Positions 1 to 64,000 of a stretch of DNA of 64,000 nt are shown piece by piece. This DNA comes from a virus, in the IMG/VR virus record IMGVR_UViG_3300020420_000008, positions 1 to 64,000 of that record; one strand, written 5' to 3'. Under the pieces are notes generated by a model, which searched no databases, was not told where the DNA came from, and saw only the letters and a program-made list of their open reading frames with translations. Within the stretch, counting starts at the first letter, position 1; each line of letters opens with the position of its first letter. A program made the translations under genes and the position numbers.

Positions 1-189
1 GCTCCTACATTTGATACTATTGCAGATGGTTCTTACAAAGTATCACGTCCTTTATTCTTCTATGCAAAGAAAGAACATCTTGGTATTATTCCAGGACTTC
101 AAGAGTTTGTTGATTTCTATAACTCAGATGCAATCATAGGACAAGATGGTGTTGCCTCATCTAGAGGACTTATACCTCTTGCAAAGTAG
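1..189 (+). CDS. pstS: Phosphate-binding protein PstS, C-terminal fragment
   Basis: Frame 1 is open from the window edge to TAG at 187-189 (62 residues), so the N-terminus lies outside the window. The segment has the look of the C-terminal lobe of PstS-type periplasmic phosphate-binding proteins, with a SYKVSRPLFFY strand followed by a helix and an SRGLIPL end. PstS captures phosphate for the Pst ABC transporter, and phage copies are known auxiliary genes in marine T4-like phages. It directly precedes the DNA polymerase promoter. The family call rests on a short fragment. Confidence 0.75.
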   Translation, partial: APTFDTIADGSYKVSRPLFFYAKKEHLGIIPGLQEFVDFYNSDAIIGQDGVASSRGLIPLAK

Positions 190-192
190 AAC

Positions 193-221
193 TTGACTCA
201 TCTCATAGCATCTGTTATTAT
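193..221 (+). promoter_or_regulatory. Sigma70-like promoter for DNA polymerase (apparently leaderless)
   Basis: TTGACT at 193-198, a 17-base spacer, and TATTAT at 216-221 preceded by TG (extended -10). The predicted start of transcription, 7 bases after the -10, is the A of the ATG at 228. No Shine-Dalgarno sequence is visible upstream of that ATG. Confidence 0.7.
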
Positions 222-227
222 GATGCT

Positions 228-1670
228 ATGAGATTCTATACAAACGCTTTTGTTCGTGGCAACTACGTGTATGTCAGAGGCTACGACTATGGTAAAAGAT
301 TTAATGAAAAAGTTTTTTACAAACCTACTCTCTATGAACCTACAAGAGAACAATCTAGATATAAAACAATCACAGGACAACCTGTAAAGCCTAAGAAGTT
401 TAACAGTATCAAAGCTTGTAAAGAATATACTGAAAAGTTCAAAGATGTTACGGGCTTTAGTTTCTATGGCTCTACAATGTTTGCCTATACATACTTGAAT
501 GAAAAGTATGGTAATGACTACGACTTTGATAAGATACGTGTAGCTAATATAGATATCGAAGTTGGCTCTGAAGAAGGTTTTCCTGAACCTGAACATGCAG
601 ATCAACCTATCACTGCTATCACTATAAAAATGAAAGACAAGTTCTATGTCATAGGCAATGGTGAGTTTAGAAATGATAGAGATGATGTATATTACATAGA
701 TTGTAAGAGTGAACAAAATCTTGTAGATGTATTTCTGAAAACATGGCGAAAGCTTGATCCTGATATTGTCACAGGTTGGAATGTAAAAGGCTTTGATGTG
801 CCTTATCTTGTCAATCGTATACGAAGAATGTTTGGTGATTATAAAGTAGAACTTCTATCACCATGGGGAATAGTAAAAGAGAAGTCATCTAATGTGTGGA
901 ACTCTTTTGGCAAAGCATCACTTAAAACATACAAGCTAGAAGGCATAGAAGTTTTAGACTATATCGATTTGTATAAGAAAGATAATCGTCAAGTACAAGA
1001 GTCATACAGACTAGATCATATATCTAATGTTGAACTTGGTGAAAAGAAACTTGACTACTCAGAGTTTGCTAACTTACACCAGCTATACAAAAATGACTAT
1101 CAGAAGTTTATAGAATATAATATTAAAGATGTTGAACTTGTAGAAAGAATAGAAGACAAACTAAAACTGATAGAGTTGGCAATGGCTATCGCATATGATG
1201 CTAAAGTAAACTATGAAGACAATCATTCACAAGTTAGAATGTGGGACGTTTTGATACACAACTATCTACTTGATAAAAACATTGTGATACCTCAGAAGAA
1301 AGCTAAACATAAAAGCGAAGCGTATGAAGGTGCTTACGTAAAAGATCCACAAGTTGGCTTACATAAATGGATTATGTCTTTCGATTTGAACTCATTGTAT
1401 CCTCATCTCATAATGCAGTATAATGTTTCGCCTGATACAATTATAGAAGGTGACTTGCAAAACGTGAGCATTGATGATATTATAGAGAAGAATGTATCTA
1501 CATCTAAAGACAAAGTGTTGGCGGCAAACGGACAATACTTTCGAAAAGACAAGAAAGGTTTTCTAAATGATATGATGCAATCTATGTATGAAGATAGAGT
1601 CATCTATAAGAAGAAAATGATTGAGGCACAGAAAGAACTAGAGAAAGTTAAGAAGTTACTGAATGAATAG
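228..1670 (+). CDS. 43: DNA polymerase gp43, N-terminal part (exonuclease and first half of palm)
   Basis: Family B replicative DNA polymerase of T4 gp43 type, first of two ORFs (480 aa). The 3'-5' exonuclease motifs are visible: Exo I D109-I-E111, Exo II with D190 in GWNVKGFD, Exo III Y297 with D301. Polymerase motif A is DLNSLYP starting at D386, holding one catalytic aspartate. The ORF ends in charged helix sequence where fingers helices lie in other family members. Motifs B and C are in the next ORF, whose ATG overlaps this stop by 8 bases. The start at 228 is supported by similarity from the first residues to gp43 relatives. A sequencing frameshift cannot be excluded from one sequence. 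Confidence 0.93.
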   Translation: MRFYTNAFVRGNYVYVRGYDYGKRFNEKVFYKPTLYEPTREQSRYKTITGQPVKPKKFNSIKACKEYTEKFKDVTGFSFYGSTMFAYTYLNEKYGNDYDFDKIRVANIDIEVGSEEGFPEPEHADQPITAITIKMKDKFYVIGNGEFRNDRDDVYYIDCKSEQNLVDVFLKTWRKLDPDIVTGWNVKGFDVPYLVNRIRRMFGDYKVELLSPWGIVKEKSSNVWNSFGKASLKTYKLEGIEVLDYIDLYKKDNRQVQESYRLDHISNVELGEKKLDYSEFANLHQLYKNDYQKFIEYNIKDVELVERIEDKLKLIELAMAIAYDAKVNYEDNHSQVRMWDVLIHNYLLDKNIVIPQKKAKHKSEAYEGAYVKDPQVGLHKWIMSFDLNSLYPHLIMQYNVSPDTIIEGDLQNVSIDDIIEKNVSTSKDKVLAANGQYFRKDKKGFLNDMMQSMYEDRVIYKKKMIEAQKELEKVKKLLNE

Positions 1671-2751
1671 AGCAGAACTAGAAATGAAAAAGCAACAGCT
1701 AGAGAAAGATGTTGCTAAGTATTACAACATGCAGATGGCAAAAAAGATACAGTTGAACTCTGCTTATGGTGCGATTGGTAATCAATACTTTAGATTTTAT
1801 GATATACGACAAGCACTAGCTATTACTAAATCTGGACAATTATCTATCAAATGGATAGAAGCACGTATCAACGAATATCTAAACAAATTATTGAGTACAG
1901 AGGATATTGATTATGTTGTTGCATCAGATACAGATTCACTATACATAACTTTTGACAAGCTAATAGAAAAGTTTAAACCTAAGAATCCTATAGACTTTCT
2001 AGATAAAGTTGCAACAGATAGAATAGAACCATTCATCGACAAAGCTTATCAAGAACTTGCAGATATTATGAATGCTTTTGATCAGAAGATGTTCATGAAG
2101 AGAGAAACGATATGTGATAAAGGCATATGGACTGCCAAGAAAAGATATATGCTTAACGTATATGATAATGAGGGTGTTAGATATCAGAAACCTAAACTCA
2201 AGATGATGGGAATAGAAGCTATCAAGTCTAGTACTCCACAAGTTTGTCGTGATGCTATTAAGAAAGCTATTGATATCATCATGGCAAAAGATGAAAAGAC
2301 TTTACAATCTTATATTGTAGAGTTCAAAGAAAAGTTTTGTTCTCTACCCTTTGAAGAGGTGGCTTTCCCTAGAGGCGTATCTGAATTAAATAAATACGAT
2401 AGTACTGTTGGTACAGTGTTCAAAAACTTTGAGATTATGAAAGGAACACCTTTACATATTCGAGGTGCTTTGATATACAACAATGGTATAAAAGAGAGGA
2501 AACTTACAAAGAAATATCAAACTATAAAATCTGGTGAAAAGATAAAGTATTGTTATATGAAAGAACCAAACCCATTTAGACAGAATGTGTTATCTATAAT
2601 CAATGTTTTACCTCAAGAGTTTGGTATGAGTGAGTATATAGATTATGAAACACAGTTTAACAAATCGTTTCTAGAGCCTTTGAAACTTATATTAGATAAG
2701 ATTGATTGGGCAACAGAGAAGAGAGCAACATTGGAGGACTTTTTCTCATGA
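1663..2751 (+). CDS. 43: DNA polymerase gp43, C-terminal part (fingers, palm, thumb)
   Basis: Second ORF of the split polymerase (362 aa). Motif B spans about residues 28-40 (KIQLNSAYGAIGN) and motif C is D89-T-D91, the catalytic metal site. The ending DFFS is reminiscent of the gp43 clamp-binding tail. Together the two ORFs give about 842 residues against roughly 900 for T4 gp43, so little is missing. The frame is shifted by +1 relative to the first ORF, and a TGA at 1660-1662 directly precedes this ATG in its own frame. Translation is probably coupled to the upstream stop. Split gp43 genes are known in some T4-like phages, for example of Aeromonas. Confidence 0.93.
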   Translation: MNRAELEMKKQQLEKDVAKYYNMQMAKKIQLNSAYGAIGNQYFRFYDIRQALAITKSGQLSIKWIEARINEYLNKLLSTEDIDYVVASDTDSLYITFDKLIEKFKPKNPIDFLDKVATDRIEPFIDKAYQELADIMNAFDQKMFMKRETICDKGIWTAKKRYMLNVYDNEGVRYQKPKLKMMGIEAIKSSTPQVCRDAIKKAIDIIMAKDEKTLQSYIVEFKEKFCSLPFEEVAFPRGVSELNKYDSTVGTVFKNFEIMKGTPLHIRGALIYNNGIKERKLTKKYQTIKSGEKIKYCYMKEPNPFRQNVLSIINVLPQEFGMSEYIDYETQFNKSFLEPLKLILDKIDWATEKRATLEDFFS

Positions 2752-3017
2752 GTGGATTAGATTTTGACTTTGGCTTTACTGCCGTTACAGAAGATGAACT
2801 AGATGCAGTAATAGAAGCAAAAGAAACAGCGGTAATGAAAACAGCTGGACTTGACAGGACGCAAGAAAAATGCGATACTCTATACAATATGATTAAACCT
2901 TTGCTGAACAATCTGGCTAAAAATCCAGAGAAAGATTATATCTATTGGGAAGGCAAAGTAAGATTAAAAAAGATTGAAGAATTTTCTGATAAACTAGATG
3001 AGGTATATAATAGATGA
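2748..3017 (+). CDS. Conserved small protein between gp43 and UvsX, unknown function
   Basis: 89 residues. The start at 2748 overlaps the polymerase stop (ATGA) and has a GGAGG ribosome site about 10 bases upstream. An upstream in-frame ATG would enlarge the protein but lies inside the polymerase and lacks such a site. The N-terminus is acidic and Phe-rich (DFDFGF) and the rest is predicted helical. A similar small protein sits between gp43 and uvsX in marine T4-like phages, as I recall, so a replication or recombination role is possible but unproven. Confidence 0.8.
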   Translation: MSGLDFDFGFTAVTEDELDAVIEAKETAVMKTAGLDRTQEKCDTLYNMIKPLLNNLAKNPEKDYIYWEGKVRLKKIEEFSDKLDEVYNR

Positions 3018-4066
3018 ATAGCTTTTTAAGTAATGTAATAAAGGGTATCGACAACACTAATATATTAGCTGATGGTGGTAACTCTTCTGAATTTACTGGT
3101 ACAATAGACACCGGTTCTTATATTATGAATGCAGTACTTAGTGGTAGTTTATATGGTGGCGTTCCCAACAATAAAATAACCGCATTTGCAGGGGAATCAG
3201 CAACCGGAAAAACCTTCTTCGTTCTAGGCGTTATCAAGCAGTTCTTAGAAGACAATCAAACAGGTGGTGTTATATACTTTGATACAGAAGCCGCCGTAAC
3301 GAAAGATATGATGTCAACAAGAGGTATTGATGTATCAAGAGTATCTATTGCAGAACCAGAGTCAATCGAAGACTTTCGTACAAGTGCAGTAAAGATGCTA
3401 ACAAACTATATGGAACACAAAGATGCTCCGCCAATGATGATGGTGCTTGACTCATTAGGACAACTATCATCAGCAAAAGAATTAGAAGATGTCGAGTCTG
3501 GTAAACCAGCAAGAGACATGACAAAAGCACAATTGCTACGTGGTACATTTAGAGTATTATCGCTCAAGCTTGCAAAAGCAAAAGTGCCACTTCTCGTTAC
3601 CAATCATGTGTACGATGTGGTTGGTGCATACATACCAATGAAAGAAATGTCTGGTGGTGCTGGACTCAAGTATGCATCATCATCTATTGCTATGCTTTCT
3701 AAAAAGAAAGATAAAGATGGTACAGATGTAGTTGGTAATATAGTAAAAGTACAAATGGCTAAATCTAGATTTACTCAAGAGAATAAGAAAGTTGAAGTAA
3801 AACTATCTTATGCTACGGGACTGGATAGATACTATGGATTATTAGATTTAGCTGAAAAGTATGATATCATCAAGAAAGTTTCTACACGTTATGAACTTCC
3901 TGATGGCACAAAAGTTTTTGGTAAAACTATCAATCAAGATCCTGAGAAATATTTTACTGAAGACATAATGATTAAATTAGAAGAAGTAGCGAAGAAGGAG
4001 TTTTTGTATGGTGAATCTACCAATGAACTTTCAGTTGATGAAGGGGCAGAAGACAGCGTACATTGA
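3014..4066 (+). CDS. uvsX: UvsX RecA-like recombination protein
   Basis: 350 aa RecA-family recombinase that polymerises on single-stranded DNA and drives strand exchange and recombination-dependent replication. Walker A is GESATGKT at residues 60-67, and the Walker B strand ends in MVLD at about D146. A glutamate follows in the YFDTEAA segment. Length is a little below T4 UvsX (about 390 aa). The start overlaps the preceding stop by 4 bases (ATGA), indicating an operon with gp43 and gp41. The tail is acidic. Confidence 0.95.
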   Translation: MNSFLSNVIKGIDNTNILADGGNSSEFTGTIDTGSYIMNAVLSGSLYGGVPNNKITAFAGESATGKTFFVLGVIKQFLEDNQTGGVIYFDTEAAVTKDMMSTRGIDVSRVSIAEPESIEDFRTSAVKMLTNYMEHKDAPPMMMVLDSLGQLSSAKELEDVESGKPARDMTKAQLLRGTFRVLSLKLAKAKVPLLVTNHVYDVVGAYIPMKEMSGGAGLKYASSSIAMLSKKKDKDGTDVVGNIVKVQMAKSRFTQENKKVEVKLSYATGLDRYYGLLDLAEKYDIIKKVSTRYELPDGTKVFGKTINQDPEKYFTEDIMIKLEEVAKKEFLYGESTNELSVDEGAEDSVH

Positions 4067-4205
4067 GGGCGATAAAATATACTGGCAACACTGGTGTAGT
4101 TGGGAAGATGATGTAGTAAATTTAGAATATCCGACTCGTTGTGGTTGTGGTGATTTAATTGATGAAGACGATGTTGAAATAATAAGGAAAATGCATAATG
4201 GCTAG
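4038..4205 (+). CDS. Small acidic protein with CGCGD motif, unknown
   Basis: 55 aa from ATG 4038; an in-frame ATG at 4008 would give 65 aa. It overlaps the end of uvsX and its stop overlaps the next start. The sequence is Trp- and Asp-rich and has a Cys-Gly-Cys pair plus one further Cys, which might bind metal. I do not recognise a family. Tight packing in the operon supports it as a gene. Confidence 0.6.
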   Translation: MKGQKTAYIEGDKIYWQHWCSWEDDVVNLEYPTRCGCGDLIDEDDVEIIRKMHNG

Positions 4206-4350
4206 AAAAGCAAGAGGTTTCTCAGTAACAATTCATGAACCTACTAAAGTGAAAACATCTATAGGTAATGGTATGTTGTCTCTTAGTAAAATGAACAAAC
4301 ATAAGAGAAGAGGATTTAAGAAGTATAGAGGACAAGGTAAAAAGAGATGA
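4198..4350 (+). CDS. Very basic 50-residue protein, unknown
   Basis: ATG at 4198, TGA at 4348-4350. The product is strongly Lys/Arg-rich (starts MARKARGF, ends YRGQGKKR), like a nucleic-acid-binding peptide. It overlaps the upstream stop by 8 bases and shares ATGA with the downstream start. Comparable short basic proteins occur between uvsX and gp41 in marine T4-like phages, from memory. No function is assigned. Confidence 0.75.
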   Translation: MARKARGFSVTIHEPTKVKTSIGNGMLSLSKMNKHKRRGFKKYRGQGKKR

Positions 4351-4703
4351 TAGTAAAGGATCTCTACGAAGGCGGTACTGAACCTAAGTTCAAAACTATA
4401 GATACTCACCCAAAAGCTTTTCATGAAGATCAAGGTTGTGTACATATAATTAGCGGTGAATATACTGATGTCATAATACAGTTTGATGTTATTCAAGCTA
4501 GAGAAGAAAAAGATGATAATGGTGATAACATAGCTAAGTTTAGTTTCAATTTTATAATATGTGAAAATCCTAATAACTTGGACTTGACACAGCAAGTATT
4601 TAAAGATAAACTAGGTAACATATTACAAAACTTATTACAACAACATTTCAAGAGGCAAGATGCAGAACAGGATAGAACTAGTAGTACTGAAACATCTTCT
4701 TAA
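4347..4703 (+). CDS. Conserved protein upstream of gp41, unknown
   Basis: 118 aa, starting in an ATGA overlap and running 44 bases into gp41. The mixed alpha/beta sequence has no cysteine pairs or membrane segments and ends in a polar Ser/Thr/Glu tail. Its fixed place in the replication operon between UvsX and the helicase suggests a replication accessory role, but I recognise no domain. Confidence 0.7.
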   Translation: MIVKDLYEGGTEPKFKTIDTHPKAFHEDQGCVHIISGEYTDVIIQFDVIQAREEKDDNGDNIAKFSFNFIICENPNNLDLTQQVFKDKLGNILQNLLQQHFKRQDAEQDRTSSTETSS

Positions 4704-6078
4704 CGAAGAAGATTATGCAAGGCGAACTTTGCCTTATCTGAAATCAGAATATTTTTCAGAAATGAATGAGAGAGTAATTTATCAAGAGATAGATAAATAT
4801 TTGTCTCAGTATAATTCTTTACCAACAAAAGAAGCACTACTCATTGAATTAGACAATAATACAAAAGTGAGTGATGAAAATTTTACCAAATGTTCATCTA
4901 TAGTTTCTGAACTAGATTCTGACGCTGAAACTGATAAAGAATGGTTGATAGAAAAAACTGAGAAGTTTTGTCAAGAGAAGGCGATCTACAATGCAATTAT
5001 GGAATCAATATCAATTATCGATGGTAAAGATAAGCAAGACAAAGGAACTATACCCGAACTTCTCTCTGACGCTTTGTCTGTTTCTTTTGATCCTTCTATT
5101 GGGCACGACTTTATTGATGATAGTGATAGTCGTTGGGACTTTTATCACCGTGTTGAAGAACGTATTCCTTTCGATTTGGAATACCTTAATAAGATTACTA
5201 AAGGCGGTGTACCGAAAAAGTCTCTCAATATTATCCTTGCTGGTACGGGCGTTGGTAAATCGTTAGCAATGTGTCATATGGCGTCAGCTAATCTTCTCAA
5301 TGGTAGTAACGTACTTTATATCACAATGGAAATGGCTGAAGAAAAAATTGCAGAAAGAATAGATGCAAATTTACTCAATGTGTCATTAGAAGATTTATCT
5401 AACTTACCAAAGCAGATGTATGATAGAAAGCTAGAAAGAGTAAAGGGTAAAACCAGCGGTAAATTGATAGTGAAAGAATATCCTACTGCTTCAGCACATG
5501 TAGGACATTTTAGACATTTACTAAACGAACTTAGACTAAAGCGACAATTTATACCTGATATCATCTATATCGACTATCTGAATATTTGCATGTCGCATAG
5601 AATAAGAACTGGTTCAAATGTAAATTCGTATACACTTGTAAAATCTATAGCAGAAGAATTAAGAGGACTTGCAGTAGAGAAAAATGTACCTGTTATATCT
5701 GCTACTCAAACTACAAGGAGTGGTTATACCAATTCAGACTTAGGTTTGGAAGATACTTCTGAATCATTCGGACTTCCTGCAACGGCAGACTTTATGTTCG
5801 CTCTTATATCAACTGAAGAACTTGAAGATTTAAATCAAGTTATGATAAAGCAACTGAAAAATAGATACAATGATCCTACTTTATATAAAAGATTTGTAGT
5901 TGGTGTTGATAGAGCGAAGATGCGACTTTATGATGTAGAACAATCAGCACAAGATGATGTTCTAGATGGTCCAGTTTTTGACAATACAACATATGCAGAA
6001 CGTGCAGATGAAGAAGATAAAATGAAATGGGCTACAAAGAAAATGGGTAAAAAAGATTTTTCAGGATTCAAAGTATGA
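4660..6078 (+). CDS. 41: Replicative DNA helicase gp41
   Basis: 472 aa, close to T4 gp41 (475). DnaB-type hexameric 5'-3' helicase of the replication fork that works with primase gp61 and loader gp59, both present in this window. Walker A is GTGVGKS at about 195-201, and a Walker B strand ends IIYIDYLN near residue 305. An N-terminal helical domain precedes the RecA-like ATPase core. The long overlap with the upstream gene suggests coupled translation. Confidence 0.95.
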   Translation: MQNRIELVVLKHLLNEEDYARRTLPYLKSEYFSEMNERVIYQEIDKYLSQYNSLPTKEALLIELDNNTKVSDENFTKCSSIVSELDSDAETDKEWLIEKTEKFCQEKAIYNAIMESISIIDGKDKQDKGTIPELLSDALSVSFDPSIGHDFIDDSDSRWDFYHRVEERIPFDLEYLNKITKGGVPKKSLNIILAGTGVGKSLAMCHMASANLLNGSNVLYITMEMAEEKIAERIDANLLNVSLEDLSNLPKQMYDRKLERVKGKTSGKLIVKEYPTASAHVGHFRHLLNELRLKRQFIPDIIYIDYLNICMSHRIRTGSNVNSYTLVKSIAEELRGLAVEKNVPVISATQTTRSGYTNSDLGLEDTSESFGLPATADFMFALISTEELEDLNQVMIKQLKNRYNDPTLYKRFVVGVDRAKMRLYDVEQSAQDDVLDGPVFDNTTYAERADEEDKMKWATKKMGKKDFSGFKV

Positions 6079-6278
6079 GATGGTTTAAAAAGAAGAATAA
6101 ACAATATATTGGTAAAAGACGTAAAGGTGTATACTATGTCTATGATACCAAGATAAGTGAGATAATCTGGAAATCTGAAGATAAAGAGCAAAACGAATCA
6201 CTTATTGATAGACTCAATAAGGGTTACGGATTCAATGGTAAAATACCTAGCTTTTTCAATAACTTACAAAACGGTTGA
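6075..6278 (+). CDS. Small basic protein after gp41, unknown
   Basis: 67 aa beginning in an ATGA overlap with gp41. Lys-rich N-terminus, then a YYVYDTKISEIIW stretch resembling a small beta domain. No recognisable family. Its last codons carry the -35 box of the next promoter. Confidence 0.6.
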   Translation: MRWFKKKNKQYIGKRRKGVYYVYDTKISEIIWKSEDKEQNESLIDRLNKGYGFNGKIPSFFNNLQNG

Positions 6279-6303
6279 CATTACTATCATAACCTGCTAG
6301 GTT
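6275..6303 (+). promoter_or_regulatory. Sigma70-like promoter with ATG at predicted +1
   Basis: TTGACA 6275-6280, 17-base spacer, TGC then TAGGTT at 6298-6303. Predicted +1 coincides with the ATG at 6310, the same geometry as the gp43 promoter. The -10 hexamer is weak, compensated by the TG extension. Confidence 0.55.
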
Positions 6304-6309
6304 AATAGT

Positions 6310-6702
6310 ATGTTAGTTACTTATTTCAATTCAAATAAAGCAGAAAGAACCTTGATTGACAAGGCTCTTGTCTTTGCTAAAGAGCAACTTCTACCTAAAG
6401 TTAGAAAACTTGAGATAGATGTTATAATGAAAAACAACATGAAGTCAGATGGTTTCGTTGATGTTGATATAGATGACAATAGATATTTTACACTACGTAT
6501 CAAAAAGAGTCAAGACATAGATGATCTGATTACTACTATTTTTCATGAGTTCACACACATAATGCAATCAGTTAAAGGACAAGATATCTTTGCTCCTACT
6601 GATGTTGACTATCTTGAAAGAGATTATGAGATTGAAGCTTTTGAGATGCAAGAAAAATTACTGGTTGACTTTAAGGCTCAATCTGATATCCTAATAGTGT
6701 AA
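6310..6702 (+). CDS. Zincin-like protein with HEFTH motif
   Basis: 130 aa. The segment FHEFTHIMQ fits the HExxH zinc-binding helix of metallopeptidases (zincins), and acidic residues downstream (ERDYEIEAFE) could supply the third ligand. No signal peptide or membrane segment, so a cytoplasmic protein. The family is not recognised beyond the motif, and an inactive or structural use of the fold is possible. The promoter of the next gene lies inside its 3' end. Confidence 0.6.
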   Translation: MLVTYFNSNKAERTLIDKALVFAKEQLLPKVRKLEIDVIMKNNMKSDGFVDVDIDDNRYFTLRIKKSQDIDDLITTIFHEFTHIMQSVKGQDIFAPTDVDYLERDYEIEAFEMQEKLLVDFKAQSDILIV

Positions 6703-6725
6703 GTGATTCGAAAGAGAGAGAAAAT
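6665..6725 (+). promoter_or_regulatory. Repeated promoter-leader module, copy 1
   Basis: TTGACT 6665-6670, 16-base spacer ending TGA, TATCCT 6687-6692. The 12-mer GTAAGTGATTCG (6699-6710) begins at the predicted +1 and is followed by a GA-rich ribosome site (AAAGAGAGAG) and ATG 6726. The same module recurs at 7837, 37762 and 38141. Confidence 0.75.
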
Positions 6726-6959
6726 ATGAAAAACAATCCTAGAACATTAAATACTGACTACGATGCTTGGCTGAAGAGATTTCAGTACGAGACATTGAAA
6801 AATTTATATAAGAGATGGGACGCTGTTATGGCTGGTGCTGAAATAGGCAACCTTGATCTAATCGAAGATAAGATATTCATTCTTTGTGAAAAAATGGGTA
6901 TTACAGTTGAAGATGCGGTTACAAAAATTGATAATGAAATTTATGGAGAGAGTTTATAA
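6726..6959 (+). CDS. Small protein behind leader module copy 1, unknown
   Basis: 77 aa, helical and acidic, with Trp-rich N-terminal half. The start is fixed by the GA-rich ribosome site directly upstream. The stop overlaps the next ATG by one base. No family recognised. The strong host-type promoter suggests early expression. Confidence 0.75.
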   Translation: MKNNPRTLNTDYDAWLKRFQYETLKNLYKRWDAVMAGAEIGNLDLIEDKIFILCEKMGITVEDAVTKIDNEIYGESL

Positions 6960-7333
6960 TGGCTTATATTTCACAAGCAGATAAAAAAGAACTTGCACCT
7001 GCTATAAAAAAAGTTCTAAAAGATTTCGGTATGAAAGGTTCGATTTCTATTCGCCATCACATGTCACTCGTTGTGACAGTTACTGAAGGTATTCTAGATT
7101 TCTCAGAGTACTTTCGAAAAGGTGACGATGGACATATTCAAGTCAACACCTATCACATTGACAGTTGGTATTCTGGAACTATTAAAAAGTTCCTTCAAGA
7201 GTTGCACAAAGCAATGAAAGGAACCAAGTGGTTCGATAAGTCTGATGCTATGACAGATTATTTTCACACTGCTTACTACATCGATATTAATATCGGTAAG
7301 TGGAGCAAGCCTTACGTAAAGGTAGGTGCATAA
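6959..7333 (+). CDS. Conserved phage protein, possibly LPD29-like
   Basis: 124 aa. The pattern of a helical N-terminus, ISIRHHMSLVV strand, HIQVN, then a DAMTDYFHTAYYIDINIGKW ending matches a widespread small phage domain that I recall as large-polyvalent-protein-associated domain 29. The function of that domain is unknown. It sits in an overlapping chain of small early genes. Confidence 0.65.
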   Translation: MAYISQADKKELAPAIKKVLKDFGMKGSISIRHHMSLVVTVTEGILDFSEYFRKGDDGHIQVNTYHIDSWYSGTIKKFLQELHKAMKGTKWFDKSDAMTDYFHTAYYIDINIGKWSKPYVKVGA

Positions 7334-7563
7334 TGAATAAAGCTTTAGCACTATTACGAAACATGTATGACGATGATCACGGATTTAAAATTACTGTTAC
7401 TGAACAAAATGGTAATATCTATTCAAAATATTATAGGTTTGTAGATTACTTAAAAGCTTATAAATTTCTTGAACATGCATCAAATTATTTTGTTCTAAAA
7501 GGCGATCATCGAATTTATCATAAAGACGTAAAACTAGAGATTGTGAATATCTATGTTAGATAG
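7333..7563 (+). CDS. Small protein, unknown
   Basis: 76 aa from ATG 7333, which shares its A with the upstream TAA. The upstream in-frame start would lie deep in the previous gene. Rich in Tyr and Phe, mixed alpha/beta. No family recognised. Confidence 0.65.
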   Translation: MNKALALLRNMYDDDHGFKITVTEQNGNIYSKYYRFVDYLKAYKFLEHASNYFVLKGDHRIYHKDVKLEIVNIYVR

Positions 7564-7840
7564 TATGATACGAGCAAAGATAAAAGAGGACATGAATATG
7601 ACAGTTCCCTTATATCTCATGATGTCTTATGCTTACTACAAGCAAGATAATCCTATCGCTGAAGATGGTACTTTTGATTCTATAGCAAAACTACTTTTAG
7701 AAAATTATGATACGATAGAACATCATCACAAAGAATTAATAAGCAAAGATAGTCTGAAAGCTGGTACATATCTAGGAGTATATCCAACGATAGTTAAAGA
7801 TACAGTAGAAATGGTGAGAAAAAAATATTTAAAAGGTTGA
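7553..7840 (+). CDS. Small protein resembling LigA N-terminal segment
   Basis: 95 aa. The segment SYAYYKQDNPIAEDGTFDSI recalls the YY..D.P..D..YD pattern at the start of NAD-dependent DNA ligases, but the catalytic lysine motif and all other ligase domains are absent. Similar short proteins are common in phages and are sometimes loosely labelled ligase. I would not assign ligase activity. It overlaps the previous gene, and the next promoter's -35 box overlaps its stop. Confidence 0.65.
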   Translation: MLDSMIRAKIKEDMNMTVPLYLMMSYAYYKQDNPIAEDGTFDSIAKLLLENYDTIEHHHKELISKDSLKAGTYLGVYPTIVKDTVEMVRKKYLKG

Positions 7841-7903
7841 CATTTCTGACGAGTATGCTAATATAATAGTGTAAGTGATTCGTTAATAATGAAAGAGAGA
7901 GAA
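7837..7903 (+). promoter_or_regulatory. Repeated promoter-leader module, copy 2
   Basis: TTGACA 7837-7842, 16-base spacer ending TGC, TAATAT 7859-7864, then GTAAGTGATTCG at 7871-7882 starting at predicted +1. After TTAATAAT comes the GA-rich ribosome site (GAAAGAGAGAGAA) and ATG 7904. Confidence 0.75.
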
Positions 7904-8068
7904 ATGAAAAAAGATTTAAAAGAATTGATAAAAAAGATAAATGATCTTGGTGATGACTTTGACAATATGTCAAGTGGTGGCAAGAAATGCTATAACGAGA
8001 TTCAAAAGAAATTACATACGCTAATACCAAAGATTGCAGAAGCTATCGATTTTTATGAGGATGCCTAA
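7904..8068 (+). CDS. Small helical protein behind leader module copy 2
   Basis: 54 aa, ATG 7904 to TAA 8066-8068. An in-frame ATG at 7889 would add five residues but would use up the ribosome site. Sequence is Lys/Asp-rich and almost wholly helical. No family recognised. Confidence 0.65.
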   Translation: MKKDLKELIKKINDLGDDFDNMSSGGKKCYNEIQKKLHTLIPKIAEAIDFYEDA

Positions 8069-8070
8069 TT

Positions 8071-8244
8071 ATGTCATGTATACACAATGAAAATTTAAAA
8101 GAAAATATTATGAATGAGATACTAGAGATGAATGTTGGTGACTTTATTGAAACTTTGTATGAAAAAGGTTTCGCAGAGACACTTAAAGTAGACTCAGCAA
8201 TTACAAAACTAGTAGAAGAAAAATTTGAAAACTTAGGAGATTAA
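8071..8244 (+). CDS. Small acidic protein, unknown
   Basis: 57 aa, ATG 8071 to TAA 8242-8244, two bases after the previous stop. Predicted helical with one Cys near the start. Its position in the compact gene chain supports it. The weak ribosome site suggests coupling to the upstream gene. Confidence 0.55.
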   Translation: MSCIHNENLKENIMNEILEMNVGDFIETLYEKGFAETLKVDSAITKLVEEKFENLGD

Positions 8245-8246
8245 GT

Positions 8247-8450
8247 ATGATAGATTATGAAGCATATCGTTTTTTTGAGAACGAAGACGGCATGAAAGAA
8301 CTTGCCAAAGAGATGATAAAGAAAAACACCGACTTAGCAAAGTCTTTGCAGTTTGAACTCAACGCTCAGTTACAAGATAAAGAAATAGCTGAAGGTTCAA
8401 TTGATTGGGACATAAAAGTTCCTGAAGTAGAATATAAATTCGATTGGTAA
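8247..8450 (+). CDS. Small acidic protein, unknown
   Basis: 67 aa, starting two bases after the previous stop. Helical with a WDIKVPEVEYKFDW C-terminus. No recognised domain. Confidence 0.6.
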   Translation: MIDYEAYRFFENEDGMKELAKEMIKKNTDLAKSLQFELNAQLQDKEIAEGSIDWDIKVPEVEYKFDW

Positions 8451-8461
8451 AGGAGAATAAT

Positions 8462-8689
8462 ATGTTTATAGCAAAACCATCTCTAAATAATAATATTGGT
8501 GTTAAAGAATTTGAAGACATTCACGATGCTATTAGCTATCTTGAACAAGCAACAGGTTATGAAATGTCTTTTGAATTAGATCGCAAAAAGAAAAAGAAAT
8601 TAATTAAAGAAGGTATGTCTTCTCTTGAGGCAAACGAACTTTCTAAAACCTACGATTGGGAACTAATTGGAAAGTTGATAAGAAAGTGA
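8462..8689 (+). CDS. Small protein, unknown
   Basis: 75 aa. ATG 8462 has an AGGAGA ribosome site six bases upstream, so it is preferred over the in-frame codon at 8444. Contains a run of Lys in the centre. No family recognised. Confidence 0.7.
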   Translation: MFIAKPSLNNNIGVKEFEDIHDAISYLEQATGYEMSFELDRKKKKKLIKEGMSSLEANELSKTYDWELIGKLIRK

Positions 8690-8732
8690 GATGAATATCT
8701 TGTAGTTTTATTAATTATTTTTATTTTAGGGG

Positions 8733-8793
8733 TTGACAAAAAGCGAATCATATGCTATATTAAAAGCATAGTTAATAAGAAAGTGAGAAATAA
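8733..8793 (+). promoter_or_regulatory. Sigma70-like promoter with related GA-rich leader
   Basis: TTGACA 8733-8738, 17-base spacer ending TGC, TATATT 8756-8761. The leader shares GTTAATAA and a GAAAGTGAGAAA ribosome site (8779-8790) with the repeated modules but lacks the 12-mer GTAAGTGATTCG. Confidence 0.75.
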
Positions 8794-9165
8794 ATGACAT
8801 TAACAGTAAATAACAAAACTCAATACCTTGAAGCAGGTATTGATACTATGTTGAATTTCGCTAGAGGCGATTATGCTAACTGGACTACTAGAGGTGGTAC
8901 AAAAGAGTTAACTGATATTAACGAGAAAATGATTAAAGAGTTCAATACTGGTTTCGTAGTTAAATACGGCTCTAAGTATGCTAAAATTTTAAATCGTAAC
9001 CAATGTTGGGGTTTTGTTGTCCTTACTGATACTGACAAGAAGTTCAAGAAAGGCGATATTCTGATGGCGGCAGGTTACAATGCACCTGCTAGAAACGCCG
9101 CCAGAGGCAACGTCTTAGATGGTGGTTATCAGATACGATGGACAGGTCCTCTTTATCTGAAATAA
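8794..9165 (+). CDS. Phage protein of unknown function before a strong terminator
   Basis: 123 aa. Compact alpha/beta sequence with QCWGFVVLTD and KKGDILMAAGYNAPARN segments, resembling a small single-domain phage protein seen elsewhere but without a known role. It is monocistronic: its own promoter is upstream and a structured 3' region with terminator follows. Confidence 0.75.
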   Translation: MTLTVNNKTQYLEAGIDTMLNFARGDYANWTTRGGTKELTDINEKMIKEFNTGFVVKYGSKYAKILNRNQCWGFVVLTDTDKKFKKGDILMAAGYNAPARNAARGNVLDGGYQIRWTGPLYLK

Positions 9166-9170
9166 GAATT

Positions 9171-9317
9171 ATCTCAAGCTGATGAGCGTCCGCATAACAT
9201 GTAGGCTTGAGATTTCAAAACAAGAGTTAGGTAAACCCGTCACCTCTCTCTCACTTTCACACACTAGACGGGTTATGGGAGGGACTCTGACATTGATCAA
9301 AATCCCTCCCTTTTTTT
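9171..9317 (+). ncRNA. Structured 3' region or small RNA with three hairpins
   Basis: Three inverted repeats lie in this gene-free stretch. Hairpin 1 is ATCTCAAGC 9171-9179 with GCTTGAGAT 9205-9213. Hairpin 2 is AACCCGT 9234-9240 with ACGGGTT 9268-9274. Hairpin 3 is the terminator at 9277-9317. The large loop of hairpin 2 holds CACCTCTCTCTCACTTTC. This is complementary to the GA-rich ribosome sites of neighbouring mRNAs and resembles the 16S anti-Shine-Dalgarno. It could be a plain 3' UTR or a released small RNA; the antisense role is inference. Confidence 0.5.
9277..9317 (+). terminator. Intrinsic terminator
   Basis: GGGAGGGA at 9277-9284 pairs perfectly with TCCCTCCC at 9303-9310 and is followed directly by seven T. 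It ends the transcript from the 8733 promoter. Confidence 0.92.
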
Positions 9318-9326
9318 AGGTATGAT

Positions 9327-9617
9327 ATGATAGTAAGAAATAAAAAAGCAATTGAACGTGAAAAGAAATTATTAAATGACTTGTTGGTGAAAACAGGTTA
9401 TACAAAACCAAAAACAAAATTTAGATATGAGTTTCCAGATTTATCTGTAAGAAAAACTGCATCAACAACAGATAAAATAGGTAATGGTTTAGCTAAAAAG
9501 TATGGTACTTATACTGGTGATGAATTACTAGGTATAGGAACACTACATAAATCTAATGCAGTACCAATACGTAAAGATAGCAATGATGCAAAAGATCAAG
9601 CAAACATGAGGCGATAA
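9327..9617 (+). CDS. Conserved T4-like phage protein, unknown
   Basis: 96 aa, basic, ending in KDSNDAKDQANMRR, a tail I recall from small conserved proteins of marine T4-like phages. No signal peptide or domain recognised. Overlaps the next start by one base. Confidence 0.75.
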   Translation: MIVRNKKAIEREKKLLNDLLVKTGYTKPKTKFRYEFPDLSVRKTASTTDKIGNGLAKKYGTYTGDELLGIGTLHKSNAVPIRKDSNDAKDQANMRR

Positions 9618-9826
9618 TGAGAAAACATAGAATATTTTCAGCAAAATATCAATTATCAAAACAACTTGGCGGTAGAGAAGTGCCAGCAATTCCAGGAATG
9701 TATCATGCAGAAATATTTGATGATAGATCAGGTATATGGGAAAGAACAGCTTTTCTAACTAGAAAAACTTATAATGATGCTTTACAAATAGCTGAAGAGT
9801 ATGTAAAAATTGGACAAGATAAATAA
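9617..9826 (+). CDS. Small protein, unknown
   Basis: 69 aa starting within TAATG of the previous stop. Contains IPGMYHAEIFDDRSGIWERT, which looks like a small beta domain, then a helix. No family recognised. Confidence 0.65.
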   Translation: MRKHRIFSAKYQLSKQLGGREVPAIPGMYHAEIFDDRSGIWERTAFLTRKTYNDALQIAEEYVKIGQDK

Positions 9827-9830
9827 TACT

Positions 9831-9838
9831 TATAAATA
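9831..9838 (+). promoter_or_regulatory. T4-type late promoter box
   Basis: TATAAATA in the intergenic gap, 28 bases before the ATG at 9867. This octamer is the -10 box read by gp55-RNA polymerase with gp33 and the sliding clamp in T4. A gp33 gene is present at 49929. Confidence 0.7.
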
Positions 9839-9866
9839 GATATTTAAACAAGCGAAAGGTTTAGTT

Positions 9867-11096
9867 ATGAAAGGTTTTACATCATTTTTAGCAGAAGCTA
9901 AGAATACACACATGGAGCATATAGAAGATAATATACTTAATGGTGGTGTAAATGGTGCCAGAGAATCTATGAACTTTCTAAGATCAATAAGAGATATGCT
10001 TGCTGGTAATTCTACAAGTAGTGTGAATGTCTCTGTTAAATGGGACGGTGCACCAGCTATATTTGCAGGAACAGATCCTTCTGACGGAAAATTCTTTGTT
10101 GCTAAAAAAGGTATTTTCAATAAAAATCCTAAAGTATATAAAAGTGTACAAGAAGTTAAAGCTGACACAACAGGTGATTTGGCAGAAAAACTAGTAGAAG
10201 CTTTTAAATTATTGCAAGATACAGGTATAAAAGATGTTATTCAAGGAGATTTCTTATTTTCAAAAAAAGATATAAAAGCTTCTAAAATAGATGGTGAGAA
10301 GTTTATGACATTCCACCCTAATACCATTGTATACGCTATTCCTTATTCAAATCAAACTCTAATTCAAGAGATACGACAGGCAGAAATAGGTATAGTGTGG
10401 CATACACGATACAAAGGAAAATCATTTGAAGATATGTCCGCTGAATATGGTGTTAGTATTGCTGATAGTGTAAATGCTAAAGGTGTGTGGAGTGTCGATG
10501 CACTTTATCAAGATACATCTGGTACTGCTACTATGACTAAAAAAGAAACTGATGAAGTTACTGCAATATTATCTAAAGCAGGTACTGTATTTCAAAAAAT
10601 AAAAGCATCTACATTAAATGGTATTTCAGAAAATGATGAACTTCTTATGAGAATGAAAACATTCTTAAATACTAAAGTTAGAGATGGTAAAAGAATTACA
10701 AACGTAAATAAAACTGTAGATGACATGATAACATACTTTCACAATTTCTTTAAAGGTGAAACTGATAAGAGAAAGTCTAAAAAAGGTAAAGATGCCGTTA
10801 GTCTAAGAAAAGAAGATGTTATGAAATTTTTCTCAAAGACTAATAAAACTCAACTAGCAAATATATTAAATCTAATGAATCATTTTGTTGATGCTAAGTT
10901 GATACTTATCAAGCAGATGAACCAAACTGCACAACTTAAAACATTTCTATCAACAGAAGATGGATTTAAAGTAACAGGACAAGAAGGATACGTTGCTATT
11001 GATAAGTTTGGTAAAAATGCAGTTAAACTTGTAGATAGACTAGAGTTTAGTAAAGCTAACTTTTCTGACAAGATTAAAAAAGGATGGCAGAAATAG
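9867..11096 (+). CDS. Putative ligase-like nucleotidyltransferase
   Basis: 409 aa. K58-W-D-G61 fits motif I (KxDG, lysine adenylation site) of the DNA/RNA ligase superfamily. GDFLFS near 128 and an EGYV segment at 373 followed by VKLVDR (K387) fit motifs III, IV and V. The stretch between I and IV is about 300 residues, far longer than in T4 RNA ligase 1, and includes a helical, Lys-rich insertion around 280-340. The call comes from motif order only. The protein could instead be an inactive relative. It is the first gene behind a late promoter box. Confidence 0.5.
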   Translation: MKGFTSFLAEAKNTHMEHIEDNILNGGVNGARESMNFLRSIRDMLAGNSTSSVNVSVKWDGAPAIFAGTDPSDGKFFVAKKGIFNKNPKVYKSVQEVKADTTGDLAEKLVEAFKLLQDTGIKDVIQGDFLFSKKDIKASKIDGEKFMTFHPNTIVYAIPYSNQTLIQEIRQAEIGIVWHTRYKGKSFEDMSAEYGVSIADSVNAKGVWSVDALYQDTSGTATMTKKETDEVTAILSKAGTVFQKIKASTLNGISENDELLMRMKTFLNTKVRDGKRITNVNKTVDDMITYFHNFFKGETDKRKSKKGKDAVSLRKEDVMKFFSKTNKTQLANILNLMNHFVDAKLILIKQMNQTAQLKTFLSTEDGFKVTGQEGYVAIDKFGKNAVKLVDRLEFSKANFSDKIKKGWQK

Positions 11097-11269
11097 TATT
11101 CATACTAGCTACTATTGTAGCTGATAAAACTATTCAAGTACAAGAATTTAAGTGGAAGCGTCAATGCGAACTTGCATCAAAGGGTAGAATGATGTATACT
11201 CCTAATATTAATTATGTATGTATTGAAAGGATTTATGATGAAAGCAGGAAAGATTTGGGGAACAACTGA
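11084..11269 (+). CDS. Small protein with hydrophobic N-terminus, unknown
   Basis: 61 aa overlapping the upstream gene by 13 bases and the cupin gene by 32. It starts with a short hydrophobic stretch that could be a weak signal sequence and has two Cys (RQCEL, YVCIE). It resembles the two small Cys-containing proteins at 41317-41681 in layout. Confidence 0.45.
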   Translation: MAEIVFILATIVADKTIQVQEFKWKRQCELASKGRMMYTPNINYVCIERIYDESRKDLGNN

Positions 11270-11585
11270 GTTAGTTGAAGCCAACTGTGCTTTAGAATTT
11301 CATAGAATAGAAATGAAAAAGGGCGGTATTTGCTCAAAGCATTTACACGAATTTAAATGGAATGGTTTCTTTGTTGAGTCTGGTGTAATGAAAGTATCGG
11401 TATGGCAGAAAGACTATAATTTAAGAGATGAAACAATACTTAAACCTGGAGACTATACAAAAGTAAAACCAGGATTATATCATCAATTTGAGTGTATTGA
11501 AAGTGGTGTAGCATTTGAATTATATTGGGCTACTTTTAATCATGATGATATTGTGAGAGAAACACAAGGAAAAATGAAGAAGTGA
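11238..11585 (+). CDS. Cupin-fold protein next to KdsA
   Basis: 115 aa from ATG 11238 (AAAGG ribosome site 7 bases upstream; ATG 11235 is an alternative). The motif KHLHEFKWNGFFVESG matches cupin motif 1 (two His, then Glu/Asn and Gly) and PGLYHQFECIE matches motif 2. Cupins of this size often act as sugar isomerases/epimerases or small-molecule binders. The stop overlaps kdsA, so a sugar-related role in Kdo metabolism is reasonable but inferred. Confidence 0.8.
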   Translation: MKAGKIWGTTELVEANCALEFHRIEMKKGGICSKHLHEFKWNGFFVESGVMKVSVWQKDYNLRDETILKPGDYTKVKPGLYHQFECIESGVAFELYWATFNHDDIVRETQGKMKK

Positions 11586-12382
11586 TGAGTCGCTGGTTTA
11601 ACAGAATAGGTGATTTTGACAAGTGGAAAGGACACTTGATTGCTGGACCTTGTGTATACGAAGGATATGATCATGCTTGTTTTATGCTTGATAAGATATT
11701 ACCTATCTGTGTAGACAAGAGAGTAAATCTTTTATACAAGACTAGTTTTGATAAAGCAAACAGAACAAGTGCTGATAGTTTTAGAGGTGCTGAAAATGCA
11801 CTCAAAGACTTTGGTAAGATTAAGAAAGAGTTTGGTATTGAGATATGCTCAGATATTCACGAAACCTCACAAATAGAATATATGGATAATGTGAATGTCA
11901 TACAGATACCAGCATTTTTGTGTAGACAAACTGATTTACTCAAAGTAGCATCTGATAGTGGACGTCCTGTCATGGTAAAGAAAGGACAGTTTCTATCACC
12001 AACAGATATGTCAAATGTAGCTAAGAAGTTAGAAAGTTTTGGTTGTGAAAGAATTATATTAACAGAGCGAGGCACTACATTTGGATATAATAATTTAGTG
12101 GTTGACTTTCGTTCAATACCTATCATGAAAGAAACTGGACATAAAGTTTGCATAGACGCTACTCATAGCACACAGATGCCTGGAGGTAATGGTGAAACGA
12201 GTGGTGGTGATAGTCAATATGCAAGTCTAATGATGAAATGTGGTTTAGTAGCTGGTGCTGATATTGTATTTGCAGAAGTACATAATAATCCATTTGAAGC
12301 ACCTAGTGACTCAGAGACACAACTAGGTATAATGGAGTTTGAAAGTTTTGTGGAGGATATATGTCTGTACAACGAAAGTTAA
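11585..12382 (+). CDS. kdsA: 3-deoxy-8-phosphooctulonate (KDO-8-P) synthase
   Basis: 265 aa from ATG 11585 (GTG 11582 possible). Makes KDO-8-phosphate from arabinose-5-phosphate and phosphoenolpyruvate, the entry step to Kdo, the core sugar of LPS and of some capsules. Family motifs are clear: KTSFDKANRTS, IQIPAFLCRQTDLL, VKKGQF, ERGTTFGYNNLVVD. The N-terminal motif is AGPC with a cysteine where the metal-independent E. coli enzyme has Asn, so this looks like the metal-dependent class. A phage copy suggests boosting or altering host surface sugars. Confidence 0.93.
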   Translation: MSRWFNRIGDFDKWKGHLIAGPCVYEGYDHACFMLDKILPICVDKRVNLLYKTSFDKANRTSADSFRGAENALKDFGKIKKEFGIEICSDIHETSQIEYMDNVNVIQIPAFLCRQTDLLKVASDSGRPVMVKKGQFLSPTDMSNVAKKLESFGCERIILTERGTTFGYNNLVVDFRSIPIMKETGHKVCIDATHSTQMPGGNGETSGGDSQYASLMMKCGLVAGADIVFAEVHNNPFEAPSDSETQLGIMEFESFVEDICLYNES

Positions 12383-12516
12383 AAAAACTGTACATAAAAA
12401 TGCTCAGAGCCTTTGCAAAAAAGAAAATCAAAAAAGGTAATAAATACAGACAGCATATGATTGAAATAACAGCAACAGGTAATGTCATTATACAAGCTAA
12501 AAAGGATAAAAAATGA
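12361..12516 (+). CDS. Small very basic protein, unknown
   Basis: 51 aa, ATG 12361 to TGA 12514-12516, overlapping the end of kdsA by 22 bases. A strong GGAGG ribosome site precedes it. About a third of residues are Lys/Arg, so nucleic-acid binding is possible. Confidence 0.7.
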   Translation: MSVQRKLKKLYIKMLRAFAKKKIKKGNKYRQHMIEITATGNVIIQAKKDKK

Positions 12517-12692
12517 CTATGGATTTATTTCGACATTTAAGAATACATACAAAAACTAAAAAAATAAAAGAAGTTAAAAACACCGGAACTTATGTAGATA
12601 AATTAAAAAAAGAACCTACTGAAAAGGAAAAGATGGATAAACATTTCAATGGTAAGTCTTATGTCAAAGATGGGATAGAAAGTGATTTCTGA
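12513..12692 (+). CDS. Small basic protein, unknown
   Basis: 59 aa, starting in an ATGA overlap with the previous stop and ending inside the next start region. Lys-rich and helical. No family recognised. Confidence 0.6.
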   Translation: MTMDLFRHLRIHTKTKKIKEVKNTGTYVDKLKKEPTEKEKMDKHFNGKSYVKDGIESDF

Positions 12693-13389
12693 AAGCTTAT
12701 TTTTATTTCCTAAATTAATAACAGTAGGTAAACGTAAGGTAGATGAACTGGAAAAAGAAAGCTGGTTCTCTGCATACTTGGAAAAATCAAATGAAGATGG
12801 TAAATCGCAAGACTGTCTAGGCTTTCAACGTGTTCATCACGATAAAAGATTTATGAAAGTTTTTAGTGATGTTGCTAATACAATTCGTAATCATTTAAAT
12901 ACACTTGGTATTGATACAAATAAGATTGATATAAACATAACTAAAGCGTTTTTTAATGTCACAAAAAATAATGGCAACCCTTTACATAATCACGTAGAGA
13001 ACCATATATCATTTACTTACTATCCACATATACATGAAAATTGTAAACAAGAACTGGTATTTCATCAAGATATAGAAAAGGTTAGTAATGATCCTTATGA
13101 AGGATTTTTAAATCATATGTCTACACGTTGGAATGATGTCAATGCTTTGAGCTATTCTTTAAAAGTTCAAGAAGGTGATGTATTTGTGTTTCCATCTAAG
13201 TTATGTCATAGTGTAAATGTTCCAGGAGTTGAATTTCATGAGATAGAAAGCTTTAAAACAACAGAGGATCTTAGACTTTCTAGATTCTGTGTTGTTGGTG
13301 ATGCTATACTAACAAGACATAAAGACTATCAAGATCGTTCTGCTAACCACAGACTATTAACGCCTATTGAGAACTGGAGAAAGTTTTAA
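12682..13389 (+). CDS. Putative 2-oxoglutarate/Fe(II) oxygenase
   Basis: 235 aa from a GTG at 12682 (no ATG is nearby). HVENH around residue 105 gives an H-x-E pair, VFPSKLCHSV supplies the distal His, and RLSRFCVVG follows with a candidate 2OG-binding Arg, in the order of the double-stranded beta-helix oxygenases. Substrate unknown; marine T4-like phages often carry such enzymes. Motif fit is partial, so this is a family-level call. Confidence 0.6.
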   Translation: MISESLFLFPKLITVGKRKVDELEKESWFSAYLEKSNEDGKSQDCLGFQRVHHDKRFMKVFSDVANTIRNHLNTLGIDTNKIDINITKAFFNVTKNNGNPLHNHVENHISFTYYPHIHENCKQELVFHQDIEKVSNDPYEGFLNHMSTRWNDVNALSYSLKVQEGDVFVFPSKLCHSVNVPGVEFHEIESFKTTEDLRLSRFCVVGDAILTRHKDYQDRSANHRLLTPIENWRKF

Positions 13390-13390
13390 T

Positions 13391-13398
13391 TATAAATA
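13391..13398 (+). promoter_or_regulatory. T4-type late promoter box
   Basis: TATAAATA in the 51-base gap before the large gene at 13441, 42 bases upstream of its ATG. Confidence 0.75.
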
Positions 13399-13440
13399 CT
13401 ACGAAGATTAACACAGTGTTAAGTCCAAGGAAAACACACT

Positions 13441-16400
13441 ATGAAGAAATTAGTATTTACATTTGGTAGAATGAACCCTCCTACAATTGGGCATGAGAAA
13501 CTAGCGAATAAGATAAAAGAAGTAGCGAGAAAAGAAAATGCGAATCCCAGGATCTACCTCTCTCATACACAAAATCCCAAGAAGGATCCACTCTCATACA
13601 ACGACAAATACCGCTTTGCAACGAAAGCCTTCGGCATCGTTAAAAGATCACAATCAAAGCAAATCTTTCAGATATTACCAGAAATCGAAAAAGAAGGATT
13701 CACCGACATCATCATGGTTGTTGGATCTGATCGTATAAAAGAGTTCGATAGAGTACTACAAAAGTACAATGGTAAAGATTACAATTTCAATAGCATAAAA
13801 ACAGTATCATCAGGCGATAGGGATCCTGACGCTCAAGGCGTTGAAGGTATGTCCGGATCTAAATTGCGTGGTGTTGCTATGAGTGGTGACGAAAAAACTT
13901 TCAAATCAGGCTTAGCATCTAAGTTATCAGATGCAGACAAAACAAAAATCTATAATATAGTACGTAAGAATTTAAAAGAGGCAATCATGAATGACTGGAC
14001 AGAAGATGATGATTTAATTCTAGAAGAGGCTATGCAAGAAGTAGACTTCACAGAAGAAGAATTAGATATGTTAGCAGAACTTGGTGAATATTATGAAATG
14101 AATGAAGTGTTAAACTTTATGCAGAGAATAAAGAAATCAAGAGTTATGAAACGTCTTGGTAAGAAGTTAGCACGATTAAGAAAGATTGCATCTAAGAAGA
14201 TGAAAGGTGGTAAAAAACTTATGCAGATGGCAAGAAAAGCCGCCATCAAAGTCTTACGTAAGAAATTAGTTGGTAAAGACAAAGCCTCTAAGTATAGTTT
14301 ATTATCAATGGCAGACAAGAAACAAATAGATATGAAAGTAAAGAAGAACTCAGCTAGAATAGCACCATTAGCTAGAAAATTATTACCTCAAGTAAGGAAA
14401 GATGTTATGCAAAGAGTAAAGCAAGCTAGACAAACACCACAGAATAATGAGTATATACCAGAAGGCGTAGGTGCTGGTAAGTATTCAGCGATGAATTTAA
14501 AGAAAGCAAGAGAACTCATGAGTCCTGCAAAACATAGAAAAGATGGTATTGAACGTATAATGAAAGGTATGAAAGTATCATACAAGCAAGCTACTAAATT
14601 TCACGATGATGTTATGAAGTCTTATGGTTTTAAGCCTGAAAGTTATGAACTTGATGAAATGATACCTAAAAGCACTATGTATGCATTAGTGAAAGATGGT
14701 AAAGTTATAGCAAAGGGTTCTAAGCGTGATATGATGAGTAAAAAGAAAAAAGAAGGTGGAACAATTTATAATGCACCAAGTAAGAAAGTTGGTGATGCTA
14801 TGAAAGAAGCTATGATACCTGTTGGTAAAATGACAGGTAAAGGTTTTGAACCTGCAAAGAAAGATAAAGATACTAAGTTACCACCTCATCTCAAAGATTT
14901 AAAAACAATAAGAAAAGCGTTTGCTAAGAGTAAGAAAGTAAAAGAAGATTTAGATGAAGCTAAGTCATCTACTGGTTATAAACTATATCACAAATCATTT
15001 TCTGATGCTATGCAACACGCATATGCACACGCAAAGTCTAAGTTTGGTATTACTATCAAGAAAGATGAGATTGATAATAAAGTTGCAACTGGACCTAGAA
15101 AACCAGGAACAGGAAAGACTAACACATATAGACTAAAAGGTGACAAAGGTAATATTCAAGTACAAGTAGCTAATCTAGATGGTAAAAAGTATGAACTGAA
15201 TATGTATAAAGAAGAGTTTAGTTATGGTGCTTGGCTTGAAGCAAAGAACTTTGCACAACAGGCGGCGATTGCTATAGCAAAGAAGAAATCTGGAAAGTAC
15301 AATAAAGATGGTGAAAGAACTGCACCTTATGCTAAAGAAGAAAAAGAGGCACCAAAGAAAACACCACAAGATCCAGATGTAAAAGATGTAGAAGGTACAC
15401 AGCCAAAGAAGTACTACAAAGGACTTAGCAAAGCTACAAAAGATGCTAGAGCGAGCCATTTTAAGAATAGAGATACAAGTAAGAATGATAATCGTCCTGC
15501 TCCTGGAGATGCTGATGCTAAAACTAAGCCAAGTAAGCACACATTAAAGTTCAAACGAATGTATGGTGAACAAAAGAATTGTGGTTGTGGACAAACACCA
15601 TGTAAAACTTATGGTGTACAAAAAGAAGATCCGTGTTGGGATACGCACAAGCAAGTTGGTATGAAGAAGAAAGGTGACAAGATGGTACCTAACTGTGTAC
15701 CTAAAAACGAAGATGCTGAAGATAGAGTAAAAGCTAGAATAAAAGCTAGACAGACAGCAAATGATAAAAGAGATAGAATAGCCCTTGCAAGAGCAAGAAC
15801 AAGAGATACAGTAAGAGATATTAGAGGTGAAGACGTAAGTGAGATATCAACACAGAAGATAAACAGATATTATGATAAAGCTAAACAATCACATGATAGA
15901 GCAGGCAACTCAGCTTTTGCTCGACATCTCAGAAAAGAACCAGGAATTGAAAAAGATTTAGATACAATGCGTAAGAGAAAAGCTGGTATAGCAACTGCTA
16001 GAAGTATAGCAATCAAAAAACTTAGAGGAGAGAAACCAGGAAAACTTAGAGAAGAAAATTACGATTATTCTTTTGATATGACAGAAGATGCAAAAACAGG
16101 TTTAAAAGCTAAATCAGAAAAGTCAGGTATACCTCTAGGTATATTAAGACAAGTTTATAATCGTGGCATGGCGGCTTGGAGAGGTGGGCATCGTCCAGGA
16201 GCATCACAACAACAATGGGCTTTTGCAAGAGTCAACTCATTCATCACAAAAGGTAGTGGTACTTGGGGTAAAGCTGATAAGGATTTAGCCGCCAAAGCTA
16301 GAGCATCTATGAAATCAAAGAAAGAATCTGTAAATGAAGCTGGTGGTGCAGGCGAGTTCGGAACAAAAGCTTTACTTGCAAGATATCAAAAAGACACACC

Positions 16401-17265
16401 AGGACAACAACTACAATCAGCTTATAATGTAGATGATGATTTTAGTGGTAAGATTAAAAAGAAATTCAAAGACATACGAAAAAAGGACGGATTTGATTCT
16501 GTCGAAGAAGAAAATATGCAAGAGAAATTAACAAGAGGACAGCAAAATAAGCTTGATGACTTGGAAGCGTATTTGGGACATCTACAAAGAGTATCGATGA
16601 CACCTTCACGTAGAGCGGAGATAGAAGCTACCAAGAAAAAAATCAAGAAGCTAAAGTCCGAACAAACAGGAGATATAGAAGAGATGACTGGAATTAATGT
16701 TCCAGAACTCATCAAAACAACAATACATAGGTTATCACACCCAAAAGGATATGCAGATTTAATAAAAGCGTATATCAAGAGAGCCAAAGAACCGCATAGC
16801 GGAACTAACGGCGCTGTGCTTTCTGATGTTGCGAGAGAGAGAGGTTTCGATAGAGTGAAACCAATTCAAGATTATATAAATAGACTCATAAGTAAAGGTA
16901 AATTACCTAAAGAGTTAATGGCATCTCATTGTAGAGAAGAAGTTGAGATAGATGAAGATGGGTGTCCTATAGATTTGTTTGATCATGTTCTGGAAGAAGC
17001 AGAGTATCAAGGTAAAAAAGTAACCTTGAATGATCCTGTTCGTTCTAGTGATGGTAATAAAAAGTTTCATGTCTATGTAAAGAACGAAAAGGGTAATGTA
17101 ATTAAACTAGGATTTGGCGATCCAAATATGGAAATAAAGCGAGATGATCCTGCAAGGAGAAAATCATTTCGTGCAAGACATAATTGCGATAATCCAGGTC
17201 CAAAATATAAAGCACGATACTGGAGTTGTTACCAGTGGAGAGGCGGAGCAAAAGTTGACAATTAG
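13441..17265 (+). CDS. Large modular protein with N-terminal cytidylyltransferase-like domain
   Basis: 1274 aa. Residues 1 to about 180 form a HIGH-type nucleotidyltransferase domain (GRMNPPTIGH at 9-18, GSDRIKEF, and MSGSKLRG as the ISSSxIR-like motif). The rest is a string of conserved phage modules joined by Lys- and Glu-rich linkers. One contains PLGILRQVYNRGMAAWRGGH (DUF5824-like, from memory), one a CWDTHKQVGM...NCVPK motif, and the C-terminus holds SFRARHNCDNPGPK and YWSCYQW. A late promoter is upstream and virion genes follow, so a virion or assembly role is likely. The enzymatic role and substrate are unknown. Confidence 0.75.
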   Translation: MKKLVFTFGRMNPPTIGHEKLANKIKEVARKENANPRIYLSHTQNPKKDPLSYNDKYRFATKAFGIVKRSQSKQIFQILPEIEKEGFTDIIMVVGSDRIKEFDRVLQKYNGKDYNFNSIKTVSSGDRDPDAQGVEGMSGSKLRGVAMSGDEKTFKSGLASKLSDADKTKIYNIVRKNLKEAIMNDWTEDDDLILEEAMQEVDFTEEELDMLAELGEYYEMNEVLNFMQRIKKSRVMKRLGKKLARLRKIASKKMKGGKKLMQMARKAAIKVLRKKLVGKDKASKYSLLSMADKKQIDMKVKKNSARIAPLARKLLPQVRKDVMQRVKQARQTPQNNEYIPEGVGAGKYSAMNLKKARELMSPAKHRKDGIERIMKGMKVSYKQATKFHDDVMKSYGFKPESYELDEMIPKSTMYALVKDGKVIAKGSKRDMMSKKKKEGGTIYNAPSKKVGDAMKEAMIPVGKMTGKGFEPAKKDKDTKLPPHLKDLKTIRKAFAKSKKVKEDLDEAKSSTGYKLYHKSFSDAMQHAYAHAKSKFGITIKKDEIDNKVATGPRKPGTGKTNTYRLKGDKGNIQVQVANLDGKKYELNMYKEEFSYGAWLEAKNFAQQAAIAIAKKKSGKYNKDGERTAPYAKEEKEAPKKTPQDPDVKDVEGTQPKKYYKGLSKATKDARASHFKNRDTSKNDNRPAPGDADAKTKPSKHTLKFKRMYGEQKNCGCGQTPCKTYGVQKEDPCWDTHKQVGMKKKGDKMVPNCVPKNEDAEDRVKARIKARQTANDKRDRIALARARTRDTVRDIRGEDVSEISTQKINRYYDKAKQSHDRAGNSAFARHLRKEPGIEKDLDTMRKRKAGIATARSIAIKKLRGEKPGKLREENYDYSFDMTEDAKTGLKAKSEKSGIPLGILRQVYNRGMAAWRGGHRPGASQQQWAFARVNSFITKGSGTWGKADKDLAAKARASMKSKKESVNEAGGAGEFGTKALLARYQKDTPGQQLQSAYNVDDDFSGKIKKKFKDIRKKDGFDSVEEENMQEKLTRGQQNKLDDLEAYLGHLQRVSMTPSRRAEIEATKKKIKKLKSEQTGDIEEMTGINVPELIKTTIHRLSHPKGYADLIKAYIKRAKEPHSGTNGAVLSDVARERGFDRVKPIQDYINRLISKGKLPKELMASHCREEVEIDEDGCPIDLFDHVLEEAEYQGKKVTLNDPVRSSDGNKKFHVYVKNEKGNVIKLGFGDPNMEIKRDDPARRKSFRARHNCDNPGPKYKARYWSCYQWRGGAKVDN

Positions 17266-17274
17266 GAGAATAAC

Positions 17275-19074
17275 ATGTCACTAGAACGAGAAATACGAAA
17301 AATAATGGCGAAAGCTGTTTATGAAAACTTTGTGAATAATCCAGATTGTGATATCTGTGGTGACGGTTCACCATGTACATGTGGAGAATCACAAGAAGTC
17401 AATGAAATGAATCCTGCCAAGCATGTTCAGAAAAACGATGAGACTGGAATGTATTGTGTATATAATAAAAGTGGTGAGAAAGTCAAAGAATTTGAAGATA
17501 AAGCTGATGCAGTTAAGTATGCGACAGACAATCATGACAAACTAATGGAAAAGTTAGATGCTGATGACACACCTCAAATTAAAAAGATAGTAAAGAAACT
17601 TAAAGGTGCAAGTAAAGCACATGCTGATCAAGCAAAAAGTTTGGAGAAAGAACTATCAGATGATATCAGAAATCTTCCTAAAGATAAGCAACGTGCATTA
17701 CAACACGCAGATAAGACAGCAAAGCCAAAGAGTAAAGTATCACTAGCACCAACACCAGGAATAAAGACTGAAATTTCTTTTCGTCCAAATGATGATACAA
17801 GCTTAGGCAAAAGATATGCTGATAAAGTTGGAAGAGGTGATTATGACAACAAAAAAACAGATAACAGAAAAAAAGGCATAGCCACTATGGTTAATAAAAG
17901 GGCAGCCCAAAAAGGTGTTCCTGGAACAGCTAATGTTCCATTTAGCGAAAGTAATTTAGATGAAGCTTTTGAAGTGTTCTTTGCTGAAGCTAAAGGTATG
18001 AAAGTTTTCTTTGTTTCTGGTTCAAATGCAGAGGGTAATGTTCATGCAAAGAATGAGAAAGAAGCCTTAGCAATAGCAAAGAAAAAAGGTATAAAAGGTA
18101 AAATAACCATACGTGACAAAGGTAAAGCAGTACAACCTAAGTTCGTAGAAAGTGTAAACGAAGGTTACGAAGGCGAAGTTAAGAAAGTATTAGATAAAAA
18201 AGGTATTGACGCTTACTTCAAGAATGGTAAACTTATGGTGAGTAAGCGAGATAAACCAATGGTAATGAAAGTTTTAAAAGGGCAAGATTTTGACATGCCA
18301 AAAATTCAAGTAGAGGAGATACAAATGGAGAAAAATCGTTTTGGTTTGTCAGTAAGTCTTGTAGACGCAGTGGCGAATGTGTTAGCTGGTAAACGTCCAG
18401 TTGAAGAAAAGAAAAAAATGGATCCGGTAGGACAAGAAGATGGTGACATCGACAATGATGGTGATAAAGATGATTCTGATGAATATCTTATGAAAAAGAG
18501 AAAAGCTATCGGTAAAGCTATGAAGAAAGATGGTGGTGGAAAAGAGCCAGTCGATACTAAGCCTAAAATGGACGAAGCTAAAATTGATGAGAGACTAAAA
18601 CTAGGTGATCCAAAGAGAGATTCTAGAGAATTAGCTAGAACGGGTAAAAGAGTAGATCCAAGTAAAATAGGTAGTGCCGGGACTTCAAAAGACGATGCGA
18701 AGGCTCAGAGAAAAGATATGTCTACAGATGTAGGTGGTGGACAGAGTTCTGCTCAACAAAAAGGTGTTCCTAAAAGACAATATAAAGGCGCACCTGAAAA
18801 AGAGAAACATAAAGGTGGGTTTGCTCCAAACAGATATGATAGAATGTCTACTAAGGACAAAACAGGCACAGGAAATATTTCAAAAGCTCACCAAGGGTTA
18901 ACTCACCCTAGAGGTAAGCTACCTGAAGATATGACTGATGCTCAGATGAAAAGACGAGAAGAGATTGTAAAAGAACTCAAGAAGAAGTCTGCTGAATTTG
19001 AAGAGCGTTATGGCGATAAAGCTGATGCTGTCATGTATGCAACTGCTACGAAGATGGCGATGAAAGGCAAGTAA
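17275..19074 (+). CDS. Modular phage protein with Ca-loop-like motif, unknown
   Basis: 599 aa; ATG has an AGGAGA site upstream. N-terminus holds a CDICGDGSPCTCG cysteine cluster, possibly metal-binding. Near residue 395 is GDIDNDGDKDDSDEY, an EF-hand/dockerin-like calcium loop. The C-terminus has RREEIVKELKKK and YGDKADAVMYATATKMAMK, a module I recall at the ends of several marine phage proteins. Acidic and Lys-rich linkers join the modules as in the upstream gene. Probably a late virion-associated protein; function unknown. Confidence 0.7.
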   Translation: MSLEREIRKIMAKAVYENFVNNPDCDICGDGSPCTCGESQEVNEMNPAKHVQKNDETGMYCVYNKSGEKVKEFEDKADAVKYATDNHDKLMEKLDADDTPQIKKIVKKLKGASKAHADQAKSLEKELSDDIRNLPKDKQRALQHADKTAKPKSKVSLAPTPGIKTEISFRPNDDTSLGKRYADKVGRGDYDNKKTDNRKKGIATMVNKRAAQKGVPGTANVPFSESNLDEAFEVFFAEAKGMKVFFVSGSNAEGNVHAKNEKEALAIAKKKGIKGKITIRDKGKAVQPKFVESVNEGYEGEVKKVLDKKGIDAYFKNGKLMVSKRDKPMVMKVLKGQDFDMPKIQVEEIQMEKNRFGLSVSLVDAVANVLAGKRPVEEKKKMDPVGQEDGDIDNDGDKDDSDEYLMKKRKAIGKAMKKDGGGKEPVDTKPKMDEAKIDERLKLGDPKRDSRELARTGKRVDPSKIGSAGTSKDDAKAQRKDMSTDVGGGQSSAQQKGVPKRQYKGAPEKEKHKGGFAPNRYDRMSTKDKTGTGNISKAHQGLTHPRGKLPEDMTDAQMKRREEIVKELKKKSAEFEERYGDKADAVMYATATKMAMKGK

Positions 19075-19556
19075 TGATAATCTATTGTGACATGGATATG
19101 GTTCTATGTAATTTTCTAAAGGGTGCTTTAGATGTTACAGGAGAACCTTTTCCAGACAAGACTGGAAAACTTTCGAAAGATGAGAAGAAAGCTATCATTT
19201 CATCAAAGAAAGATTTCTGGGAAACACTAGAATGGATGCCTGATGGTAAAAAATTATGGCAACACATTACAAAAGGTGGTGCTGATGTGAGATTGCTATC
19301 AGCATATGCACAATGGGATAGTAATTGTAGACGAGGTAAAAAAGTTTGGGTTGCAAGAAATCTAAAACCAAAGCCAAGTAAAATACACTTGGTTTTAAGA
19401 GAGCAAAAGAAAGATTATGCTAGTGATGATGCTTTACTTATAGACGATCATGATAAGAACTGTAGAGAATTTATCAGTGCTGGAGGTAAAGCAATTCGAC
19501 ATATAAATACTATGCAAACAATAAAAGAATTTAATTCGAAGTATAAAGGAGACTAA
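19074..19556 (+). CDS. HAD-family 5'(3')-deoxyribonucleotidase-like protein
   Basis: 160 aa. Motif I is D-M-D-M-V-L-C at residues 6-12, with the nucleophile/acid pair D6 and D8. LLSA supplies motif II and LLIDDHDKN motif III/IV. This fits short HAD phosphatases of the NT5C type that dephosphorylate (deoxy)nucleoside monophosphates. It starts in a TAATG overlap with the upstream gene. A role in nucleotide recycling is expected; its place inside a late cluster is a little odd. Confidence 0.8.
   Translation: MIIYCDMDMVLCNFLKGALDVTGEPFPDKTGKLSKDEKKAIISSKKDFWETLEWMPDGKKLWQHITKGGADVRLLSAYAQWDSNCRRGKKVWVARNLKPKPSKIHLVLREQKKDYASDDALLIDDHDKNCREFISAGGKAIRHINTMQTIKEFNSKYKGD
19502..19509 (+). promoter_or_regulatory. 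T4-type late promoter box inside the nucleotidase gene
   Basis: TATAAATA lies 48 bases before the start of the virion protein gene at 19558. It is inside coding sequence, but its distance to the next start matches the other late boxes. Confidence 0.55.
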
Positions 19557-19557
19557 A

Positions 19558-20175
19558 ATGGGTTCATGGGGAACAGATCATGCGAGTGCAACGAACAAAC
19601 CAAAGTTCTTGCCAGAGGATGAAAATTCAAATTACAATAGAGCAGATGCATATGCAACTAATAATGGTTGGGTAATGAAAGCTGGTTCACCTGCAACGGG
19701 TAATGATAATCCAAATGCTAAACCAGAAATTCTGGTAGCAATCAGAGGACTTGCTGGTACAAGTAGTACAACAGGACTACGTTCAGCAACAGTTACTAAA
19801 ATGGAATATGTTATAGGTACAACTGCCGCCACAGACTTTACTGCACAAGAAGGTTCTGCTGAAATGAAAGTTAGAATTACATATGACGAAGCTGTTACAG
19901 TTACTGGTACACCACAACTTGTAGTAGATAATGGTAATCAATCAAGTGCTGGACAAGGCGACTATACATTGTCATACGAGCCAACACTATCAGATGCTAA
20001 CCAACTAATGTTTAGAGCAACAAGCAGAAGCTTATCTGTAGGTGATGTTCTAACTGTTGGTGGTACAAACATAGCGTTGAATGGTGGTACAATTAAAGAT
20101 ACTGCTAGTGCCGCCGTTGACTCATCACTGGTTCTTTCAGGACTAACAGCGATAACACATACAGTACTTGCATAA
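19558..20175 (+). CDS. Virion structural protein with Ig-like/SwmB-like domain
   Basis: 205 aa. Starts MGSWGTDHASATNKPKFLPED, a beginning I recall in T4-like cyanophage virion proteins. The C-terminal half (YDEAVTVTGTPQLVVDNG, LTVGGTNIALNGGTIKD) looks like a bacterial SwmB/Ig-like beta-sandwich. Probably a capsid- or tail-surface decoration protein. Late promoter box upstream; ribosome site GGAG. Confidence 0.7.
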   Translation: MGSWGTDHASATNKPKFLPEDENSNYNRADAYATNNGWVMKAGSPATGNDNPNAKPEILVAIRGLAGTSSTTGLRSATVTKMEYVIGTTAATDFTAQEGSAEMKVRITYDEAVTVTGTPQLVVDNGNQSSAGQGDYTLSYEPTLSDANQLMFRATSRSLSVGDVLTVGGTNIALNGGTIKDTASAAVDSSLVLSGLTAITHTVLA

Positions 20176-20196
20176 CTTATAATATAAGGAAATATT

Positions 20197-20850
20197 ATGG
20201 CTGATAAGAAGATAACAGAACTCACAGCCGCCACTAATCATTCGACTAGTGACTTGTTGCTTGTTGTAAAAGATGCATCTGGTACTCCCCTAAGTAGGAA
20301 AGCTACGTTTGGAAGCGTATTCGCAAACGTAGCCCACCCTATGACAGTTACCAATATAGCTAATTTCAAATCAAACACAACTATATCAAGTACTACCGTT
20401 ACTATTAGTGCAAACACTACGTTAAGTGGTCCAATCGTTACATTACATGGTAAGTTACAGACTGAGGGTTCTTCAACAATCATAAGCAACAATGGTAAAA
20501 TACATGCCAACAATTCTATAACTCCTGGCACGATTAATGTTGCTATGTTACAAGAAACACCATTGGCGAATACTGCTGGTAGAGCATTAATTGATGCTAA
20601 GATTGATACTACGGCGGCTGATGCGAAGTTTTCTTTGTTATCTAATGGTACACACACTGGTACAACTCAAGTAGATGTTATAAGTCTCCAAGATTCGAAA
20701 GGGTTGAGATTGGTAAAATCAGGAACACCGACTAACAGTAATCCTTCAACTGATAGTATTGCTGTTGGTACAATATTGTATGATGATAACTTCTTATACA
20801 TAGCAATAAATAGTACAACTTTGAAGAGGGTTGCATTATCAACATTTTAA
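20197..20850 (+). CDS. Putative fibre-type virion structural protein
   Basis: 217 aa. N-terminal KITELTAAT...DLLLVVKDASGTP is a motif found at the N-terminus of phage fibre and neck-appendage proteins. The rest is Thr/Ser/Asn-rich repetitive beta sequence. Low in charged residues, as in fibres. Exact virion location unknown. Confidence 0.65.
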   Translation: MADKKITELTAATNHSTSDLLLVVKDASGTPLSRKATFGSVFANVAHPMTVTNIANFKSNTTISSTTVTISANTTLSGPIVTLHGKLQTEGSSTIISNNGKIHANNSITPGTINVAMLQETPLANTAGRALIDAKIDTTAADAKFSLLSNGTHTGTTQVDVISLQDSKGLRLVKSGTPTNSNPSTDSIAVGTILYDDNFLYIAINSTTLKRVALSTF

Positions 20851-20866
20851 TTATTGAGTAAAAATA

Positions 20867-21259
20867 GTGTACGAAAATTTGACTGAAGAGAACTTTATGT
20901 TATTCGCCGCCAAATATTATGAAAATCCCCACTGCACAGACTTGTTAGAGTTTCATGATGATTTAAAACGAATAAGGTATTTGAAAAGATTATTTAAAAA
21001 ATATGAACAAACTGGTGAACTAAAAGAACGATTGATATTAAATCACCTTTTAGTATTATACAATGTCTTTGAACATAGAGCGATGACACGTATACTAGTG
21101 TTTAAGCTTACAGAACAACTGAAATATTTAAAACCTTTTTTAATATTTCTTAATTACTGGAGAACAGATATAGGTAATGTCAATGGTAAAGAAGTAGTAG
21201 ATGCTGATATATCACTTGATGAAACTATAGTAAAAAAGTTGAGATTAATAGATGGCTAG
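20867..21259 (+). CDS. Conserved T4-like phage protein, unknown
   Basis: 130 aa from a GTG start at 20867. The sequence (NLTEENFMLFAAKYYENPHCTD, then DDLKRIRYLKRLFKKY and LILNHLLVLYNVF) is a helical protein I recall as conserved in marine T4-like phages, placed beside virion genes. Overlaps the next start by 8 bases. Function unknown. Confidence 0.75.
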   Translation: MYENLTEENFMLFAAKYYENPHCTDLLEFHDDLKRIRYLKRLFKKYEQTGELKERLILNHLLVLYNVFEHRAMTRILVFKLTEQLKYLKPFLIFLNYWRTDIGNVNGKEVVDADISLDETIVKKLRLIDG

Positions 21260-22079
21260 TGGCGTTGCAAATTTAATTTTTACATACTCTTTTCTCAAGA
21301 GACTTGTTACGCCGTTCAATGAAACGAAGGCGTATCAACTTGGTATTATTGATGAACGAGGTAAAAAAATAAAGTCACCTAAAACCTCAGAAGAGTTGGA
21401 TTCTTATAGTACATTTGAAAGATTAGTATTTAATATTAAGAAGATTATAGAAAGACTACCAGGAGGTAAAAGTAAACTAGCATCATACGCCGCCGCCTTA
21501 TTTTTGATAAAAGAACATGACAATACAAAAGAACATTATAGTGAAAAAGAATTAGTAGAAGCATTGGAGGAAAATATGTCCTATCTAAAAAAGAACACAA
21601 AAAAGACATATGGTTCAATCATGTCAGAAAAAGATTGGGGTGACATGATGTTTAAAAAAGAAACTGAACTAAGAGATGTATCAGAAGCACTTAAACATAC
21701 ACATATGGTTTTAGATCCAGATGGTAGAGTTATGAGTATGCATAGTAGTGAAAGACATGCTAATGATAGTGCAAAGCCTACAGGTAATTTATTGAAGAAA
21801 CAAGGTAAAGTTGTCAAGCTTAGAAAACCTATTTCAACAACAAGAGGTGATAGATTAATAGGACAACTACCAGCACATAATCTTGGTGAAGATGCTCCAG
21901 CGAATGCAACAGGCGCCGCCGTTGCAGGCACAGGAGATGACAGTAGCACTGTAGTAGTTCGTCCTGATGCACGTAAAAAATATATGAAAAAGTATCTCGC
22001 TGACTATCTCAAGAGAAGAGGAAAGAGAGAAGAAGCAAAGAAAAAACAAGAGATGCGAAAAATTATGGGATTAATGTAA
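21252..22079 (+). CDS. Conserved late-region protein, unknown
   Basis: 275 aa. N-terminus FTYSFLKRLVTPFNETKAYQLGIID and the PGGKSKLASYAAALFLI segment recall a family conserved in marine T4-like phages and often called virion structural. C-terminus is a highly charged helix rich in Lys, Arg and Glu. Overlapping starts and stops link it to its neighbours. Confidence 0.7.
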   Translation: MASGVANLIFTYSFLKRLVTPFNETKAYQLGIIDERGKKIKSPKTSEELDSYSTFERLVFNIKKIIERLPGGKSKLASYAAALFLIKEHDNTKEHYSEKELVEALEENMSYLKKNTKKTYGSIMSEKDWGDMMFKKETELRDVSEALKHTHMVLDPDGRVMSMHSSERHANDSAKPTGNLLKKQGKVVKLRKPISTTRGDRLIGQLPAHNLGEDAPANATGAAVAGTGDDSSTVVVRPDARKKYMKKYLADYLKRRGKREEAKKKQEMRKIMGLM

Positions 22080-22939
22080 TGTATCTCTCAGAGAGATTTG
22101 TTACATCATCTGATTTAAATCAGATTGAAAAATATGCTGACAGGCTTTTTGCTAAAGTTGGTGTAGACGTTGAGTTTACTCGTCATTTTGTAGATAGAGT
22201 AAATGATGAACGTAACAAAAAACAAATATCAGTTGCAGAATTAGTAAGAATATTTAACAAAGTATATCAGAAGTTTGGCAAGGCGATAGCCAGACTTGGA
22301 CCTGATGCTGAAGCTGTTATGAAAGACATGCGAACAGATATAAACATGCCATTCGTTTTGAAGTTAATGAGAAATGGTATGCTAGAATTAGTAGCAAAAA
22401 CCATCATGAGAAAGAGAAATTTCAAAACGTCTAATAAAACCTTCTCAGTTGAGGCGAAGAGAATACCTAGAAAACAAGGACAACCAGCAAATTCAAAGAA
22501 ACACTCTGATTTATATACAGATGAGAATCCGAAAGGAACAATACACGGTTTGAAATTTGCTACAGTTGAAGATGCTGAAGATAGTGTCAAGAAAATAGAT
22601 AACTCTGGAAAATCTCACGCTCATAAGATACAGGCGGCAATTGCTATGGAGCAAAGAGCAAGAGTCGCTAAAAAATTTAGTGCCGCCTCAGTTTATAGAA
22701 AGTATATAAACAAAATGAAGAAGGTTACCAAAATGAAACGATTAAAGGAGGTAATCGAACATGATAAAGAGAATGTATCACTGGTGCAAAGACAGAGTAA
22801 TGCAAAGGACTTCTTGGGACGGATTAATTCTCATAGGAGTTTGTCTGATAGCACTTCTAGTACAATCAATCGTTACATACGCCGCCGTAGCAGGAATACT
22901 ATGGGGAATATATACGATAATCAAAGATCAAGCATATGA
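22079..22939 (+). CDS. Conserved late-region protein with overlapped C-terminus
   Basis: 286 aa. N-terminal ADRLFAKVGVDVEFTRHFVDRVNDERN and the later KSHAHKIQAAIAMEQRARV module recall proteins conserved in marine T4-like phages. After about residue 228 (KMKRLKEVIEHD) the sequence becomes Ser/Arg-rich and unlike a folded domain. This is the part that overlaps the membrane-protein gene at 22761 in another frame, and the tail may be under that gene's constraint. Confidence 0.7.
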   Translation: MYLSERFVTSSDLNQIEKYADRLFAKVGVDVEFTRHFVDRVNDERNKKQISVAELVRIFNKVYQKFGKAIARLGPDAEAVMKDMRTDINMPFVLKLMRNGMLELVAKTIMRKRNFKTSNKTFSVEAKRIPRKQGQPANSKKHSDLYTDENPKGTIHGLKFATVEDAEDSVKKIDNSGKSHAHKIQAAIAMEQRARVAKKFSAASVYRKYINKMKKVTKMKRLKEVIEHDKENVSLVQRQSNAKDFLGRINSHRSLSDSTSSTINRYIRRRSRNTMGNIYDNQRSSI

Positions 22940-22943
22940 TTAA
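22761..22943 (+). CDS. Small membrane protein encoded within the 3' end of another gene
   Basis: 60 aa. A very strong ribosome site, AAAGGAGGT, lies about 10 bases upstream. The protein has a short Trp-containing cytoplasmic start (RTSWDG) and one or two membrane segments (LILIGVCLIALLVQSIV and TYAAVAGILWGIYTII). It resembles small one-domain membrane proteins next to lysis genes in marine T4-like phages. All but its last 4 bases lie inside the upstream gene in a different frame. Possible pinholin or lysis accessory. Confidence 0.7.
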   Translation: MIKRMYHWCKDRVMQRTSWDGLILIGVCLIALLVQSIVTYAAVAGILWGIYTIIKDQAYD

Positions 22944-22947
22944 GTAA

Positions 22948-23313
22948 ATGAGATATCTAGCGATAATAGGTTTGTTTGTGTTAGTTGGTTGGGGTGCTTA
23001 TACCTATTATCAAGATACACAGTCACGATTAAAAACATTACAAGAAAATAATGCAAGACTTGAAACATCTGTGCGTTCTCTAGAAAAAGTAAAAGCGACT
23101 TTGATAGAGGACGCTCAGAAACAAGCAGAACAACTACAGACTCTAAATATTAGACTGCAAAATGCAGAAGGTTATAAAGACGATTTAATAGCTAAATTAC
23201 AGAAACATGATTTAACTAAGTTAAGTCTACAAAGCCCAAAAGATATGGAAAAGATAATAAATGATGAAACAAAAAAGCTATTTACTGATTTTGAGTCTAT
23301 TACTGCTAAGTAG
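22948..23313 (+). CDS. Putative inner-membrane spanin (Rz-like)
   Basis: 121 aa with an N-terminal membrane anchor (residues 3-20) followed by a long coiled coil of Gln/Leu/Glu/Lys repeats, the layout of Rz-type i-spanins. The next gene, a lipoprotein, overlaps its end by 53 bases, as in Rz/Rz1 pairs. Spanins fuse inner and outer membranes at the last step of lysis. Call is by architecture, not by sequence similarity. Confidence 0.6.
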   Translation: MRYLAIIGLFVLVGWGAYTYYQDTQSRLKTLQENNARLETSVRSLEKVKATLIEDAQKQAEQLQTLNIRLQNAEGYKDDLIAKLQKHDLTKLSLQSPKDMEKIINDETKKLFTDFESITAK

Positions 23314-23650
23314 TTGCTCAGTATTCAATACACCAGAAAAAGAAGTTGTAACAGTTACAGAAATTGTTCGTCCACAAATAACAATTGCTGAAAAACCCAA
23401 ATCATTAAAATTAACAGATGTAAAATGGTTCATTGTCAATAAAGATAATGTGGATCAATTTCTATTAGACTATGAGGATAATAATGGTGATTTAGTATTC
23501 TATGTCATATCTGTACGTGACTATGAAAAGTTAGCACTAAATATGGCAATGATACGAGAATATATACTAAAGCAGAACGAGATAATTGTATACTATGAAG
23601 AAGCAGTAACACACGAAGAGGATAAGATAGATGAGGAAGTACTTCAGTAA
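23261..23650 (+). CDS. Putative outer-membrane lipoprotein spanin (Rz1-like)
   Basis: 129 aa from ATG 23261 (ATG 23264 equally possible). A signal peptide ending in a lipobox LLSSC at Cys19-20 marks it as a lipoprotein. The mature part is longer and less Pro-rich than classical Rz1. Its overlap with the coiled-coil membrane protein supports the spanin reading. It could also be an unrelated lipoprotein. Confidence 0.55.
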   Translation: MMKQKSYLLILSLLLLSSCSVFNTPEKEVVTVTEIVRPQITIAEKPKSLKLTDVKWFIVNKDNVDQFLLDYEDNNGDLVFYVISVRDYEKLALNMAMIREYILKQNEIIVYYEEAVTHEEDKIDEEVLQ

Positions 23651-24476
23651 TCCAGCATCGTTCATAAATGCGCCATTAGTATTAGACTGGAATAATGCAT
23701 CATGGTGTGCTTATTTTTTTGCAGAAGTATCTGCACTTGCATATCACGATGGCACTAAAGCAAAGAAAGAATTAAAGAATATAGGTTTTAGTAGTTATAA
23801 GTTTCTAGAGAATGATGGTGCCCAATGTCATATATTCAATAATAGTGAACACTTAGTTATAGCATTTAGAGGTACAGAGCCTACAGAGTTCTCAGATGTC
23901 AAAGCAGACTTACTCGCTATCAAGAGAAAGTCGAAGACAGAAGGTAGAGTCCATATGGGTTTTAAAATAGAACTCAGAAAACTATGGGCAGATATCTCAG
24001 CTATACTGAAAAATAAGAAGCAAAGAATATGGATATGTGGACATAGTTTAGGTGGTGCAATGGCTACTCTATGTGCAAGTAGATTAGAAGAATTAGAACC
24101 AACTCTCTATACATACGGTTCACCTAGAGTTGGTGGTAGTGAATGGCGTGATGGTTGTGATGTAGAACATTATAGATTTGTAAACAATAATGATATTGTA
24201 ACAGCAGTCCCATTGTGGTTGATGGGCTATAGACATCACGGTACTGTACGATACATTGATTATTACGGTAGAATCAAAAGACTTACATTCGGACAGAAAG
24301 TAAAAGATCAAATACTAGGTAGATGGAAAGCACTAACTAAGTTTCAACTATTTGATGGTATATACGATCATGATATAGCTGGTGGTTATGCAGATAAATT
24401 ACAAGCATTATGGTTTGAAGGTAGAGAAAAGATAAGGAAAAGAGCAAATGTGGGACATGATAGAAAGAATGTTTAG
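23631..24476 (+). CDS. Class 3 lipase (alpha/beta hydrolase)
   Basis: 281 aa. Lipase_3 family: the nucleophile elbow GHSLGGA has Ser139, FRGTEP around 80-84 forms the oxyanion region, and NNNDIV (D189) with HH at 202-203 complete a candidate triad. No signal peptide is visible, so it would act on the cytoplasmic side of the inner membrane unless released through a holin. It overlaps both neighbours in the lysis cassette. The likely role is hydrolysis of membrane lipids during lysis or lipid remodelling; this is inference from context. Confidence 0.85.
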   Translation: MRKYFSNPASFINAPLVLDWNNASWCAYFFAEVSALAYHDGTKAKKELKNIGFSSYKFLENDGAQCHIFNNSEHLVIAFRGTEPTEFSDVKADLLAIKRKSKTEGRVHMGFKIELRKLWADISAILKNKKQRIWICGHSLGGAMATLCASRLEELEPTLYTYGSPRVGGSEWRDGCDVEHYRFVNNNDIVTAVPLWLMGYRHHGTVRYIDYYGRIKRLTFGQKVKDQILGRWKALTKFQLFDGIYDHDIAGGYADKLQALWFEGREKIRKRANVGHDRKNV

Positions 24477-24780
24477 CGACAGACTATGGATTTATACTGC
24501 ACTTGCTGGTTCAGTATTTGGTGCAATATTCATAGCATATATTAGTACTACACGCATAGGCTTATGGTTCTATGCAAAAGTAGATTTAACTATAGATTTT
24601 TTAGTAAAAAGATGGGGACTTACGTTTTTAGAGCAACCTGAAGATGCATGGAAATATAAGTACCCTGTGATACGCCAAAAAATAAGTGAGATAGAGAATC
24701 GTTTAGCAAGTTTAGAGCTAACACATGATATTAATCAAAATAAAATAGTCAAGAATATGACAAAAAAGTCTGACAAATAA
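24448..24780 (+). CDS. Membrane protein with C-terminal coiled coil, unknown
   Basis: 110 aa. One clear membrane segment near residues 13-32 (YTALAGSVFGAIFIAYIS), a second hydrophobic stretch, then a coiled-coil tail (KISEIENRLASLEL). It overlaps the lipase gene by 29 bases. A holin or lysis-accessory role is possible from position. Confidence 0.6.
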   Translation: MWDMIERMFSDRLWIYTALAGSVFGAIFIAYISTTRIGLWFYAKVDLTIDFLVKRWGLTFLEQPEDAWKYKYPVIRQKISEIENRLASLELTHDINQNKIVKNMTKKSDK

Positions 24781-24839
24781 TAGTGAGTGTCAATATATTT
24801 AAAGTTCAATATTACAACTAAATAAGTTAGAGATTAACA

Positions 24840-25115
24840 ATGACTGAAAACGAAGTAAATTTATTTGAGTACATCAACGATCTCCGTAAGGAAAATAAAA
24901 TGGAGTCCGATCTATTGCACAAACGTATTTCAGACATGAAAGATGAATTGATGTCAGAGATGAAATCAATGCGTCAAGAACAACAAGAAATAAATCACAA
25001 GATGGAACAAAGAGTTCATAATCTAGAGAGATGGAAGTGGAGCATTGTTGGCGGTGCTATTGTACTAGGATTCTTAATTTCTTTAGGAATGAACTTGACA
25101 AAGATACTCAGCTAA
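24840..25115 (+). CDS. XhlA-like holin candidate
   Basis: 91 aa. A long amphipathic, charged coiled coil followed by a C-terminal membrane segment (SIVGGAIVLGFLISLGM). This is the layout of haemolysin XhlA-type proteins that act with holins. Conserved-looking RVHNLERWKWSIVG junction. Its 3' end carries the -35 box of the primase promoter. Confidence 0.55.
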   Translation: MTENEVNLFEYINDLRKENKMESDLLHKRISDMKDELMSEMKSMRQEQQEINHKMEQRVHNLERWKWSIVGGAIVLGFLISLGMNLTKILS

Positions 25116-25123
25116 TGTAATAT
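25095..25123 (+). promoter_or_regulatory. Sigma70-like promoter for primase, near-leaderless
   Basis: TTGACA 25095-25100, 17-base spacer, TAATAT 25118-25123. The ATG of the primase is at 25131, 7 bases after the -10, at or one base from the predicted +1. No ribosome site precedes it. Confidence 0.65.
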
Positions 25124-25130
25124 AGTCTTT

Positions 25131-26150
25131 ATGACTTATGTAGATTTGAAGTATATCAATATACTATCTGGTAGACTTTCCCAATTCAAAAGAAAAACAA
25201 ATAACTTATTCAACTTTCGTTGTCCGTTCTGTGGTGATAGTCAGACAAACAAACTGAAAGCTAGAGGTTACATATACGCAAAAGAAAATAAGTATTCTTA
25301 CAAGTGTCATAACTGTGGTATAACTTCTAGTGTAGGTAATCTCATAAAACATGTAGATACAAATCTATTCAAAGAATATCGCACGGAATCGTTTCTAGAC
25401 ACGAATAGAAGCTTACCTACGAAGGCGCCTACTAAACCAGAAGGAATTGTGTTTGATAAAAGAAAATATCATTTTAACACTCCTCTTAAAAAATTAAAGA
25501 AAATATCTCAGCTACAATACAACCACCCTGCCAAAGTATATGTAGAGAAGAGAGAGATACCTACAGAATATCATCGTAAGTTATACTATGCACCTTACTT
25601 TGCAAAGTTTGTCAATAGTCTTATACCTAGAAAATTATCAGAAGATAATGATGAGCCTAGATTGATTATACCTTTCTTTGATGAATATGAAAATCTAATT
25701 GGCTTTCAAGGTAGAGCGTTCAGTAAAAATGCTGTACGTTACATCACAATAATGCTAGACGAAAGCAAACCTAAAATATTCGGATTAGATGAAGTTGACT
25801 GGACAAAGAGAGTATATGTGTTAGAAGGTCCTATTGATTCTATGTTTATACCTAATAGTATTGCTATGATTGGTGCTGATGGAGGTTCCTATATAAATCA
25901 TAAGAAAACACAAGATATTGTTATTGTATATGATAATGAGCCAAAATCTAGTATGATAAATAAAAAATTATCTAAGAAAATTGATGAAGGTTTCTCAGTT
26001 TGTATATGGCAGAATTTTTTGGAATATAAAGATATTAATGATATGATACTGTCTGGAATGAGCAAAGTAGAAATCTTGAATATTATAAATGAAAGTACGT
26101 TTCAAGATTTAAAAGCTAAAATGAAACTAGTTGAATGGAGTAAGTTATGA
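25131..26150 (+). CDS. 61: DNA primase gp61
   Basis: 339 aa, matching T4 gp61 (342). Zinc ribbon with Cys at 31, 34, 59 and 62 (CPFC, CHNC), then a Toprim-type core with YVLEGPIDSMF and DIVIVYDNE motifs. Synthesises RNA primers on the lagging strand with helicase gp41. Start is fixed by the conserved N-terminus and the promoter geometry. It begins an operon with thyX and the ribonucleotide reductase. Confidence 0.93.
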   Translation: MTYVDLKYINILSGRLSQFKRKTNNLFNFRCPFCGDSQTNKLKARGYIYAKENKYSYKCHNCGITSSVGNLIKHVDTNLFKEYRTESFLDTNRSLPTKAPTKPEGIVFDKRKYHFNTPLKKLKKISQLQYNHPAKVYVEKREIPTEYHRKLYYAPYFAKFVNSLIPRKLSEDNDEPRLIIPFFDEYENLIGFQGRAFSKNAVRYITIMLDESKPKIFGLDEVDWTKRVYVLEGPIDSMFIPNSIAMIGADGGSYINHKKTQDIVIVYDNEPKSSMINKKLSKKIDEGFSVCIWQNFLEYKDINDMILSGMSKVEILNIINESTFQDLKAKMKLVEWSKL

Positions 26151-26380
26151 TAGATAATGAAGAAGAAGTGCATAAATTTTGGAGTGATGATAGAAAACGA
26201 CATGCTCATGTGATACACAACAAAGAGTTTAATATGTATCTAGTGAGAATGTTTGAAGACAATAAACTAGTTAAATCCGTTCCTATGATATCAGATGCAT
26301 TCGGACACGGCGTAACTGTTCATAATGAAAGATTTGCAGAAGATGCCGCCGAAAACTGGTGTTTAGGATATATTGAATGA
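26147..26380 (+). CDS. Small conserved-looking protein, unknown
   Basis: 77 aa between primase and thyX, overlapping both by 4 bases (ATGA). Acidic with several His and Trp. Resembles a single small alpha/beta domain. No family recognised. Confidence 0.7.
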   Translation: MIDNEEEVHKFWSDDRKRHAHVIHNKEFNMYLVRMFEDNKLVKSVPMISDAFGHGVTVHNERFAEDAAENWCLGYIE

Positions 26381-27021
26381 AAAATGCTAAAATGCGAGTC
26401 ACATTAGTAGACTCGATGGGAGATGATTTATCGGTTGTAAATGCCGCCAGAGTTTCTTTTGACAAGGAACACATAACTATTGATGAGAGTGATGAGAAGC
26501 TAATTAAATTTTTAGCTAAACATAATCATTGGAGTCCATTCGGACATGCATCATTACAGTTTAGAATAAAAGCACCTATCTTTGTTGCTCGACAGTTAGT
26601 TAAGCATCAAGTAGGGTTAGTTTGGAATGAAGTAAGTAGGAGGTATGTTGATAACGAACCTGAATTTTACATACCTAACTTTTGGAGAACTCGTCCTCAA
26701 GGTAATATAAAACAAGGTTCAGGTGAAGATAGAATAGAATACGATATTGCTGGCACTATGGAATATGTCAAGCAAACTTATAATAATTTATTGAATGAAG
26801 GTGTAGCACCAGAAATGGCTCGTATGGTGTTGCCTCAGAATATGATGACAGAGTGGTTTTGGAGCGGAACTCTTTATGCTTTTGCAAGAGTTTGTAATTT
26901 AAGACTACATAAAACAGCACAGATAGAAACACAAATTATTGCTGAATTTATAAGCGATAATATAAAAGAAAAATTTCCACTTTCGTGGAAAAGCTTAATA
27001 GGAGAAGGACATGCGAAGTAA
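26377..27021 (+). CDS. thyX: Flavin-dependent thymidylate synthase ThyX
   Basis: 214 aa. Converts dUMP to dTMP using methylene-tetrahydrofolate, FAD and NADPH. The ThyX signature region reads KHQVGLVWNEVSRRY, a variant of the RHRxxSxNExSxRY motif with the first Arg replaced by Lys. HWSPFGHASLQF and the C-terminal NLRLHKTAQIE are also typical. Overlaps the RNR gene by 11 bases, giving a nucleotide-synthesis operon. Confidence 0.95.
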   Translation: MKNAKMRVTLVDSMGDDLSVVNAARVSFDKEHITIDESDEKLIKFLAKHNHWSPFGHASLQFRIKAPIFVARQLVKHQVGLVWNEVSRRYVDNEPEFYIPNFWRTRPQGNIKQGSGEDRIEYDIAGTMEYVKQTYNNLLNEGVAPEMARMVLPQNMMTEWFWSGTLYAFARVCNLRLHKTAQIETQIIAEFISDNIKEKFPLSWKSLIGEGHAK

Positions 27022-28924
27022 TCATTTACCAACAGAATATCAAGAATTTATCCATCTGTCGAGATACTCAAGATGGTTGCCTGAAAAAGGTAGAAGAGAA
27101 ACATGGAGTGAAACAGTTGGTAGATACTTTGACTTCTTTACAGAACATTTACAAGAACAAAACGATTTCAAATTAGATGACGTATCAAGAAAGAGATTAG
27201 AAGAAGCAGTGCTGTCTCAAAAAGTAATGCCATCAATGAGATGTCTTATGACAGCTGGTGAAGCTTTAAAGAGAGAAAATGTAGCTGGTTATAACTGTTC
27301 GTATGTCGCAGTTGATTCTCCTAGAGCATTTGATGAAATACTTTACATATTGATGAATGGTACTGGTGTGGGTTTCTCAGTAGAAAGACAAGATGTTATA
27401 AAGCTACCTAGCGTAGCAGACGAACTGCACCCTACAGATACAACAATCGTAGTACCAGATAGTAAATTAGGTTGGGCAAAGTCACTAAAAGAATTAGTAC
27501 ATCTATTATACTCAGGACAAATTCCTTCTTGGGACTTGAGTAAAGTACGTCCTGCTGGTGCACCACTCAAGACTTTTGGTGGTAGAGCATCAGGTCCAGA
27601 ACCACTAGATCAACTATTTCGTTTTTCTATAAATATATTCAAGAATGCCATCGGTAGAAAACTTACCTCATTAGAATGTCATGACTTAGTATGTAAGATT
27701 GCAGAGGTTGTAGTTGTAGGTGGTGTTAGACGTTCTGCACTTATTTCACTCAGCAATTTGAGTGATGATAGAATGAGAGTAGCAAAATCAGGACAATGGT
27801 GGGAAGACAATGGACAAAGAGCCCTCGCAAACAACTCAGCGTGTTACACAGAAAAACCAGAAATCGGAATCTTCATGGACGAGTGGAAGTCACTCTACGA
27901 CTCAAAGTCCGGTGAAAGAGGAATCTTTAATCGTCAATCTGCCAAAGAACAGGCTGGACGTAACGGTAGACGAGACAATGACTGGGATTTCGGCACAAAT
28001 CCCTGTTCAGAAATAATACTCAGAAGCAAGCAATTTTGCAATCTATCAGAAGTAGTAATACGTGCTACAGATGATATGAAGACACTGAAAGAAAAAGTAA
28101 AGTTTGCTACAATACTTGGTACATTCCAATCGACATTAGTTAACTTTAAATATCTCACAAGAGACTGGAAGAAAAATACAGAAGAAGAAAGACTTCTTGG
28201 TGTATCTCTTACAGGTATCATGGATAATACACTAACAAATGGCAAAGAGTCTGGCTTAGATAAGAGACTTGATGAACTACGAAAAGTAGCAATTGCAACA
28301 AATGCAGAGTGGGCAGATAAGATTGGTATACAACAATCAGTTTCTATTACATGTGTAAAGCCATCAGGCACTGTATCTCAGCTTGTAGACTCTGCATCAG
28401 GTATACATGCACGACATAACCCTTACTACATAAGAACTGTACGTGCTGACAAAAAAGATCCTCTTGCACTGTATATGAAAGATGCTGGTTTTCCATGTGA
28501 AGATGATGTGATGAAACCAGATCATACTTACGTATTTTCATTTCCAATGAAAGCACCAGAAAATGCAGTGATGCGACAAGATATGTCAGCTATTGAACAA
28601 TTAGAATTATGGCTTGTATATCAAAAACATTGGTGTGAGCATAAGCCTTCAGTAACTATCTCAGTGAAGGAAGATGAATGGTTCGAAGTTGGTGCATGGG
28701 TATATAAGAACTTTGACTGGATGTCAGGTGTATCATTCTTACCATACTCAGAGCATGTATATAAGCAAGCACCATATCAAGATTGCGATTCTGTTGTATA
28801 TCAAAGAGAGTTAGACAAGATGCCAAAGAACATAGATTGGACACAACTCTCTGCGTATGAAACCACAGATATGACAGAGGGTGCCCAAGAACTAGCATGT
28901 GTTGCTGGTGGGTGTGAAATTTAA
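27011..28924 (+). CDS. nrdJ: Class II (adenosylcobalamin) ribonucleotide reductase, monomeric
   Basis: 637 aa. Reduces ribonucleotides to deoxyribonucleotides using B12 radical chemistry. AGYNCSY carries the N-terminal redox Cys, NPCSEI the thiyl-radical Cys, CVKPSGTVSQL is the substrate-binding loop, and the C-terminal tail ends with a Cys-x4-Cys pair (ACVAGGC) for re-reduction. No small-subunit gene is in the window, as expected for class II. Phage replication would depend on host cobalamin. A glutaredoxin is encoded at 35556. Confidence 0.93.
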   Translation: MRSNHLPTEYQEFIHLSRYSRWLPEKGRRETWSETVGRYFDFFTEHLQEQNDFKLDDVSRKRLEEAVLSQKVMPSMRCLMTAGEALKRENVAGYNCSYVAVDSPRAFDEILYILMNGTGVGFSVERQDVIKLPSVADELHPTDTTIVVPDSKLGWAKSLKELVHLLYSGQIPSWDLSKVRPAGAPLKTFGGRASGPEPLDQLFRFSINIFKNAIGRKLTSLECHDLVCKIAEVVVVGGVRRSALISLSNLSDDRMRVAKSGQWWEDNGQRALANNSACYTEKPEIGIFMDEWKSLYDSKSGERGIFNRQSAKEQAGRNGRRDNDWDFGTNPCSEIILRSKQFCNLSEVVIRATDDMKTLKEKVKFATILGTFQSTLVNFKYLTRDWKKNTEEERLLGVSLTGIMDNTLTNGKESGLDKRLDELRKVAIATNAEWADKIGIQQSVSITCVKPSGTVSQLVDSASGIHARHNPYYIRTVRADKKDPLALYMKDAGFPCEDDVMKPDHTYVFSFPMKAPENAVMRQDMSAIEQLELWLVYQKHWCEHKPSVTISVKEDEWFEVGAWVYKNFDWMSGVSFLPYSEHVYKQAPYQDCDSVVYQRELDKMPKNIDWTQLSAYETTDMTEGAQELACVAGGCEI

Positions 28925-29124
28925 TGGCAGATAAAGAAGAAATAACATACGAACTTGAATGTACGGAGTGCGGAGCAGAGTATGAGATTGTCGGTATAAA
29001 TACTAGCAAGAATGAACCAATATATTGCCCATATTGTGGTGCAGATATTGATTTAGATGACTTAGAAGAAGAAGAAGAGTTTGATGAGCTAGATTATGAC
29101 GAGGACGATTACGACAGAGATTGA
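28924..29124 (+). CDS. Small acidic zinc-ribbon protein
   Basis: 66 aa. CxxC pairs at CTECG and CPYCG form a likely zinc ribbon. The C-terminal half is almost all Asp/Glu, like a DNA mimic or interaction tail. Follows nrdJ with a one-base overlap and overlaps the next gene by 29 bases. Confidence 0.75.
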   Translation: MADKEEITYELECTECGAEYEIVGINTSKNEPIYCPYCGADIDLDDLEEEEEFDELDYDEDDYDRD

Positions 29125-29548
29125 TTATGATAATCCTTGGACATTCAATAGTAAACCATTCACATCAGAAGATATTAAATCGTATGTAGGATTTGTTTAT
29201 CTAATTACAGAATTAGATACTGACAGAAAATACATAGGTAGAAAATATTTTTATCAACTCAGAAAGAAGAAAGGTAAATCTAAACGAGTAAAATCTGAAT
29301 CCGACTGGAAGAAGTATTATGGCTCGTCAAAAGAACTTTTGGAACAAATCAAAATAAAAGAAAAAAATAATTACAAAAGGCAAATTTTGTCTTTACATAC
29401 GACTAAAGGTGATGTAAACTATGAAGAAGTTAAACAGTTATTTTTAAAAAATGTGTTAGAAGATAGTAGTTACTATAACGATAACATAAATGGTAAATGG
29501 TACAAAAAACCAGAACATATAAGAGAAGGTAGAAATTATGGCAAATGA
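29096..29548 (+). CDS. GIY-YIG-like nuclease domain protein
   Basis: 150 aa. GFVYLITELDTDRKYIGRK around residues 32-50 fits the GIY-(10-11)-YIG core with VYL as the first motif. The downstream Arg and KKYYGSS fit later parts of the domain. Similar proteins are widespread in T4-like phages and are sometimes called Seg-like endonucleases. No separate DNA-binding domain is seen, so a repair or processing nuclease is as likely as a homing enzyme. Confidence 0.65.
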   Translation: MTRTITTEIDYDNPWTFNSKPFTSEDIKSYVGFVYLITELDTDRKYIGRKYFYQLRKKKGKSKRVKSESDWKKYYGSSKELLEQIKIKEKNNYKRQILSLHTTKGDVNYEEVKQLFLKNVLEDSSYYNDNINGKWYKKPEHIREGRNYGK

Positions 29549-30266
29549 TCCTGTAAAACTTTTTATAGGTACTTCATCTAATGGTGAAGATGCAAAAATA
29601 GAAATGGCATATGAACACTCTATAAGAAAGAACTGTAGCCGTCCTGTAGATATAACATGGATGCGACAGACAACTGATGAAACATCTTTTTGGTATGGTT
29701 GGGCTGATAAAAATTGGAGTACACCATTTTCTGGTTATAGATGGGGTATACCTGAAGCTTGCAACTTTGAAGGCAAAGCAATCTATACTGATGTTGACAT
29801 GATTAACATGAGAGATATGGCAGAACTTGTAGATTTAGAAGTACCGAAAGGTAAATTATGTTTAGCGAGAGATGGTAAGAGATTTGGTGGTAAAGAGTTC
29901 TGTGTGATTGTATTTGATAATGCTAAATGGAAGAAAGTAGTACCGGCGGCAGAAACTTGGAAAGAAGATGCTACTGCACATCATCAATTCATCAATATGT
30001 TTATTGCAAATAATTTAGTAGGTGATTTAGATCCTAGGTGGAACTCACATGATGGTGACACAGATGAAATCTATCAATTACATTACACACATATGGCAAC
30101 ACAACCATGGCAACCTAAATGGTTTACTGGTGAAGTTCAAGAACACCCACGTAAAGACTTAATTGAGATATATGAAAAAGCCTATGATGAGGCAATTCTT
30201 GAAGGTTATAAATTAGAAGACTACGAAGTAGATCGTGGTGTAACATATGGGATAATAGGAAGATGA
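29538..30266 (+). CDS. Putative glycosyltransferase (GT-A fold)
   Basis: 242 aa. SGYRWGIPEACNFEGKAIYTDVDMI contains a DxD metal/nucleotide-sugar motif (TDVDM) in the position expected of GT8-like transferases. No membrane segment. Acceptor unknown. First of several sugar-related genes between 29538 and 37168. Confidence 0.65.
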   Translation: MANDPVKLFIGTSSNGEDAKIEMAYEHSIRKNCSRPVDITWMRQTTDETSFWYGWADKNWSTPFSGYRWGIPEACNFEGKAIYTDVDMINMRDMAELVDLEVPKGKLCLARDGKRFGGKEFCVIVFDNAKWKKVVPAAETWKEDATAHHQFINMFIANNLVGDLDPRWNSHDGDTDEIYQLHYTHMATQPWQPKWFTGEVQEHPRKDLIEIYEKAYDEAILEGYKLEDYEVDRGVTYGIIGR

Positions 30267-30379
30267 AATACGAATTTGATCCAGTAAAGAATGAAGGACT
30301 AGGGCTAATACTAATGATTGCAATATTCTTTGGCGGTACTTTTTTATTAAATGCAATAGTATGGAGTTTTATAGGTTGA
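30263..30379 (+). CDS. Single-span membrane peptide of 38 residues
   Basis: ATG 30263 (ATGA overlap with the upstream stop) to TGA 30377-30379. One membrane segment (GLILMIAIFFGGTFLLNAIVW). It is followed directly by the cytochrome oxidase subunit IV-like gene, so it could be a tiny respiratory-complex subunit. That is speculation from context. Confidence 0.55.
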   Translation: MKYEFDPVKNEGLGLILMIAIFFGGTFLLNAIVWSFIG

Positions 30380-30582
30380 GTGATGATGTTAAGCAACAAG
30401 CTTTAGAAGAAGCAGAAAGAACTTATAAAGGTTTTATTAAGTTTCTAAAATGGATATCAGTGGTAGCTATTGTGTTAATTTTAGTTATGGGATTTAATAA
30501 TTTTTTAGACGATCCAACTGCATCACAATCTGATCCAGCTTGGAAAGAAGATTATGAATCTAATATGGGACTAGATGAATGA
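30361..30582 (+). CDS. Bacterial aa3-type cytochrome c oxidase subunit IV-like protein
   Basis: 73 aa. The segment AERTYKGFIKFLKWISVVAI followed by one membrane span resembles the small subunit IV of alphaproteobacterial aa3 oxidases (E-x-TY-x-GF then a single helix). The C-terminal 25 residues are polar. Similarity is judged by eye over about 40 residues. Neighbours with respiratory character (pseudoazurin, zf-CHCC, DoxX-like) strengthen the reading. Confidence 0.5.
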   Translation: MEFYRLSDDVKQQALEEAERTYKGFIKFLKWISVVAIVLILVMGFNNFLDDPTASQSDPAWKEDYESNMGLDE

Positions 30583-30830
30583 AAAAATTATCTAAAGAAC
30601 AACAACTCTTTGTTATCACAATGGAAGAATGCGGTGAACTTGCACAAGTATGTTCTAAAGCATTGAGAAAACAAAGAACAGATTTACAAAATCTGAAAGA
30701 CGAGATTGGTGATGTCTATGCTATGATCGATTTGATGACAGAGAAAGGCATTGTCAGCTGGAGTGAAATTCACGACAGAGCAAGAGAAAAACGAAGTAAA
30801 CTAGCAATATGGAGCGATTTAACGACATGA
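30579..30830 (+). CDS. mazG: MazG-like NTP pyrophosphohydrolase
   Basis: 83 aa single-domain MazG-type protein. EECGELAQ (ExxE) and KDEIGDVYAMID (ExxD) give the four metal-binding acidic positions. Shorter than the about 140 aa cyanophage MazG. Hydrolyses NTPs to monophosphates and has been proposed to tune host alarmone or nucleotide pools in marine phages. Confidence 0.8.
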   Translation: MKKLSKEQQLFVITMEECGELAQVCSKALRKQRTDLQNLKDEIGDVYAMIDLMTEKGIVSWSEIHDRAREKRSKLAIWSDLTT

Positions 30831-31267
30831 GAAACATTTATTTACCATTAATTTTAGTAGGCGTTTTAGGTGGTATGTTGCTACAATGTAATATGGCAAC
30901 GGCAGAATCTATGTCTATTGAAATGTTAAACAAAAAAGGCAAAGAGAAAATGCTATATAGCGAAAATATAGCAAGAATTGATGTCGGTGATACTATCACT
31001 TGGGTACCAACATCAAAAGGGCACAACGTACAATTCGTATCTGTACCTGATGGTGTAGAAAAAATCAAGAGTAAGATGAATGCTGAAGTTTCTTTTACTT
31101 TTGAAAAAGAAGGCGTTTATCTTTATCTCTGCACACCACATGCAACTATGGGTATGATAGGTGTTGTAGTAGTTGGTGATTCTGATGTAAACTTAGCTGA
31201 AGCAAAAAAGTATAAGTTCAGAGGAAAATCTAAAAAGAAATTTAAGAAGATAGTGAAGGAACTATAA
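30827..31267 (+). CDS. Pseudoazurin-type blue copper protein
   Basis: 146 aa from ATG 30827, which overlaps the MazG stop (ATGA); the in-frame ATG at 30809 is less likely. N-terminal signal peptide (LPLILVGVLGG..., cleavage near ATA-ES). Type-1 copper ligands are all present: H66 in KGHNVQF, C102, H105 and M110 in YLCTPHATMGMIG, with the pseudoazurin spacing. A periplasmic electron carrier between quinol/cytochrome complexes and terminal reductases. A C-terminal Lys-rich extension is unusual. I know of plastocyanin in cyanophages but not of pseudoazurin in this phage type. Confidence 0.85.
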   Translation: MRNIYLPLILVGVLGGMLLQCNMATAESMSIEMLNKKGKEKMLYSENIARIDVGDTITWVPTSKGHNVQFVSVPDGVEKIKSKMNAEVSFTFEKEGVYLYLCTPHATMGMIGVVVVGDSDVNLAEAKKYKFRGKSKKKFKKIVKEL

Positions 31268-31563
31268 TGAGAGAAGCTATTGTTAATATGTGGAATGCAG
31301 TGATGAATGCTGATATGAATCCACTCAGAAATATTCCTAGTCTTCAAGCTAGACATATGATACTACAAATTCTTGCTTGGACTTGGGCAAGTAGTTTTGC
31401 ACTCGCATATGGTAGTATGTGGATATGGGGGTTTTCTGTAGTAGCACACTTATGTATTATTGCCGCCATTGTAATTACAGTAGCTACATTCGAAACTGCT
31501 AAGAGAAAACCAACAGTATTTGCTGGATATAATGGTAGAGGAAATGGCGGAGAACACGAATAA
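31267..31563 (+). CDS. Membrane protein with two or three spans, unknown
   Basis: 98 aa. Hydrophobic segments at about 33-50 (ILAWTWASSFALAYGSM) and 54-75. Shares a base with the pseudoazurin stop. Family not recognised; it may work with the electron-transfer neighbours. Confidence 0.65.
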   Translation: MREAIVNMWNAVMNADMNPLRNIPSLQARHMILQILAWTWASSFALAYGSMWIWGFSVVAHLCIIAAIVITVATFETAKRKPTVFAGYNGRGNGGEHE

Positions 31564-31723
31564 CTTTCCTGAAACTATTATCTATACAGATAAAGATAGA
31601 GTGTGGTGTACTGGAGAAACTAATGATCACCCTAGAGTATACTACACTGTACCTGATGAAGGCTTTGTAATTTGTGGTTATTGTGATATTAAATTTATGA
31701 GGAGAAAGAATGAAAAATCTTAG
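31544..31723 (+). CDS. zf-CHCC domain protein (NDUFS6-like)
   Basis: 59 aa from ATG 31544. Ligands C22, H29, C44 and C47 with HPRVYYTV and ICGYCDIKF follow the zf-CHCC pattern (C-x6-HPxVY...C-x2-C) of NDUFS6-type accessory subunits of respiratory complex I and their short bacterial relatives. In Alphaproteobacteria such small proteins are stand-alone genes. Similarity is over the whole domain by eye. Confidence 0.7.
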   Translation: MAENTNNFPETIIYTDKDRVWCTGETNDHPRVYYTVPDEGFVICGYCDIKFMRRKNEKS

Positions 31724-31829
31724 AGAAATGTGGGAAGCAAGTTATGGTGAAGGCACTAAATTTGATCTTGACTATGGTAAGATAATTATGATATTATTGT
31801 GTATATACATAGCAATAAAGGTAAGTTGA
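31710..31829 (+). CDS. Membrane peptide of 39 residues
   Basis: ATG 31710 (GGAGAAAG ribosome site upstream) to TGA 31827-31829. Polar N-terminus, C-terminal membrane helix (IIMILLCIYIAIKVS). Unknown function. Confidence 0.55.
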   Translation: MKNLREMWEASYGEGTKFDLDYGKIIMILLCIYIAIKVS

Positions 31830-31830
31830 A

Positions 31831-31980
31831 ATGAAAAATTTTGGTATTATATTTTGGGTAATGATAGTAGTAGCAGGTTGTTTAAGTGTGATGACTACTC
31901 TAGCAATAGATAGTAGAATGGACGATATGGAAACTAACATTGAGCAAATCAATTCAATGTTGAAAGATATGTCAAGCTAA
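31831..31980 (+). CDS. Membrane or lipoprotein peptide of 49 residues
   Basis: ATG 31831 to TAA 31978-31980. Hydrophobic N-terminus ending in a possible lipobox VAGC, then a helical, coiled-coil-like tail (MDDMETNIEQINSMLKDM). Unknown function. Confidence 0.55.
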   Translation: MKNFGIIFWVMIVVAGCLSVMTTLAIDSRMDDMETNIEQINSMLKDMSS

Positions 31981-32183
31981 TGCCTGGACAAAATTTCATA
32001 AATGGTCCGCCCAACCCAAGAGGCAAAGAAGAGTATACTCTAGATGGTAAAATACCTATAAAGAATCAAACAGAATCTTGGTTGAAGTATACTGGACTTG
32101 TGTGGTTAGTAGAAAATCCAAAAGCACCATTTGTATGGTTTGCTATTGGAATAAGTTTAATTTTATATATTGAAGGTTTTTGA
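31980..32183 (+). CDS. Small protein with C-terminal membrane anchor
   Basis: 67 aa sharing a base with the previous stop. Polar N-terminal 40 residues (Pro/Asn-rich), then PFVWFAIGISLILYI as a tail anchor. Unknown. Confidence 0.6.
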   Translation: MPGQNFINGPPNPRGKEEYTLDGKIPIKNQTESWLKYTGLVWLVENPKAPFVWFAIGISLILYIEGF

Positions 32184-32184
32184 A

Positions 32185-32442
32185 ATGAGTAACAAAGCAT
32201 ATCATAACAAGGGTTTTGCACCTGCTTTTTTATGGATTATATTTTTGACAATGATATTGCCTGTCTTAGGATTATTTACAATTGACGATACATGGGATAG
32301 AGTTGTCAACAAATATGCAAGTGCATGGACTTCAGAGTGCTGGCAGAATAGCAAGCATGAGAGAGTATGTAGAGGTGATAATAATTGTAAATTTCTACGT
32401 AACTTCTGCACAGAAAATACTTTTAGATGGAGAGAGAATTAA
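32185..32442 (+). CDS. Membrane-anchored Cys-rich small protein
   Basis: 85 aa from ATG 32185; the longer reading uses a TTG inside the upstream gene. An N-terminal membrane segment (FLWIIFLTMILPVLGLF) precedes an exported-looking part with four Cys (ECW, VCR, NCK, FCT) that could form two disulphides in the periplasm. Unknown function. Confidence 0.6.
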   Translation: MSNKAYHNKGFAPAFLWIIFLTMILPVLGLFTIDDTWDRVVNKYASAWTSECWQNSKHERVCRGDNNCKFLRNFCTENTFRWREN

Positions 32443-32681
32443 TGGCAGGTGCTATAAACACTCCTTTGAGACAATTGATTATGGACTGGACAGCCTGTCA
32501 ACTATTAGAAAAAGATCCTAATAATCATATACTCAAAAAACTAAGATCCTGGGAACATCCAGAAACTATAGAGTTGAATAAGTTACTGACACAATTTGAG
32601 AAAGATAAGAAGTATCCAGAACATTATAATCTGGATTGGGGTTCGATAAAGTATAATGATTTTATGAAAGACGGAGAGTGA
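32442..32681 (+). CDS. Small soluble protein, unknown
   Basis: 79 aa from ATG 32442, in a TAATG overlap; a GGAGAGAG ribosome site lies upstream. Helical, Lys/Glu-rich. No family recognised. Confidence 0.6.
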   Translation: MAGAINTPLRQLIMDWTACQLLEKDPNNHILKKLRSWEHPETIELNKLLTQFEKDKKYPEHYNLDWGSIKYNDFMKDGE

Positions 32682-32682
32682 A

Positions 32683-33120
32683 ATGAAAATTTGGAATTAT
32701 GAAATGCCAAAAATACCAGACTTTTGCATGAGTCACTGGTTATTTAGAATACCATTAGCAATAGTTTTTATTCAGCAAGGTGTTATGAAAATACCTGTAA
32801 GTGCTGAAGAGGCGGCAACATTCGGCTTATCATATCTAGTTTGGTGGTTTGTTGCTTATGGTGAGTTACTTGGCGGAATAGGACTTATTGTCGGTGGTAT
32901 AATGAATAAGCCATACTTACCTATTTTAGATAGATGTTATATTCCAGATATAGGTGATGCAATCACACGTTTTAGTGGTATTACTTTGTGTTGCATTATG
33001 ACTGGTGTTATATGGATTGGTGAACCTGAAAGTATTATGGATGTTATACTATATGATAACTTACATGTGTTCTTATGGGTTGGTGCTTTGTATTTTGCAT
33101 TAAGAGGAAATAGAATATAA
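32683..33120 (+). CDS. DoxX-like integral membrane protein
   Basis: 145 aa with four membrane segments. WLFRIPLAIVFIQQGVMKIP and the second-span pattern EL-x-GGIGLIVGG fit the DoxX family, some members of which are linked to quinol oxidation or thiol stress. Ends the cluster of respiration-like genes. Function inside the phage is unknown. Confidence 0.65.
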   Translation: MKIWNYEMPKIPDFCMSHWLFRIPLAIVFIQQGVMKIPVSAEEAATFGLSYLVWWFVAYGELLGGIGLIVGGIMNKPYLPILDRCYIPDIGDAITRFSGITLCCIMTGVIWIGEPESIMDVILYDNLHVFLWVGALYFALRGNRI

Positions 33121-33851
33121 TGATATATGGTGAATTGCCTACTAAACCTGTGGTGTTTGCCGCCTGCGATATAAAATATTTCGTAGAACATGCACCATCT
33201 TTAATATATTCTATTAATGATATAGGTAAAGATATTCACATACATGTGTGTGATCCTGTAGAAGAAACTCACAAGATCGAATCTATATTAAAAGCAGATA
33301 TAGATGTAGATATAACTTTTAGTTATAGCGATATAGGTGCCACACCTATAGACATAAGAGCGTATTATTCATGCTTACGTTTTATGATGTTGCCTAAGCT
33401 TTTACCTCATGCTAAAAAGATGTTAGTAGTGGATACTGATTGTGTGTTTATGAAAGACTTTGAATATCCTAATACACCTACAGGTTACTTTCCTAGGAAA
33501 CCTTTACAAGGTACAATTGGTTGGGAAGCTAAAGGTACACAAGTGGCGGCAGGTTGTGTATATATGGACGAGAGAGCATTACCTGTAGCTGAAGCTTTAT
33601 CAGAAAAAATATCTCAAGGACCTATGAGATGGTTTATTGATCAGATAGCACTAGCTGAAATATTTGAACTTGTAAATGATAATGATATAACTAAGTTTGA
33701 TGGTAACTTCATGGACTGGGAATTTATTGAAGGTACAGTTATATGGACTGGAAAAGGACCTCGTAAACACGAAAATGAAACTTATCTAGAAGCTAAGAAT
33801 AAGTTTAACAGATTACCAAGTGCTGTTAGTAGAATTTGGGAAAAGGCATGA
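33120..33851 (+). CDS. Putative glycosyltransferase (GT8-like)
   Basis: 243 aa. KKMLVVDTDCVFMKD carries the DxD motif after a beta strand, and IDQIALAEIF and VAAGCVYM match later GT8-type motifs. No membrane segment. Start shares a base with the DoxX-like stop. Confidence 0.7.
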   Translation: MIYGELPTKPVVFAACDIKYFVEHAPSLIYSINDIGKDIHIHVCDPVEETHKIESILKADIDVDITFSYSDIGATPIDIRAYYSCLRFMMLPKLLPHAKKMLVVDTDCVFMKDFEYPNTPTGYFPRKPLQGTIGWEAKGTQVAAGCVYMDERALPVAEALSEKISQGPMRWFIDQIALAEIFELVNDNDITKFDGNFMDWEFIEGTVIWTGKGPRKHENETYLEAKNKFNRLPSAVSRIWEKA

Positions 33852-34834
33852 ACAGAAAAGTCCTGATACTAAAGCCTAGATTAGATTTACCATTCAAGAG
33901 ATTTGGTTTAGAAAAGAGAAAACCTCATATAGAACCAATACGAGTGCATTGGCAAAACTTTGTTGATAAACTTGCTGAATATCATGGTATGAGAAAAGAT
34001 AAAGTAGTTATCATAGAAGAACAGAAATGGAAGTTCTGCGAAAGATTTGTTAGAAGTGGATTTAATCCTGATATAGCTTATATACCTCATACAGACAAAA
34101 AATTATTTAATGGAAGAGAAGAGTGTAGATACTATATGCAAACAGTTTTTCCTTGGTTGTTTACAGTAGATAAAGATGGTTGGGGCGGAACATCTAGTCA
34201 CTCAAAATTAGGTTGGTATGAAGTTGCACCAGATGATGACGCAACATTTGAAGAGTTTAAGAAGAGAGCAATTAAAGGTGAGTCTAAGTATGATCAGCCT
34301 CATGCTGAATTTGTTAATCGTTTTGAAGATGGTTTTATATTCGTTCCTTTACAACTACCTCACGATGAAACTATAAAATATCATGCTAAAGTGGGTGTTA
34401 TTAATTTTGCAGTAGCTATCATGAAATGGGCTTATGAGAAAAGAATAAATGTTGTTTTTAAGAATCACCCTGCTAATCCAAATAGTCTAGAAGATGTAAG
34501 ATTATTTGCTGAACAATATAGTAATGCACATTGGCTAGAGCATCAAGTGAATATACATTCTCTCTTTGCACAAGCAAAAGCAGTATACGTTATAAATTCG
34601 GGCTCAGCTAAAGAAGCTATGTTGCATGATGTGCCTATAGTTAGATTTGGATTAGCTGATTACAATATGGCAGTTATTGAGGGCGATATAAAAGACTTAG
34701 AAAGAACTTGGCAAAAAGTCTTAAATTTAGAAAGAAGAACCATGAAAGAAAACTATAGAACATTTTACAATTGGTTTGTAAATCGTATTTGTTACGATAG
34801 TAGAAATATTGGTAGCTTTCTCAAACTTAGATAG
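33848..34834 (+). CDS. Capsule-biosynthesis type (KpsC/KpsS-like) protein
   Basis: 328 aa from ATG 33848 (ATGA overlap). The C-terminal half has the Capsule_synth pattern: FVPLQLPHDET, VVFKNHPANP, YVINSGSAKEAMLHDVPIVRFG. Members of this family include the KpsC/KpsS Kdo transferases that prime capsule linkers. With kdsA in the same genome, Kdo transfer to a host or virion glycan is an attractive inference; other acceptors are possible. Confidence 0.65.
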   Translation: MNRKVLILKPRLDLPFKRFGLEKRKPHIEPIRVHWQNFVDKLAEYHGMRKDKVVIIEEQKWKFCERFVRSGFNPDIAYIPHTDKKLFNGREECRYYMQTVFPWLFTVDKDGWGGTSSHSKLGWYEVAPDDDATFEEFKKRAIKGESKYDQPHAEFVNRFEDGFIFVPLQLPHDETIKYHAKVGVINFAVAIMKWAYEKRINVVFKNHPANPNSLEDVRLFAEQYSNAHWLEHQVNIHSLFAQAKAVYVINSGSAKEAMLHDVPIVRFGLADYNMAVIEGDIKDLERTWQKVLNLERRTMKENYRTFYNWFVNRICYDSRNIGSFLKLR

Positions 34835-34925
34835 GTGATATGCAAGTAGTTGAAGATTAAACGATTATATATACTGGTGAGTTCACGCTCATTTTTCTTA
34901 ACATTTTTTCAGAAAGGATAAAGCA

Positions 34926-35192
34926 ATGGCAGTTGTAGCAACTGTATACGATAGCACATGTAAAGTATGTGATGTCGTAAGGTATCAAGTATTTAGAGTA
35001 ATTAATCATATTCAAAGATCCAAACAACTTAGTGCTAACATGGCAATTTTTGCCGACATACAAAATGTTGACAAAGATGCTGGTTATCATTTGGCGAATA
35101 TGAATGATGCTACAAATAAAAAATATAATGAGAGATTGAAAAATTTTAAAAAATATAGTATATGGGGTTGGGAAGATCCCACTGACGATTGA
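34926..35192 (+). CDS. Small protein with CKVC motif, unknown
   Basis: 88 aa with an AGAAAGGA ribosome site. CKVC near the N-terminus could be a redox or metal pair. Otherwise helical. The 91-base gap before it holds a weak inverted repeat (TGAG/CTCA) followed by T residues near 34879-34897, which I do not call a terminator. Confidence 0.65.
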   Translation: MAVVATVYDSTCKVCDVVRYQVFRVINHIQRSKQLSANMAIFADIQNVDKDAGYHLANMNDATNKKYNERLKNFKKYSIWGWEDPTDD

Positions 35193-35195
35193 GTC

Positions 35196-35225
35196 TTGAC
35201 AGATGACACTTAATAATGTTATATT
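35196..35225 (+). promoter_or_regulatory. Sigma70-like promoter
   Basis: TTGACA 35196-35201, 18-base spacer with TG extension, TATATT 35220-35225, the same arrangement as the gp32 promoter. Leads to ATG 35293 with a ribosome site AAGGAG. A 26-codon hydrophobic ORF (35203-35283) overlaps it but starts upstream of the predicted +1. Confidence 0.65.
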
Positions 35226-35292
35226 TGTTCTAATAGTAATTTTATTAATCATGCTATCGTTTAAGTTAGGCATAGCAATATAAGGAGATTAT

Positions 35293-35541
35293 ATGTCACA
35301 TTTAAGAAGACAAATGTTAGTTGCAGTTAGAGATCATGCACAAGCACATATTGATAAACATCGTATGAATGTTGAAATCTATTTGACAAATCCTGTGGGT
35401 GTTGGTGAACATTCGGAAGTTATGGACGAAATAGAAAAGCAGTTAGAAGAGATGGCTAAGTATGAAGATCACTTAGAGATTCTTGATAAATATTTTAATG
35501 AGTATCAAGATCCAGTTAATCTAACTGAAGACAATTCGTAA
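35293..35541 (+). CDS. Small helical protein, unknown
   Basis: 82 aa, AAGGAG ribosome site, Glu/His-rich and fully helical (EIEKQLEEMAKYEDHLEIL). Similar short proteins occur in T4-like cyanophages from memory. No function known. Confidence 0.7.
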   Translation: MSHLRRQMLVAVRDHAQAHIDKHRMNVEIYLTNPVGVGEHSEVMDEIEKQLEEMAKYEDHLEILDKYFNEYQDPVNLTEDNS

Positions 35542-35555
35542 GATTCGGATTACCA

Positions 35556-35786
35556 ATGTATACTATTTACGGACGTCCGAATTGTGGTTGGTGTGTACGT
35601 GCTAAAGGTTTATTATCTTCTAATAATATGGAATATAAGTATATAGACATATATGAAGATAATAAGTCGTTGGCATTTTTAAAAGAGCAAGGGTACAAAA
35701 CTGTACCTCAAATTTATGATGATGATATGCATATAGGTGGTTTTAACGATTTAGAAATACATTTAATGCATTTTAACGGGAGCTAA
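35556..35786 (+). CDS. grx: Glutaredoxin
   Basis: 76 aa. Active site CGWC at residues 10-13, cis-Pro motif KTVPQIY and IGGFNDL glutathione-binding segment: a complete small glutaredoxin. Probably re-reduces the phage ribonucleotide reductase, as T4 NrdC does. Start lacks a strong ribosome site but the fold begins at residue 1. Confidence 0.9.
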   Translation: MYTIYGRPNCGWCVRAKGLLSSNNMEYKYIDIYEDNKSLAFLKEQGYKTVPQIYDDDMHIGGFNDLEIHLMHFNGS

Positions 35787-35793
35787 ATATATT

Positions 35794-36111
35794 ATGAGTG
35801 ATTACAATATGCAAAGTATGGAGTTTGATACTGACATTATGAAAGATATCGAAAAACAAAGAATTGTAGAACAACTTGAAGAAGGTGTTCTCGTAATAAA
35901 TTTCACAAAAAAAGATGGTACTACACGTAGAATGAAAGCAACTCTACGTGAAGATATTCACGGATATGCTGGTGCTAATAGGGATCCTTTGGGACCTAAA
36001 GCTAATGTTGAACGTGAAATTCTTAAAGAGTATCTTGCAGTATATGACACTGAAAAGAAAGATTGGCGTTCTTTTCGTTGGGATTCATTAATAGGAGTTA
36101 ATAATGGCTGA
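35794..36111 (+). CDS. WYL_2-like small phage protein
   Basis: 105 aa. LVINFTKKDGTTRRMKATL and DTEKKDWRSFRWDSL form the beta-rich WYL_2-type domain common in phages (function unclear; an SH3-like barrel that may bind nucleic acid). Overlaps the next start. Confidence 0.7.
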   Translation: MSDYNMQSMEFDTDIMKDIEKQRIVEQLEEGVLVINFTKKDGTTRRMKATLREDIHGYAGANRDPLGPKANVEREILKEYLAVYDTEKKDWRSFRWDSLIGVNNG

Positions 36112-37168
36112 AGCACAAGCAACTGAAAATCCAGATGAGTTTTCTTTAAAAACAGTACAGAAACAAGGTGGTATCATGAATGATGATGGTACATATCGTG
36201 AGTCATTTGGTGGTACTGAACTGATGACTAAAGCTTTAGAGCAGTATGTTGATAAAGATTTATTAGAGCAATTTAATATAATTAAATCTAGAGTTCGTAC
36301 CGTATCTGAAGATAAACCAAATGTTCTTTGGTTGCACGATTTATGGAATGATCCAGAAAATGAACATCTAAAAGATGCAGAAGCAAGAAAGAGATTTTCA
36401 CGTTTAGTTTTTGTTTCTAATTGGCAACTAACGACATATCAGTTAGGTTTAGGTGTGCCTTATTCTGAATCATTTGTTCTTAAAAATGCTATCGATCCTA
36501 TACAGGTTCCAGGAAATGCAGACGGAACTTTGAATAAAGATAAAGACGTAATACGTTTAATTTATCATACAACACCTCACAGAGGATTAAACATTGCAGT
36601 TGCTGGTGTTCAAGCTTTATGGGAAAATGGCTATAAAGATAAAATACATTTTGATGTATACTCTTCTTTTGAAGCTTATGGTTGGCCCGAAAGAGATGAA
36701 CCATACAAAGATATTTTCAAGACTATAGAAGAACATGATGGTATGACATATCATGGTTTTCAACCTAACAATGTTGTTAGAGAGGCTTTAGGTAAAGCAC
36801 ACATCTTTGCATATCCTAGCATATGGCAAGAAACATCATGTATATCAGCTATTGAAGCTTTGTCTGGTGGTGTACAAGTAGTATGTCCTAATCTTGGTGC
36901 ATTACCTGAAACTACAGGCAACTTTGCAACAATGTATAACTTTCATGAAAATCTACAGTTTCATGCTAATGTATTTGCAAATTTTCTCAAAGGTGCAATA
37001 GATAATTGTCAAAGTGACGATATGCAAAAGAAAGCAATCTTCGCTAAAAATTGGTGTGATAATTTCTATAACTGGGAAATTCGTAAAAACGAATGGATAG
37101 GCATGTTCAATGGATTACTTCAAGTAGAAAAATCAAAGAAAGAACTTGCGAATGGAAAAGGAACCTGA
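36104..37168 (+). CDS. Glycosyltransferase family 4-like
   Basis: 354 aa. GT-B type: NVLWLHDLW near the N-terminus, FVSNW, TTPHRGLNIAV, then the C-terminal donor-binding motif AYPSIWQETSCISAIEALSGG. Transfers a nucleotide sugar to an unknown acceptor. Such enzymes in phages modify DNA, virion proteins or host surface glycans. Confidence 0.85.
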   Translation: MAEAQATENPDEFSLKTVQKQGGIMNDDGTYRESFGGTELMTKALEQYVDKDLLEQFNIIKSRVRTVSEDKPNVLWLHDLWNDPENEHLKDAEARKRFSRLVFVSNWQLTTYQLGLGVPYSESFVLKNAIDPIQVPGNADGTLNKDKDVIRLIYHTTPHRGLNIAVAGVQALWENGYKDKIHFDVYSSFEAYGWPERDEPYKDIFKTIEEHDGMTYHGFQPNNVVREALGKAHIFAYPSIWQETSCISAIEALSGGVQVVCPNLGALPETTGNFATMYNFHENLQFHANVFANFLKGAIDNCQSDDMQKKAIFAKNWCDNFYNWEIRKNEWIGMFNGLLQVEKSKKELANGKGT

Positions 37169-37406
37169 TAGATACTACGATTGGATACTTTGGATGTCTA
37201 AAAAAGAAAACAATAAAGAAAAATCTATAGAAGATCAGATTATAGGTATGGGTGCTGGAGCAGGAGGTAGAAATATCGCAGAAGAGTTTCAGTTACCTAA
37301 ACCAAAGGTAATGTCAAATGCTACAGAAGAAGTGGTTCGACATCTAAATAGGATTGAGGCAAAAGTAGATTTACTTTTATCTAAATTAGATGGAGGACTA
37401 AAATGA
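37152..37406 (+). CDS. Small protein, unknown
   Basis: 84 aa from ATG 37152, overlapping the glycosyltransferase by 17 bases. Gly-rich centre (GMGAGAGGRN) and C-terminal helix (RHLNRIEAKVDLLLSKL). No family recognised. Confidence 0.65.
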   Translation: MEKEPDRYYDWILWMSKKENNKEKSIEDQIIGMGAGAGGRNIAEEFQLPKPKVMSNATEEVVRHLNRIEAKVDLLLSKLDGGLK

Positions 37407-37507
37407 TATTTTTTAGATTTAAAAGATTCACTGTATCTTATTGTACATATTGTGGTTCAGAACTAGATAGTTCAGATTTCTGTCCTAGATGTAGAGTAAG
37501 AAGATGA
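37403..37507 (+). CDS. Zinc-ribbon peptide of 34 residues
   Basis: ATG 37403 (GGAGGA ribosome site) to TGA 37505-37507. Two CxxC pairs, CTYC and CPRC, spaced 10 residues apart: a minimal zinc ribbon with a basic N-terminus. Shares ATGA with the next gene. Confidence 0.7.
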   Translation: MIFFRFKRFTVSYCTYCGSELDSSDFCPRCRVRR

Positions 37508-37758
37508 GAGATGAATGGGACGATATTCCTGAAGACGATGTAGATGAAGTCTTTAGAGATGTTCTAGAATTAGTAATGGATAAAATGCAAGAAGGTTGTA
37601 ACCCCATGGCTCTTGCAGGTGTCATGATGGCTCAAGCTATGATGATGTACAAAACTCATTTAACAGAAGATGGTTACGATAAAGTCTGTAAAATGATATT
37701 AGAAAAGCGTAATAGAGTAGGTGAATCAGGAAAAAATTTAAGTAAATATCTACATTAA
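37504..37758 (+). CDS. Small acidic protein, unknown
   Basis: 84 aa, strongly acidic N-terminus, then Met-rich helix (MALAGVMMAQAMMMY). No family recognised. Last gene before the third copy of the promoter module. Confidence 0.65.
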   Translation: MRDEWDDIPEDDVDEVFRDVLELVMDKMQEGCNPMALAGVMMAQAMMMYKTHLTEDGYDKVCKMILEKRNRVGESGKNLSKYLH

Positions 37759-37761
37759 CTA

Positions 37762-37822
37762 TTGACATATCCTCTCCTTTTGCTATCCTATTATTGTAAG
37801 TGATTCGAAAGAGAGAGAAAAT
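37762..37822 (+). promoter_or_regulatory. Repeated promoter-leader module, copy 3
   Basis: TTGACA 37762-37767, 16-base spacer ending TGC, TATCCT 37784-37789, GTAAGTGATTCG at 37796-37807, GA-rich ribosome site, ATG 37823. The leader from the 12-mer to the ATG is identical to copy 1 except for the first bases after the -10. Confidence 0.8.
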
Positions 37823-38137
37823 ATGATAGACATTAAAAAAAACTTGAAACAAACAGATTCAGTTTTCATAGATACCCACAGCAATAAAAAAATAGGTGTT
37901 TATATCGGTGCTGGTAACTTAGTCGGTACTGCTAAGAACGCTCTTGAATTGCTAAAAATAATCAAGAAAAATTATATAGACTTACACATGACTAATCTAT
38001 TCTTTTGTAGCGGAATGGACTTCGCTACTGAAGTTGGTTTTGCTGATGATGGTGATGCTAGAAAGATATTCTTTGACATGCAAGCATTATGGTTAGAAGA
38101 TTTGAAGTGGTATTTTGACAAGTTAGTTGAAAATTAA
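37823..38137 (+). CDS. Protein behind leader module copy 3, unknown
   Basis: 104 aa, alpha/beta (VFIDTHSNKKIGVYIGAGN, then helices). No family recognised. Monocistronic: the next promoter starts 4 bases after its stop. Confidence 0.7.
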   Translation: MIDIKKNLKQTDSVFIDTHSNKKIGVYIGAGNLVGTAKNALELLKIIKKNYIDLHMTNLFFCSGMDFATEVGFADDGDARKIFFDMQALWLEDLKWYFDKLVEN

Positions 38138-38140
38138 TGG

Positions 38141-38210
38141 TTGACTTTATTTGTCAGTGTGCTATTATAATAGTGTAAGTGATTCGTTAATAACAAAGAG
38201 AGAAAAAAAT
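38141..38210 (+). promoter_or_regulatory. Repeated promoter-leader module, copy 4
   Basis: TTGACT 38141-38146, 16-base spacer ending TGC, TATTAT 38163-38168, GTAAGTGATTCG at 38175-38186, TTAATAAC, then AAAGAGAGAAA ribosome site and ATG 38211. Closest to copy 2. Confidence 0.8.
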
Positions 38211-38411
38211 ATGACAACATTCTTCGCAACTTCAATCGAACATATCACCACCACCAAAGACGGTGACAAGTTCATAGTTAGTTCTTCTTTTGCCGGTGCT
38301 GACGGCGACACTGCAAAAGAGTCAGAAGCAAATGCGATTGCTAGTTATGAGAAAGCAGGACACACTGCTGATGAATTGATTTCGATTACGACAGTTGAAT
38401 TAGATTATTAA
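38211..38411 (+). CDS. Small protein behind leader module copy 4, unknown
   Basis: 66 aa from ATG 38211, fixed by the ribosome site; the longer in-frame reading would begin inside the promoter. Thr/Ser/Ala-rich single domain. No family recognised. Confidence 0.7.
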   Translation: MTTFFATSIEHITTTKDGDKFIVSSSFAGADGDTAKESEANAIASYEKAGHTADELISITTVELDY

Positions 38412-38424
38412 GAGAGAGGTTAAT

Positions 38425-38616
38425 ATGAACGATATAGATATTTTTGATTATTCGAATGCAATAGACATACTCATTGGTATGTCAGACAATCAACTACAAA
38501 CTCTAGCTACAAAGCTAGTTGATAGGTTTCCAAAAACCGCCGATTGTTTTGAAACTTATTTGTGCGCCGCCAGTGCGGATAAGATTGCTAATGAGAATTT
38601 TCTTTCAAAATTATGA
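38425..38616 (+). CDS. Small acidic protein, unknown
   Basis: 63 aa with AGAGAGG ribosome site. Helical with three Cys. No family recognised. Confidence 0.65.
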   Translation: MNDIDIFDYSNAIDILIGMSDNQLQTLATKLVDRFPKTADCFETYLCAASADKIANENFLSKL

Positions 38617-38628
38617 TTGGAGGTTAAT

Positions 38629-38835
38629 ATGATAGTGAATACAGAATTACGTGAACATCAAAAAAAGCTTAAAGAAGCTATGAAACACTTTATGGGCGGT
38701 ACTTCAGAGTCAACTCATAAAGATGAAGCCTTTGCAAAAGGTTTACATGTTCTTGCAGTTGAGATTGGTAAAATTCAAGCACAACTAGATAGAGCAGATG
38801 AAAATGGTGAATGGGGTCCGTTTCCATTCGATTGA
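38629..38835 (+). CDS. Small helical protein, unknown
   Basis: 68 aa from ATG 38629 with TGGAGG upstream; preferred over the in-frame codon at 38617. Polar helix, ends WGPFPFD. No family recognised. Confidence 0.7.
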   Translation: MIVNTELREHQKKLKEAMKHFMGGTSESTHKDEAFAKGLHVLAVEIGKIQAQLDRADENGEWGPFPFD

Positions 38836-38843
38836 GAGGTAAA

Positions 38844-38966
38844 ATGATAAAAAAATATATAAAGAAAGTAGCAGTAACAATATTAGAAGCAGTAAGTTTG
38901 TTTTCGATATTCGCTATCGGATACGTAGTATTAATAATTTGTCATGATGGAGGTTGCACATGGTAA
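38844..38966 (+). CDS. Single-span membrane peptide of 40 residues
   Basis: ATG 38844 (GAGAGG site upstream) to TAA 38964-38966. Basic start, one membrane helix (LFSIFAIGYVVLIIC), short Cys-containing tail. Its 3' end carries the ribosome site of the next gene. Confidence 0.6.
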   Translation: MIKKYIKKVAVTILEAVSLFSIFAIGYVVLIICHDGGCTW

Positions 38967-39343
38967 GAAGACGTAGAATGTCCGCAGAAGCCCGTAAGGC
39001 GGCTGGTGAAAGACTAGCGAAAGCTAGAGAGGAAAGGGCAAAGAAGAACCCGCCTAAACTAACACACATACACCCCGATGTTTTAGCAAAAGGTGAGGAT
39101 CACCCACTTTGCTACAAAAATGTAAAAGCTTGGTTAGTTTACAACAAAGCTATGTTACCAAGCTTGAAAAAGAATGTTCGTGCTAATGCTAAAGGTGCAA
39201 CTGCACGACTTATGGAAGTAGAGGGATATATCAGAAATCTGAATACCTATCTACGTAGTGGTGTTTATCTCGACTTGTTCTATGGTGCTGATCAAGAGAA
39301 ATTGATCAAGTATCGAACTGTGGTGCCAGCTGGAGATAAATAA
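38960..39343 (+). CDS. Basic conserved-looking protein, unknown
   Basis: 127 aa from ATG 38960 with GGAGG upstream. Arg/Lys/Ala-rich N-terminal helix (EARKAAGERLAKAREERAKK), followed by IHPDVLAKG and a helical C-terminus. Reminiscent of a small T4-like cyanophage protein of unknown function. Confidence 0.7.
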   Translation: MVRRRRMSAEARKAAGERLAKAREERAKKNPPKLTHIHPDVLAKGEDHPLCYKNVKAWLVYNKAMLPSLKKNVRANAKGATARLMEVEGYIRNLNTYLRSGVYLDLFYGADQEKLIKYRTVVPAGDK

Positions 39344-39423
39344 CATAGCAGAGTAATTTTTACCGGTGCGGTTAGTTTTGAACTCTTTAAACTCAGAAAC
39401 TAAAGTAGCGAGTTAATGTTTTT

Positions 39424-39462
39424 TGATAGTTTTTTAAACTCACATAAAGAAAAAAACTATCA
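39424..39462 (+). promoter_or_regulatory. Long hairpin in the leader of the 39481 gene
   Basis: TGATAGTTTTTT at 39424-39435 pairs perfectly with AAAAAACTATCA at 39451-39462 (12 bp, 15-base loop), ending 9 bases before the AAGGAAAG ribosome site. The 137-base gap 39344-39480 otherwise holds only short AACTC/AAACT repeats and no clear promoter. It could be a control element or processing site; on the minus strand it would also resemble a terminator. Confidence 0.45.
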
Positions 39463-39480
39463 TAACTATAAGGAAAGAAT

Positions 39481-39837
39481 ATGAATAACATTGTAAAGTT
39501 TCCAAATGATTATGTACCACCTGAGCAAGAGACTCTCTCAGACTTGAAAAAGAATATTGAGAAGAACAAGGAAATTTATATCAACAATGTTGTTGATCAA
39601 CACAGTAGTAATCTCTTAGCAAATATCTCTTTATCAGGATTTAACATAGACAAAGACGAGTTTATGAAAGATTTTGCTTTTACTGTAGAAACAATCCGTT
39701 CGTCACTTTATCGTAACATGGGACTACATCACCATTTTCAAGAACACATTGATGCTAATGTAGAAGTAACTGGTATTGAAGAACTAGGTGAGGATCAACA
39801 AATGTCTCTAGATTTTGGTAACAAAGATGATGAGTAG
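39481..39837 (+). CDS. Conserved-looking protein before RNase H, unknown
   Basis: 118 aa with AAGGAAAG ribosome site. Acidic, helical, containing FTVETIRSSLYRNMGLHHHFQEHID, a segment I recall from small T4-like cyanophage proteins. No function known. Confidence 0.7.
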   Translation: MNNIVKFPNDYVPPEQETLSDLKKNIEKNKEIYINNVVDQHSSNLLANISLSGFNIDKDEFMKDFAFTVETIRSSLYRNMGLHHHFQEHIDANVEVTGIEELGEDQQMSLDFGNKDDE

Positions 39838-39958
39838 TGTAGACTTACAAACTCACGCCGTTCTCAAAAGAGAAGTTAATAATGAAAAACTACCAAAAGA
39901 AGTGAAAGAATGGTTAGAAAAAAGAATTGAAGAATTAGAGTCTAAGAAGGAGACTTGA
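39830..39958 (+). CDS. Helical peptide of 42 residues
   Basis: ATG 39830 (or 39827) to TGA 39956-39958. Lys/Glu-rich helix. Overlaps the upstream gene by 8 bases; its stop overlaps the next promoter's -35. Confidence 0.5.
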   Translation: MSSVDLQTHAVLKREVNNEKLPKEVKEWLEKRIEELESKKET

Positions 39959-39986
39959 CAAAACACTCTAATATGTGATATAAATA
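39955..39986 (+). promoter_or_regulatory. Promoter of RNase H with both early and late features
   Basis: TTGACA 39955-39960, 18-base spacer with TG extension, and TATAAATA at 39979-39986, which serves as a -10 hexamer (TATAAA) and is also the full T4 late box. ATG follows at 40015. Confidence 0.65.
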
Positions 39987-40014
39987 AAGATAGATAATTA
40001 AATAGAGTAATATA

Positions 40015-40878
40015 ATGATACTTTTGGACTTAAATCAGGTTATGATTAGTAACCTGATGATACAACTCCAAAATAACAATGACGAGATAGAAGAAGGTAT
40101 GGTACGTCATATGGTTCTTAATTCTATCCGGTTGTACAATGTTAAGTTTGGAGAAAAATATGGTGAGATGATAATCGCCTGTGATGATAAGAATTACTGG
40201 CGAAAGAGTATCTTTCCTTATTACAAAGCACACAGAAAAGCAGACAGAGAAAAATCACCATTAGATTGGAATAACATATTCAGTATTCTCAATAAAATAC
40301 GTGATGAACTCAAAGAAACATTTCCTTGGAAAGTTATACAAGTCGATACGGCAGAAGCAGATGATATTATAGCTACTATCTGTAATCGTTTTGGTAAGAC
40401 ACTCAAAGCTGAAGATGATATTGATATACTAATTATATCTGGTGATAAAGACTTTGCACAACTACAAAAGTATGCAAACGTAGAACAGTATTCACCAGTA
40501 ACTAAGAAGTGGATACGTATCAGTAATCCAGAGTCTTTCTTACGTGAACATATTATGAGAGGTGATAGAGGTGATGGTGTGCCTAACTTTCTATCGGCAG
40601 ATAATGTAATAGTTACAGGTGCTAGACAAAAACCTCTTGCATCGAAAAAGATAGAGAAATGGATAGGTTTAGATCCTAGAGATTTCTGCAATGAAGTGAT
40701 GTTAAGAAATTACAAGAGAAATGAATCTTTAGTCAATTTAGCTTTGATACCTTCAGCTATCGTCAATCAAGTAAATGAAAAGTATGATAATTATAAAATA
40801 CCCCCAAAAAGTGGACTACTTAACTATTTTATAAAGAATAGATTAAAGCTACTTATGGACAAAATTGGAGAATTTTAA
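40015..40878 (+). CDS. rnh: RNase H / 5'-3' exonuclease (T4 Rnh-like)
   Basis: 287 aa; T4 Rnh is 305. FEN-1-like nuclease that removes RNA primers from the lagging strand. Acidic metal site residues are visible in LLDLNQ, ACDDKNYWRKSIFPYYKAHR, DTAEADDIIA and ISGDKDFAQLQ, and MRGDRGDGVPN is the helix-hairpin-helix-side motif. Own promoter directly upstream. Confidence 0.93.
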   Translation: MILLDLNQVMISNLMIQLQNNNDEIEEGMVRHMVLNSIRLYNVKFGEKYGEMIIACDDKNYWRKSIFPYYKAHRKADREKSPLDWNNIFSILNKIRDELKETFPWKVIQVDTAEADDIIATICNRFGKTLKAEDDIDILIISGDKDFAQLQKYANVEQYSPVTKKWIRISNPESFLREHIMRGDRGDGVPNFLSADNVIVTGARQKPLASKKIEKWIGLDPRDFCNEVMLRNYKRNESLVNLALIPSAIVNQVNEKYDNYKIPPKSGLLNYFIKNRLKLLMDKIGEF

Positions 40879-41315
40879 TGCCTGCAAGATCATTACATAG
40901 TATCTTTTCTGAAAACGAAAAAATAAAAGGAAAGATTGAACGTGTTCGACATATGAGAGAAAACTATACACCAGCAATGGGTATAGTTTTAGAGTTTACA
41001 TATAACCCTGCGAATAAATGGTTACTACCAAAAGGTACACCACCATATAAGAAGAATGAAATACCTTGGGATAATCAAGGACAACTTCACCATGAAGTAC
41101 GTAGGTTTTATTTGTTTACAGAGGGCAATACCGAAGCACAACGAAATCTAACCGATTTGAGAAGAGAAACTTTGTTCATTGATATGTTAGAAAATCTACC
41201 TGATGAAGAAGCTAAAATTTTATTAGGTATGAAAGCTGGTAAATTACCTTATAAAGGGTTCACTAAAAAGTTTGTTATGGAATGCTATCCAGCTATGTGT
41301 GAGTCTTGGGAATAA
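40878..41315 (+). CDS. Conserved T4-like phage protein, unknown
   Basis: 145 aa sharing a base with the rnh stop. ARSLHSIFSENEKIKGKIERVRHMRENY and NLTDLRRETLFIDMLENL are patterns I recall as conserved in T4-like marine phages (DUF6433-like). Placement beside rnh suggests a replication link. Confidence 0.7.
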   Translation: MPARSLHSIFSENEKIKGKIERVRHMRENYTPAMGIVLEFTYNPANKWLLPKGTPPYKKNEIPWDNQGQLHHEVRRFYLFTEGNTEAQRNLTDLRRETLFIDMLENLPDEEAKILLGMKAGKLPYKGFTKKFVMECYPAMCESWE

Positions 41316-41316
41316 A

Positions 41317-41499
41317 ATGTTTAAATTGGTTTTTATACTAATGATAATGAATGGTTCTGAAGTAGAAGGACAGATAACGTATTCTAGTATGCAGAAGTGT
41401 ATTTGGTATGCAAGTCAAATAAATGCACATGAAGATAGATTAGTAGGTAATTATTCAGCATGGTGTAAACCTGTGGCTGTAGAAAAGGTAGAAGAATGA
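41317..41499 (+). CDS. Small probable exported protein with two Cys
   Basis: 60 aa from ATG 41317, one base after the previous stop. Hydrophobic N-terminus (FKLVFILMIMNG), then Cys in QKCIWYAS and WCKP. Shares layout with the following gene, suggesting duplication. Confidence 0.55.
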   Translation: MFKLVFILMIMNGSEVEGQITYSSMQKCIWYASQINAHEDRLVGNYSAWCKPVAVEKVEE

Positions 41500-41681
41500 T
41501 ATATGGTTGGATTTTAATAGCAGTTACATTGTATCCAGATGGTACACTAGAGGGCGAAGGCTTAGATTATTTTAATACTTATGAAGCTTGTTTTGAAAAA
41601 ATGAAAGAACTGTCAGTTACAGGACAAGGAATAGGGTACACTTGTATAGATGATTATGTTGATGTGAGGCATGAGATTTAA
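41496..41681 (+). CDS. Small probable exported protein with two Cys
   Basis: 61 aa in an ATGA overlap with its neighbour. N-terminal hydrophobic segment (WILIAVTLYPDG), then EACFEKM and YTCIDDY Cys. A similar pattern is seen in the preceding protein. Confidence 0.55.
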   Translation: MIYGWILIAVTLYPDGTLEGEGLDYFNTYEACFEKMKELSVTGQGIGYTCIDDYVDVRHEI

Positions 41682-41683
41682 GA

Positions 41684-42385
41684 ATGACAACTTTTATATC
41701 TGCACCTTTTGGAAACTATTTAAAATTCAAGAATGCTACGAGTGTAACTGGAACTTGGACATATCAACCTCGTCCAGGATTACTGAAGCAAATATTCAAG
41801 ACACTTAGATATACAAACCAAGGGTGGAGAAATAAGCTAGGTTTAAGAAATGCTGGAATAAATTATGGATTGAAGAAAACTAATTCTAATGAAGTATTGA
41901 GTATTGCCGCCATTGACAAATATGATTGGATAAACTTAGACTCCATAATTCCTTCTAATCAGAATATTGAATTGAATATAAGTTGTCCTAATCTAGAAGT
42001 TCACCAAGATACCACAAATTTTAAAGGTTTTGATTTATGGACAAATAGAATAGCTAAGTGGTGTATCATTAAAGTTCCTCCTATCGCATCATACGAACTA
42101 TTAGATAAGATAGTAGATTTAGGATTTACACAGATACATGCTAGTAATACTCTACCAACTGACAAAGGTGGATTGAGTGGGAAGGTATTATTACCTTATA
42201 CTAAAAGAATTATTGAATATCTTAAATCTAAATATAATCATGTAGAAGTGATCGCTGGTGGTGGAATACAGAAATCTTGGCACGCCGAATATTATAAAAA
42301 TCTTGGTGCTGATCACATAAGTATAGGCACAGCCTGTTTTAATCCTTATAAAGTATGGAAAATTGTTAACAAAAATGACTTTTGA
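41684..42385 (+). CDS. pyrD: Dihydroorotate dehydrogenase-like protein
   Basis: 233 aa. ELNISCPN and IKVPP match the FMN/orotate-binding segments of DHODH. HASNTLPTDKGGLSGK and VIAGGGIQ...LGADHISIGTACF match the C-terminal FMN phosphate-binding part of the TIM barrel. Shorter than bacterial PyrD (about 310-340), missing the usual N-terminal extension. Would feed UMP synthesis. The catalytic base position is not certain from the sequence. Confidence 0.75.
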   Translation: MTTFISAPFGNYLKFKNATSVTGTWTYQPRPGLLKQIFKTLRYTNQGWRNKLGLRNAGINYGLKKTNSNEVLSIAAIDKYDWINLDSIIPSNQNIELNISCPNLEVHQDTTNFKGFDLWTNRIAKWCIIKVPPIASYELLDKIVDLGFTQIHASNTLPTDKGGLSGKVLLPYTKRIIEYLKSKYNHVEVIAGGGIQKSWHAEYYKNLGADHISIGTACFNPYKVWKIVNKNDF

Positions 42386-42584
42386 AATATTTTCAATTAT
42401 ATGTTTAATAGCAACAGTTGCTATTGTACCAATATACATGTGGTTACTATACAATATTAAAAACTCATGGACATCGAACTCACATGACACTCAAGGTGGT
42501 AGTATGACTATACTTGAAAATGAAAAAGAACCAAAAGTAACTTGGATGGATCCGATAATTAAGAAAAATGATAAAAGAATATAA
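42375..42584 (+). CDS. Single-span membrane protein, unknown
   Basis: 69 aa from ATG 42375, overlapping the DHODH-like gene by 11 bases. One membrane segment (FSIICLIATVAIVPIYMWLLY), then a polar tail. Unknown. Confidence 0.6.
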   Translation: MTFEIFSIICLIATVAIVPIYMWLLYNIKNSWTSNSHDTQGGSMTILENEKEPKVTWMDPIIKKNDKRI

Positions 42585-43104
42585 AGTAAATCTATCAGAA
42601 GAACAAGAAGGTTTTATTGAATGGGTGGTAAACGAAGTGGACTTTCCTTTGTATTCATTCTTCTCTACTCACTCTCATGGAAATATAAATCCAGTATTCG
42701 GGCACATACTTAGAACAAGAATTGATGATGAAAATAGTGATGAGTGGGGTGCATCAAACTCTGATTTTACACATAAGTTTGATAATATATTCATGGATTT
42801 TTGTAAAGAATATGATATAAAATGCAATAGAATACTTAGATCAGCAGTTAATTTCACAACACATCAACCTAGTGATTCTGAATATTTTATTCATCGTGAT
42901 CATAATTTTTCACATAAAAACTTTCTCATGTATTTAAATGAGTGGACTGGTGGTGGAACTCGGTTCTTTGATGATGAGAAAAAACTTATAAAAACAGTAG
43001 GGCCACAGAAATATAAGGCAATTGTAAGTGATGGTGAACTTCATACACAGGAATATTGTGATCCACATCAAATAAGGGTTGTCTTAGTAGTGACATTTAA
43101 CTAA
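42568..43104 (+). CDS. 2-oxoglutarate/Fe(II) oxygenase, prolyl hydroxylase-like
   Basis: 178 aa. HRD in FIHRDHNFSHKNF gives H-x-D, GGGTRFFDD is the characteristic strand, GELHTQEY holds the distal His and HQIRVVLVVTF ends with the 2OG-binding Arg. This is a complete P4H-type core. Substrate unknown. Second such enzyme in the window. Confidence 0.8.
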   Translation: MIKEYKVNLSEEQEGFIEWVVNEVDFPLYSFFSTHSHGNINPVFGHILRTRIDDENSDEWGASNSDFTHKFDNIFMDFCKEYDIKCNRILRSAVNFTTHQPSDSEYFIHRDHNFSHKNFLMYLNEWTGGGTRFFDDEKKLIKTVGPQKYKAIVSDGELHTQEYCDPHQIRVVLVVTFN

Positions 43105-43280
43105 TGCGAAGAAATAGAAAAGTAGATCCAAAAGACTATATAAAGATAAGAATAGAGCAACTAAAAGAAGAGCGAAAGAAATCTGAAGATAGAATGACTC
43201 AAATGTGGATATATAAAATAGTTAGTGAATTGCAATACGTTCTTCAGATAATGGAGAAAAGAAGTGATAGATTACCCTGA
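43104..43280 (+). CDS. Basic helical protein of 58 residues, unknown
   Basis: ATG 43104 shares a base with the upstream stop; TGA 43278-43280. Arg/Lys/Glu-rich helix. Overlaps the next gene by 17 bases. Confidence 0.6.
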   Translation: MRRNRKVDPKDYIKIRIEQLKEERKKSEDRMTQMWIYKIVSELQYVLQIMEKRSDRLP

Positions 43281-43509
43281 TGGTTTTAGCAACGAATGGA
43301 GAGAGTATATGACATATGATAAAACTACAGATCCAGATGCTGGACTAAAACTATATGACACAGAAGAAGCATTCAGTTTAGACTTTACTGCTAAGAAAAG
43401 AGAAGGCTTTACATCTACAACTGATCATGCCATGCGACATGAGATGCAAAGAATGGTTGATAAAATTAATGAACTTGAAAATAGAATAAAAGAATTGGAG
43501 AAAAAATGA
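43264..43509 (+). CDS. Small acidic protein with coiled-coil tail, unknown
   Basis: 81 aa from GTG 43264, with GGAGAAA upstream. C-terminal heptad pattern (MVDKINELENRIKELEKK). Unknown. Confidence 0.6.
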   Translation: MIDYPDGFSNEWREYMTYDKTTDPDAGLKLYDTEEAFSLDFTAKKREGFTSTTDHAMRHEMQRMVDKINELENRIKELEKK

Positions 43510-44120
43510 GTACTGCTTTTATAATTGGAAATGGACCTACAAGAAAAGGTATCGACTTGAACGATTTAGTAGGTAAAGGTGAACTATATGGATGCAATGC
43601 ACTCTATAGAGATTTTGATAAGTTTGATTATCTCGTAGTAATCGATGAACAGTTTAGAAAACTCATAGAAATGGGTGGTAAAGAAGGCTTCGTTGAAAAC
43701 ACTAAACTTATATTACCACCAGATGAAGAGTGTGTAGAAGAGACTACAGGTAGACGCTCAAATGCAGGTATGAATGCTATGAAAGAAGCTATAAAGCGTG
43801 GTGCTGAAAAACTATTTTGCTTAGGCTTTGATTTTGTTTTAGTAGACGAAGAGCAAAACACAGATAACATATATAAAGGTACTGAAGGTTACGGCGAAGA
43901 AACTCATGCTACATATGAGGACAGTAAGCATAGAGTAAATTATCTAAACTGGTTCATGAAAAATAATCCTAATGTTAGATTTACTTTTGTTATTCCTGAA
44001 GCAACTCAGTTGTTCAATATTGGTTTAGATTTAGATAATTGTTTTGGTATGTCAATTGTTAATTTTAACAAACACTACGGAGAACAGGTAGTTGTGGAAG
44101 AGGCTAAAGAAGCGAGTTAG
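43506..44120 (+). CDS. Sialyltransferase/DUF115-like sugar transferase
   Basis: 204 aa. Begins AFIIGNGPTRKGIDLNDL...YGCNALYRDFDKFDYLVVID. This matches the nucleotide-binding N-terminal pattern of GT42-type sialyltransferases and related DUF115 proteins, which use CMP-activated nonulosonate or Kdo-like sugars. The remainder is less conserved and shorter than full GT42 enzymes. Function inferred at fold level only. Confidence 0.55.
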   Translation: MSTAFIIGNGPTRKGIDLNDLVGKGELYGCNALYRDFDKFDYLVVIDEQFRKLIEMGGKEGFVENTKLILPPDEECVEETTGRRSNAGMNAMKEAIKRGAEKLFCLGFDFVLVDEEQNTDNIYKGTEGYGEETHATYEDSKHRVNYLNWFMKNNPNVRFTFVIPEATQLFNIGLDLDNCFGMSIVNFNKHYGEQVVVEEAKEAS

Positions 44121-44307
44121 AAGTTTATGGAATGTTGATACTATTATCGACATTGTAGTTGACTTTTTATTATTAGTTCTTGATGTTATTACTTCACCTA
44201 TATTAATTGTAATAAGAATATTACGACACTTTTTTAATAACTGGATAAAAGAAAAAATTAAAAAAGCTTTGAAATGGTTCGCTCATAAAGTTCTGCGATT
44301 ACCATAA
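44092..44307 (+). CDS. Basic membrane protein, unknown
   Basis: 71 aa from a TTG at 44092 with a GGAGAACAGG region upstream. Arg-rich start, one long hydrophobic segment (IIDIVVDFLLLVLDVITSPILIVI), basic amphipathic end. Holin-like in composition but unplaced. Confidence 0.5.
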   Translation: MWKRLKKRVRSLWNVDTIIDIVVDFLLLVLDVITSPILIVIRILRHFFNNWIKEKIKKALKWFAHKVLRLP

Positions 44308-44313
44308 TAACTA

Positions 44314-44490
44314 ATGCTAGTACATCAGGTAAAAGAATCACCACAATTAAAAAAACTACTATTCAAACTAACTATGCTATCAGCACTGGTTTGTTTTATC
44401 TTGACAAAGCTACATGAATGGCTTATACTAGATATAGAGCAAAAATGGTTGCTACAATTAATTGATTATATTATGAGAGGTAATTTATGA
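44314..44490 (+). CDS. Membrane protein of 58 residues, unknown
   Basis: ATG 44314 to TGA 44488-44490, overlapping the next start. One hydrophobic segment (LLFKLTMLSALVCFILTKL). No recognised family. Confidence 0.5.
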   Translation: MLVHQVKESPQLKKLLFKLTMLSALVCFILTKLHEWLILDIEQKWLLQLIDYIMRGNL

Positions 44491-45041
44491 ATATATTTTA
44501 TTTAGATGAAGATCCAGTGAAGTGTGCTAGAATGCATGTCGATAAACATGTTGTAAAAATGATTGTAGAGTATGCACAACTTCTATCTACAGCACATAGA
44601 GTTCTAGATGGTAAAGAGACTATAGAACTATCTAAAAATGGACGTAAAATAAAAAGATATAGATTTACTAATAACTACAAAGAAGCTACTTACTACCTTG
44701 CTTGCCACGTTAGTCACCCATCAGCCGTATGGGCTAGACAATCATCTCTGAACTACAGATGGTTATATAATTTGTTTGTTGCATTGTGTGATGAGTACAC
44801 GTATCGATATGGCAAAAGACACTCTACAGATGAAAAACTTAGAGTTGCTCTAGCTATGAAACCTATAAATATACCAGAGAAAGCATTTACACAACCCACA
44901 CCTGCGATGAGTCATTATCCAGATTGTATAGTTGAAGGCGACTCACTGAAGTCATATCATAACTATTACATAGAAGCTAAAAACTCATTTGCAAAGTGGA
45001 CAAAAAGAAGTGTCCCATCATGGTATCAATTCGCCCATTAA
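44487..45041 (+). CDS. Conserved T4-like phage protein, unknown
   Basis: 184 aa. NIFYLDEDPVKCARMHVDKHVVKMIVEYAQLLSTAHR, HPSAVWARQS and KSYHNYYIEAKNSFAKWTKR are features of a family conserved in T4-like phages with, to my knowledge, no proven function. All-helical, with many His and Tyr. Overlaps the Fe-S assembly gene by 22 bases. Confidence 0.8.
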   Translation: MNIFYLDEDPVKCARMHVDKHVVKMIVEYAQLLSTAHRVLDGKETIELSKNGRKIKRYRFTNNYKEATYYLACHVSHPSAVWARQSSLNYRWLYNLFVALCDEYTYRYGKRHSTDEKLRVALAMKPINIPEKAFTQPTPAMSHYPDCIVEGDSLKSYHNYYIEAKNSFAKWTKRSVPSWYQFAH

Positions 45042-45337
45042 CACAAAAAGTTATAGACGCTTTACGTTGCGTTCATGATCCAGAAATACCCAATATAAGT
45101 GTTCTGGATCTTGGACTTATATATGAGTTAGAAGTTACAGAAGATGGTGATGTTTACATTCAACACACCCTAACAAGTATGATGTGTCCTTTTGCGGATC
45201 AAATCTGCAAGGATATAGAAGAAGCACCTAAAGGTGTTGTCGGTGTAAAATCTGTAAAGAGAGAATTAGTTTTCAATCCACCATTCACTATGGACATGGT
45301 ACCAGAAGATACTAAAATTATAATGGGGTGGGCATGA
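45020..45337 (+). CDS. MIP18/SufT-type Fe-S assembly protein
   Basis: 105 aa from ATG 45020; an in-frame GTG at 44996 is the alternative. ALRCVHDPEIPNISVLDLGLIYELEV and LTSMMCPFADQI are the DUF59 (MIP18/PaaD/SufT) signatures. FNPPFTMDMVPEDTKI follows the DPPW-type motif. Acts in iron-sulphur cluster maturation. Overlaps the IscA-type gene (ATGA), forming a pair. Confidence 0.85.
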   Translation: MVSIRPLTQKVIDALRCVHDPEIPNISVLDLGLIYELEVTEDGDVYIQHTLTSMMCPFADQICKDIEEAPKGVVGVKSVKRELVFNPPFTMDMVPEDTKIIMGWA

Positions 45338-45615
45338 TAGAACTAACAGAACGAGCAACAGAATATCTTAAAAAAGTTGGTAAGCCTAATGTATCACTTA
45401 CTGTAAAAGGTGGGGGTTGTTCAGGTTTTCAGTATGAATGGGGAACAACAGATGAACCAGCTACAGTTGCTAATCTATGGTTAAATCCTATCGCAGAGAT
45501 GTTTGTATTTGGTTGTACTATAGATTACGTAGAAGAACTTGGTGGTAGCTATTTAAAAGTAATTAACCCAAATGCAAAGGCGAGTTGCGGTTGTGGCGAG
45601 TCTTTCGCTGTATAA
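45334..45615 (+). CDS. A-type Fe-S carrier (HesB/IscA/ErpA family)
   Basis: 93 aa. The three conserved Cys are present: GGGCSGFQYEW and ASCGCGESF. Carries or transfers Fe-S clusters. Known as an auxiliary gene (hesB-like) in marine T4-like phages. With the SufT-type protein it could support Fe-S demand during infection. Confidence 0.92.
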   Translation: MIELTERATEYLKKVGKPNVSLTVKGGGCSGFQYEWGTTDEPATVANLWLNPIAEMFVFGCTIDYVEELGGSYLKVINPNAKASCGCGESFAV

Positions 45616-45618
45616 ATA
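45611..45618 (+). promoter_or_regulatory. T4-type late promoter box
   Basis: TATAAATA overlapping the iscA-type stop codon, 24 bases before the ATG at 45643. Confidence 0.65.
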
Positions 45619-45642
45619 CATTGTGATGAACAAGGAGCATTA

Positions 45643-45978
45643 ATGCCTTTATATACATTTATGAACAAAGACACAGATGAAGTCTTTACAGAAATGATGT
45701 CTATCTCTCAGAGAGAAGAATATCTTTCGCAAAACCCAAACATCAGCCAAAAAATAGTGACAGTTAATATGATTAGTGGAAGCGGATTAAAGAATGATAA
45801 CGGTTGGAAAGAAAACCTCTCCCGTATTGCAGAAGCACACCCTAACTCAGCATTGAATGATAAGCTTGGTGGTAGAACTACCAAACATGCTAAAGCTATG
45901 TCAACACTAGAAAAACATGGAGTAAGAAAAGGGACTTATTCTAACATAAAGGAGAAGCCATTGTCAGCAAACGATTAA
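45643..45978 (+). CDS. Conserved T4-like late protein, unknown
   Basis: 111 aa. MPLYTFMNKDTDEVF, MSISQREEYLSQNP and GWKENLSRIAEAHPNSAL recall a family next to phoH in T4-like cyanophages. The N-terminus resembles a zinc-ribbon fold that has lost its Cys. Ribosome site AAGGAG and late box upstream. Possibly virion-associated. Confidence 0.7.
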   Translation: MPLYTFMNKDTDEVFTEMMSISQREEYLSQNPNISQKIVTVNMISGSGLKNDNGWKENLSRIAEAHPNSALNDKLGGRTTKHAKAMSTLEKHGVRKGTYSNIKEKPLSAND

Positions 45979-45990
45979 CAAGGAGAATCC

Positions 45991-46731
45991 ATGTCAAACA
46001 ATCTCTCATATTTTCAAAATAATATTGTACCATTAACGAATAAACAAAAGAGAAAGCTAAAAAGAGTAAATACGGGTTTAAGAATAAAAGAAATAGAACC
46101 CATGACGAAAACGCAAGAGAGAGTATTTAATTCATATTATAGTGGTAAAAATATAATGTGTCATGGTGTAGCAGGAACAGGTAAAACATTTATCGCAACA
46201 TATCTAGCAACACAAGAAGTATTGAGTAATTATAATGACACACGTAGTTTACATATCATACGAAGTGTAGTACCAACAAGAGACATGGGATTTCTTCCTG
46301 GTAATCAAAGAGAGAAATCAAAAGTATACGAAGCACCTTACTATTCAATCTTTACTGAACTGTTTGAAAGAGGTGATGCTTATGAGATACTCAAAGGGCG
46401 TGAGCAAGTATACTTTACAACAACATCTTTCATAAGAGGCTTGACTATTAATGATGCGGTTGTTATAGTAGATGAATGTCAGAATATGACATATCATGAG
46501 TTAGATAGTATAATCACACGATTAGGTGATAATTGTAAAATAGTATTTTGTGGTGATTTTAGACAAAGCGATTTTAGATTTCAAGATGAACGAGAAGGTG
46601 TCTTAGAATTTATGAAAGTTATTAAAAGAATGAAGTCATTTGATTTTATAGAATTTGATAAACATGACATTGTAAGGAGTGATTTGGTGAAAGAATATAT
46701 TATTTCGAAACTCGATCTTGGAATGAGTTGA
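45991..46731 (+). CDS. phoH: PhoH-like ATPase
   Basis: 246 aa. Walker A GVAGTGKT near residue 60 and Walker B VVIVDECQN near 155, as in the PhoH/helicase superfamily 1-like ATPases. Common in marine phages; actual function (RNA-related NTPase or phosphate-stress protein) unsettled. AGGAGA ribosome site. Confidence 0.93.
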   Translation: MSNNLSYFQNNIVPLTNKQKRKLKRVNTGLRIKEIEPMTKTQERVFNSYYSGKNIMCHGVAGTGKTFIATYLATQEVLSNYNDTRSLHIIRSVVPTRDMGFLPGNQREKSKVYEAPYYSIFTELFERGDAYEILKGREQVYFTTTSFIRGLTINDAVVIVDECQNMTYHELDSIITRLGDNCKIVFCGDFRQSDFRFQDEREGVLEFMKVIKRMKSFDFIEFDKHDIVRSDLVKEYIISKLDLGMS

Positions 46732-47396
46732 CGTTTACTCATTTAGGAATCGACATACCTGAAATTAACACTGAAACAATAGATGGTAAAAGATACTATG
46801 TAACACCTACAGGTGAGAAGTATCCATCTATAACGACAGTATTAGGGCATTTCAATAAGAAAGCTATTTACGAGTGGAGACAAAGAGTTGGTGAAAAAGA
46901 AGCTAACAAAGTCTCCACTCAAGCATCACGCCGAGGCACTAAGGTGCATCAGATGTGTGAAGATTTTATCAACAATGAACTTGATGAAAAGAAGTTCATG
47001 CCTTCTGATAGAGAAACTTTTAGCACTATAAAAGATACACTCTCCGAGAATATAAATAATGTTAGAGTTCAAGAAGCTACCCTTTATTCAGATTATTTAA
47101 GAGTCGCTGGACGGGTAGATTGTATCGCTGAGTGGAATAATAGGCTTTCCGTCATCGACTTTAAGACTTCCAGAAAACTTAAAAAGAAAGAGTATATTAC
47201 GAATTATTTTCAACAAGGTTCTGCCTATTGTGTTATGTATGAAGAAAGAACAAAAACACCAATCGATCAAGTTGTAATAGTCATAGCAGTAGATGGTGAA
47301 AGTCCTCAGATATTTATAGAAAAGAGAGACAACTGGATACTATCTACACAAAAAAAGATAAAATTATATGGAGAATATTATGATAAAATATCTTAG
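46728..47396 (+). CDS. PD-(D/E)XK exonuclease
   Basis: 222 aa from a TTG at 46728 in a TTGA overlap with phoH. RRGTKVHQMCEDFI, GRVDCIAEW, and IDFKTSRK (D-x-K of the nuclease core) followed by YFQQGSAYCVMYEE form a complete Cas4/RecB-like nuclease domain. Likely the exonuclease seen next to phoH-type genes in T4-like marine phages. Confidence 0.85.
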   Translation: MTFTHLGIDIPEINTETIDGKRYYVTPTGEKYPSITTVLGHFNKKAIYEWRQRVGEKEANKVSTQASRRGTKVHQMCEDFINNELDEKKFMPSDRETFSTIKDTLSENINNVRVQEATLYSDYLRVAGRVDCIAEWNNRLSVIDFKTSRKLKKKEYITNYFQQGSAYCVMYEERTKTPIDQVVIVIAVDGESPQIFIEKRDNWILSTQKKIKLYGEYYDKIS

Positions 47397-47754
47397 TTTA
47401 TTAGTGTTTATGTTATATGTTAGTTGTGGCACTATGTCGTGGGGCGATCATCAACCTTTATTAGAATCACGACACAAAATGTTTGAAAAAGGCGAAACAA
47501 CAAATTCACAAAAACCAGTTGTATGTCAGCACCCTGATTTAATTTTACATACACTTACACAAGACTGGCAAGAAGCACCTATCATGAGATGGGATAATGT
47601 CTCTGTACGTGAGAATGGTGAATTAATGAATACTACAATAGGATTTGGTTTAAATAAACAAACTGGCACATGGAGTTTAGTAGAGTTTATAAGTGAAGAT
47701 TGGGCTTGTATTATAGCGAATGGTTGGGGATTTACAGTTTTTACACCAGAATAA
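47380..47754 (+). CDS. Probable lipoprotein, unknown
   Basis: 124 aa from ATG 47380 with GGAGA upstream. Signal peptide ends in LYVSC, a possible lipobox (Cys16). Mature part has Trp-rich beta sequence and two further Cys. Last gene before the RNA transcription unit. Confidence 0.6.
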   Translation: MIKYLSLLVFMLYVSCGTMSWGDHQPLLESRHKMFEKGETTNSQKPVVCQHPDLILHTLTQDWQEAPIMRWDNVSVRENGELMNTTIGFGLNKQTGTWSLVEFISEDWACIIANGWGFTVFTPE

Positions 47755-47772
47755 AATAAATAAAAAAAGTAC

Positions 47773-47804
47773 TTGACGAATCACGAATCAATATGCTATA
47801 AATA
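47773..47804 (+). promoter_or_regulatory. Promoter of the tmRNA/tRNA unit
   Basis: TTGACG 47773-47778, 18-base spacer with TG extension, TATAAATA 47797-47804. As at 39955, the -10 is at the same time a full late box, so the unit could be transcribed both early and late. Predicted +1 near 47809. Confidence 0.7.
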
Positions 47805-47808
47805 AAGA

Positions 47809-48145
47809 GTTCGTTGAGACTAAGATGAAACTAGACTGGACATGGGGGCGGTACCCATCACCTCCACCAAGAGTACTTGCTCAGTACAACGCCTTCGTAG
47901 CTTCACAAGAGACAGTTCTTGAGACAGTTCGATGAAGACAAGAGTGGTAAGACACTTTAGAGTTTTTTGATAGTGGCGTATCAACAAGTATTCCTGTGGG
48001 GGTGAAATAGGATCGACAGGTAGGTAGTAGGTTAGTGGAGAACATTAAACTAAATGCAAACGATGATTTTGCACCTGTGGATTACGCACTAGCGGCTTAA
48101 TCGCACCGAGTTTAGAGAGTGTACTTGGGAACAGAAACACTCTCA
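47809..48145 (+). ncRNA. ssrA: Circularly permuted (two-piece) tmRNA
   Basis: The acceptor piece comes first and ends with CACCTCC-A-CCA at 47859-47869; its T-arm is ATGGG 47842-47846 / CCCAT 47854-47858. The coding piece starts at 47998 with GGGGGTG, which pairs along 7 bp with CACCTCC. The intervening RNA is closed by GAGTACTTG 47871-47879 / CAAGTATTC 47985-47993, stacking on the acceptor stem. The tag reading frame is 48056-48100: ANDDFAPVDYALAA then TAA. It ends in LAA, the ClpXP-type signal. A tag-distal stem (GAGAGTGT/ACACTCTC) lies before the tRNA. Ends of the mature pieces are estimates. The T-loop lacks the usual TTC. Confidence 0.88.
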
Positions 48146-48153
48146 CAGAATTT

Positions 48154-48227
48154 GCGAGTGTAGTATAATGGCATTATTTCTAGTTACCAACTAGAAGACA
48201 GAGGTTCGAATCCTCTCATTCGCTCCA
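48154..48227 (+). tRNA. tRNA-Gly, anticodon ACC
   Basis: Acceptor GCGAGTG 48154-48160 pairs with CATTCGC 48217-48223; discriminator T and encoded CCA end at 48227. Anticodon stem TCTAG/CTAGA encloses loop TTACCAA with ACC at 48186-48188. T-arm AGAGG/CCTCT has the canonical TTCGAAT loop. G1-C72, C2-G71, U73, C35 and C36 are glycine identity elements. The D stem is short (about 3 bp). ACC reads GGT, the dominant Gly codon here. Confidence 0.92.
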
Positions 48228-48229
48228 AG

Positions 48230-48460
48230 TTTTACTCCGACGGGAGTAAAAGTGGTGCAAGGAAGAGTCCTGATGACAAGAGGGACAAACTTGACTACTT
48301 AGGGGTGGTACCCAGGATTTGAAAAACGAATACTTAGAAATAAGGGCTAGTTTAACAAGTTCACATCATCATACCAGATGAAAGTAGGTTCTGGCATAAA
48401 TGGAAGATATGCTATCTTGTGATGTCAGTTGAGGGTAAAAGCGAGTCCCTCCCACACTAA
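48230..48460 (+). ncRNA. Structured RNA of unknown type downstream of tRNA-Gly
   Basis: No convincing ORF. Inverted repeats seen: TTTTACTCC 48230-48238 / GGAGTAAAA 48243-48251 (perfect, GACG loop), ACATCA 48363-48368 / TGATGT 48420-48425 enclosing two hairpins (CCAGA/TCTGG and AAGATA/TATCTT), and GAGGG 48431-48435 / CCCTC 48447-48451. It lies in the same transcript as tmRNA and tRNA and before the terminator. I could not match it to RNase P, 6S or group I intron cores. Confidence 0.5.
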
Positions 48461-48465
48461 ATTTA

Positions 48466-48500
48466 AAAAGGTATTAGAAGCAGTTCTGATACCTTTTTTT
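48466..48500 (+). terminator. Intrinsic terminator of the RNA unit
   Basis: GGTATTAGAA 48470-48479 pairs with TTCTGATACC 48484-48493 (one T-G wobble), loop GCAG, flanked by an A-run and followed by seven T. Confidence 0.93.
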
Positions 48501-48502
48501 AT

Positions 48503-48510
48503 TATAAATA
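48503..48510 (+). promoter_or_regulatory. T4-type late promoter box
   Basis: TATAAATA immediately after the terminator and 83 bases before the ATG at 48594. Confidence 0.7.
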
Positions 48511-48593
48511 CTAGTAGATTGTATTATATCATTACGTATCGTGACATTTAAGATTGTTTCATTATAATCGTTTTAATTAGTCAAGGTAAAGTA

Positions 48594-49088
48594 ATGATAG
48601 ATCCAATATCAGCAATGGCTGTAGCAGGCACCGCATTCTCAGCAATCAAGAAAGGCATACAACTAGGTAAAGATGTAGAGTCTATGTATGGTGATATAGG
48701 TAGATGGATGGGTGCAATCTCTGATGTTAATCAGGCAGAGAAGAATGCAAAGAATCCGCCATTCTATAAAAAGGTGTTTAGTGGTTCATCGATAGAAGAA
48801 GAGGCTATGAATGCCTTTGCCGCCAAGAAAAAGGCAGAGGAGATGGAATATGAACTGAAACAATATATTATGTTTACACATGGGGCATCTGCATGGGACG
48901 AACTGATTCGTATGCAAGGTAAGATACGTAAAGAACGTCAAGAGATGATTTATGCAAGAGAAAAGCAAAGAGAAAAAATAGTTAATATTATCATATGCAC
49001 TATAGGTATAGGAATTATAGTAGCACTACTAGGTTGGTTCGCATGGTTCGTTTTTCAAACAAGTTACTTATTCGCAGGCTTTCGCTAA
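48594..49088 (+). CDS. Conserved protein with C-terminal membrane helix, unknown
   Basis: 164 aa. N-terminal MIDPISAMAVAGTAFSAIKKGI and a central charged helix recall a family in T4-like marine phages. C-terminal membrane segment (IIICTIGIGIIVALLGWFAWFVF). Late box and AAGGTAAAG ribosome site upstream. Possibly a virion-associated or lysis-related membrane protein. Confidence 0.7.
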   Translation: MIDPISAMAVAGTAFSAIKKGIQLGKDVESMYGDIGRWMGAISDVNQAEKNAKNPPFYKKVFSGSSIEEEAMNAFAAKKKAEEMEYELKQYIMFTHGASAWDELIRMQGKIRKERQEMIYAREKQREKIVNIIICTIGIGIIVALLGWFAWFVFQTSYLFAGFR

Positions 49089-49465
49089 TACTTTCAATAA
49101 AAATAATTTTACTGTTAATCTTTCTCATTCCAAATTATGCCTTTGGACGTGAGGAACGTAAACAACCTGATAACATCATACAATGCTTTTCTTGTTTTTT
49201 CAAGAAGTTCAGCGACTGGACATGGGAACAAGAAAAAAGACTGGGTAAGAGAGAAGATCCTAAGTATATAACATGCAGACGATATAAAAGAAAAACAGCG
49301 AAGAATGGACAACAAGTTTGTATATACAAGGGTGCAAACAGTACATATACATTGGTAGTTGAGGGGCAATGTCCTAGCGAATACCGATGTAAATATGATC
49401 CTCATGGTTCTGAACCTAATATTGATAGTGTGGTTGACTCGTTAAACGATAAGTTTAAAAAATAG
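49043..49465 (+). CDS. Secreted protein with conserved Cys and Trp, unknown
   Basis: 140 aa from ATG 49043. Signal peptide (LILSIKIILLLIFLIPNYAFG), then IIQCFSCFFKKFSDWTWEQEKRL and YITCRRY with several Cys, a pattern I recall in T4-like cyanophages beside the endolysin. Overlaps the upstream gene by 46 bases. Confidence 0.7.
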   Translation: MVRFSNKLLIRRLSLILSIKIILLLIFLIPNYAFGREERKQPDNIIQCFSCFFKKFSDWTWEQEKRLGKREDPKYITCRRYKRKTAKNGQQVCIYKGANSTYTLVVEGQCPSEYRCKYDPHGSEPNIDSVVDSLNDKFKK

Positions 49466-49467
49466 AC

Positions 49468-49496
49468 TTGACAAATAAACAACAATCATATAGAGT
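49468..49496 (+). promoter_or_regulatory. Sigma70-like promoter with ATG at predicted +1
   Basis: TTGACA 49468-49473, 17-base spacer, TAGAGT 49491-49496. The ATG at 49503 lies exactly at the predicted +1, as for gp43 and the 6310 gene. The -10 hexamer is weak. Confidence 0.5.
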
Positions 49497-49502
49497 ATAA
49501 GA

Positions 49503-49928
49503 ATGATATTAGAAACAGCATTTTTGTGTCTAGCACTCAATACTTATCATGAGGCAAAAAATCAATCCATGGTAGGACAGATTGCAACGGCACAAGTAGT
49601 CATGAACCGTGTTGCAGATAAAAGATATCCTAACACAGTTTGTGAAGTAGTTAAACAAGGTCCAAAGTATAAAGGAAGCAATGTACCGGTTCGACACCGA
49701 TGCCAATTTAGCTGGTATTGTGACGGCAAAGATGACATGCCTAAAAATGAAAAAGCATGGAAAAAAGCACAAGACTATGCACATCTTGTTTTATATAATA
49801 GAATATACATAGATGTCACAGAGGGTGCTACACACTATCATGCAACATATGTAAAACCTGCATGGGCTAAAACAAAGACTAGAACAACAAGAATAGAAAA
49901 ACATATTTTCTATAGATGGGAAAAGTAA
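49503..49928 (+). CDS. Cell wall hydrolase (SleB-type), probable endolysin
   Basis: 141 aa. LALNTYHEAKNQSMVGQIATAQVVMNRV, CQFSWYCDG and GATHYHATYVKPAWAK are the motifs of the SleB/Hydrolase_2 family with the catalytic Glu in YHEA. No signal peptide, so release needs a holin. The only clear free murein hydrolase in the window besides the gp5 domain. Confidence 0.9.
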   Translation: MILETAFLCLALNTYHEAKNQSMVGQIATAQVVMNRVADKRYPNTVCEVVKQGPKYKGSNVPVRHRCQFSWYCDGKDDMPKNEKAWKKAQDYAHLVLYNRIYIDVTEGATHYHATYVKPAWAKTKTRTTRIEKHIFYRWEK

Positions 49929-50159
49929 ATGTCGCTTGAAATTATGAACGTGAGTAAGTTCTCTAAAATTATTGAAGAAGTTGTTATTGATAAAAGAATA
50001 CCTTACATGGATGCAATTGTTTGGTATTGTGAAAGAAATGAAATGGAAGTAGAAGTTGCCGCCAAGCTTTTGAATAGTATTATAAAAGCTAAGATTGAAG
50101 CGGAAGCAAGTGATTTAAATTTTCTATCAACACCGAAAGGTTCTAAACTACCTATATGA
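49929..50159 (+). CDS. 33: Late transcription co-activator gp33
   Basis: 76 aa. FSKIIEEVVIDKRIPYMDAIVWYCERNEMEVEVAAKLL and the ending FLSTPKGSKLPI match gp33 of T4-like marine phages. gp33 bridges the sliding clamp and host RNA polymerase to activate TATAAATA promoters. It starts at the base after the endolysin stop. Confidence 0.85.
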   Translation: MSLEIMNVSKFSKIIEEVVIDKRIPYMDAIVWYCERNEMEVEVAAKLLNSIIKAKIEAEASDLNFLSTPKGSKLPI

Positions 50160-50758
50160 ACGGACTTGAAGCATATGGCTCTTATCTAGCAGTACGTAAT
50201 CATTTCAAAACAGACTATGATTACTTTAAATATAATGGTAAGATAAAAGTAAATGAAGATAAGTTTCGCACTCGTAGAGATCATTATCAATTTGAGAAAA
50301 TGGCACGTATCTACGATAGAGAGAAGTTCGTTCAATATCTTGTTGCTAACTTTGTTAACGAAGAAGATTACATATTTGGCATGTCACAAGGACGTGCAAT
50401 GATGAATCACAAAAAATGGCAAAAGAATATAGAATCATTTAACTATCAATTTAAAGAAGATATACAGACTCTTAAAGATTATCACCCACAGTTTGATTCG
50501 TTGTTTATTGTAGGTGCAGATGGTGAAGTACACCCTTTTGCATTCAAACTTTATTTAAGAGAGAAGATAAACATAAATACTCTAGCAGTATTAAATAAAT
50601 TGATTAACTATAGTGGTGTTTGGAGTAGACAAGAAAACACTATGCTTAATGATTTCGTTTTTATACTAAAAAAATATACTCCATTCCTTTATAGTTACAT
50701 CAGTATAGACGAGACTAAATGTAAACAAACTATATTGGAGGTTTTCAATGAATCATGA
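50156..50758 (+). CDS. 59: Helicase loader gp59
   Basis: 200 aa; T4 gp59 is 217. N-terminal YGSYLAVRNHFKTDYDYFKYNGK and the helical C-terminal half fit the family. Loads gp41 on gp32-covered single-stranded DNA. ATGA overlap with gp33. Confidence 0.9.
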   Translation: MNGLEAYGSYLAVRNHFKTDYDYFKYNGKIKVNEDKFRTRRDHYQFEKMARIYDREKFVQYLVANFVNEEDYIFGMSQGRAMMNHKKWQKNIESFNYQFKEDIQTLKDYHPQFDSLFIVGADGEVHPFAFKLYLREKININTLAVLNKLINYSGVWSRQENTMLNDFVFILKKYTPFLYSYISIDETKCKQTILEVFNES

Positions 50759-50957
50759 AGTAGAAAAATATGTGGGCGAACTCAGAGAGTTACGTGAGCA
50801 AGTTGAGACAATGAAGCTACGAATTAAAAACTTAGAAAGTGAGTTGGAATGGAGAACTAAATATGGAGATTATATGTCACACCAAGCTAACATAAATGCT
50901 TCAGTACATAATTATAGTTATAATCGTCCTAAAGATAAATTTAAATTAGGTACTTGA
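50748..50957 (+). CDS. Coiled-coil protein between gp59 and gp32, unknown
   Basis: 69 aa with a GGAGG ribosome site, overlapping gp59 by 11 bases. Heptad-rich helix (LRELREQVETMKLRIKNLESEL) then a polar tail. Unknown; a replication accessory by location. Confidence 0.7.
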   Translation: MNHEVEKYVGELRELREQVETMKLRIKNLESELEWRTKYGDYMSHQANINASVHNYSYNRPKDKFKLGT

Positions 50958-50983
50958 CATATACTAGTTTGTTATGTTATATT
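50954..50983 (+). promoter_or_regulatory. Sigma70-like promoter of gp32
   Basis: TTGACA 50954-50959, 18-base spacer with TG extension, TATATT 50978-50983. A leader of about 55 bases with AGGAG before ATG 51047 follows, in contrast to the leaderless genes. Confidence 0.75.
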
Positions 50984-51046
50984 AGATACATTATATTATG
51001 ATTCGAGTGGACAAATTAAATACACATATATACAGGAGATACACTA

Positions 51047-51946
51047 ATGGCAACATCTTTCGCCTCACTTAAAAAATCTCGCTCAAGTTCTTTGAGCAAG
51101 TTAGTTACCGAAACAACAAAAATAAATGCACCGGCAGAAGGAAGTTCTGAAGACAATCGTTTTTGGAAACCATCTGTTGATAAAGCTGGTAACGGCTATG
51201 CAGTAATTCGTTTTTTACCAGAACCTAAAGGTGAAGACTTACCTTGGGTTCGTATATTTTCTCACGGCTTTCAAGGACCAGGTGGTAAATGGTATATCGA
51301 AAATTCACTTACAACTTTCAATGAGAAAGATCCAATAAGTGAATATAATAGTTCTTTGTGGAATAATGGTACCGATGCTGGTAAAGATCAAGCACGAAAG
51401 CAAAAGAGAAGACTCTCTTACATAGCGAATATCTATGTAGTAAAGGATCCTGCAAATCCAGAAAATGAAGGACAAGTGAAACTTTATAAGTTTGGAAAGA
51501 AAATATTCGACAAGCTTAATGAGAAAATGAATCCTGAATTTGAAGATGAAACTGCTACTAACCCATTTGATTTTTGGGAAGGTGCAGACTTAAAATTGAA
51601 AATTCGTAATGTTGAAGGCTATCGTAATTATGATAAGTCTGAATTTGCAGAGGTATCACCATTACTTGATGGTGATGATACTAAACTGGAAACAGTTTAC
51701 GACTCAATGTTTTCTCTTCAAGAGTTTCTTGACAGAAAGCATTTTAAAACTTACGCCGAGTTGCAAGCAAAACTTGACATGGTGTTAGGTTTAGCTGGTG
51801 CTACAGTTGTACCTTCAGTAGTTACTGCTCAAGAGAATGTGGTAGAAATGCCTGTTCAAAAAGAAGCATCAGCACCTAAGATTGAATCTTCAGATAGTGA
51901 TGATGAGAACTTATCGTTTTTTGAAAAACTAGCAGAAGAAGATTAA
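51047..51946 (+). CDS. 32: Single-stranded DNA-binding protein gp32
   Basis: 299 aa; T4 gp32 is 301. Basic, Ser-rich N-terminal B domain for cooperativity, central OB-fold core (FWKPSVDKAGNGYAVIRFLP), and acidic C-terminal tail (SSDSDDENLSFFEKLAEED) that binds partner proteins. The T4 zinc Cys are absent in the region after FSHGFQGPGGKWYIEN, as in other marine relatives. Own promoter and terminator make it a separate unit. Confidence 0.95.
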   Translation: MATSFASLKKSRSSSLSKLVTETTKINAPAEGSSEDNRFWKPSVDKAGNGYAVIRFLPEPKGEDLPWVRIFSHGFQGPGGKWYIENSLTTFNEKDPISEYNSSLWNNGTDAGKDQARKQKRRLSYIANIYVVKDPANPENEGQVKLYKFGKKIFDKLNEKMNPEFEDETATNPFDFWEGADLKLKIRNVEGYRNYDKSEFAEVSPLLDGDDTKLETVYDSMFSLQEFLDRKHFKTYAELQAKLDMVLGLAGATVVPSVVTAQENVVEMPVQKEASAPKIESSDSDDENLSFFEKLAEED

Positions 51947-51970
51947 TCTTTCTTTTACTCTCTTACACTA

Positions 51971-51996
51971 GGGCGTCTTATGGCGCCCTTTTTTTT
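51971..51996 (+). terminator. Intrinsic terminator after gp32
   Basis: GGGCGTC 51971-51977 pairs with GGCGCCC 51982-51988 (one T-G), loop TTAT, followed by eight T. Lies between convergent genes; there is no T-run for the opposite strand. Confidence 0.92.
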
Positions 51997-53848
51997 AGGT
52001 ATTATAAGGATAATTTTGAAAATTAGATGCTACTTTAGGACCTGTTTGAAAAGATTGATTGCTTATAGAGACAGTGTTAGAGGGTCCAACAGTTGTAGAG
52101 TTGTCAGTTAGTCTAGCACCACCAAAGCCATCACCAGAAAAATTAGCTAAAGCACTTAGCATATCAGCACTACCATTACCTGAAGGAGTACCAGTAGCAG
52201 TTTCGAAGTCAATAGTTCCTGATCTTAACTTAGCTAGAAGAGCTTCATTTTCTTTTTCAAGTTTTAATAATTTTTGTTCGTTACGTTCTTGATTACCTTG
52301 GGCTCTTTTAGTTGAATTTTCTAACATTACGATTTGATTCATTAATGCTTTTACCTGAGCCTTTTCTCCAATAAATGCTCCGGATAAGTCATCTAACTCT
52401 CTACCTGCCAATTTCTTTTCAATCTCTTCCTTTATTTTAGCAATTCTTTCAGCATTAGCTTTTTCCTGTTCTGCATTTTTAAGTTGTAGTTCAGCTAATC
52501 TATCTTTTTCTTTTCTATTCTTCTCAATATCTTCTTCTATCTTTTCATTCTCATCTTTAAACAATCTACCAACTACAGGTATACTTCTTATAAAATTCAT
52601 GAAAGCGTTACTTATAGCTTTAAATAGTTTCATTATAGGATCAACAATAACTTTTGCCGCCCCTGCAAAATCGCCTGACAACAGTTTCTTTCCTGCTTCA
52701 AGTAGTTTTTCGATAACTTGCATTGGGAATGTTAGTATAGAAAATAAAGCATCTTCAAAACTAACATTTTCTTTTATCCACTTAGAGGCACTTTCAAAAC
52801 CTAATAACTCCATAACTTTAGCTGGTAGTTTCACAAGTAACAAATCAAGTGGTGCACCTATAAAATCTGCTAAAAATTTGGCGGCACCTGCATTGAGTTT
52901 TTGAAATATATTGCCTTCAGTTTTCATGAACTCCATAACACCTTCACCGAAAGAAAATATAATCCCGATAGGTTTAAATATTCTACCTACCATTTTCAGA
53001 AATGCACCAACAGTACCACCTATTGCTCCTAAAAATTTACCACCTGCTCCTTCACCTGACATGAAGTTTTTGATACCAGTGAAGATATCTTTGAAAGGTT
53101 TAAATATTGTTTTAGCTGACTCTGATATAAATGTGAACGCACCACCACCAACTTTCTTAATAGATTCTATAACAGTAGCTACTCTGCCTTGAGGATCTAA
53201 TAAAGGTGCCAGTGCTTGAGGTCCGCCTCGTAAAGCACCAAATAATGCGTTAGTTATACCTTGTCTTATAGCACTTATTCTTTCTGTTATTGTCATTATG
53301 AGAGGTTTCTGTGTTACAAAGATACCTTTAACTTTGTCAACTGTTAGTCTCTCTTTCGTACCAAATAGATTGAAGCGTATAGCCTCTCTAATCGCCTTAA
53401 CATTATCAGGTATAGTTTTAGAAAATACACGCAACTCACCTAGTCTTCTTATAGCTCCCATTTCCCAACCTCTGAGTCCTACAAAAGCACCAGCTATTGC
53501 TGTTACACCTGCAAGAAATGCACCTATGCCAAAAGGATCAAGTTCTACTTGTTCAGCTTGCTCTTTTTTGTCCATTTCCATTTGAGCATTAAGCTTACGC
53601 TTCATCTCAAGTCTGTCTTCTGCTTCCATCTGAGCATCTCTGGCTCTCATTTCTTCAGCCATTGCTAATAGATATACTATATCTTTTAGATGTGTATTAT
53701 TTTCTGATAGAAGACTATTTCGAAAAGCACCATCAAGTGCTATCTTACCTTGGGCGGCTAAGGTAAGTTGTGATCTTTCTTCCATCTTAGCTTGGGCGGC
53801 TCTATTGGTAGATTGATTGAGTCTGGGTAGAGGACCTTGTTCAGCCAT
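51995..53848 (-). CDS. 29: Tail tape-measure/gp29-like protein
   Basis: 617 aa, near T4 gp29 (590). Hydrophobic Gly/Ala-rich helices in the centre (AFLAGVTAIAGAFVGL, GKFLGAIGGTVGAFLKMVG) are flanked by charged coiled coil around 425-540, and the C-terminus is Ser/Asn/Gly-rich. This is typical of tail-length-determining proteins. Position at the end of the gp26/gp51-like cluster matches T4 order. The sequence itself is too diverged to be sure it is gp29. Confidence 0.65.
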   Translation of the reverse strand: MAEQGPLPRLNQSTNRAAQAKMEERSQLTLAAQGKIALDGAFRNSLLSENNTHLKDIVYLLAMAEEMRARDAQMEAEDRLEMKRKLNAQMEMDKKEQAEQVELDPFGIGAFLAGVTAIAGAFVGLRGWEMGAIRRLGELRVFSKTIPDNVKAIREAIRFNLFGTKERLTVDKVKGIFVTQKPLIMTITERISAIRQGITNALFGALRGGPQALAPLLDPQGRVATVIESIKKVGGGAFTFISESAKTIFKPFKDIFTGIKNFMSGEGAGGKFLGAIGGTVGAFLKMVGRIFKPIGIIFSFGEGVMEFMKTEGNIFQKLNAGAAKFLADFIGAPLDLLLVKLPAKVMELLGFESASKWIKENVSFEDALFSILTFPMQVIEKLLEAGKKLLSGDFAGAAKVIVDPIMKLFKAISNAFMNFIRSIPVVGRLFKDENEKIEEDIEKNRKEKDRLAELQLKNAEQEKANAERIAKIKEEIEKKLAGRELDDLSGAFIGEKAQVKALMNQIVMLENSTKRAQGNQERNEQKLLKLEKENEALLAKLRSGTIDFETATGTPSGNGSADMLSALANFSGDGFGGARLTDNSTTVGPSNTVSISNQSFQTGPKVASNFQNYPYNT

Positions 53849-54177
53849 TATTTTTTCATTCCTGATTTATCAAAGGCGGCAAATCCCATAAAAGCACCTA
53901 CGATACCTGCCTGTGCTAAGTAAAAGAGATTTGATATGTCTGTGAGTAATTTAATTCTTTCATCTGGTACAAATGGTGTAAACATTATAATTGTGAATAA
54001 TAACATAGATACTAGAGCAGTCCATGCCATATTTCTCTGATGCATTTGTTTTCTGTTTAATCTCTTCACTTCTTCAGTTTGTTGCCAGTTATCTATTTCA
54101 GCATCAGATACTACTCCGTCAGAGTTTGTATCCATGTCAGCATACTTAGACTGTGGTTCTAACTTCTTTGCTGTCAT
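53848..54177 (-). CDS. EF-hand membrane protein, unknown
   Basis: 109 aa. A single EF-hand loop (DTNSDGVVSDAE at about 16-27) is followed by two membrane segments (WTALVSMLLFTIIMF and YLAQAGIVGAFMGFAAF). Similar proteins occur in baseplate clusters of marine T4-like phages from memory. Could sense Ca2+ at infection or act in the membrane; unproven. Confidence 0.7.
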   Translation of the reverse strand: MTAKKLEPQSKYADMDTNSDGVVSDAEIDNWQQTEEVKRLNRKQMHQRNMAWTALVSMLLFTIIMFTPFVPDERIKLLTDISNLFYLAQAGIVGAFMGFAAFDKSGMKK

Positions 54178-54401
54178 TTTTGTTTCCTTCTTTCCTCTTC
54201 TTCTTCTAAGTGTTGTTTCAATAATGTCACATAGATATCACGTTCAAAAGGTATCATATTCTCCAGTTCGGACAAGGAGTATTTATGATGATGCATAAGT
54301 GAAAAGTTGAGTTGATAGTAATTACTTAGCGAATTATGTACCAACCCTAAGTAAAAAAACTTTGTAAGCCCTCCAGCAATATAGTTTCTTTCTCTCCACA
54401 C
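54174..54401 (-). CDS. gp51-like baseplate hub assembly protein
   Basis: 75 aa overlapping gp26 by 55 bases and the next gene by 4. NFSLMHHHKYSLSELENMIPFERDIYVTLL resembles the small protein that follows gp26 in T4-like phages, corresponding by position to gp51, the hub assembly catalyst. The N-terminal 30 residues overlap gp26 and an internal start is possible. Confidence 0.55.
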   Translation of the reverse strand: MWRERNYIAGGLTKFFYLGLVHNSLSNYYQLNFSLMHHHKYSLSELENMIPFERDIYVTLLKQHLEEEEERRKQK

Positions 54402-55045
54402 GCATTACATGTCCATTCTACAGTATGACTTAACTTAGGCATGTTGTTCATAAATTCTGTTATCAATGTAAATTGCTTCTGATTTAGTTGTTCCAACCAT
54501 TCAGCAATCTCGTCTACAGAATAATCATTATAAACAGTTTCCTTATCATAGATAAAATCTACCATGTGTGCTATACTATGAAATATATTCACACCTTCTT
54601 GCACTTGTAATTTATTTAAATCGCCAGCACGAGGATATTTCATCTTTATACCTATAGTATCAGTAAGCATAATCTTACCATCAGATATCTCACCTTGTAC
54701 TTTTATATCGTCTAGATTTATTGAAAGCGTTACTGATTCTTTACAGGAACTTTCTTTATGTCTTAATATAACTTCTACAGTTTCACCAACAGATTTGCCT
54801 CTGAGTTGTAAAAATAGATACTCTACATCGAAAGTTGGTAAGTCACCTACATTTACATTAGGTGTTAGTATACAATCATTCAATACCTTTATTGTGGCAT
54901 TTTGAATTTCTACTGCATCTTGTCCTTCTAAAGCCATGTATAGAATTTTTTCTTCTCTGACTAGAAAAGGACGAAACTTAATTTTTTGTTTTGTTGAAGG
55001 TATCTCCGTGATAAACTCTGGAGACGAGAGTGCTGGTAAAGCCAT
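54347..55045 (-). CDS. 26: Baseplate hub subunit gp26
   Basis: 232 aa; T4 gp26 is 208. Starts MALPALSSPEFITEIPSTKQKIKFRPFLVREEKIL, the family N-terminus. A CNAC pair near the C-terminus may bind zinc with further ligands. Required for central hub assembly. Confidence 0.85.
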   Translation of the reverse strand: MALPALSSPEFITEIPSTKQKIKFRPFLVREEKILYMALEGQDAVEIQNATIKVLNDCILTPNVNVGDLPTFDVEYLFLQLRGKSVGETVEVILRHKESSCKESVTLSINLDDIKVQGEISDGKIMLTDTIGIKMKYPRAGDLNKLQVQEGVNIFHSIAHMVDFIYDKETVYNDYSVDEIAEWLEQLNQKQFTLITEFMNNMPKLSHTVEWTCNACGEKETILLEGLQSFFT

Positions 55046-55058
55046 AATAACTCCTCAA

Positions 55059-55805
55059 TTATAATTTTCTTATCAATCCAAATGGTGTCTGTAATGCACC
55101 TGTTAATCCTGTTGAGCCAACAGATATGTTTCCTATTCCTGGTAGTGAGCCTGCTAATCCAAAGCCGTTTTCACCAAAAGAGAATCCAAAAGAAGCGCCG
55201 AGTCCTGGTTGGTTTGAATCGCCATACACTACTTTGTAATCTCTATATGCAAAAGCAACAGCTAACTTTGCAAACTCGTTTGCGTTCCAATTCATTTGTA
55301 TAGCACCAACTGTTACAGGGTATGCTTCTTGTAATGTATGAACAGACATCACATCACCTGCTGAATTGAACTGTCTAATTGTAACATTACCCACATAATC
55401 ATTATAGTAACTAACATTATGTGATCCTCTGCTAGAACCAAAAGCACCATGATTAATTATCTTGTCATGCCATGCATCAAAATATTTCTTTTCTTGTAAG
55501 TCTTCACTTAATAAAAACTGACAAGCAATATCGGTATATATGGCGCCATAAGGAACTTTTCTTAGAGGTCCATATATTCTATATTCTGTTGTAGATATTG
55601 CTCTTCCTGGAATATCAACAGTATCACAACGTAACATTAGATTTTGTTCTGCACCTGTGCTAACTGGTCCAGTTATCTGTACTTCAAAATGTGAAGCATG
55701 TGCAACACCAGTTTTATTTAATGTAGCTGTAAAATTTTGTACGTTAAATGGCACGCCTGCTTTCTCCCCATACTTTACTCTTACTTGCTTTCTCAAACCT
55801 TTCAA
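55059..55805 (-). CDS. 54: Baseplate tail tube initiator gp54
   Basis: 248 aa, shorter than T4 gp54 (320). It has the tail-tube-like beta-barrel core: LMLRCDTVDIPGRAISTTEYRIYGP, CQFLLSEDLQEKKYFDAWHD, and LQEAYPVTVGAIQMNW, shared with gp19-type tube proteins. The C-terminal third is Gly-rich. Starts the tube on the baseplate. A tube protein gp19 is the main alternative, but the neighbours favour gp54. Confidence 0.75.
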   Translation of the reverse strand: MKGLRKQVRVKYGEKAGVPFNVQNFTATLNKTGVAHASHFEVQITGPVSTGAEQNLMLRCDTVDIPGRAISTTEYRIYGPLRKVPYGAIYTDIACQFLLSEDLQEKKYFDAWHDKIINHGAFGSSRGSHNVSYYNDYVGNVTIRQFNSAGDVMSVHTLQEAYPVTVGAIQMNWNANEFAKLAVAFAYRDYKVVYGDSNQPGLGASFGFSFGENGFGLAGSLPGIGNISVGSTGLTGALQTPFGLIRKL

Positions 55806-56358
55806 CAGGTAAGAATAATGCTATATCCCATTCTGAAGCGTTTATCTTAATAAATCTAGAACGAACATGTTTAGTTAAGTATTTTTTATATGTTGGTTTA
55901 AACTCTTTATATTTAGCCGCCGAGCGTAATAATCCATATGATAAGCCTAGTCTGGTAGACGCATCATATCGTTTGTTAGTTGCTGTTGTATATAATGCGT
56001 CCATAAGTCTAGCACGTAAGACATGTGGTAAATAATGTAAGTTCAGTCCTTCAAACCCTCCTGGAGAGTTCTGCACTTTGAATATCAAAGGAAATCTATC
56101 GTAGTAAGGCAATGTTGATTTATTTTTAGGATCATAGTTGAAGAAAAACATTTCGCCTATACTAGTACGATTTTTAAATCTATCGTAGTCTCTGAGTCCT
56201 ACATTTTTATTGAAGTCAGTTAAATCACCAGATTTTAGTTTGTTTGCACCTGAGGTTTTAGCTTGCTGTCTAAACCAATCTCTAGAGCGTTGTGTACGTC
56301 CTGGTAGTTCACCTCTGCGAACACCTCTCAGTAGTATATCGTCAAAAACTGTTGCCAT
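55744..56358 (-). CDS. 2: DNA end protector gp2
   Basis: 204 aa; T4 gp2 is 274. IGEMFFFNYDPKNKSTLPYYDRFPLIF, LNLHYLPHVLRARLMDAL and HVRSRFIKI are the conserved blocks. It directly follows gp4 on the minus strand, as gene 2 follows gene 4 in T4. Binds the packaged genome's ends at the head vertex and protects injected DNA from RecBCD. Overlaps both neighbours. Confidence 0.75.
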   Translation of the reverse strand: MATVFDDILLRGVRRGELPGRTQRSRDWFRQQAKTSGANKLKSGDLTDFNKNVGLRDYDRFKNRTSIGEMFFFNYDPKNKSTLPYYDRFPLIFKVQNSPGGFEGLNLHYLPHVLRARLMDALYTTATNKRYDASTRLGLSYGLLRSAAKYKEFKPTYKKYLTKHVRSRFIKINASEWDIALFLPVERFEKASKSKVWGESRRAI

Positions 56359-56791
56359 TCTTGAATAGTTCTTTTTCTGTGAGTATCATAAACTTCCAGT
56401 TTCTGTCTTTACAATACTCTATTGCGTAATTCCACTTACTCTTATTTATACTCCATGTCTTTACCTCGTATAAATACTTCTTAGTTAGATTTTTTTGTGG
56501 AGTAGGTTCTTTGGTTTCTTTGTAAGGCTTTACTTCAACGACAATCGTTTCTTTTTGATTATGTTTATTGTTTACTTGAATAACGAAGTCGGGATAGTAT
56601 CTGTGCCAACGTCCATCAAGTGCAGATTTGTAAGGTATGATTAACTCTTCAGAAGCCCATTTAAGAACATTGGGATTTTGATCAAAGTAAACCATACAGT
56701 TTCTTTCCCACAAAGAACGATAAATAATATTTGTAGGATCACCTTTGTACTTTTTAGGAAACTTGGGATAGAACTTACCTTTATAACTCAT
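56342..56791 (-). CDS. 4: Head completion protein gp4
   Basis: 149 aa from the ATG at 56791-56789; T4 gp4 is 150. GDPTNIIYRSLWERNCMVYFDQNP, WASEELIIPY, YPDFVIQV and IVVEVKP form the family core, which resembles a PD-(D/E)XK nuclease fold (D...EVK). Adds to the DNA-filled head before tail joining. Its start lies 13 bases from the divergent gp48 start. Confidence 0.88.
   Translation of the reverse strand: MSYKGKFYPKFPKKYKGDPTNIIYRSLWERNCMVYFDQNPNVLKWASEELIIPYKSALDGRWHRYYPDFVIQVNNKHNQKETIVVEVKPYKETKEPTPQKNLTKKYLYEVKTWSINKSKWNYAIEYCKDRNWKFMILTEKELFKNGNSF
56443..56450 (-). promoter_or_regulatory. Possible minus-strand late promoter box
   Basis: TATTTATA on the plus strand reads TATAAATA on the minus strand, 85 bases upstream of the gp2 start and inside gp4. 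The plus strand has another TATAAATA at 56469-56476, far upstream of gp48. In this AT-rich DNA chance matches inside genes occur, so both are tentative. Confidence 0.35.
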
Positions 56792-56804
56792 AGGGATATG
56801 TATA

Positions 56805-57929
56805 ATGGCTATAACAATAGGTAACGGCAACGTCAATCTGAACACAGACTTCAAAGCTATTACAGATATACAAGGTAAACTAGCAAAAACAGGCATACAA
56901 TTTGATGGTAGTAATGTAAGAATATCTGCAAGAGAGATGTTCATGAAGAAAGTTACTAACAGATTACCAAAAGGACATATTGCAGGATTGATGCCAAAAA
57001 GTATGAACACTGCAAGCTTGGTATATCCTGCTGATATTGATGATGAGCATTATATGAAAATAGATGCTGTAAAAAGAAGTAAACAAACAATCAAAGAGCC
57101 TAAAGGTAAAAAAGAAATATTATCTTCTATCGTATTACCTATACCAGGAAATCTACAAGTACAATATCAAGCAGACTATGAAAACAAATCATTAGGTATT
57201 ATAGGCGGCGCTTCTGCCGGTAGACTAGGTGCTGGAAGTCAAGGAGCAGGTGCTGTATCAGATATTGCTGGTAGAATTGTAAACAAATTCAATACATTAG
57301 GTGTAGATGATCAAAGTTTAACAGAAATAGGGGCGGCAGGAGTTGTAACAGGTGCTACTGCATTGAGTGGTAAAGTTGGTGGTGCATTAGGAGCATTTAT
57401 CATAGGTGCTGGAGGAATATCAGCCGTGACAACAGGCACACTTTTACAAGAAGGTGTTGCAATTAATCCTCATTTAGCAGTCGTATTTAGAGGTATAAAC
57501 TTCAGAGATCATTCATTTACATATAAGTTTGTTGCGAGAGATCAAACCGAGAGTAATACAATAAAAAATATTATAGAATCTTTTAGATTTCATATGTTAC
57601 CATCAAATGCAATAGGTGGTTCTGGCACTACGGCAGGTTTAGCTTTTGATTATCCTGATGAATTTGAAATAGCTTTTAGTGATAAGATAAGATCAAACTT
57701 ATATGAGATAGGCACTTGTGTATTAAAGAATATGCAAGTAACTTATAATGGTGAGAACTTACCTATATTCTTTGAAAACACAGGCGCACCAGTTTCTATT
57801 CAAATAACATTATCATTTCAAGAAGTCAAGCTTCAAACTAGAGATGGTTTTACCGAATACTCACAAAATCAAACAGGTGCTGTTAGTGATATTCGTCCAT
57901 CTGCAACTAGAGGAGAAGGAGCTAGTTAA
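56805..57929 (+). CDS. 48: Baseplate tail tube cap gp48
   Basis: 374 aa; T4 gp48 is 364. TASLVYPADIDDEHYMKIDAV near the N-terminus, a Gly/Ala-rich hydrophobic middle (about 150-210), then NPHLAVVFRGINFRDHSFTYKFVARDQTES and FDYPDEFEIAF are the family blocks. Caps the baseplate and starts the tube with gp54. First gene of the plus-strand baseplate operon. Confidence 0.9.
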   Translation: MAITIGNGNVNLNTDFKAITDIQGKLAKTGIQFDGSNVRISAREMFMKKVTNRLPKGHIAGLMPKSMNTASLVYPADIDDEHYMKIDAVKRSKQTIKEPKGKKEILSSIVLPIPGNLQVQYQADYENKSLGIIGGASAGRLGAGSQGAGAVSDIAGRIVNKFNTLGVDDQSLTEIGAAGVVTGATALSGKVGGALGAFIIGAGGISAVTTGTLLQEGVAINPHLAVVFRGINFRDHSFTYKFVARDQTESNTIKNIIESFRFHMLPSNAIGGSGTTAGLAFDYPDEFEIAFSDKIRSNLYEIGTCVLKNMQVTYNGENLPIFFENTGAPVSIQITLSFQEVKLQTRDGFTEYSQNQTGAVSDIRPSATRGEGAS

Positions 57930-58495
57930 TGTCAAATTACTTTTCATTCTTTCCTACAACATCACATGATTTAAAAGATGTTAATAAAATTACTCAGGTA
58001 ACAAATATACTTAGACGTTTTAAATTTAAAACAAAAGTAAAAGATATTGTTGGCACATACTACGATTACACAATGCATGAAGGCGACAGAATGGACACTA
58101 TTGCAGAGAGATACTATGGCGATTCTAATCTAGCGTGGGTAATATTACATTTTAATGATATCGTTGATCCTTACTATGACTTACCTTTGTTTGGTAAAGA
58201 GTTCACTGATTACATTGTAGAAAAATACGGCTCAGTTACAACAGCGAGAGCGACTACAAAAAACTATTTTCAAATACTTGAACAAGAACAGCTACTAACT
58301 GACGGAACTAAAATACCAAAAAGACAAATAGTTGTAGATTTAAAAACATATAACACATTGTCAGCGTCTAATCGTGATTCAGAAACAGCTTATGATTTTG
58401 AAGAAAGATTGAACGAAGATAAAAAGAATCTAAAAATACTAGACAGAAGATATCTAAATCAATTAGTCAAAGAAGTTAAATCGGTACTAGCATAA
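57929..58495 (+). CDS. 53: Baseplate wedge gp53
   Basis: 188 aa; T4 gp53 is 196. EGDRMDTIAERYYGDSNLAWVILHFND is the LysM-like/gp53 signature. Joins wedges around the hub. One-base overlaps on both sides. Confidence 0.92.
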   Translation: MSNYFSFFPTTSHDLKDVNKITQVTNILRRFKFKTKVKDIVGTYYDYTMHEGDRMDTIAERYYGDSNLAWVILHFNDIVDPYYDLPLFGKEFTDYIVEKYGSVTTARATTKNYFQILEQEQLLTDGTKIPKRQIVVDLKTYNTLSASNRDSETAYDFEERLNEDKKNLKILDRRYLNQLVKEVKSVLA

Positions 58496-59862
58496 TGGTT
58501 TATCAAGATGCAATAATGCGTAAAGCTTCTGCATCAGGAGGCGATACATCAAAAGAGAACTATAGATTTCCTGGTGACTTTATACTAGAGCGTCTAGAAC
58601 TTATCGATAAAGAAGGTGTACCAACAGATATATCAGCATTAAGTTTAGAAGTAAACATACTTCAAAATTTATTTTTACCTTTCATGCAAATAGAAATAGC
58701 AGTAAACGACTCAGCTGGATTTGTAAATGCTGTGTCGAACGGACTATCTGGTGGTGAAATTATATACGTTTCTTTCAAAACTGCCGATCCAGAATTTGTT
58801 ATGAATAAAATGTTATTCGCAGTAAACGGTGTAAAAGAAAGAGTGAGAAATACTACAGGTAATGAAACATATGTTATAGAAGGTTATTCACTAGAACATT
58901 TCAACACCATAGATAAGAAGATATCAAAAGCATTCGGCTCTGGCTCAGGTAAAAAGATAAACGAAATTGTTCAAATAATATTTGATGAACACATCATGAC
59001 ACCTGAATTAAAATCAGTATATAACTTATATAAAAATGAAGGTAGAGAAGTATCGAAAACTGGTATACAAGGACTAACAACTACCACAGGTTTACATTCA
59101 TGTGTGATTCCTATGTACAATCCTATAGAAGCTATTCGTTATCTATGTGACGAAGGTGTAGATGATGATACCGCATCTAAACTATTATTCTATGAAACTT
59201 TTCTAGGCTTTCAATTTAGAAGTTTAGGTAAACTAATTAAAGAAGAACCAAAAGGCGAAGAGTTTCTCTATCACCCATCATCTTATAATACTGATTCATA
59301 TAAAGATGGTATGAATGCATACTTTATAAAATCTATAGATAGAATTAAAGAAAGCGATTTAACGGAACAGATGACAGATGGTTTATTCTCTGCTACAACG
59401 ATAGAAATTGATCCTCTCAGAAAAGATTTTAATAAAACTGTTTACAAATACCAAGACGAAGTTGAGAGATTTTCTAAATTAAATACTCTAACTATTCCTG
59501 GTGGTGCAGATGATAACGCAATTGTTCACTTGAAAACATCAAGAAGAGGACATGATGTCGATAGTGTATTTGCACCTGAAGCTCCTTTAGCTCAGAGAGA
59601 TGTTCTAAAGGATCCTTTTAGAGATAGTTATCTAAAACACTTGACAAATAATATAATTGTTATTACCATTCCAGGAAACTCAGCACTAAATGTAGGGGAT
59701 ACTATAGAATGTAAGTTCACTCCTGCAACATCGTTTGAAGAGGGAAAGGAAGAAGATAAATACACAAGTGGTAAATATTTAATAACTAAATGTAGACACG
59801 TTATAACTAAGCAAATATATGATACAGTCTTAGAATGCGTTAAAGATACAGGTATAGAATAA
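58495..59862 (+). CDS. 27: Baseplate hub gp27-like protein
   Basis: 455 aa; T4 gp27 is 391. DISALSLEVNILQNLFLPFMQIEIAVNDSAGFVNA is the first barrel of gp27/VgrG-like hub proteins. The C-terminal domain includes LNVGDTIECKF, a beta element next to the spike-binding end. Forms the trimer that holds gp5. Position between gp53 and gp5 supports it. Confidence 0.8.
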   Translation: MVYQDAIMRKASASGGDTSKENYRFPGDFILERLELIDKEGVPTDISALSLEVNILQNLFLPFMQIEIAVNDSAGFVNAVSNGLSGGEIIYVSFKTADPEFVMNKMLFAVNGVKERVRNTTGNETYVIEGYSLEHFNTIDKKISKAFGSGSGKKINEIVQIIFDEHIMTPELKSVYNLYKNEGREVSKTGIQGLTTTTGLHSCVIPMYNPIEAIRYLCDEGVDDDTASKLLFYETFLGFQFRSLGKLIKEEPKGEEFLYHPSSYNTDSYKDGMNAYFIKSIDRIKESDLTEQMTDGLFSATTIEIDPLRKDFNKTVYKYQDEVERFSKLNTLTIPGGADDNAIVHLKTSRRGHDVDSVFAPEAPLAQRDVLKDPFRDSYLKHLTNNIIVITIPGNSALNVGDTIECKFTPATSFEEGKEEDKYTSGKYLITKCRHVITKQIYDTVLECVKDTGIE

Positions 59863-60725
59863 TGATACTATCAAAATCAGAGTACGAAACTTTAAATAGT
59901 TTTCAAGAGTTAGAAGAGAAACTAATATTATTTAACAATGGTAAAAATTATGGGCAAATTGTTTTTATGGCTGGTGGTGCTGGTTCAGGTAAAGGTTTTG
60001 CGATTCAGAATTTCATGCAAGGCGAGAAATTTAAGGTACGAGATGTTGATGAATGGAAGAAGGCTCTTATCAAGCTTGCGAAAATGAAAGACAGTGATTC
60101 AGAACTAGCTAAACTGAATCTAAGAAATCCTGAAGATGTATTTAAATTACACACTATCGTAAGAGAAAAAGGTATCAAAAATAAAACACTTGACATGTTG
60201 TTAACAGGTGCTAAGAAAGATAGATTACCAAACATACTTTTTGATATCACTATGAAAGATAGTAATGATATAAGTGATGTTGCGCCTAAACTCATAGAAG
60301 CTGGTTATGAGCCTAAAAATATTCATCTAGTATGGGTATTAACAAGTTACAAACAGGCGGCAAAAGCCAACAAAGAAAGAGATAGAGTTGTACCTGATGC
60401 AATACTTTTTCAGTCGCACCAAAAGGCTGCCATGAATATGTTACAGAGAATTAAATCTATGGCTCTTGGTAATAGAACCGGTATTGGTAGAAAGTATGTA
60501 GATGGACAAGTACATGTTATTTTGAATAACAGAGAGAAAACAATATTTCACCCAGGATATGAAGGCAAAGCTGTCAAAGATTTTTCTTATGTTACGATTA
60601 AGAAGAGTGGACAAAACTATTTAAAAGATGCTGATATACTAGCTACTGTTATAAGATGGGTTCTAGCAAACTCACCATTATCACCTCAAAGTGTCAGTGC
60701 TTTAAAGAAAAGGTTTAAATTGTAA
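59862..60725 (+). CDS. P-loop kinase (zeta-toxin-like) in the baseplate operon
   Basis: 287 aa. Walker A GGAGSGKG at about residues 38-45, hhDhT-like ILFDIT later, and RDRVVPDAILFQSHQ, which recalls the lid/Arg segment of zeta-toxin-type kinases. Substrate unknown. It overlaps gp27-like and the next gene by one base each, so it is translated with virion proteins. Confidence 0.65.
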   Translation: MILSKSEYETLNSFQELEEKLILFNNGKNYGQIVFMAGGAGSGKGFAIQNFMQGEKFKVRDVDEWKKALIKLAKMKDSDSELAKLNLRNPEDVFKLHTIVREKGIKNKTLDMLLTGAKKDRLPNILFDITMKDSNDISDVAPKLIEAGYEPKNIHLVWVLTSYKQAAKANKERDRVVPDAILFQSHQKAAMNMLQRIKSMALGNRTGIGRKYVDGQVHVILNNREKTIFHPGYEGKAVKDFSYVTIKKSGQNYLKDADILATVIRWVLANSPLSPQSVSALKKRFKL

Positions 60726-61954
60726 TGTTAAATTATAATAGTTATATAAGAGAGCAGTATAGGAACTTACAAGAAAAAGTATGGAAACCTAATATGGGCG
60801 ACTTAGCTGAACCTATTCTTGCATGTGGTGTGGCGGCAAAGTTTGCAAATCCCGATGCTATTGTAACAAGAACAGCTATTGAAAAACTTTTAAGAAAAGT
60901 AATTAAAAAGAATCCAGAAAATATAGATGGTAAACCTGGAGGTGAATTAAAAGTAAAAGATAATATCTTTCTTAGAGTTGCAATACGAAGAAGAGAATGG
61001 GAATGGTTGAAAGATGAAAGTCATTGGGAACTCATTGATTGGCAGTTCAAAGCAGTAGCACAATACTGTAATGATAAAAGTAGAAGTGTACAAGGTAAAA
61101 TCGATCTGATGCAAGGTAAGGGTAGACGATTACACTTAATAGCAAAGGCATATATGTTGAATGGTAGAAAAGATGAGATACGTGTCGATGCTGATGGTAC
61201 AGGTGATCAGAAAGGTACAAAAGCTGATATTAAGATTACACTGAATGGTAAGAAAGCAAACATGCAGATGTCACTCAAAGTAAAAGGTGGTGATCAGATA
61301 GGACAGAAAGCTGGTGTACCATTTGATAGACAGTATGAGATATTTAAAGAATTGGGTATTGATGTTGGACCTGCAAGAAAAGAATATGATGAAGCAGTAA
61401 AAGAAATAGATTTAGGTTTTTACTTTTTAGACAGAGCAGAAGTATCAAAAGGTAAAGATGATAAAAGACTACCCAAAGCTATAGAGATGCAAAAGCAATT
61501 GAGAGAAGCTAACTCTAAATCATATAGACTGGCGGCAAAAATTTGCAAAGCAAAGATGGACGCTGGTGATGAAAAGTTTGTGGGTAAATTAGCTGAATTT
61601 TTAATAAATTACGGAAGTCTAGGTGATAAACAAATAGAGATAATAACATTAACAACGAAAGGTTTCAAGAAAGCCAAGTTCGGTAGAAACTTTAAGAAAC
61701 AATTATTAGAATACTATCCAAAACTAAAGGTTATATTCAATATGGACGATGGAGATCCTTCTATTGAGTTCTATGATCCTGAAATAGGAGATAGATCAAG
61801 TACAGAAGCTAGATTGTTTCGTATACGTGGTAAAACACTATATGAATCGAAAACGAAGAAGATAGATGGTAAGACAAAAAAAATCTTTCCATTGTATGTG
61901 AGAAACTTAGTTGAAGCTGGTGGATTATTATACAAACTAGCAGTAGATAGTTAA
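60725..61954 (+). CDS. Putative PD-(D/E)XK-type nuclease-like protein, unknown
   Basis: 409 aa. GDLAEPILACGVAAKFANP at about 26-44 and TKADIKITLNGKKANMQMSLKVKGGD around 175-200 give a D...SLK arrangement like restriction-type nuclease cores. The C-terminal half is basic and helical. No close family recognised. Paired with the upstream kinase gene. Confidence 0.5.
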   Translation: MLNYNSYIREQYRNLQEKVWKPNMGDLAEPILACGVAAKFANPDAIVTRTAIEKLLRKVIKKNPENIDGKPGGELKVKDNIFLRVAIRRREWEWLKDESHWELIDWQFKAVAQYCNDKSRSVQGKIDLMQGKGRRLHLIAKAYMLNGRKDEIRVDADGTGDQKGTKADIKITLNGKKANMQMSLKVKGGDQIGQKAGVPFDRQYEIFKELGIDVGPARKEYDEAVKEIDLGFYFLDRAEVSKGKDDKRLPKAIEMQKQLREANSKSYRLAAKICKAKMDAGDEKFVGKLAEFLINYGSLGDKQIEIITLTTKGFKKAKFGRNFKKQLLEYYPKLKVIFNMDDGDPSIEFYDPEIGDRSSTEARLFRIRGKTLYESKTKKIDGKTKKIFPLYVRNLVEAGGLLYKLAVDS

Positions 61955-61964
61955 AGGAGATAAT

Positions 61965-62171
61965 ATGGCAGAAGAATTTTTACAAGAAATAAAAGAACCA
62001 AAACACACAGATGATCCTCATGATTCAGTAGGTAAAGAATCTCTTGATGGATATATTGAAATAGATATTTTCAAACCAGGAAATAAACCAAAAGATAGAC
62101 ATGTTTCACAAGTAACAATCAAAGATGGGAAGAGGATAGTTGGTGATGAAAAACTTCCTAGGGATAAATGA
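61965..62171 (+). CDS. Small protein before gp5, unknown
   Basis: 68 aa with AAAGGAG ribosome site. Acidic and Lys-rich, little hydrophobic content, likely disordered. Overlaps gp5 by 26 bases. Confidence 0.65.
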   Translation: MAEEFLQEIKEPKHTDDPHDSVGKESLDGYIEIDIFKPGNKPKDRHVSQVTIKDGKRIVGDEKLPRDK

Positions 62172-63648
62172 TTTTATATGGTTCTTCGGGGTTGTCGAAG
62201 ACCGTAATGATCCTGTACAACTCGGAAGGTTGCGTGTCAGGTGTTATGGTTGGCACACCGATGATAAGAACGAAATACCTACTGACAGTCTTCCATGGGC
62301 AATACCTATCCAAGATGTCACTTCCGCAGGCGTCAGTGGAAAAGGTAAATCGCCTACGGGAATCCTTGAAGGATCGTGGGTTATTGGATTCTTTGCAGAC
62401 GGAAAGAAAGCACAACAACCATACATAATGGGAACAATAGCTGGAGCGCCTAAGTTTTCAGCAGATAGTTCAAGAGGTTTCAATGATCCAAATGGTAAAT
62501 ATCCTTTATATGTTGATGAGAGTGATGTTAACAAACTTGCGAGAGGCACTCCTACTATTACAATTGATAGTGATGGCACTATTGGAGCGCCTGAAGCGTC
62601 TTATAAAGCCGAGTACCCCTACAATCATGTAACGGAAACTGAGAGCGGACATGTCATTGAAGTTGATGACACACCTAATGCAGAACGTATACAAGTCTTT
62701 CATAAATCAGGAACAGTAATAGAAATACAACCTAGTGGCGATGTAGTCATACAACAAAAGAATAATTTTCAGACTATATCTGGTGATAATAATATACACA
62801 CTACTGGTAACTTAAATTATTTTGTTGATGGTGATATAAACTTCAATACAAGAGGAAACTTTAATGTTACAACATTTAATAATGTTGACATCAAATCAAA
62901 ACGAATAGATTTAAATAGTACAACAGGTGATTTGTATACACCAGAACTTATAGATGATGCTATATTATTTGAAACCAATATTGTAAAACTAAAACCTGAA
63001 GAAACACAAATAGAACCAGATGTAGAGTATCCAGATAATCCAGAACAAGTAGAACAAACTGACGGTAAGAATCCAGAAGATGTAAAATATCCAGAGAAAA
63101 CGCCAGCTACTTGTGGTTCACCTGATAACCCACACAGAAATCCAATTGATGTTGCAACAGAACTGATGAACGAAGGTGGTTGGAAAGAAACAGGTAGTAA
63201 TCCTAAAATTAAGTTTCTTTGGGACGAGATTGGTTATAATGGTTCTCAATACGCAGACAGAACAGCGTGGTGTGCTGTGTTTGCTGGTGCAGTACTCAAG
63301 CGTTCAGGTAATAAGTACATACAAACAGCATCATCGCAAGCATATTCACAATATGGTACTGAAGTAGCAACAGCACAAGGTGATAAAATAGATTTGACAA
63401 ATCTCAAAAGAGGAGATATATTGGTATTTCAAAGAGGTGGTTCTGCAAAAGGAACTGGACACGTTGCATTTGCCACAGGTAACTTCACAGATACGCATAT
63501 AGAAGTTATTGGCGGTAATCAAAGTAATAGTATTACACAAAAGAGATATAAACTTAGAGGTGGTTTCTTCTGGAGATTAAGAACAGTCAGAAGAGCGGTA
63601 GCATGTGACGATGGTACCACACCAGCTCCAACATCTACAGCAATATAA
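62146..63648 (+). CDS. 5: Baseplate central spike gp5 with C-terminal peptidoglycan hydrolase domain
   Basis: 500 aa from ATG 62146 (TTG and GTG codons just upstream give a longer reading). N-terminal OB-fold: WFFGVVEDRNDPVQLGRLRVRCYGWH and SLPWAIPI. Then a beta-helical needle region (about 190-260, repeated short strands). A C-terminal CHAP/NlpC-P60-like domain has catalytic Cys in AWCAVFAGAVLKRSG and His in GTGHVAFATG. T4 gp5 instead has a lysozyme domain between OB-fold and needle. Punctures the outer membrane and digests the cell wall at entry. Confidence 0.88.
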   Translation: MKNFLGINDFIWFFGVVEDRNDPVQLGRLRVRCYGWHTDDKNEIPTDSLPWAIPIQDVTSAGVSGKGKSPTGILEGSWVIGFFADGKKAQQPYIMGTIAGAPKFSADSSRGFNDPNGKYPLYVDESDVNKLARGTPTITIDSDGTIGAPEASYKAEYPYNHVTETESGHVIEVDDTPNAERIQVFHKSGTVIEIQPSGDVVIQQKNNFQTISGDNNIHTTGNLNYFVDGDINFNTRGNFNVTTFNNVDIKSKRIDLNSTTGDLYTPELIDDAILFETNIVKLKPEETQIEPDVEYPDNPEQVEQTDGKNPEDVKYPEKTPATCGSPDNPHRNPIDVATELMNEGGWKETGSNPKIKFLWDEIGYNGSQYADRTAWCAVFAGAVLKRSGNKYIQTASSQAYSQYGTEVATAQGDKIDLTNLKRGDILVFQRGGSAKGTGHVAFATGNFTDTHIEVIGGNQSNSITQKRYKLRGGFFWRLRTVRRAVACDDGTTPAPTSTAI

Positions 63649-63950
63649 TGCCAGGTATAGTTCGAGCAACATTAGACAAGAATGTCAAACATGAGGATCC
63701 TTTCACACCACTACCTCTTCATCAAACACCTTACACTAAATCTGGTGCTAATGTGTTTGTCAATGGTGAGCCTGCAATTGTTGTAGGTGATAAAACGAAC
63801 TGCGGTGATGAAGCACTCGTTGGTTCGCCTAATGTCTTTATTAATGGCAAAGCTGTACATAGAAAAGACGATGCTACAAAAGGACACGATAAGTTTCTAC
63901 CTAGTAAAGCAGAAACAGGTTCAGAAAATGTATTTGTAAATGGTGATTAA
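63648..63950 (+). CDS. 5.4: PAAR-domain spike tip protein (gp5.4-like)
   Basis: 100 aa. Repeated VFVNGEPAIVVGD and VFINGKAVHRKDD segments with His/Cys positions form a PAAR cone that sharpens the gp5 spike. T4 gp5.4 is 97 aa. ATG shares the gp5 stop region. Confidence 0.92.
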   Translation: MPGIVRATLDKNVKHEDPFTPLPLHQTPYTKSGANVFVNGEPAIVVGDKTNCGDEALVGSPNVFINGKAVHRKDDATKGHDKFLPSKAETGSENVFVNGD

Positions 63951-63954
63951 TAGT

Positions 63955-63962
63955 TATAAATA
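63955..63962 (+). promoter_or_regulatory. T4-type late promoter box at the window end
   Basis: TATAAATA right after the PAAR gene. The last bases (GAAGGAAGAG) look like a ribosome site for a gene outside the window. Confidence 0.65.
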
Positions 63963-64000
63963 GACAATAGTATTTTATCATTATATGAAGGAAGAGTCAA

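Follow-up and report, generated by a model that had tools for sequence, protein, structure and literature searches.

The window, which is the whole stretch of 64,000 nucleotides that was analysed, belongs to a virus record of 146,609 bp and carries at positions 47809-48145 a circularly permuted tmRNA of the two-piece type, with a match far above chance. The gene is part of an operon that runs from a promoter through the tmRNA, with a second structured RNA nested inside it, to a tRNA-Gly(ACC), a manA RNA and a terminator (Table 1).

Table 1. Features of the tmRNA operon, with positions in the window, strand and the basis of each assignment
Feature	Position	Strand	Basis
Promoter TTGACG, 18 nt, TATAAA; same layout before the tmRNA in L012, L016, L052, L066 and L085	47773-47804	+	sequence
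tmRNA acceptor piece, CCA-ending, with T arm and encoded CCA	47809-47869	+	sequence, ARAGORN, Rfam
tmRNA intervening segment, 128 nt, expected to be absent from the mature tmRNA	47870-47997	+	sequence, Rfam, fold
Nested pseudoknotted structured RNA (model R1), six helices including the inferred loop pseudoknot	47873-47992	+	alignment, covariance model
tmRNA 5' mRNA-like piece; end hairpin 48115-48122/48137-48144	47998-48145	+	sequence, Rfam, fold
Tag reading frame ANDDFAPVDYALAA*; resume codon GCA, stop TAA	48056-48100	+	ARAGORN, sequence
tRNA-Gly, anticodon ACC, encoded CCA	48154-48227	+	ARAGORN, Rfam
manA RNA motif (RF01745), 68.0 bits (cut-off 55.2), full length	48233-48460	+	Rfam
Intrinsic terminator directly 3' of manA, kept in 11 contigs	48465-48505	+	sequence
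Next gene, 164 aa, function unassigned (phrog_32327)	48594-49088	+	

The permuted tmRNA and its operon

Two Rfam tmRNA models match over their full span and above their curated cut-offs: alpha_tmRNA (RF01849) at window positions 47770-48145 with 89.1 bits (cut-off 50, E 8e-23) and tmRNA_permuted (RF04321) at 47819-48100 with 85.3 bits (cut-off 47). ARAGORN calls a permuted tmRNA (tmRNA*) with the tag ANDDFAPVDYALAA, and both checks suggested in a preliminary description of this DNA, the alpha_tmRNA model and a tmRNA finder, are thus positive. The anatomy which that description had read from the letters is also present: the CCA-ending CACCTCC-A-CCA (47859-47869) lies upstream of GGGGGTG (47998-48004), the two pair over 7 bp (47859-47865/47998-48004) including G3.U70, the alanine identity pair, and a closing stem of 9 bp (47871-47879/47985-47993) is found in the minimum-energy fold (z -3.96). 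The tag is complete and, as had been noticed, in frame from the resume codon to its TAA end; it ends in ALAA, a hydrophobic degron. From this arrangement we infer a mature two-piece form from which the intervening segment is excised.

A T4-type late motif, TATAAATA (47797-47804), overlaps the -10 element of the tmRNA promoter (TTGACG-N18-TATAAATA). The same late-promoter-like motif recurs at 48503-48510, just past the terminator (48465-48498 when delimited more narrowly), and the two copies possibly provide early plus late expression.

The tRNA-Gly has an anticodon, ACC, that is described as nearly absent from tRNA-Gly of all organisms (PMC6720975). This anticodon is conserved in six contigs, with pairwise variation in the anticodon stem (TCTAG/CTAGA, TTTGG/CCAAA, TCTGG/CCAGA); the main Gly codon is GGT (296 of 494 in 17 ORFs).

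A manA motif stands 3' of the tmRNA, with or without the tRNA-Gly, in 16 records (the window and L012, L016, L039, L053, L056, L066, L086, L088, L091, L094, L097, L125, L129, L139 and L142). In the lineage of the window, a terminator whose stem varies comes next, and TATAAATA after it. For a motif classed as a 5' UTR element this placement is unusual: the window has manA after the tRNA-Gly and before the terminator rather than in a metabolic gene's 5' UTR. Here manA may serve as a switch that attenuates transcription of the next gene, or else form the 3' part of the RNA operon. To our knowledge, the function of manA is unproven, and its recurring pairing with a tmRNA offers a new handle on it.

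The carrier phage and the origin of its tmRNA

The record encodes the T4-type proteins gp43, gp32, RNR, PhoH, a gp5-like baseplate hub and a tail tube cap and, judged by these replication and baseplate genes, the carrier phage is T4-like. Rfam, ARAGORN and the phage genes together support what had been proposed from the sequence, a permuted tmRNA of two-piece and alphaproteobacterial type in a T4-like phage. The accompanying statement that none had been described in such a phage was wrong: a permuted two-piece tmRNA of the alphaproteobacterial type has been published for Melnitz, a Methylophilales phage that is T4-like and belongs to the Kyanoviridae (PMC9004378), and any claim to a first case in T4-like phages therefore fails. 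By 2021, 53 unique two-piece tmRNAs had been counted in phage genomes (PMC9004378), and the tmRNA database holds 79 phage tmRNA sequences (PMC11915505).

The isolates nearest to the DNA polymerase of the record are Synechococcus myophages, at only 49% identity, which does not allow a host assignment. A search of the record for CsgG found none, and there is thus no curli link to pelagimyophages or to Melnitz. A rough tree, built on about 210 positions, places the tmRNA of the window within a phage clade that also contains Melnitz and other viral contigs and is separate from the sampled bacteria (a limited sample, as these were picked by one pattern); near relatives with the same tmRNA occur in other contigs. 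Uptake of ssrA from an alphaproteobacterial host, as had been suggested, remains plausible as such; a recent uptake is not supported, because the tmRNA is placed inside the phage clade.

The tag had also been described as more acidic than that of the host. This holds against most tags of the sampled alphaproteobacteria, for example ANDNFAPVALAA. Together with the failure to find a phage SmpB in the 146,609-bp record and the precedent of the tag-less tmRNA of phage DS6A, which inhibits host tmRNA (PMC11915505), this acidity could be taken to mean that the phage tmRNA does not serve normal rescue but diverts host trans-translation, as a competitor or by its modified tag. We regard this as improbable: the tag is complete, with ALAA at its end, and the alanine identity is intact, both of which fit normal tagging, and the sequence carries no sign of inhibition.

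A nested RNA and other contents of the intervening segment

The intervening segment contains a second, separate folded RNA that appears to be undescribed: when Rfam 15 was searched over 47873-47992 at E up to 5, no family was found except the spanning tmRNA models. The copy of the window, a training member of the covariance model R1, scores 107 bits with it, and the inner part of the closing stem (47874-47879/47985-47990) doubles as P1 of the nested RNA. Across 23 aligned distinct copies, pairing is kept in 97.1% of 617 cells and 18 of the 27 pairs are changed on both sides; there are 110 doubly changed cells, whereas shuffles give 30.1 +/- 4.2, and the covariation score of 0.517 compares to 0.176 in shuffles and at most 0.091 in slid controls, all counts being inflated by kinship among the copies. 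RNAalifold, run unguided, recovered the same helices with the exception of the pseudoknot, which is beyond its scope. Compensatory changes are present in all five helices that show variation, and in the divergent copies of L082, L132 and L137 the sequences of P1 and P5 are different, with the pairing kept. The pseudoknot, CGCC in a 5' strand with GGCG in a hairpin loop, is invariant across the copies; its pairs never vary, so that covariation is no test of them, and it is a putative element only. A protein-coding nature of the nested element was rejected, because the copies do not share their reading frames, while their helices covary.

Pattern scans and the covariance model identified the nested RNA in 45 records, 17 times within a permuted tmRNA (the window, L012, L024, L052, L066, L072, L083, L085, L086, L088, L091, L094, L097, L125, L129, L139 and L142, including L085, whose contig stops short of the second tmRNA piece) and 28 times free-standing; most of these related loci are uncultured viral contigs. 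The R1 search, covering 646 kb with an E limit of 1, gave 45 matches and not one below 93 bits; looser pattern scans returned only unrelated sequences (L147-L151). Carriers of free-standing copies include T7-like phages (for example L093, with a T7-type DNA polymerase and primase/helicase) and one phage that encodes PolA and a helicase (L144). The nested RNA is a candidate for a new structured-RNA family across unrelated marine phages. Several free-standing copies adjoin tRNA genes (tRNA-Leu in L082; tRNA-Trp in L089, L124, L131 and L136). L137 and L143 represent a phage type that is rich in tRNAs (18 tRNA genes on L143) and has a PurZ-like gene; here the nested RNA follows a one-piece tmRNA (RF00023, 81.5 bits) at a distance of 3 nt. 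The one-piece tmRNAs of these two contigs (L137, 794-1255, minus strand; L143, 6755-7216, minus strand) have an unusual short tag, DEPLLMAA. The repeated proximity to tRNA and tmRNA genes suggests that the nested RNA may have a part in how phages control translation.

Searches of 9 alphaproteobacterial genomes, and of 385 with stricter filters, gave no match to the nested RNA; these results are weak, as there was no positive bacterial control and the genome profile search missed even the 68-bit manA of the window, which cmscan finds. A blastn search with two free-standing copies against sequenced phage isolates had no match either.

Several features would suit a nested RNA that serves the tmRNA gene in cis, as a folding, processing or riboswitch-like module for the two-piece tmRNA or for neighbouring genes: P1 stacks on the closing stem beside both predicted cleavage sites, the conserved loops and the pseudoknot are aptamer-like, in some T7-like phages (L093, L096) about 17 nt separate the end of the RNA from a start codon, and regulatory RNAs follow the tmRNA both in Melnitz (glutamine riboswitch) and in the window (manA motif). 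However, what lies downstream varies, being a tRNA-Trp in L089, L131 and L136, an extra hairpin in L087 and L090, a tRNA-Leu in L082 and a tRNA-Lys in L137, which makes a single cis-regulated gene unlikely. Moreover, closely related tmRNAs are without the nested RNA (L016, L053), and the position after a one-piece tmRNA involves no intervening segment at all. We therefore consider a cis element rather unlikely. The variable context favours, but does not prove, a nested RNA that acts on its own; the chances of such an independent role in trans appear about even, and we rate it above a purely cis role.

Contigs differ greatly in the length and sequence of their intervening segments. The L016-type tmRNAs have a loop of 51 nt without nested RNA, and L052 has the nested RNA at exactly the site that is empty in L016, between identical outer flanks (TAAACACTC...GAGTGTTTATGAT). 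In L012 and L024, the nested RNA is followed by an ORF of 38 codons that reaches the 5' piece of the tmRNA. Other loops have an ORF and no nested RNA (L047/L049/L069, L013/L021/L042, L007/L017/L030/L045, L018, L022/L062 and L023), and the tmRNA models score above cut-off wherever these contigs were scanned. The loop ORFs of L047 and L069 differ at 6, 0 and 24 sites in first, second and third codon positions, with 23 synonymous and 5 nonsynonymous codons (dN 0.031, dS 1.33), a pattern that clearly indicates purifying selection on this pair. A homologue with 70% identity is encoded outside the tmRNA in L038, whose tmRNA belongs to the same tree branch. The loop ORF of L013/L021/L042 is a DUF6356 protein (E 5e-12); those of L018, L022 and L023 are open frames only and not established as genes. 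Recurrence of several ORF-bearing loops in independent metagenomes argues against misassembly. The phage origin of the ORF-loop contigs relies mainly on the IMG/VR call, with PHROG support for L012 (helicase loader) and L018 (tail) and less specific support for L042 and L069. The loops of the L009/L020, L029, L044 and L054 tmRNAs (58-87 nt) have stem-like ends and no reported Rfam match where scanned; they possibly hold other structured cargo.

This diversity, and the fact that bacterial segments are usually short and unconserved, could also be expected from an ordinary phage tmRNA whose segment is a neutral dumping site with contents that are functionless there. Such an explanation is disfavoured and seems very improbable, given the compensatory changes in all five varying helices, the purifying selection on loop ORFs and the conservation of the nested RNA outside tmRNA too.

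The tmRNA loop as a possible cargo site

Our preferred explanation, which we consider fairly probable, is a dedicated non-coding RNA operon with a two-piece tmRNA whose loop carries cargo, either a second structured RNA or small genes. The anatomy bears most weight, beside the covariation, the recurrence of the nested RNA outside tmRNA and the cargo ORFs, all of which were observed directly. The acceptor stem of 7 bp would keep both tmRNA pieces together in the folded transcript, while host RNase P would cut before 47998 and host 3' processing would act after the CCA at 47869, freeing the 128-nt segment. The two-piece tmRNA would be charged with alanine through G3.U70 and, presumably with host SmpB, rescue stalled ribosomes and append ANDDFAPVDYALAA; cleavage, charging, SmpB use and tagging are predicted here from the sequence of the window. 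The same cuts would release the nested RNA, a member of a phage-borne family, much like a small RNA carried by an intron. In related marine phages, small protein genes occupy the loop site instead of or besides the nested RNA, which suggests that a permuted tmRNA is also a cargo carrier.

A wider proposal, to which we give slightly less than even chances, is that the loop of permuted tmRNAs of marine phages is in general a cargo site, from which tmRNA processing frees either a pseudoknotted RNA that acts in trans and belongs to an undescribed phage family with links to tRNA and tmRNA genes, or a small mRNA. Intervening segments of permuted tmRNAs are usually regarded as discarded spacer. If the proposal is true, tmRNA synthesis would also yield a second phage RNA or protein from presumed waste. 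The conserved RNA and the selected genes in the loops give a concrete answer to the question of what a phage may gain from a permuted tmRNA. What appears to be new here is the content of the intervening segment, as we found no report in the open-access literature of genes or structured RNAs inside the intervening segments of permuted tmRNAs; the presence of a permuted tmRNA in a T4-like phage was known.

Among the closest known systems is the ssrA of Melnitz (MZ577095-98, PMC9004378), likewise a permuted tmRNA of alphaproteobacterial type in a marine T4-like myophage and with a similar promoter. Both have a structured regulatory RNA directly 3' of the tmRNA, but this is a glutamine riboswitch in Melnitz, whereas the window has the tRNA-Gly plus manA. 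The tags differ (ANDNYVPVDYALAA in Melnitz, ANDDFAPVDYALAA in the window) and so do the loops: that of Melnitz is without nested RNA and has an ORF-like stretch. In comparison to other permuted tmRNAs, the segment of 128 nt with its conserved structured RNA stands apart from the about 7-72 nt of most compared bacterial genomes. Foreign RNA within a tmRNA gene is also known from group I introns (the "intron" form), sometimes with an ORF for a homing endonuclease; these introns are self-splicing, while the cargo of the window lies in a segment predicted to be excised by tRNA-type processing. The manA RNA motif has marine samples and cyanophages among its known sources (Weinberg et al. 2010, PMC2864571), and the copy of the window resembles the class in being full length, at 68 bits; it differs in position, as the known class belongs to the 5' UTRs of metabolic genes and the copy of the window stands last in a tmRNA-tRNA operon, ahead of a terminator.
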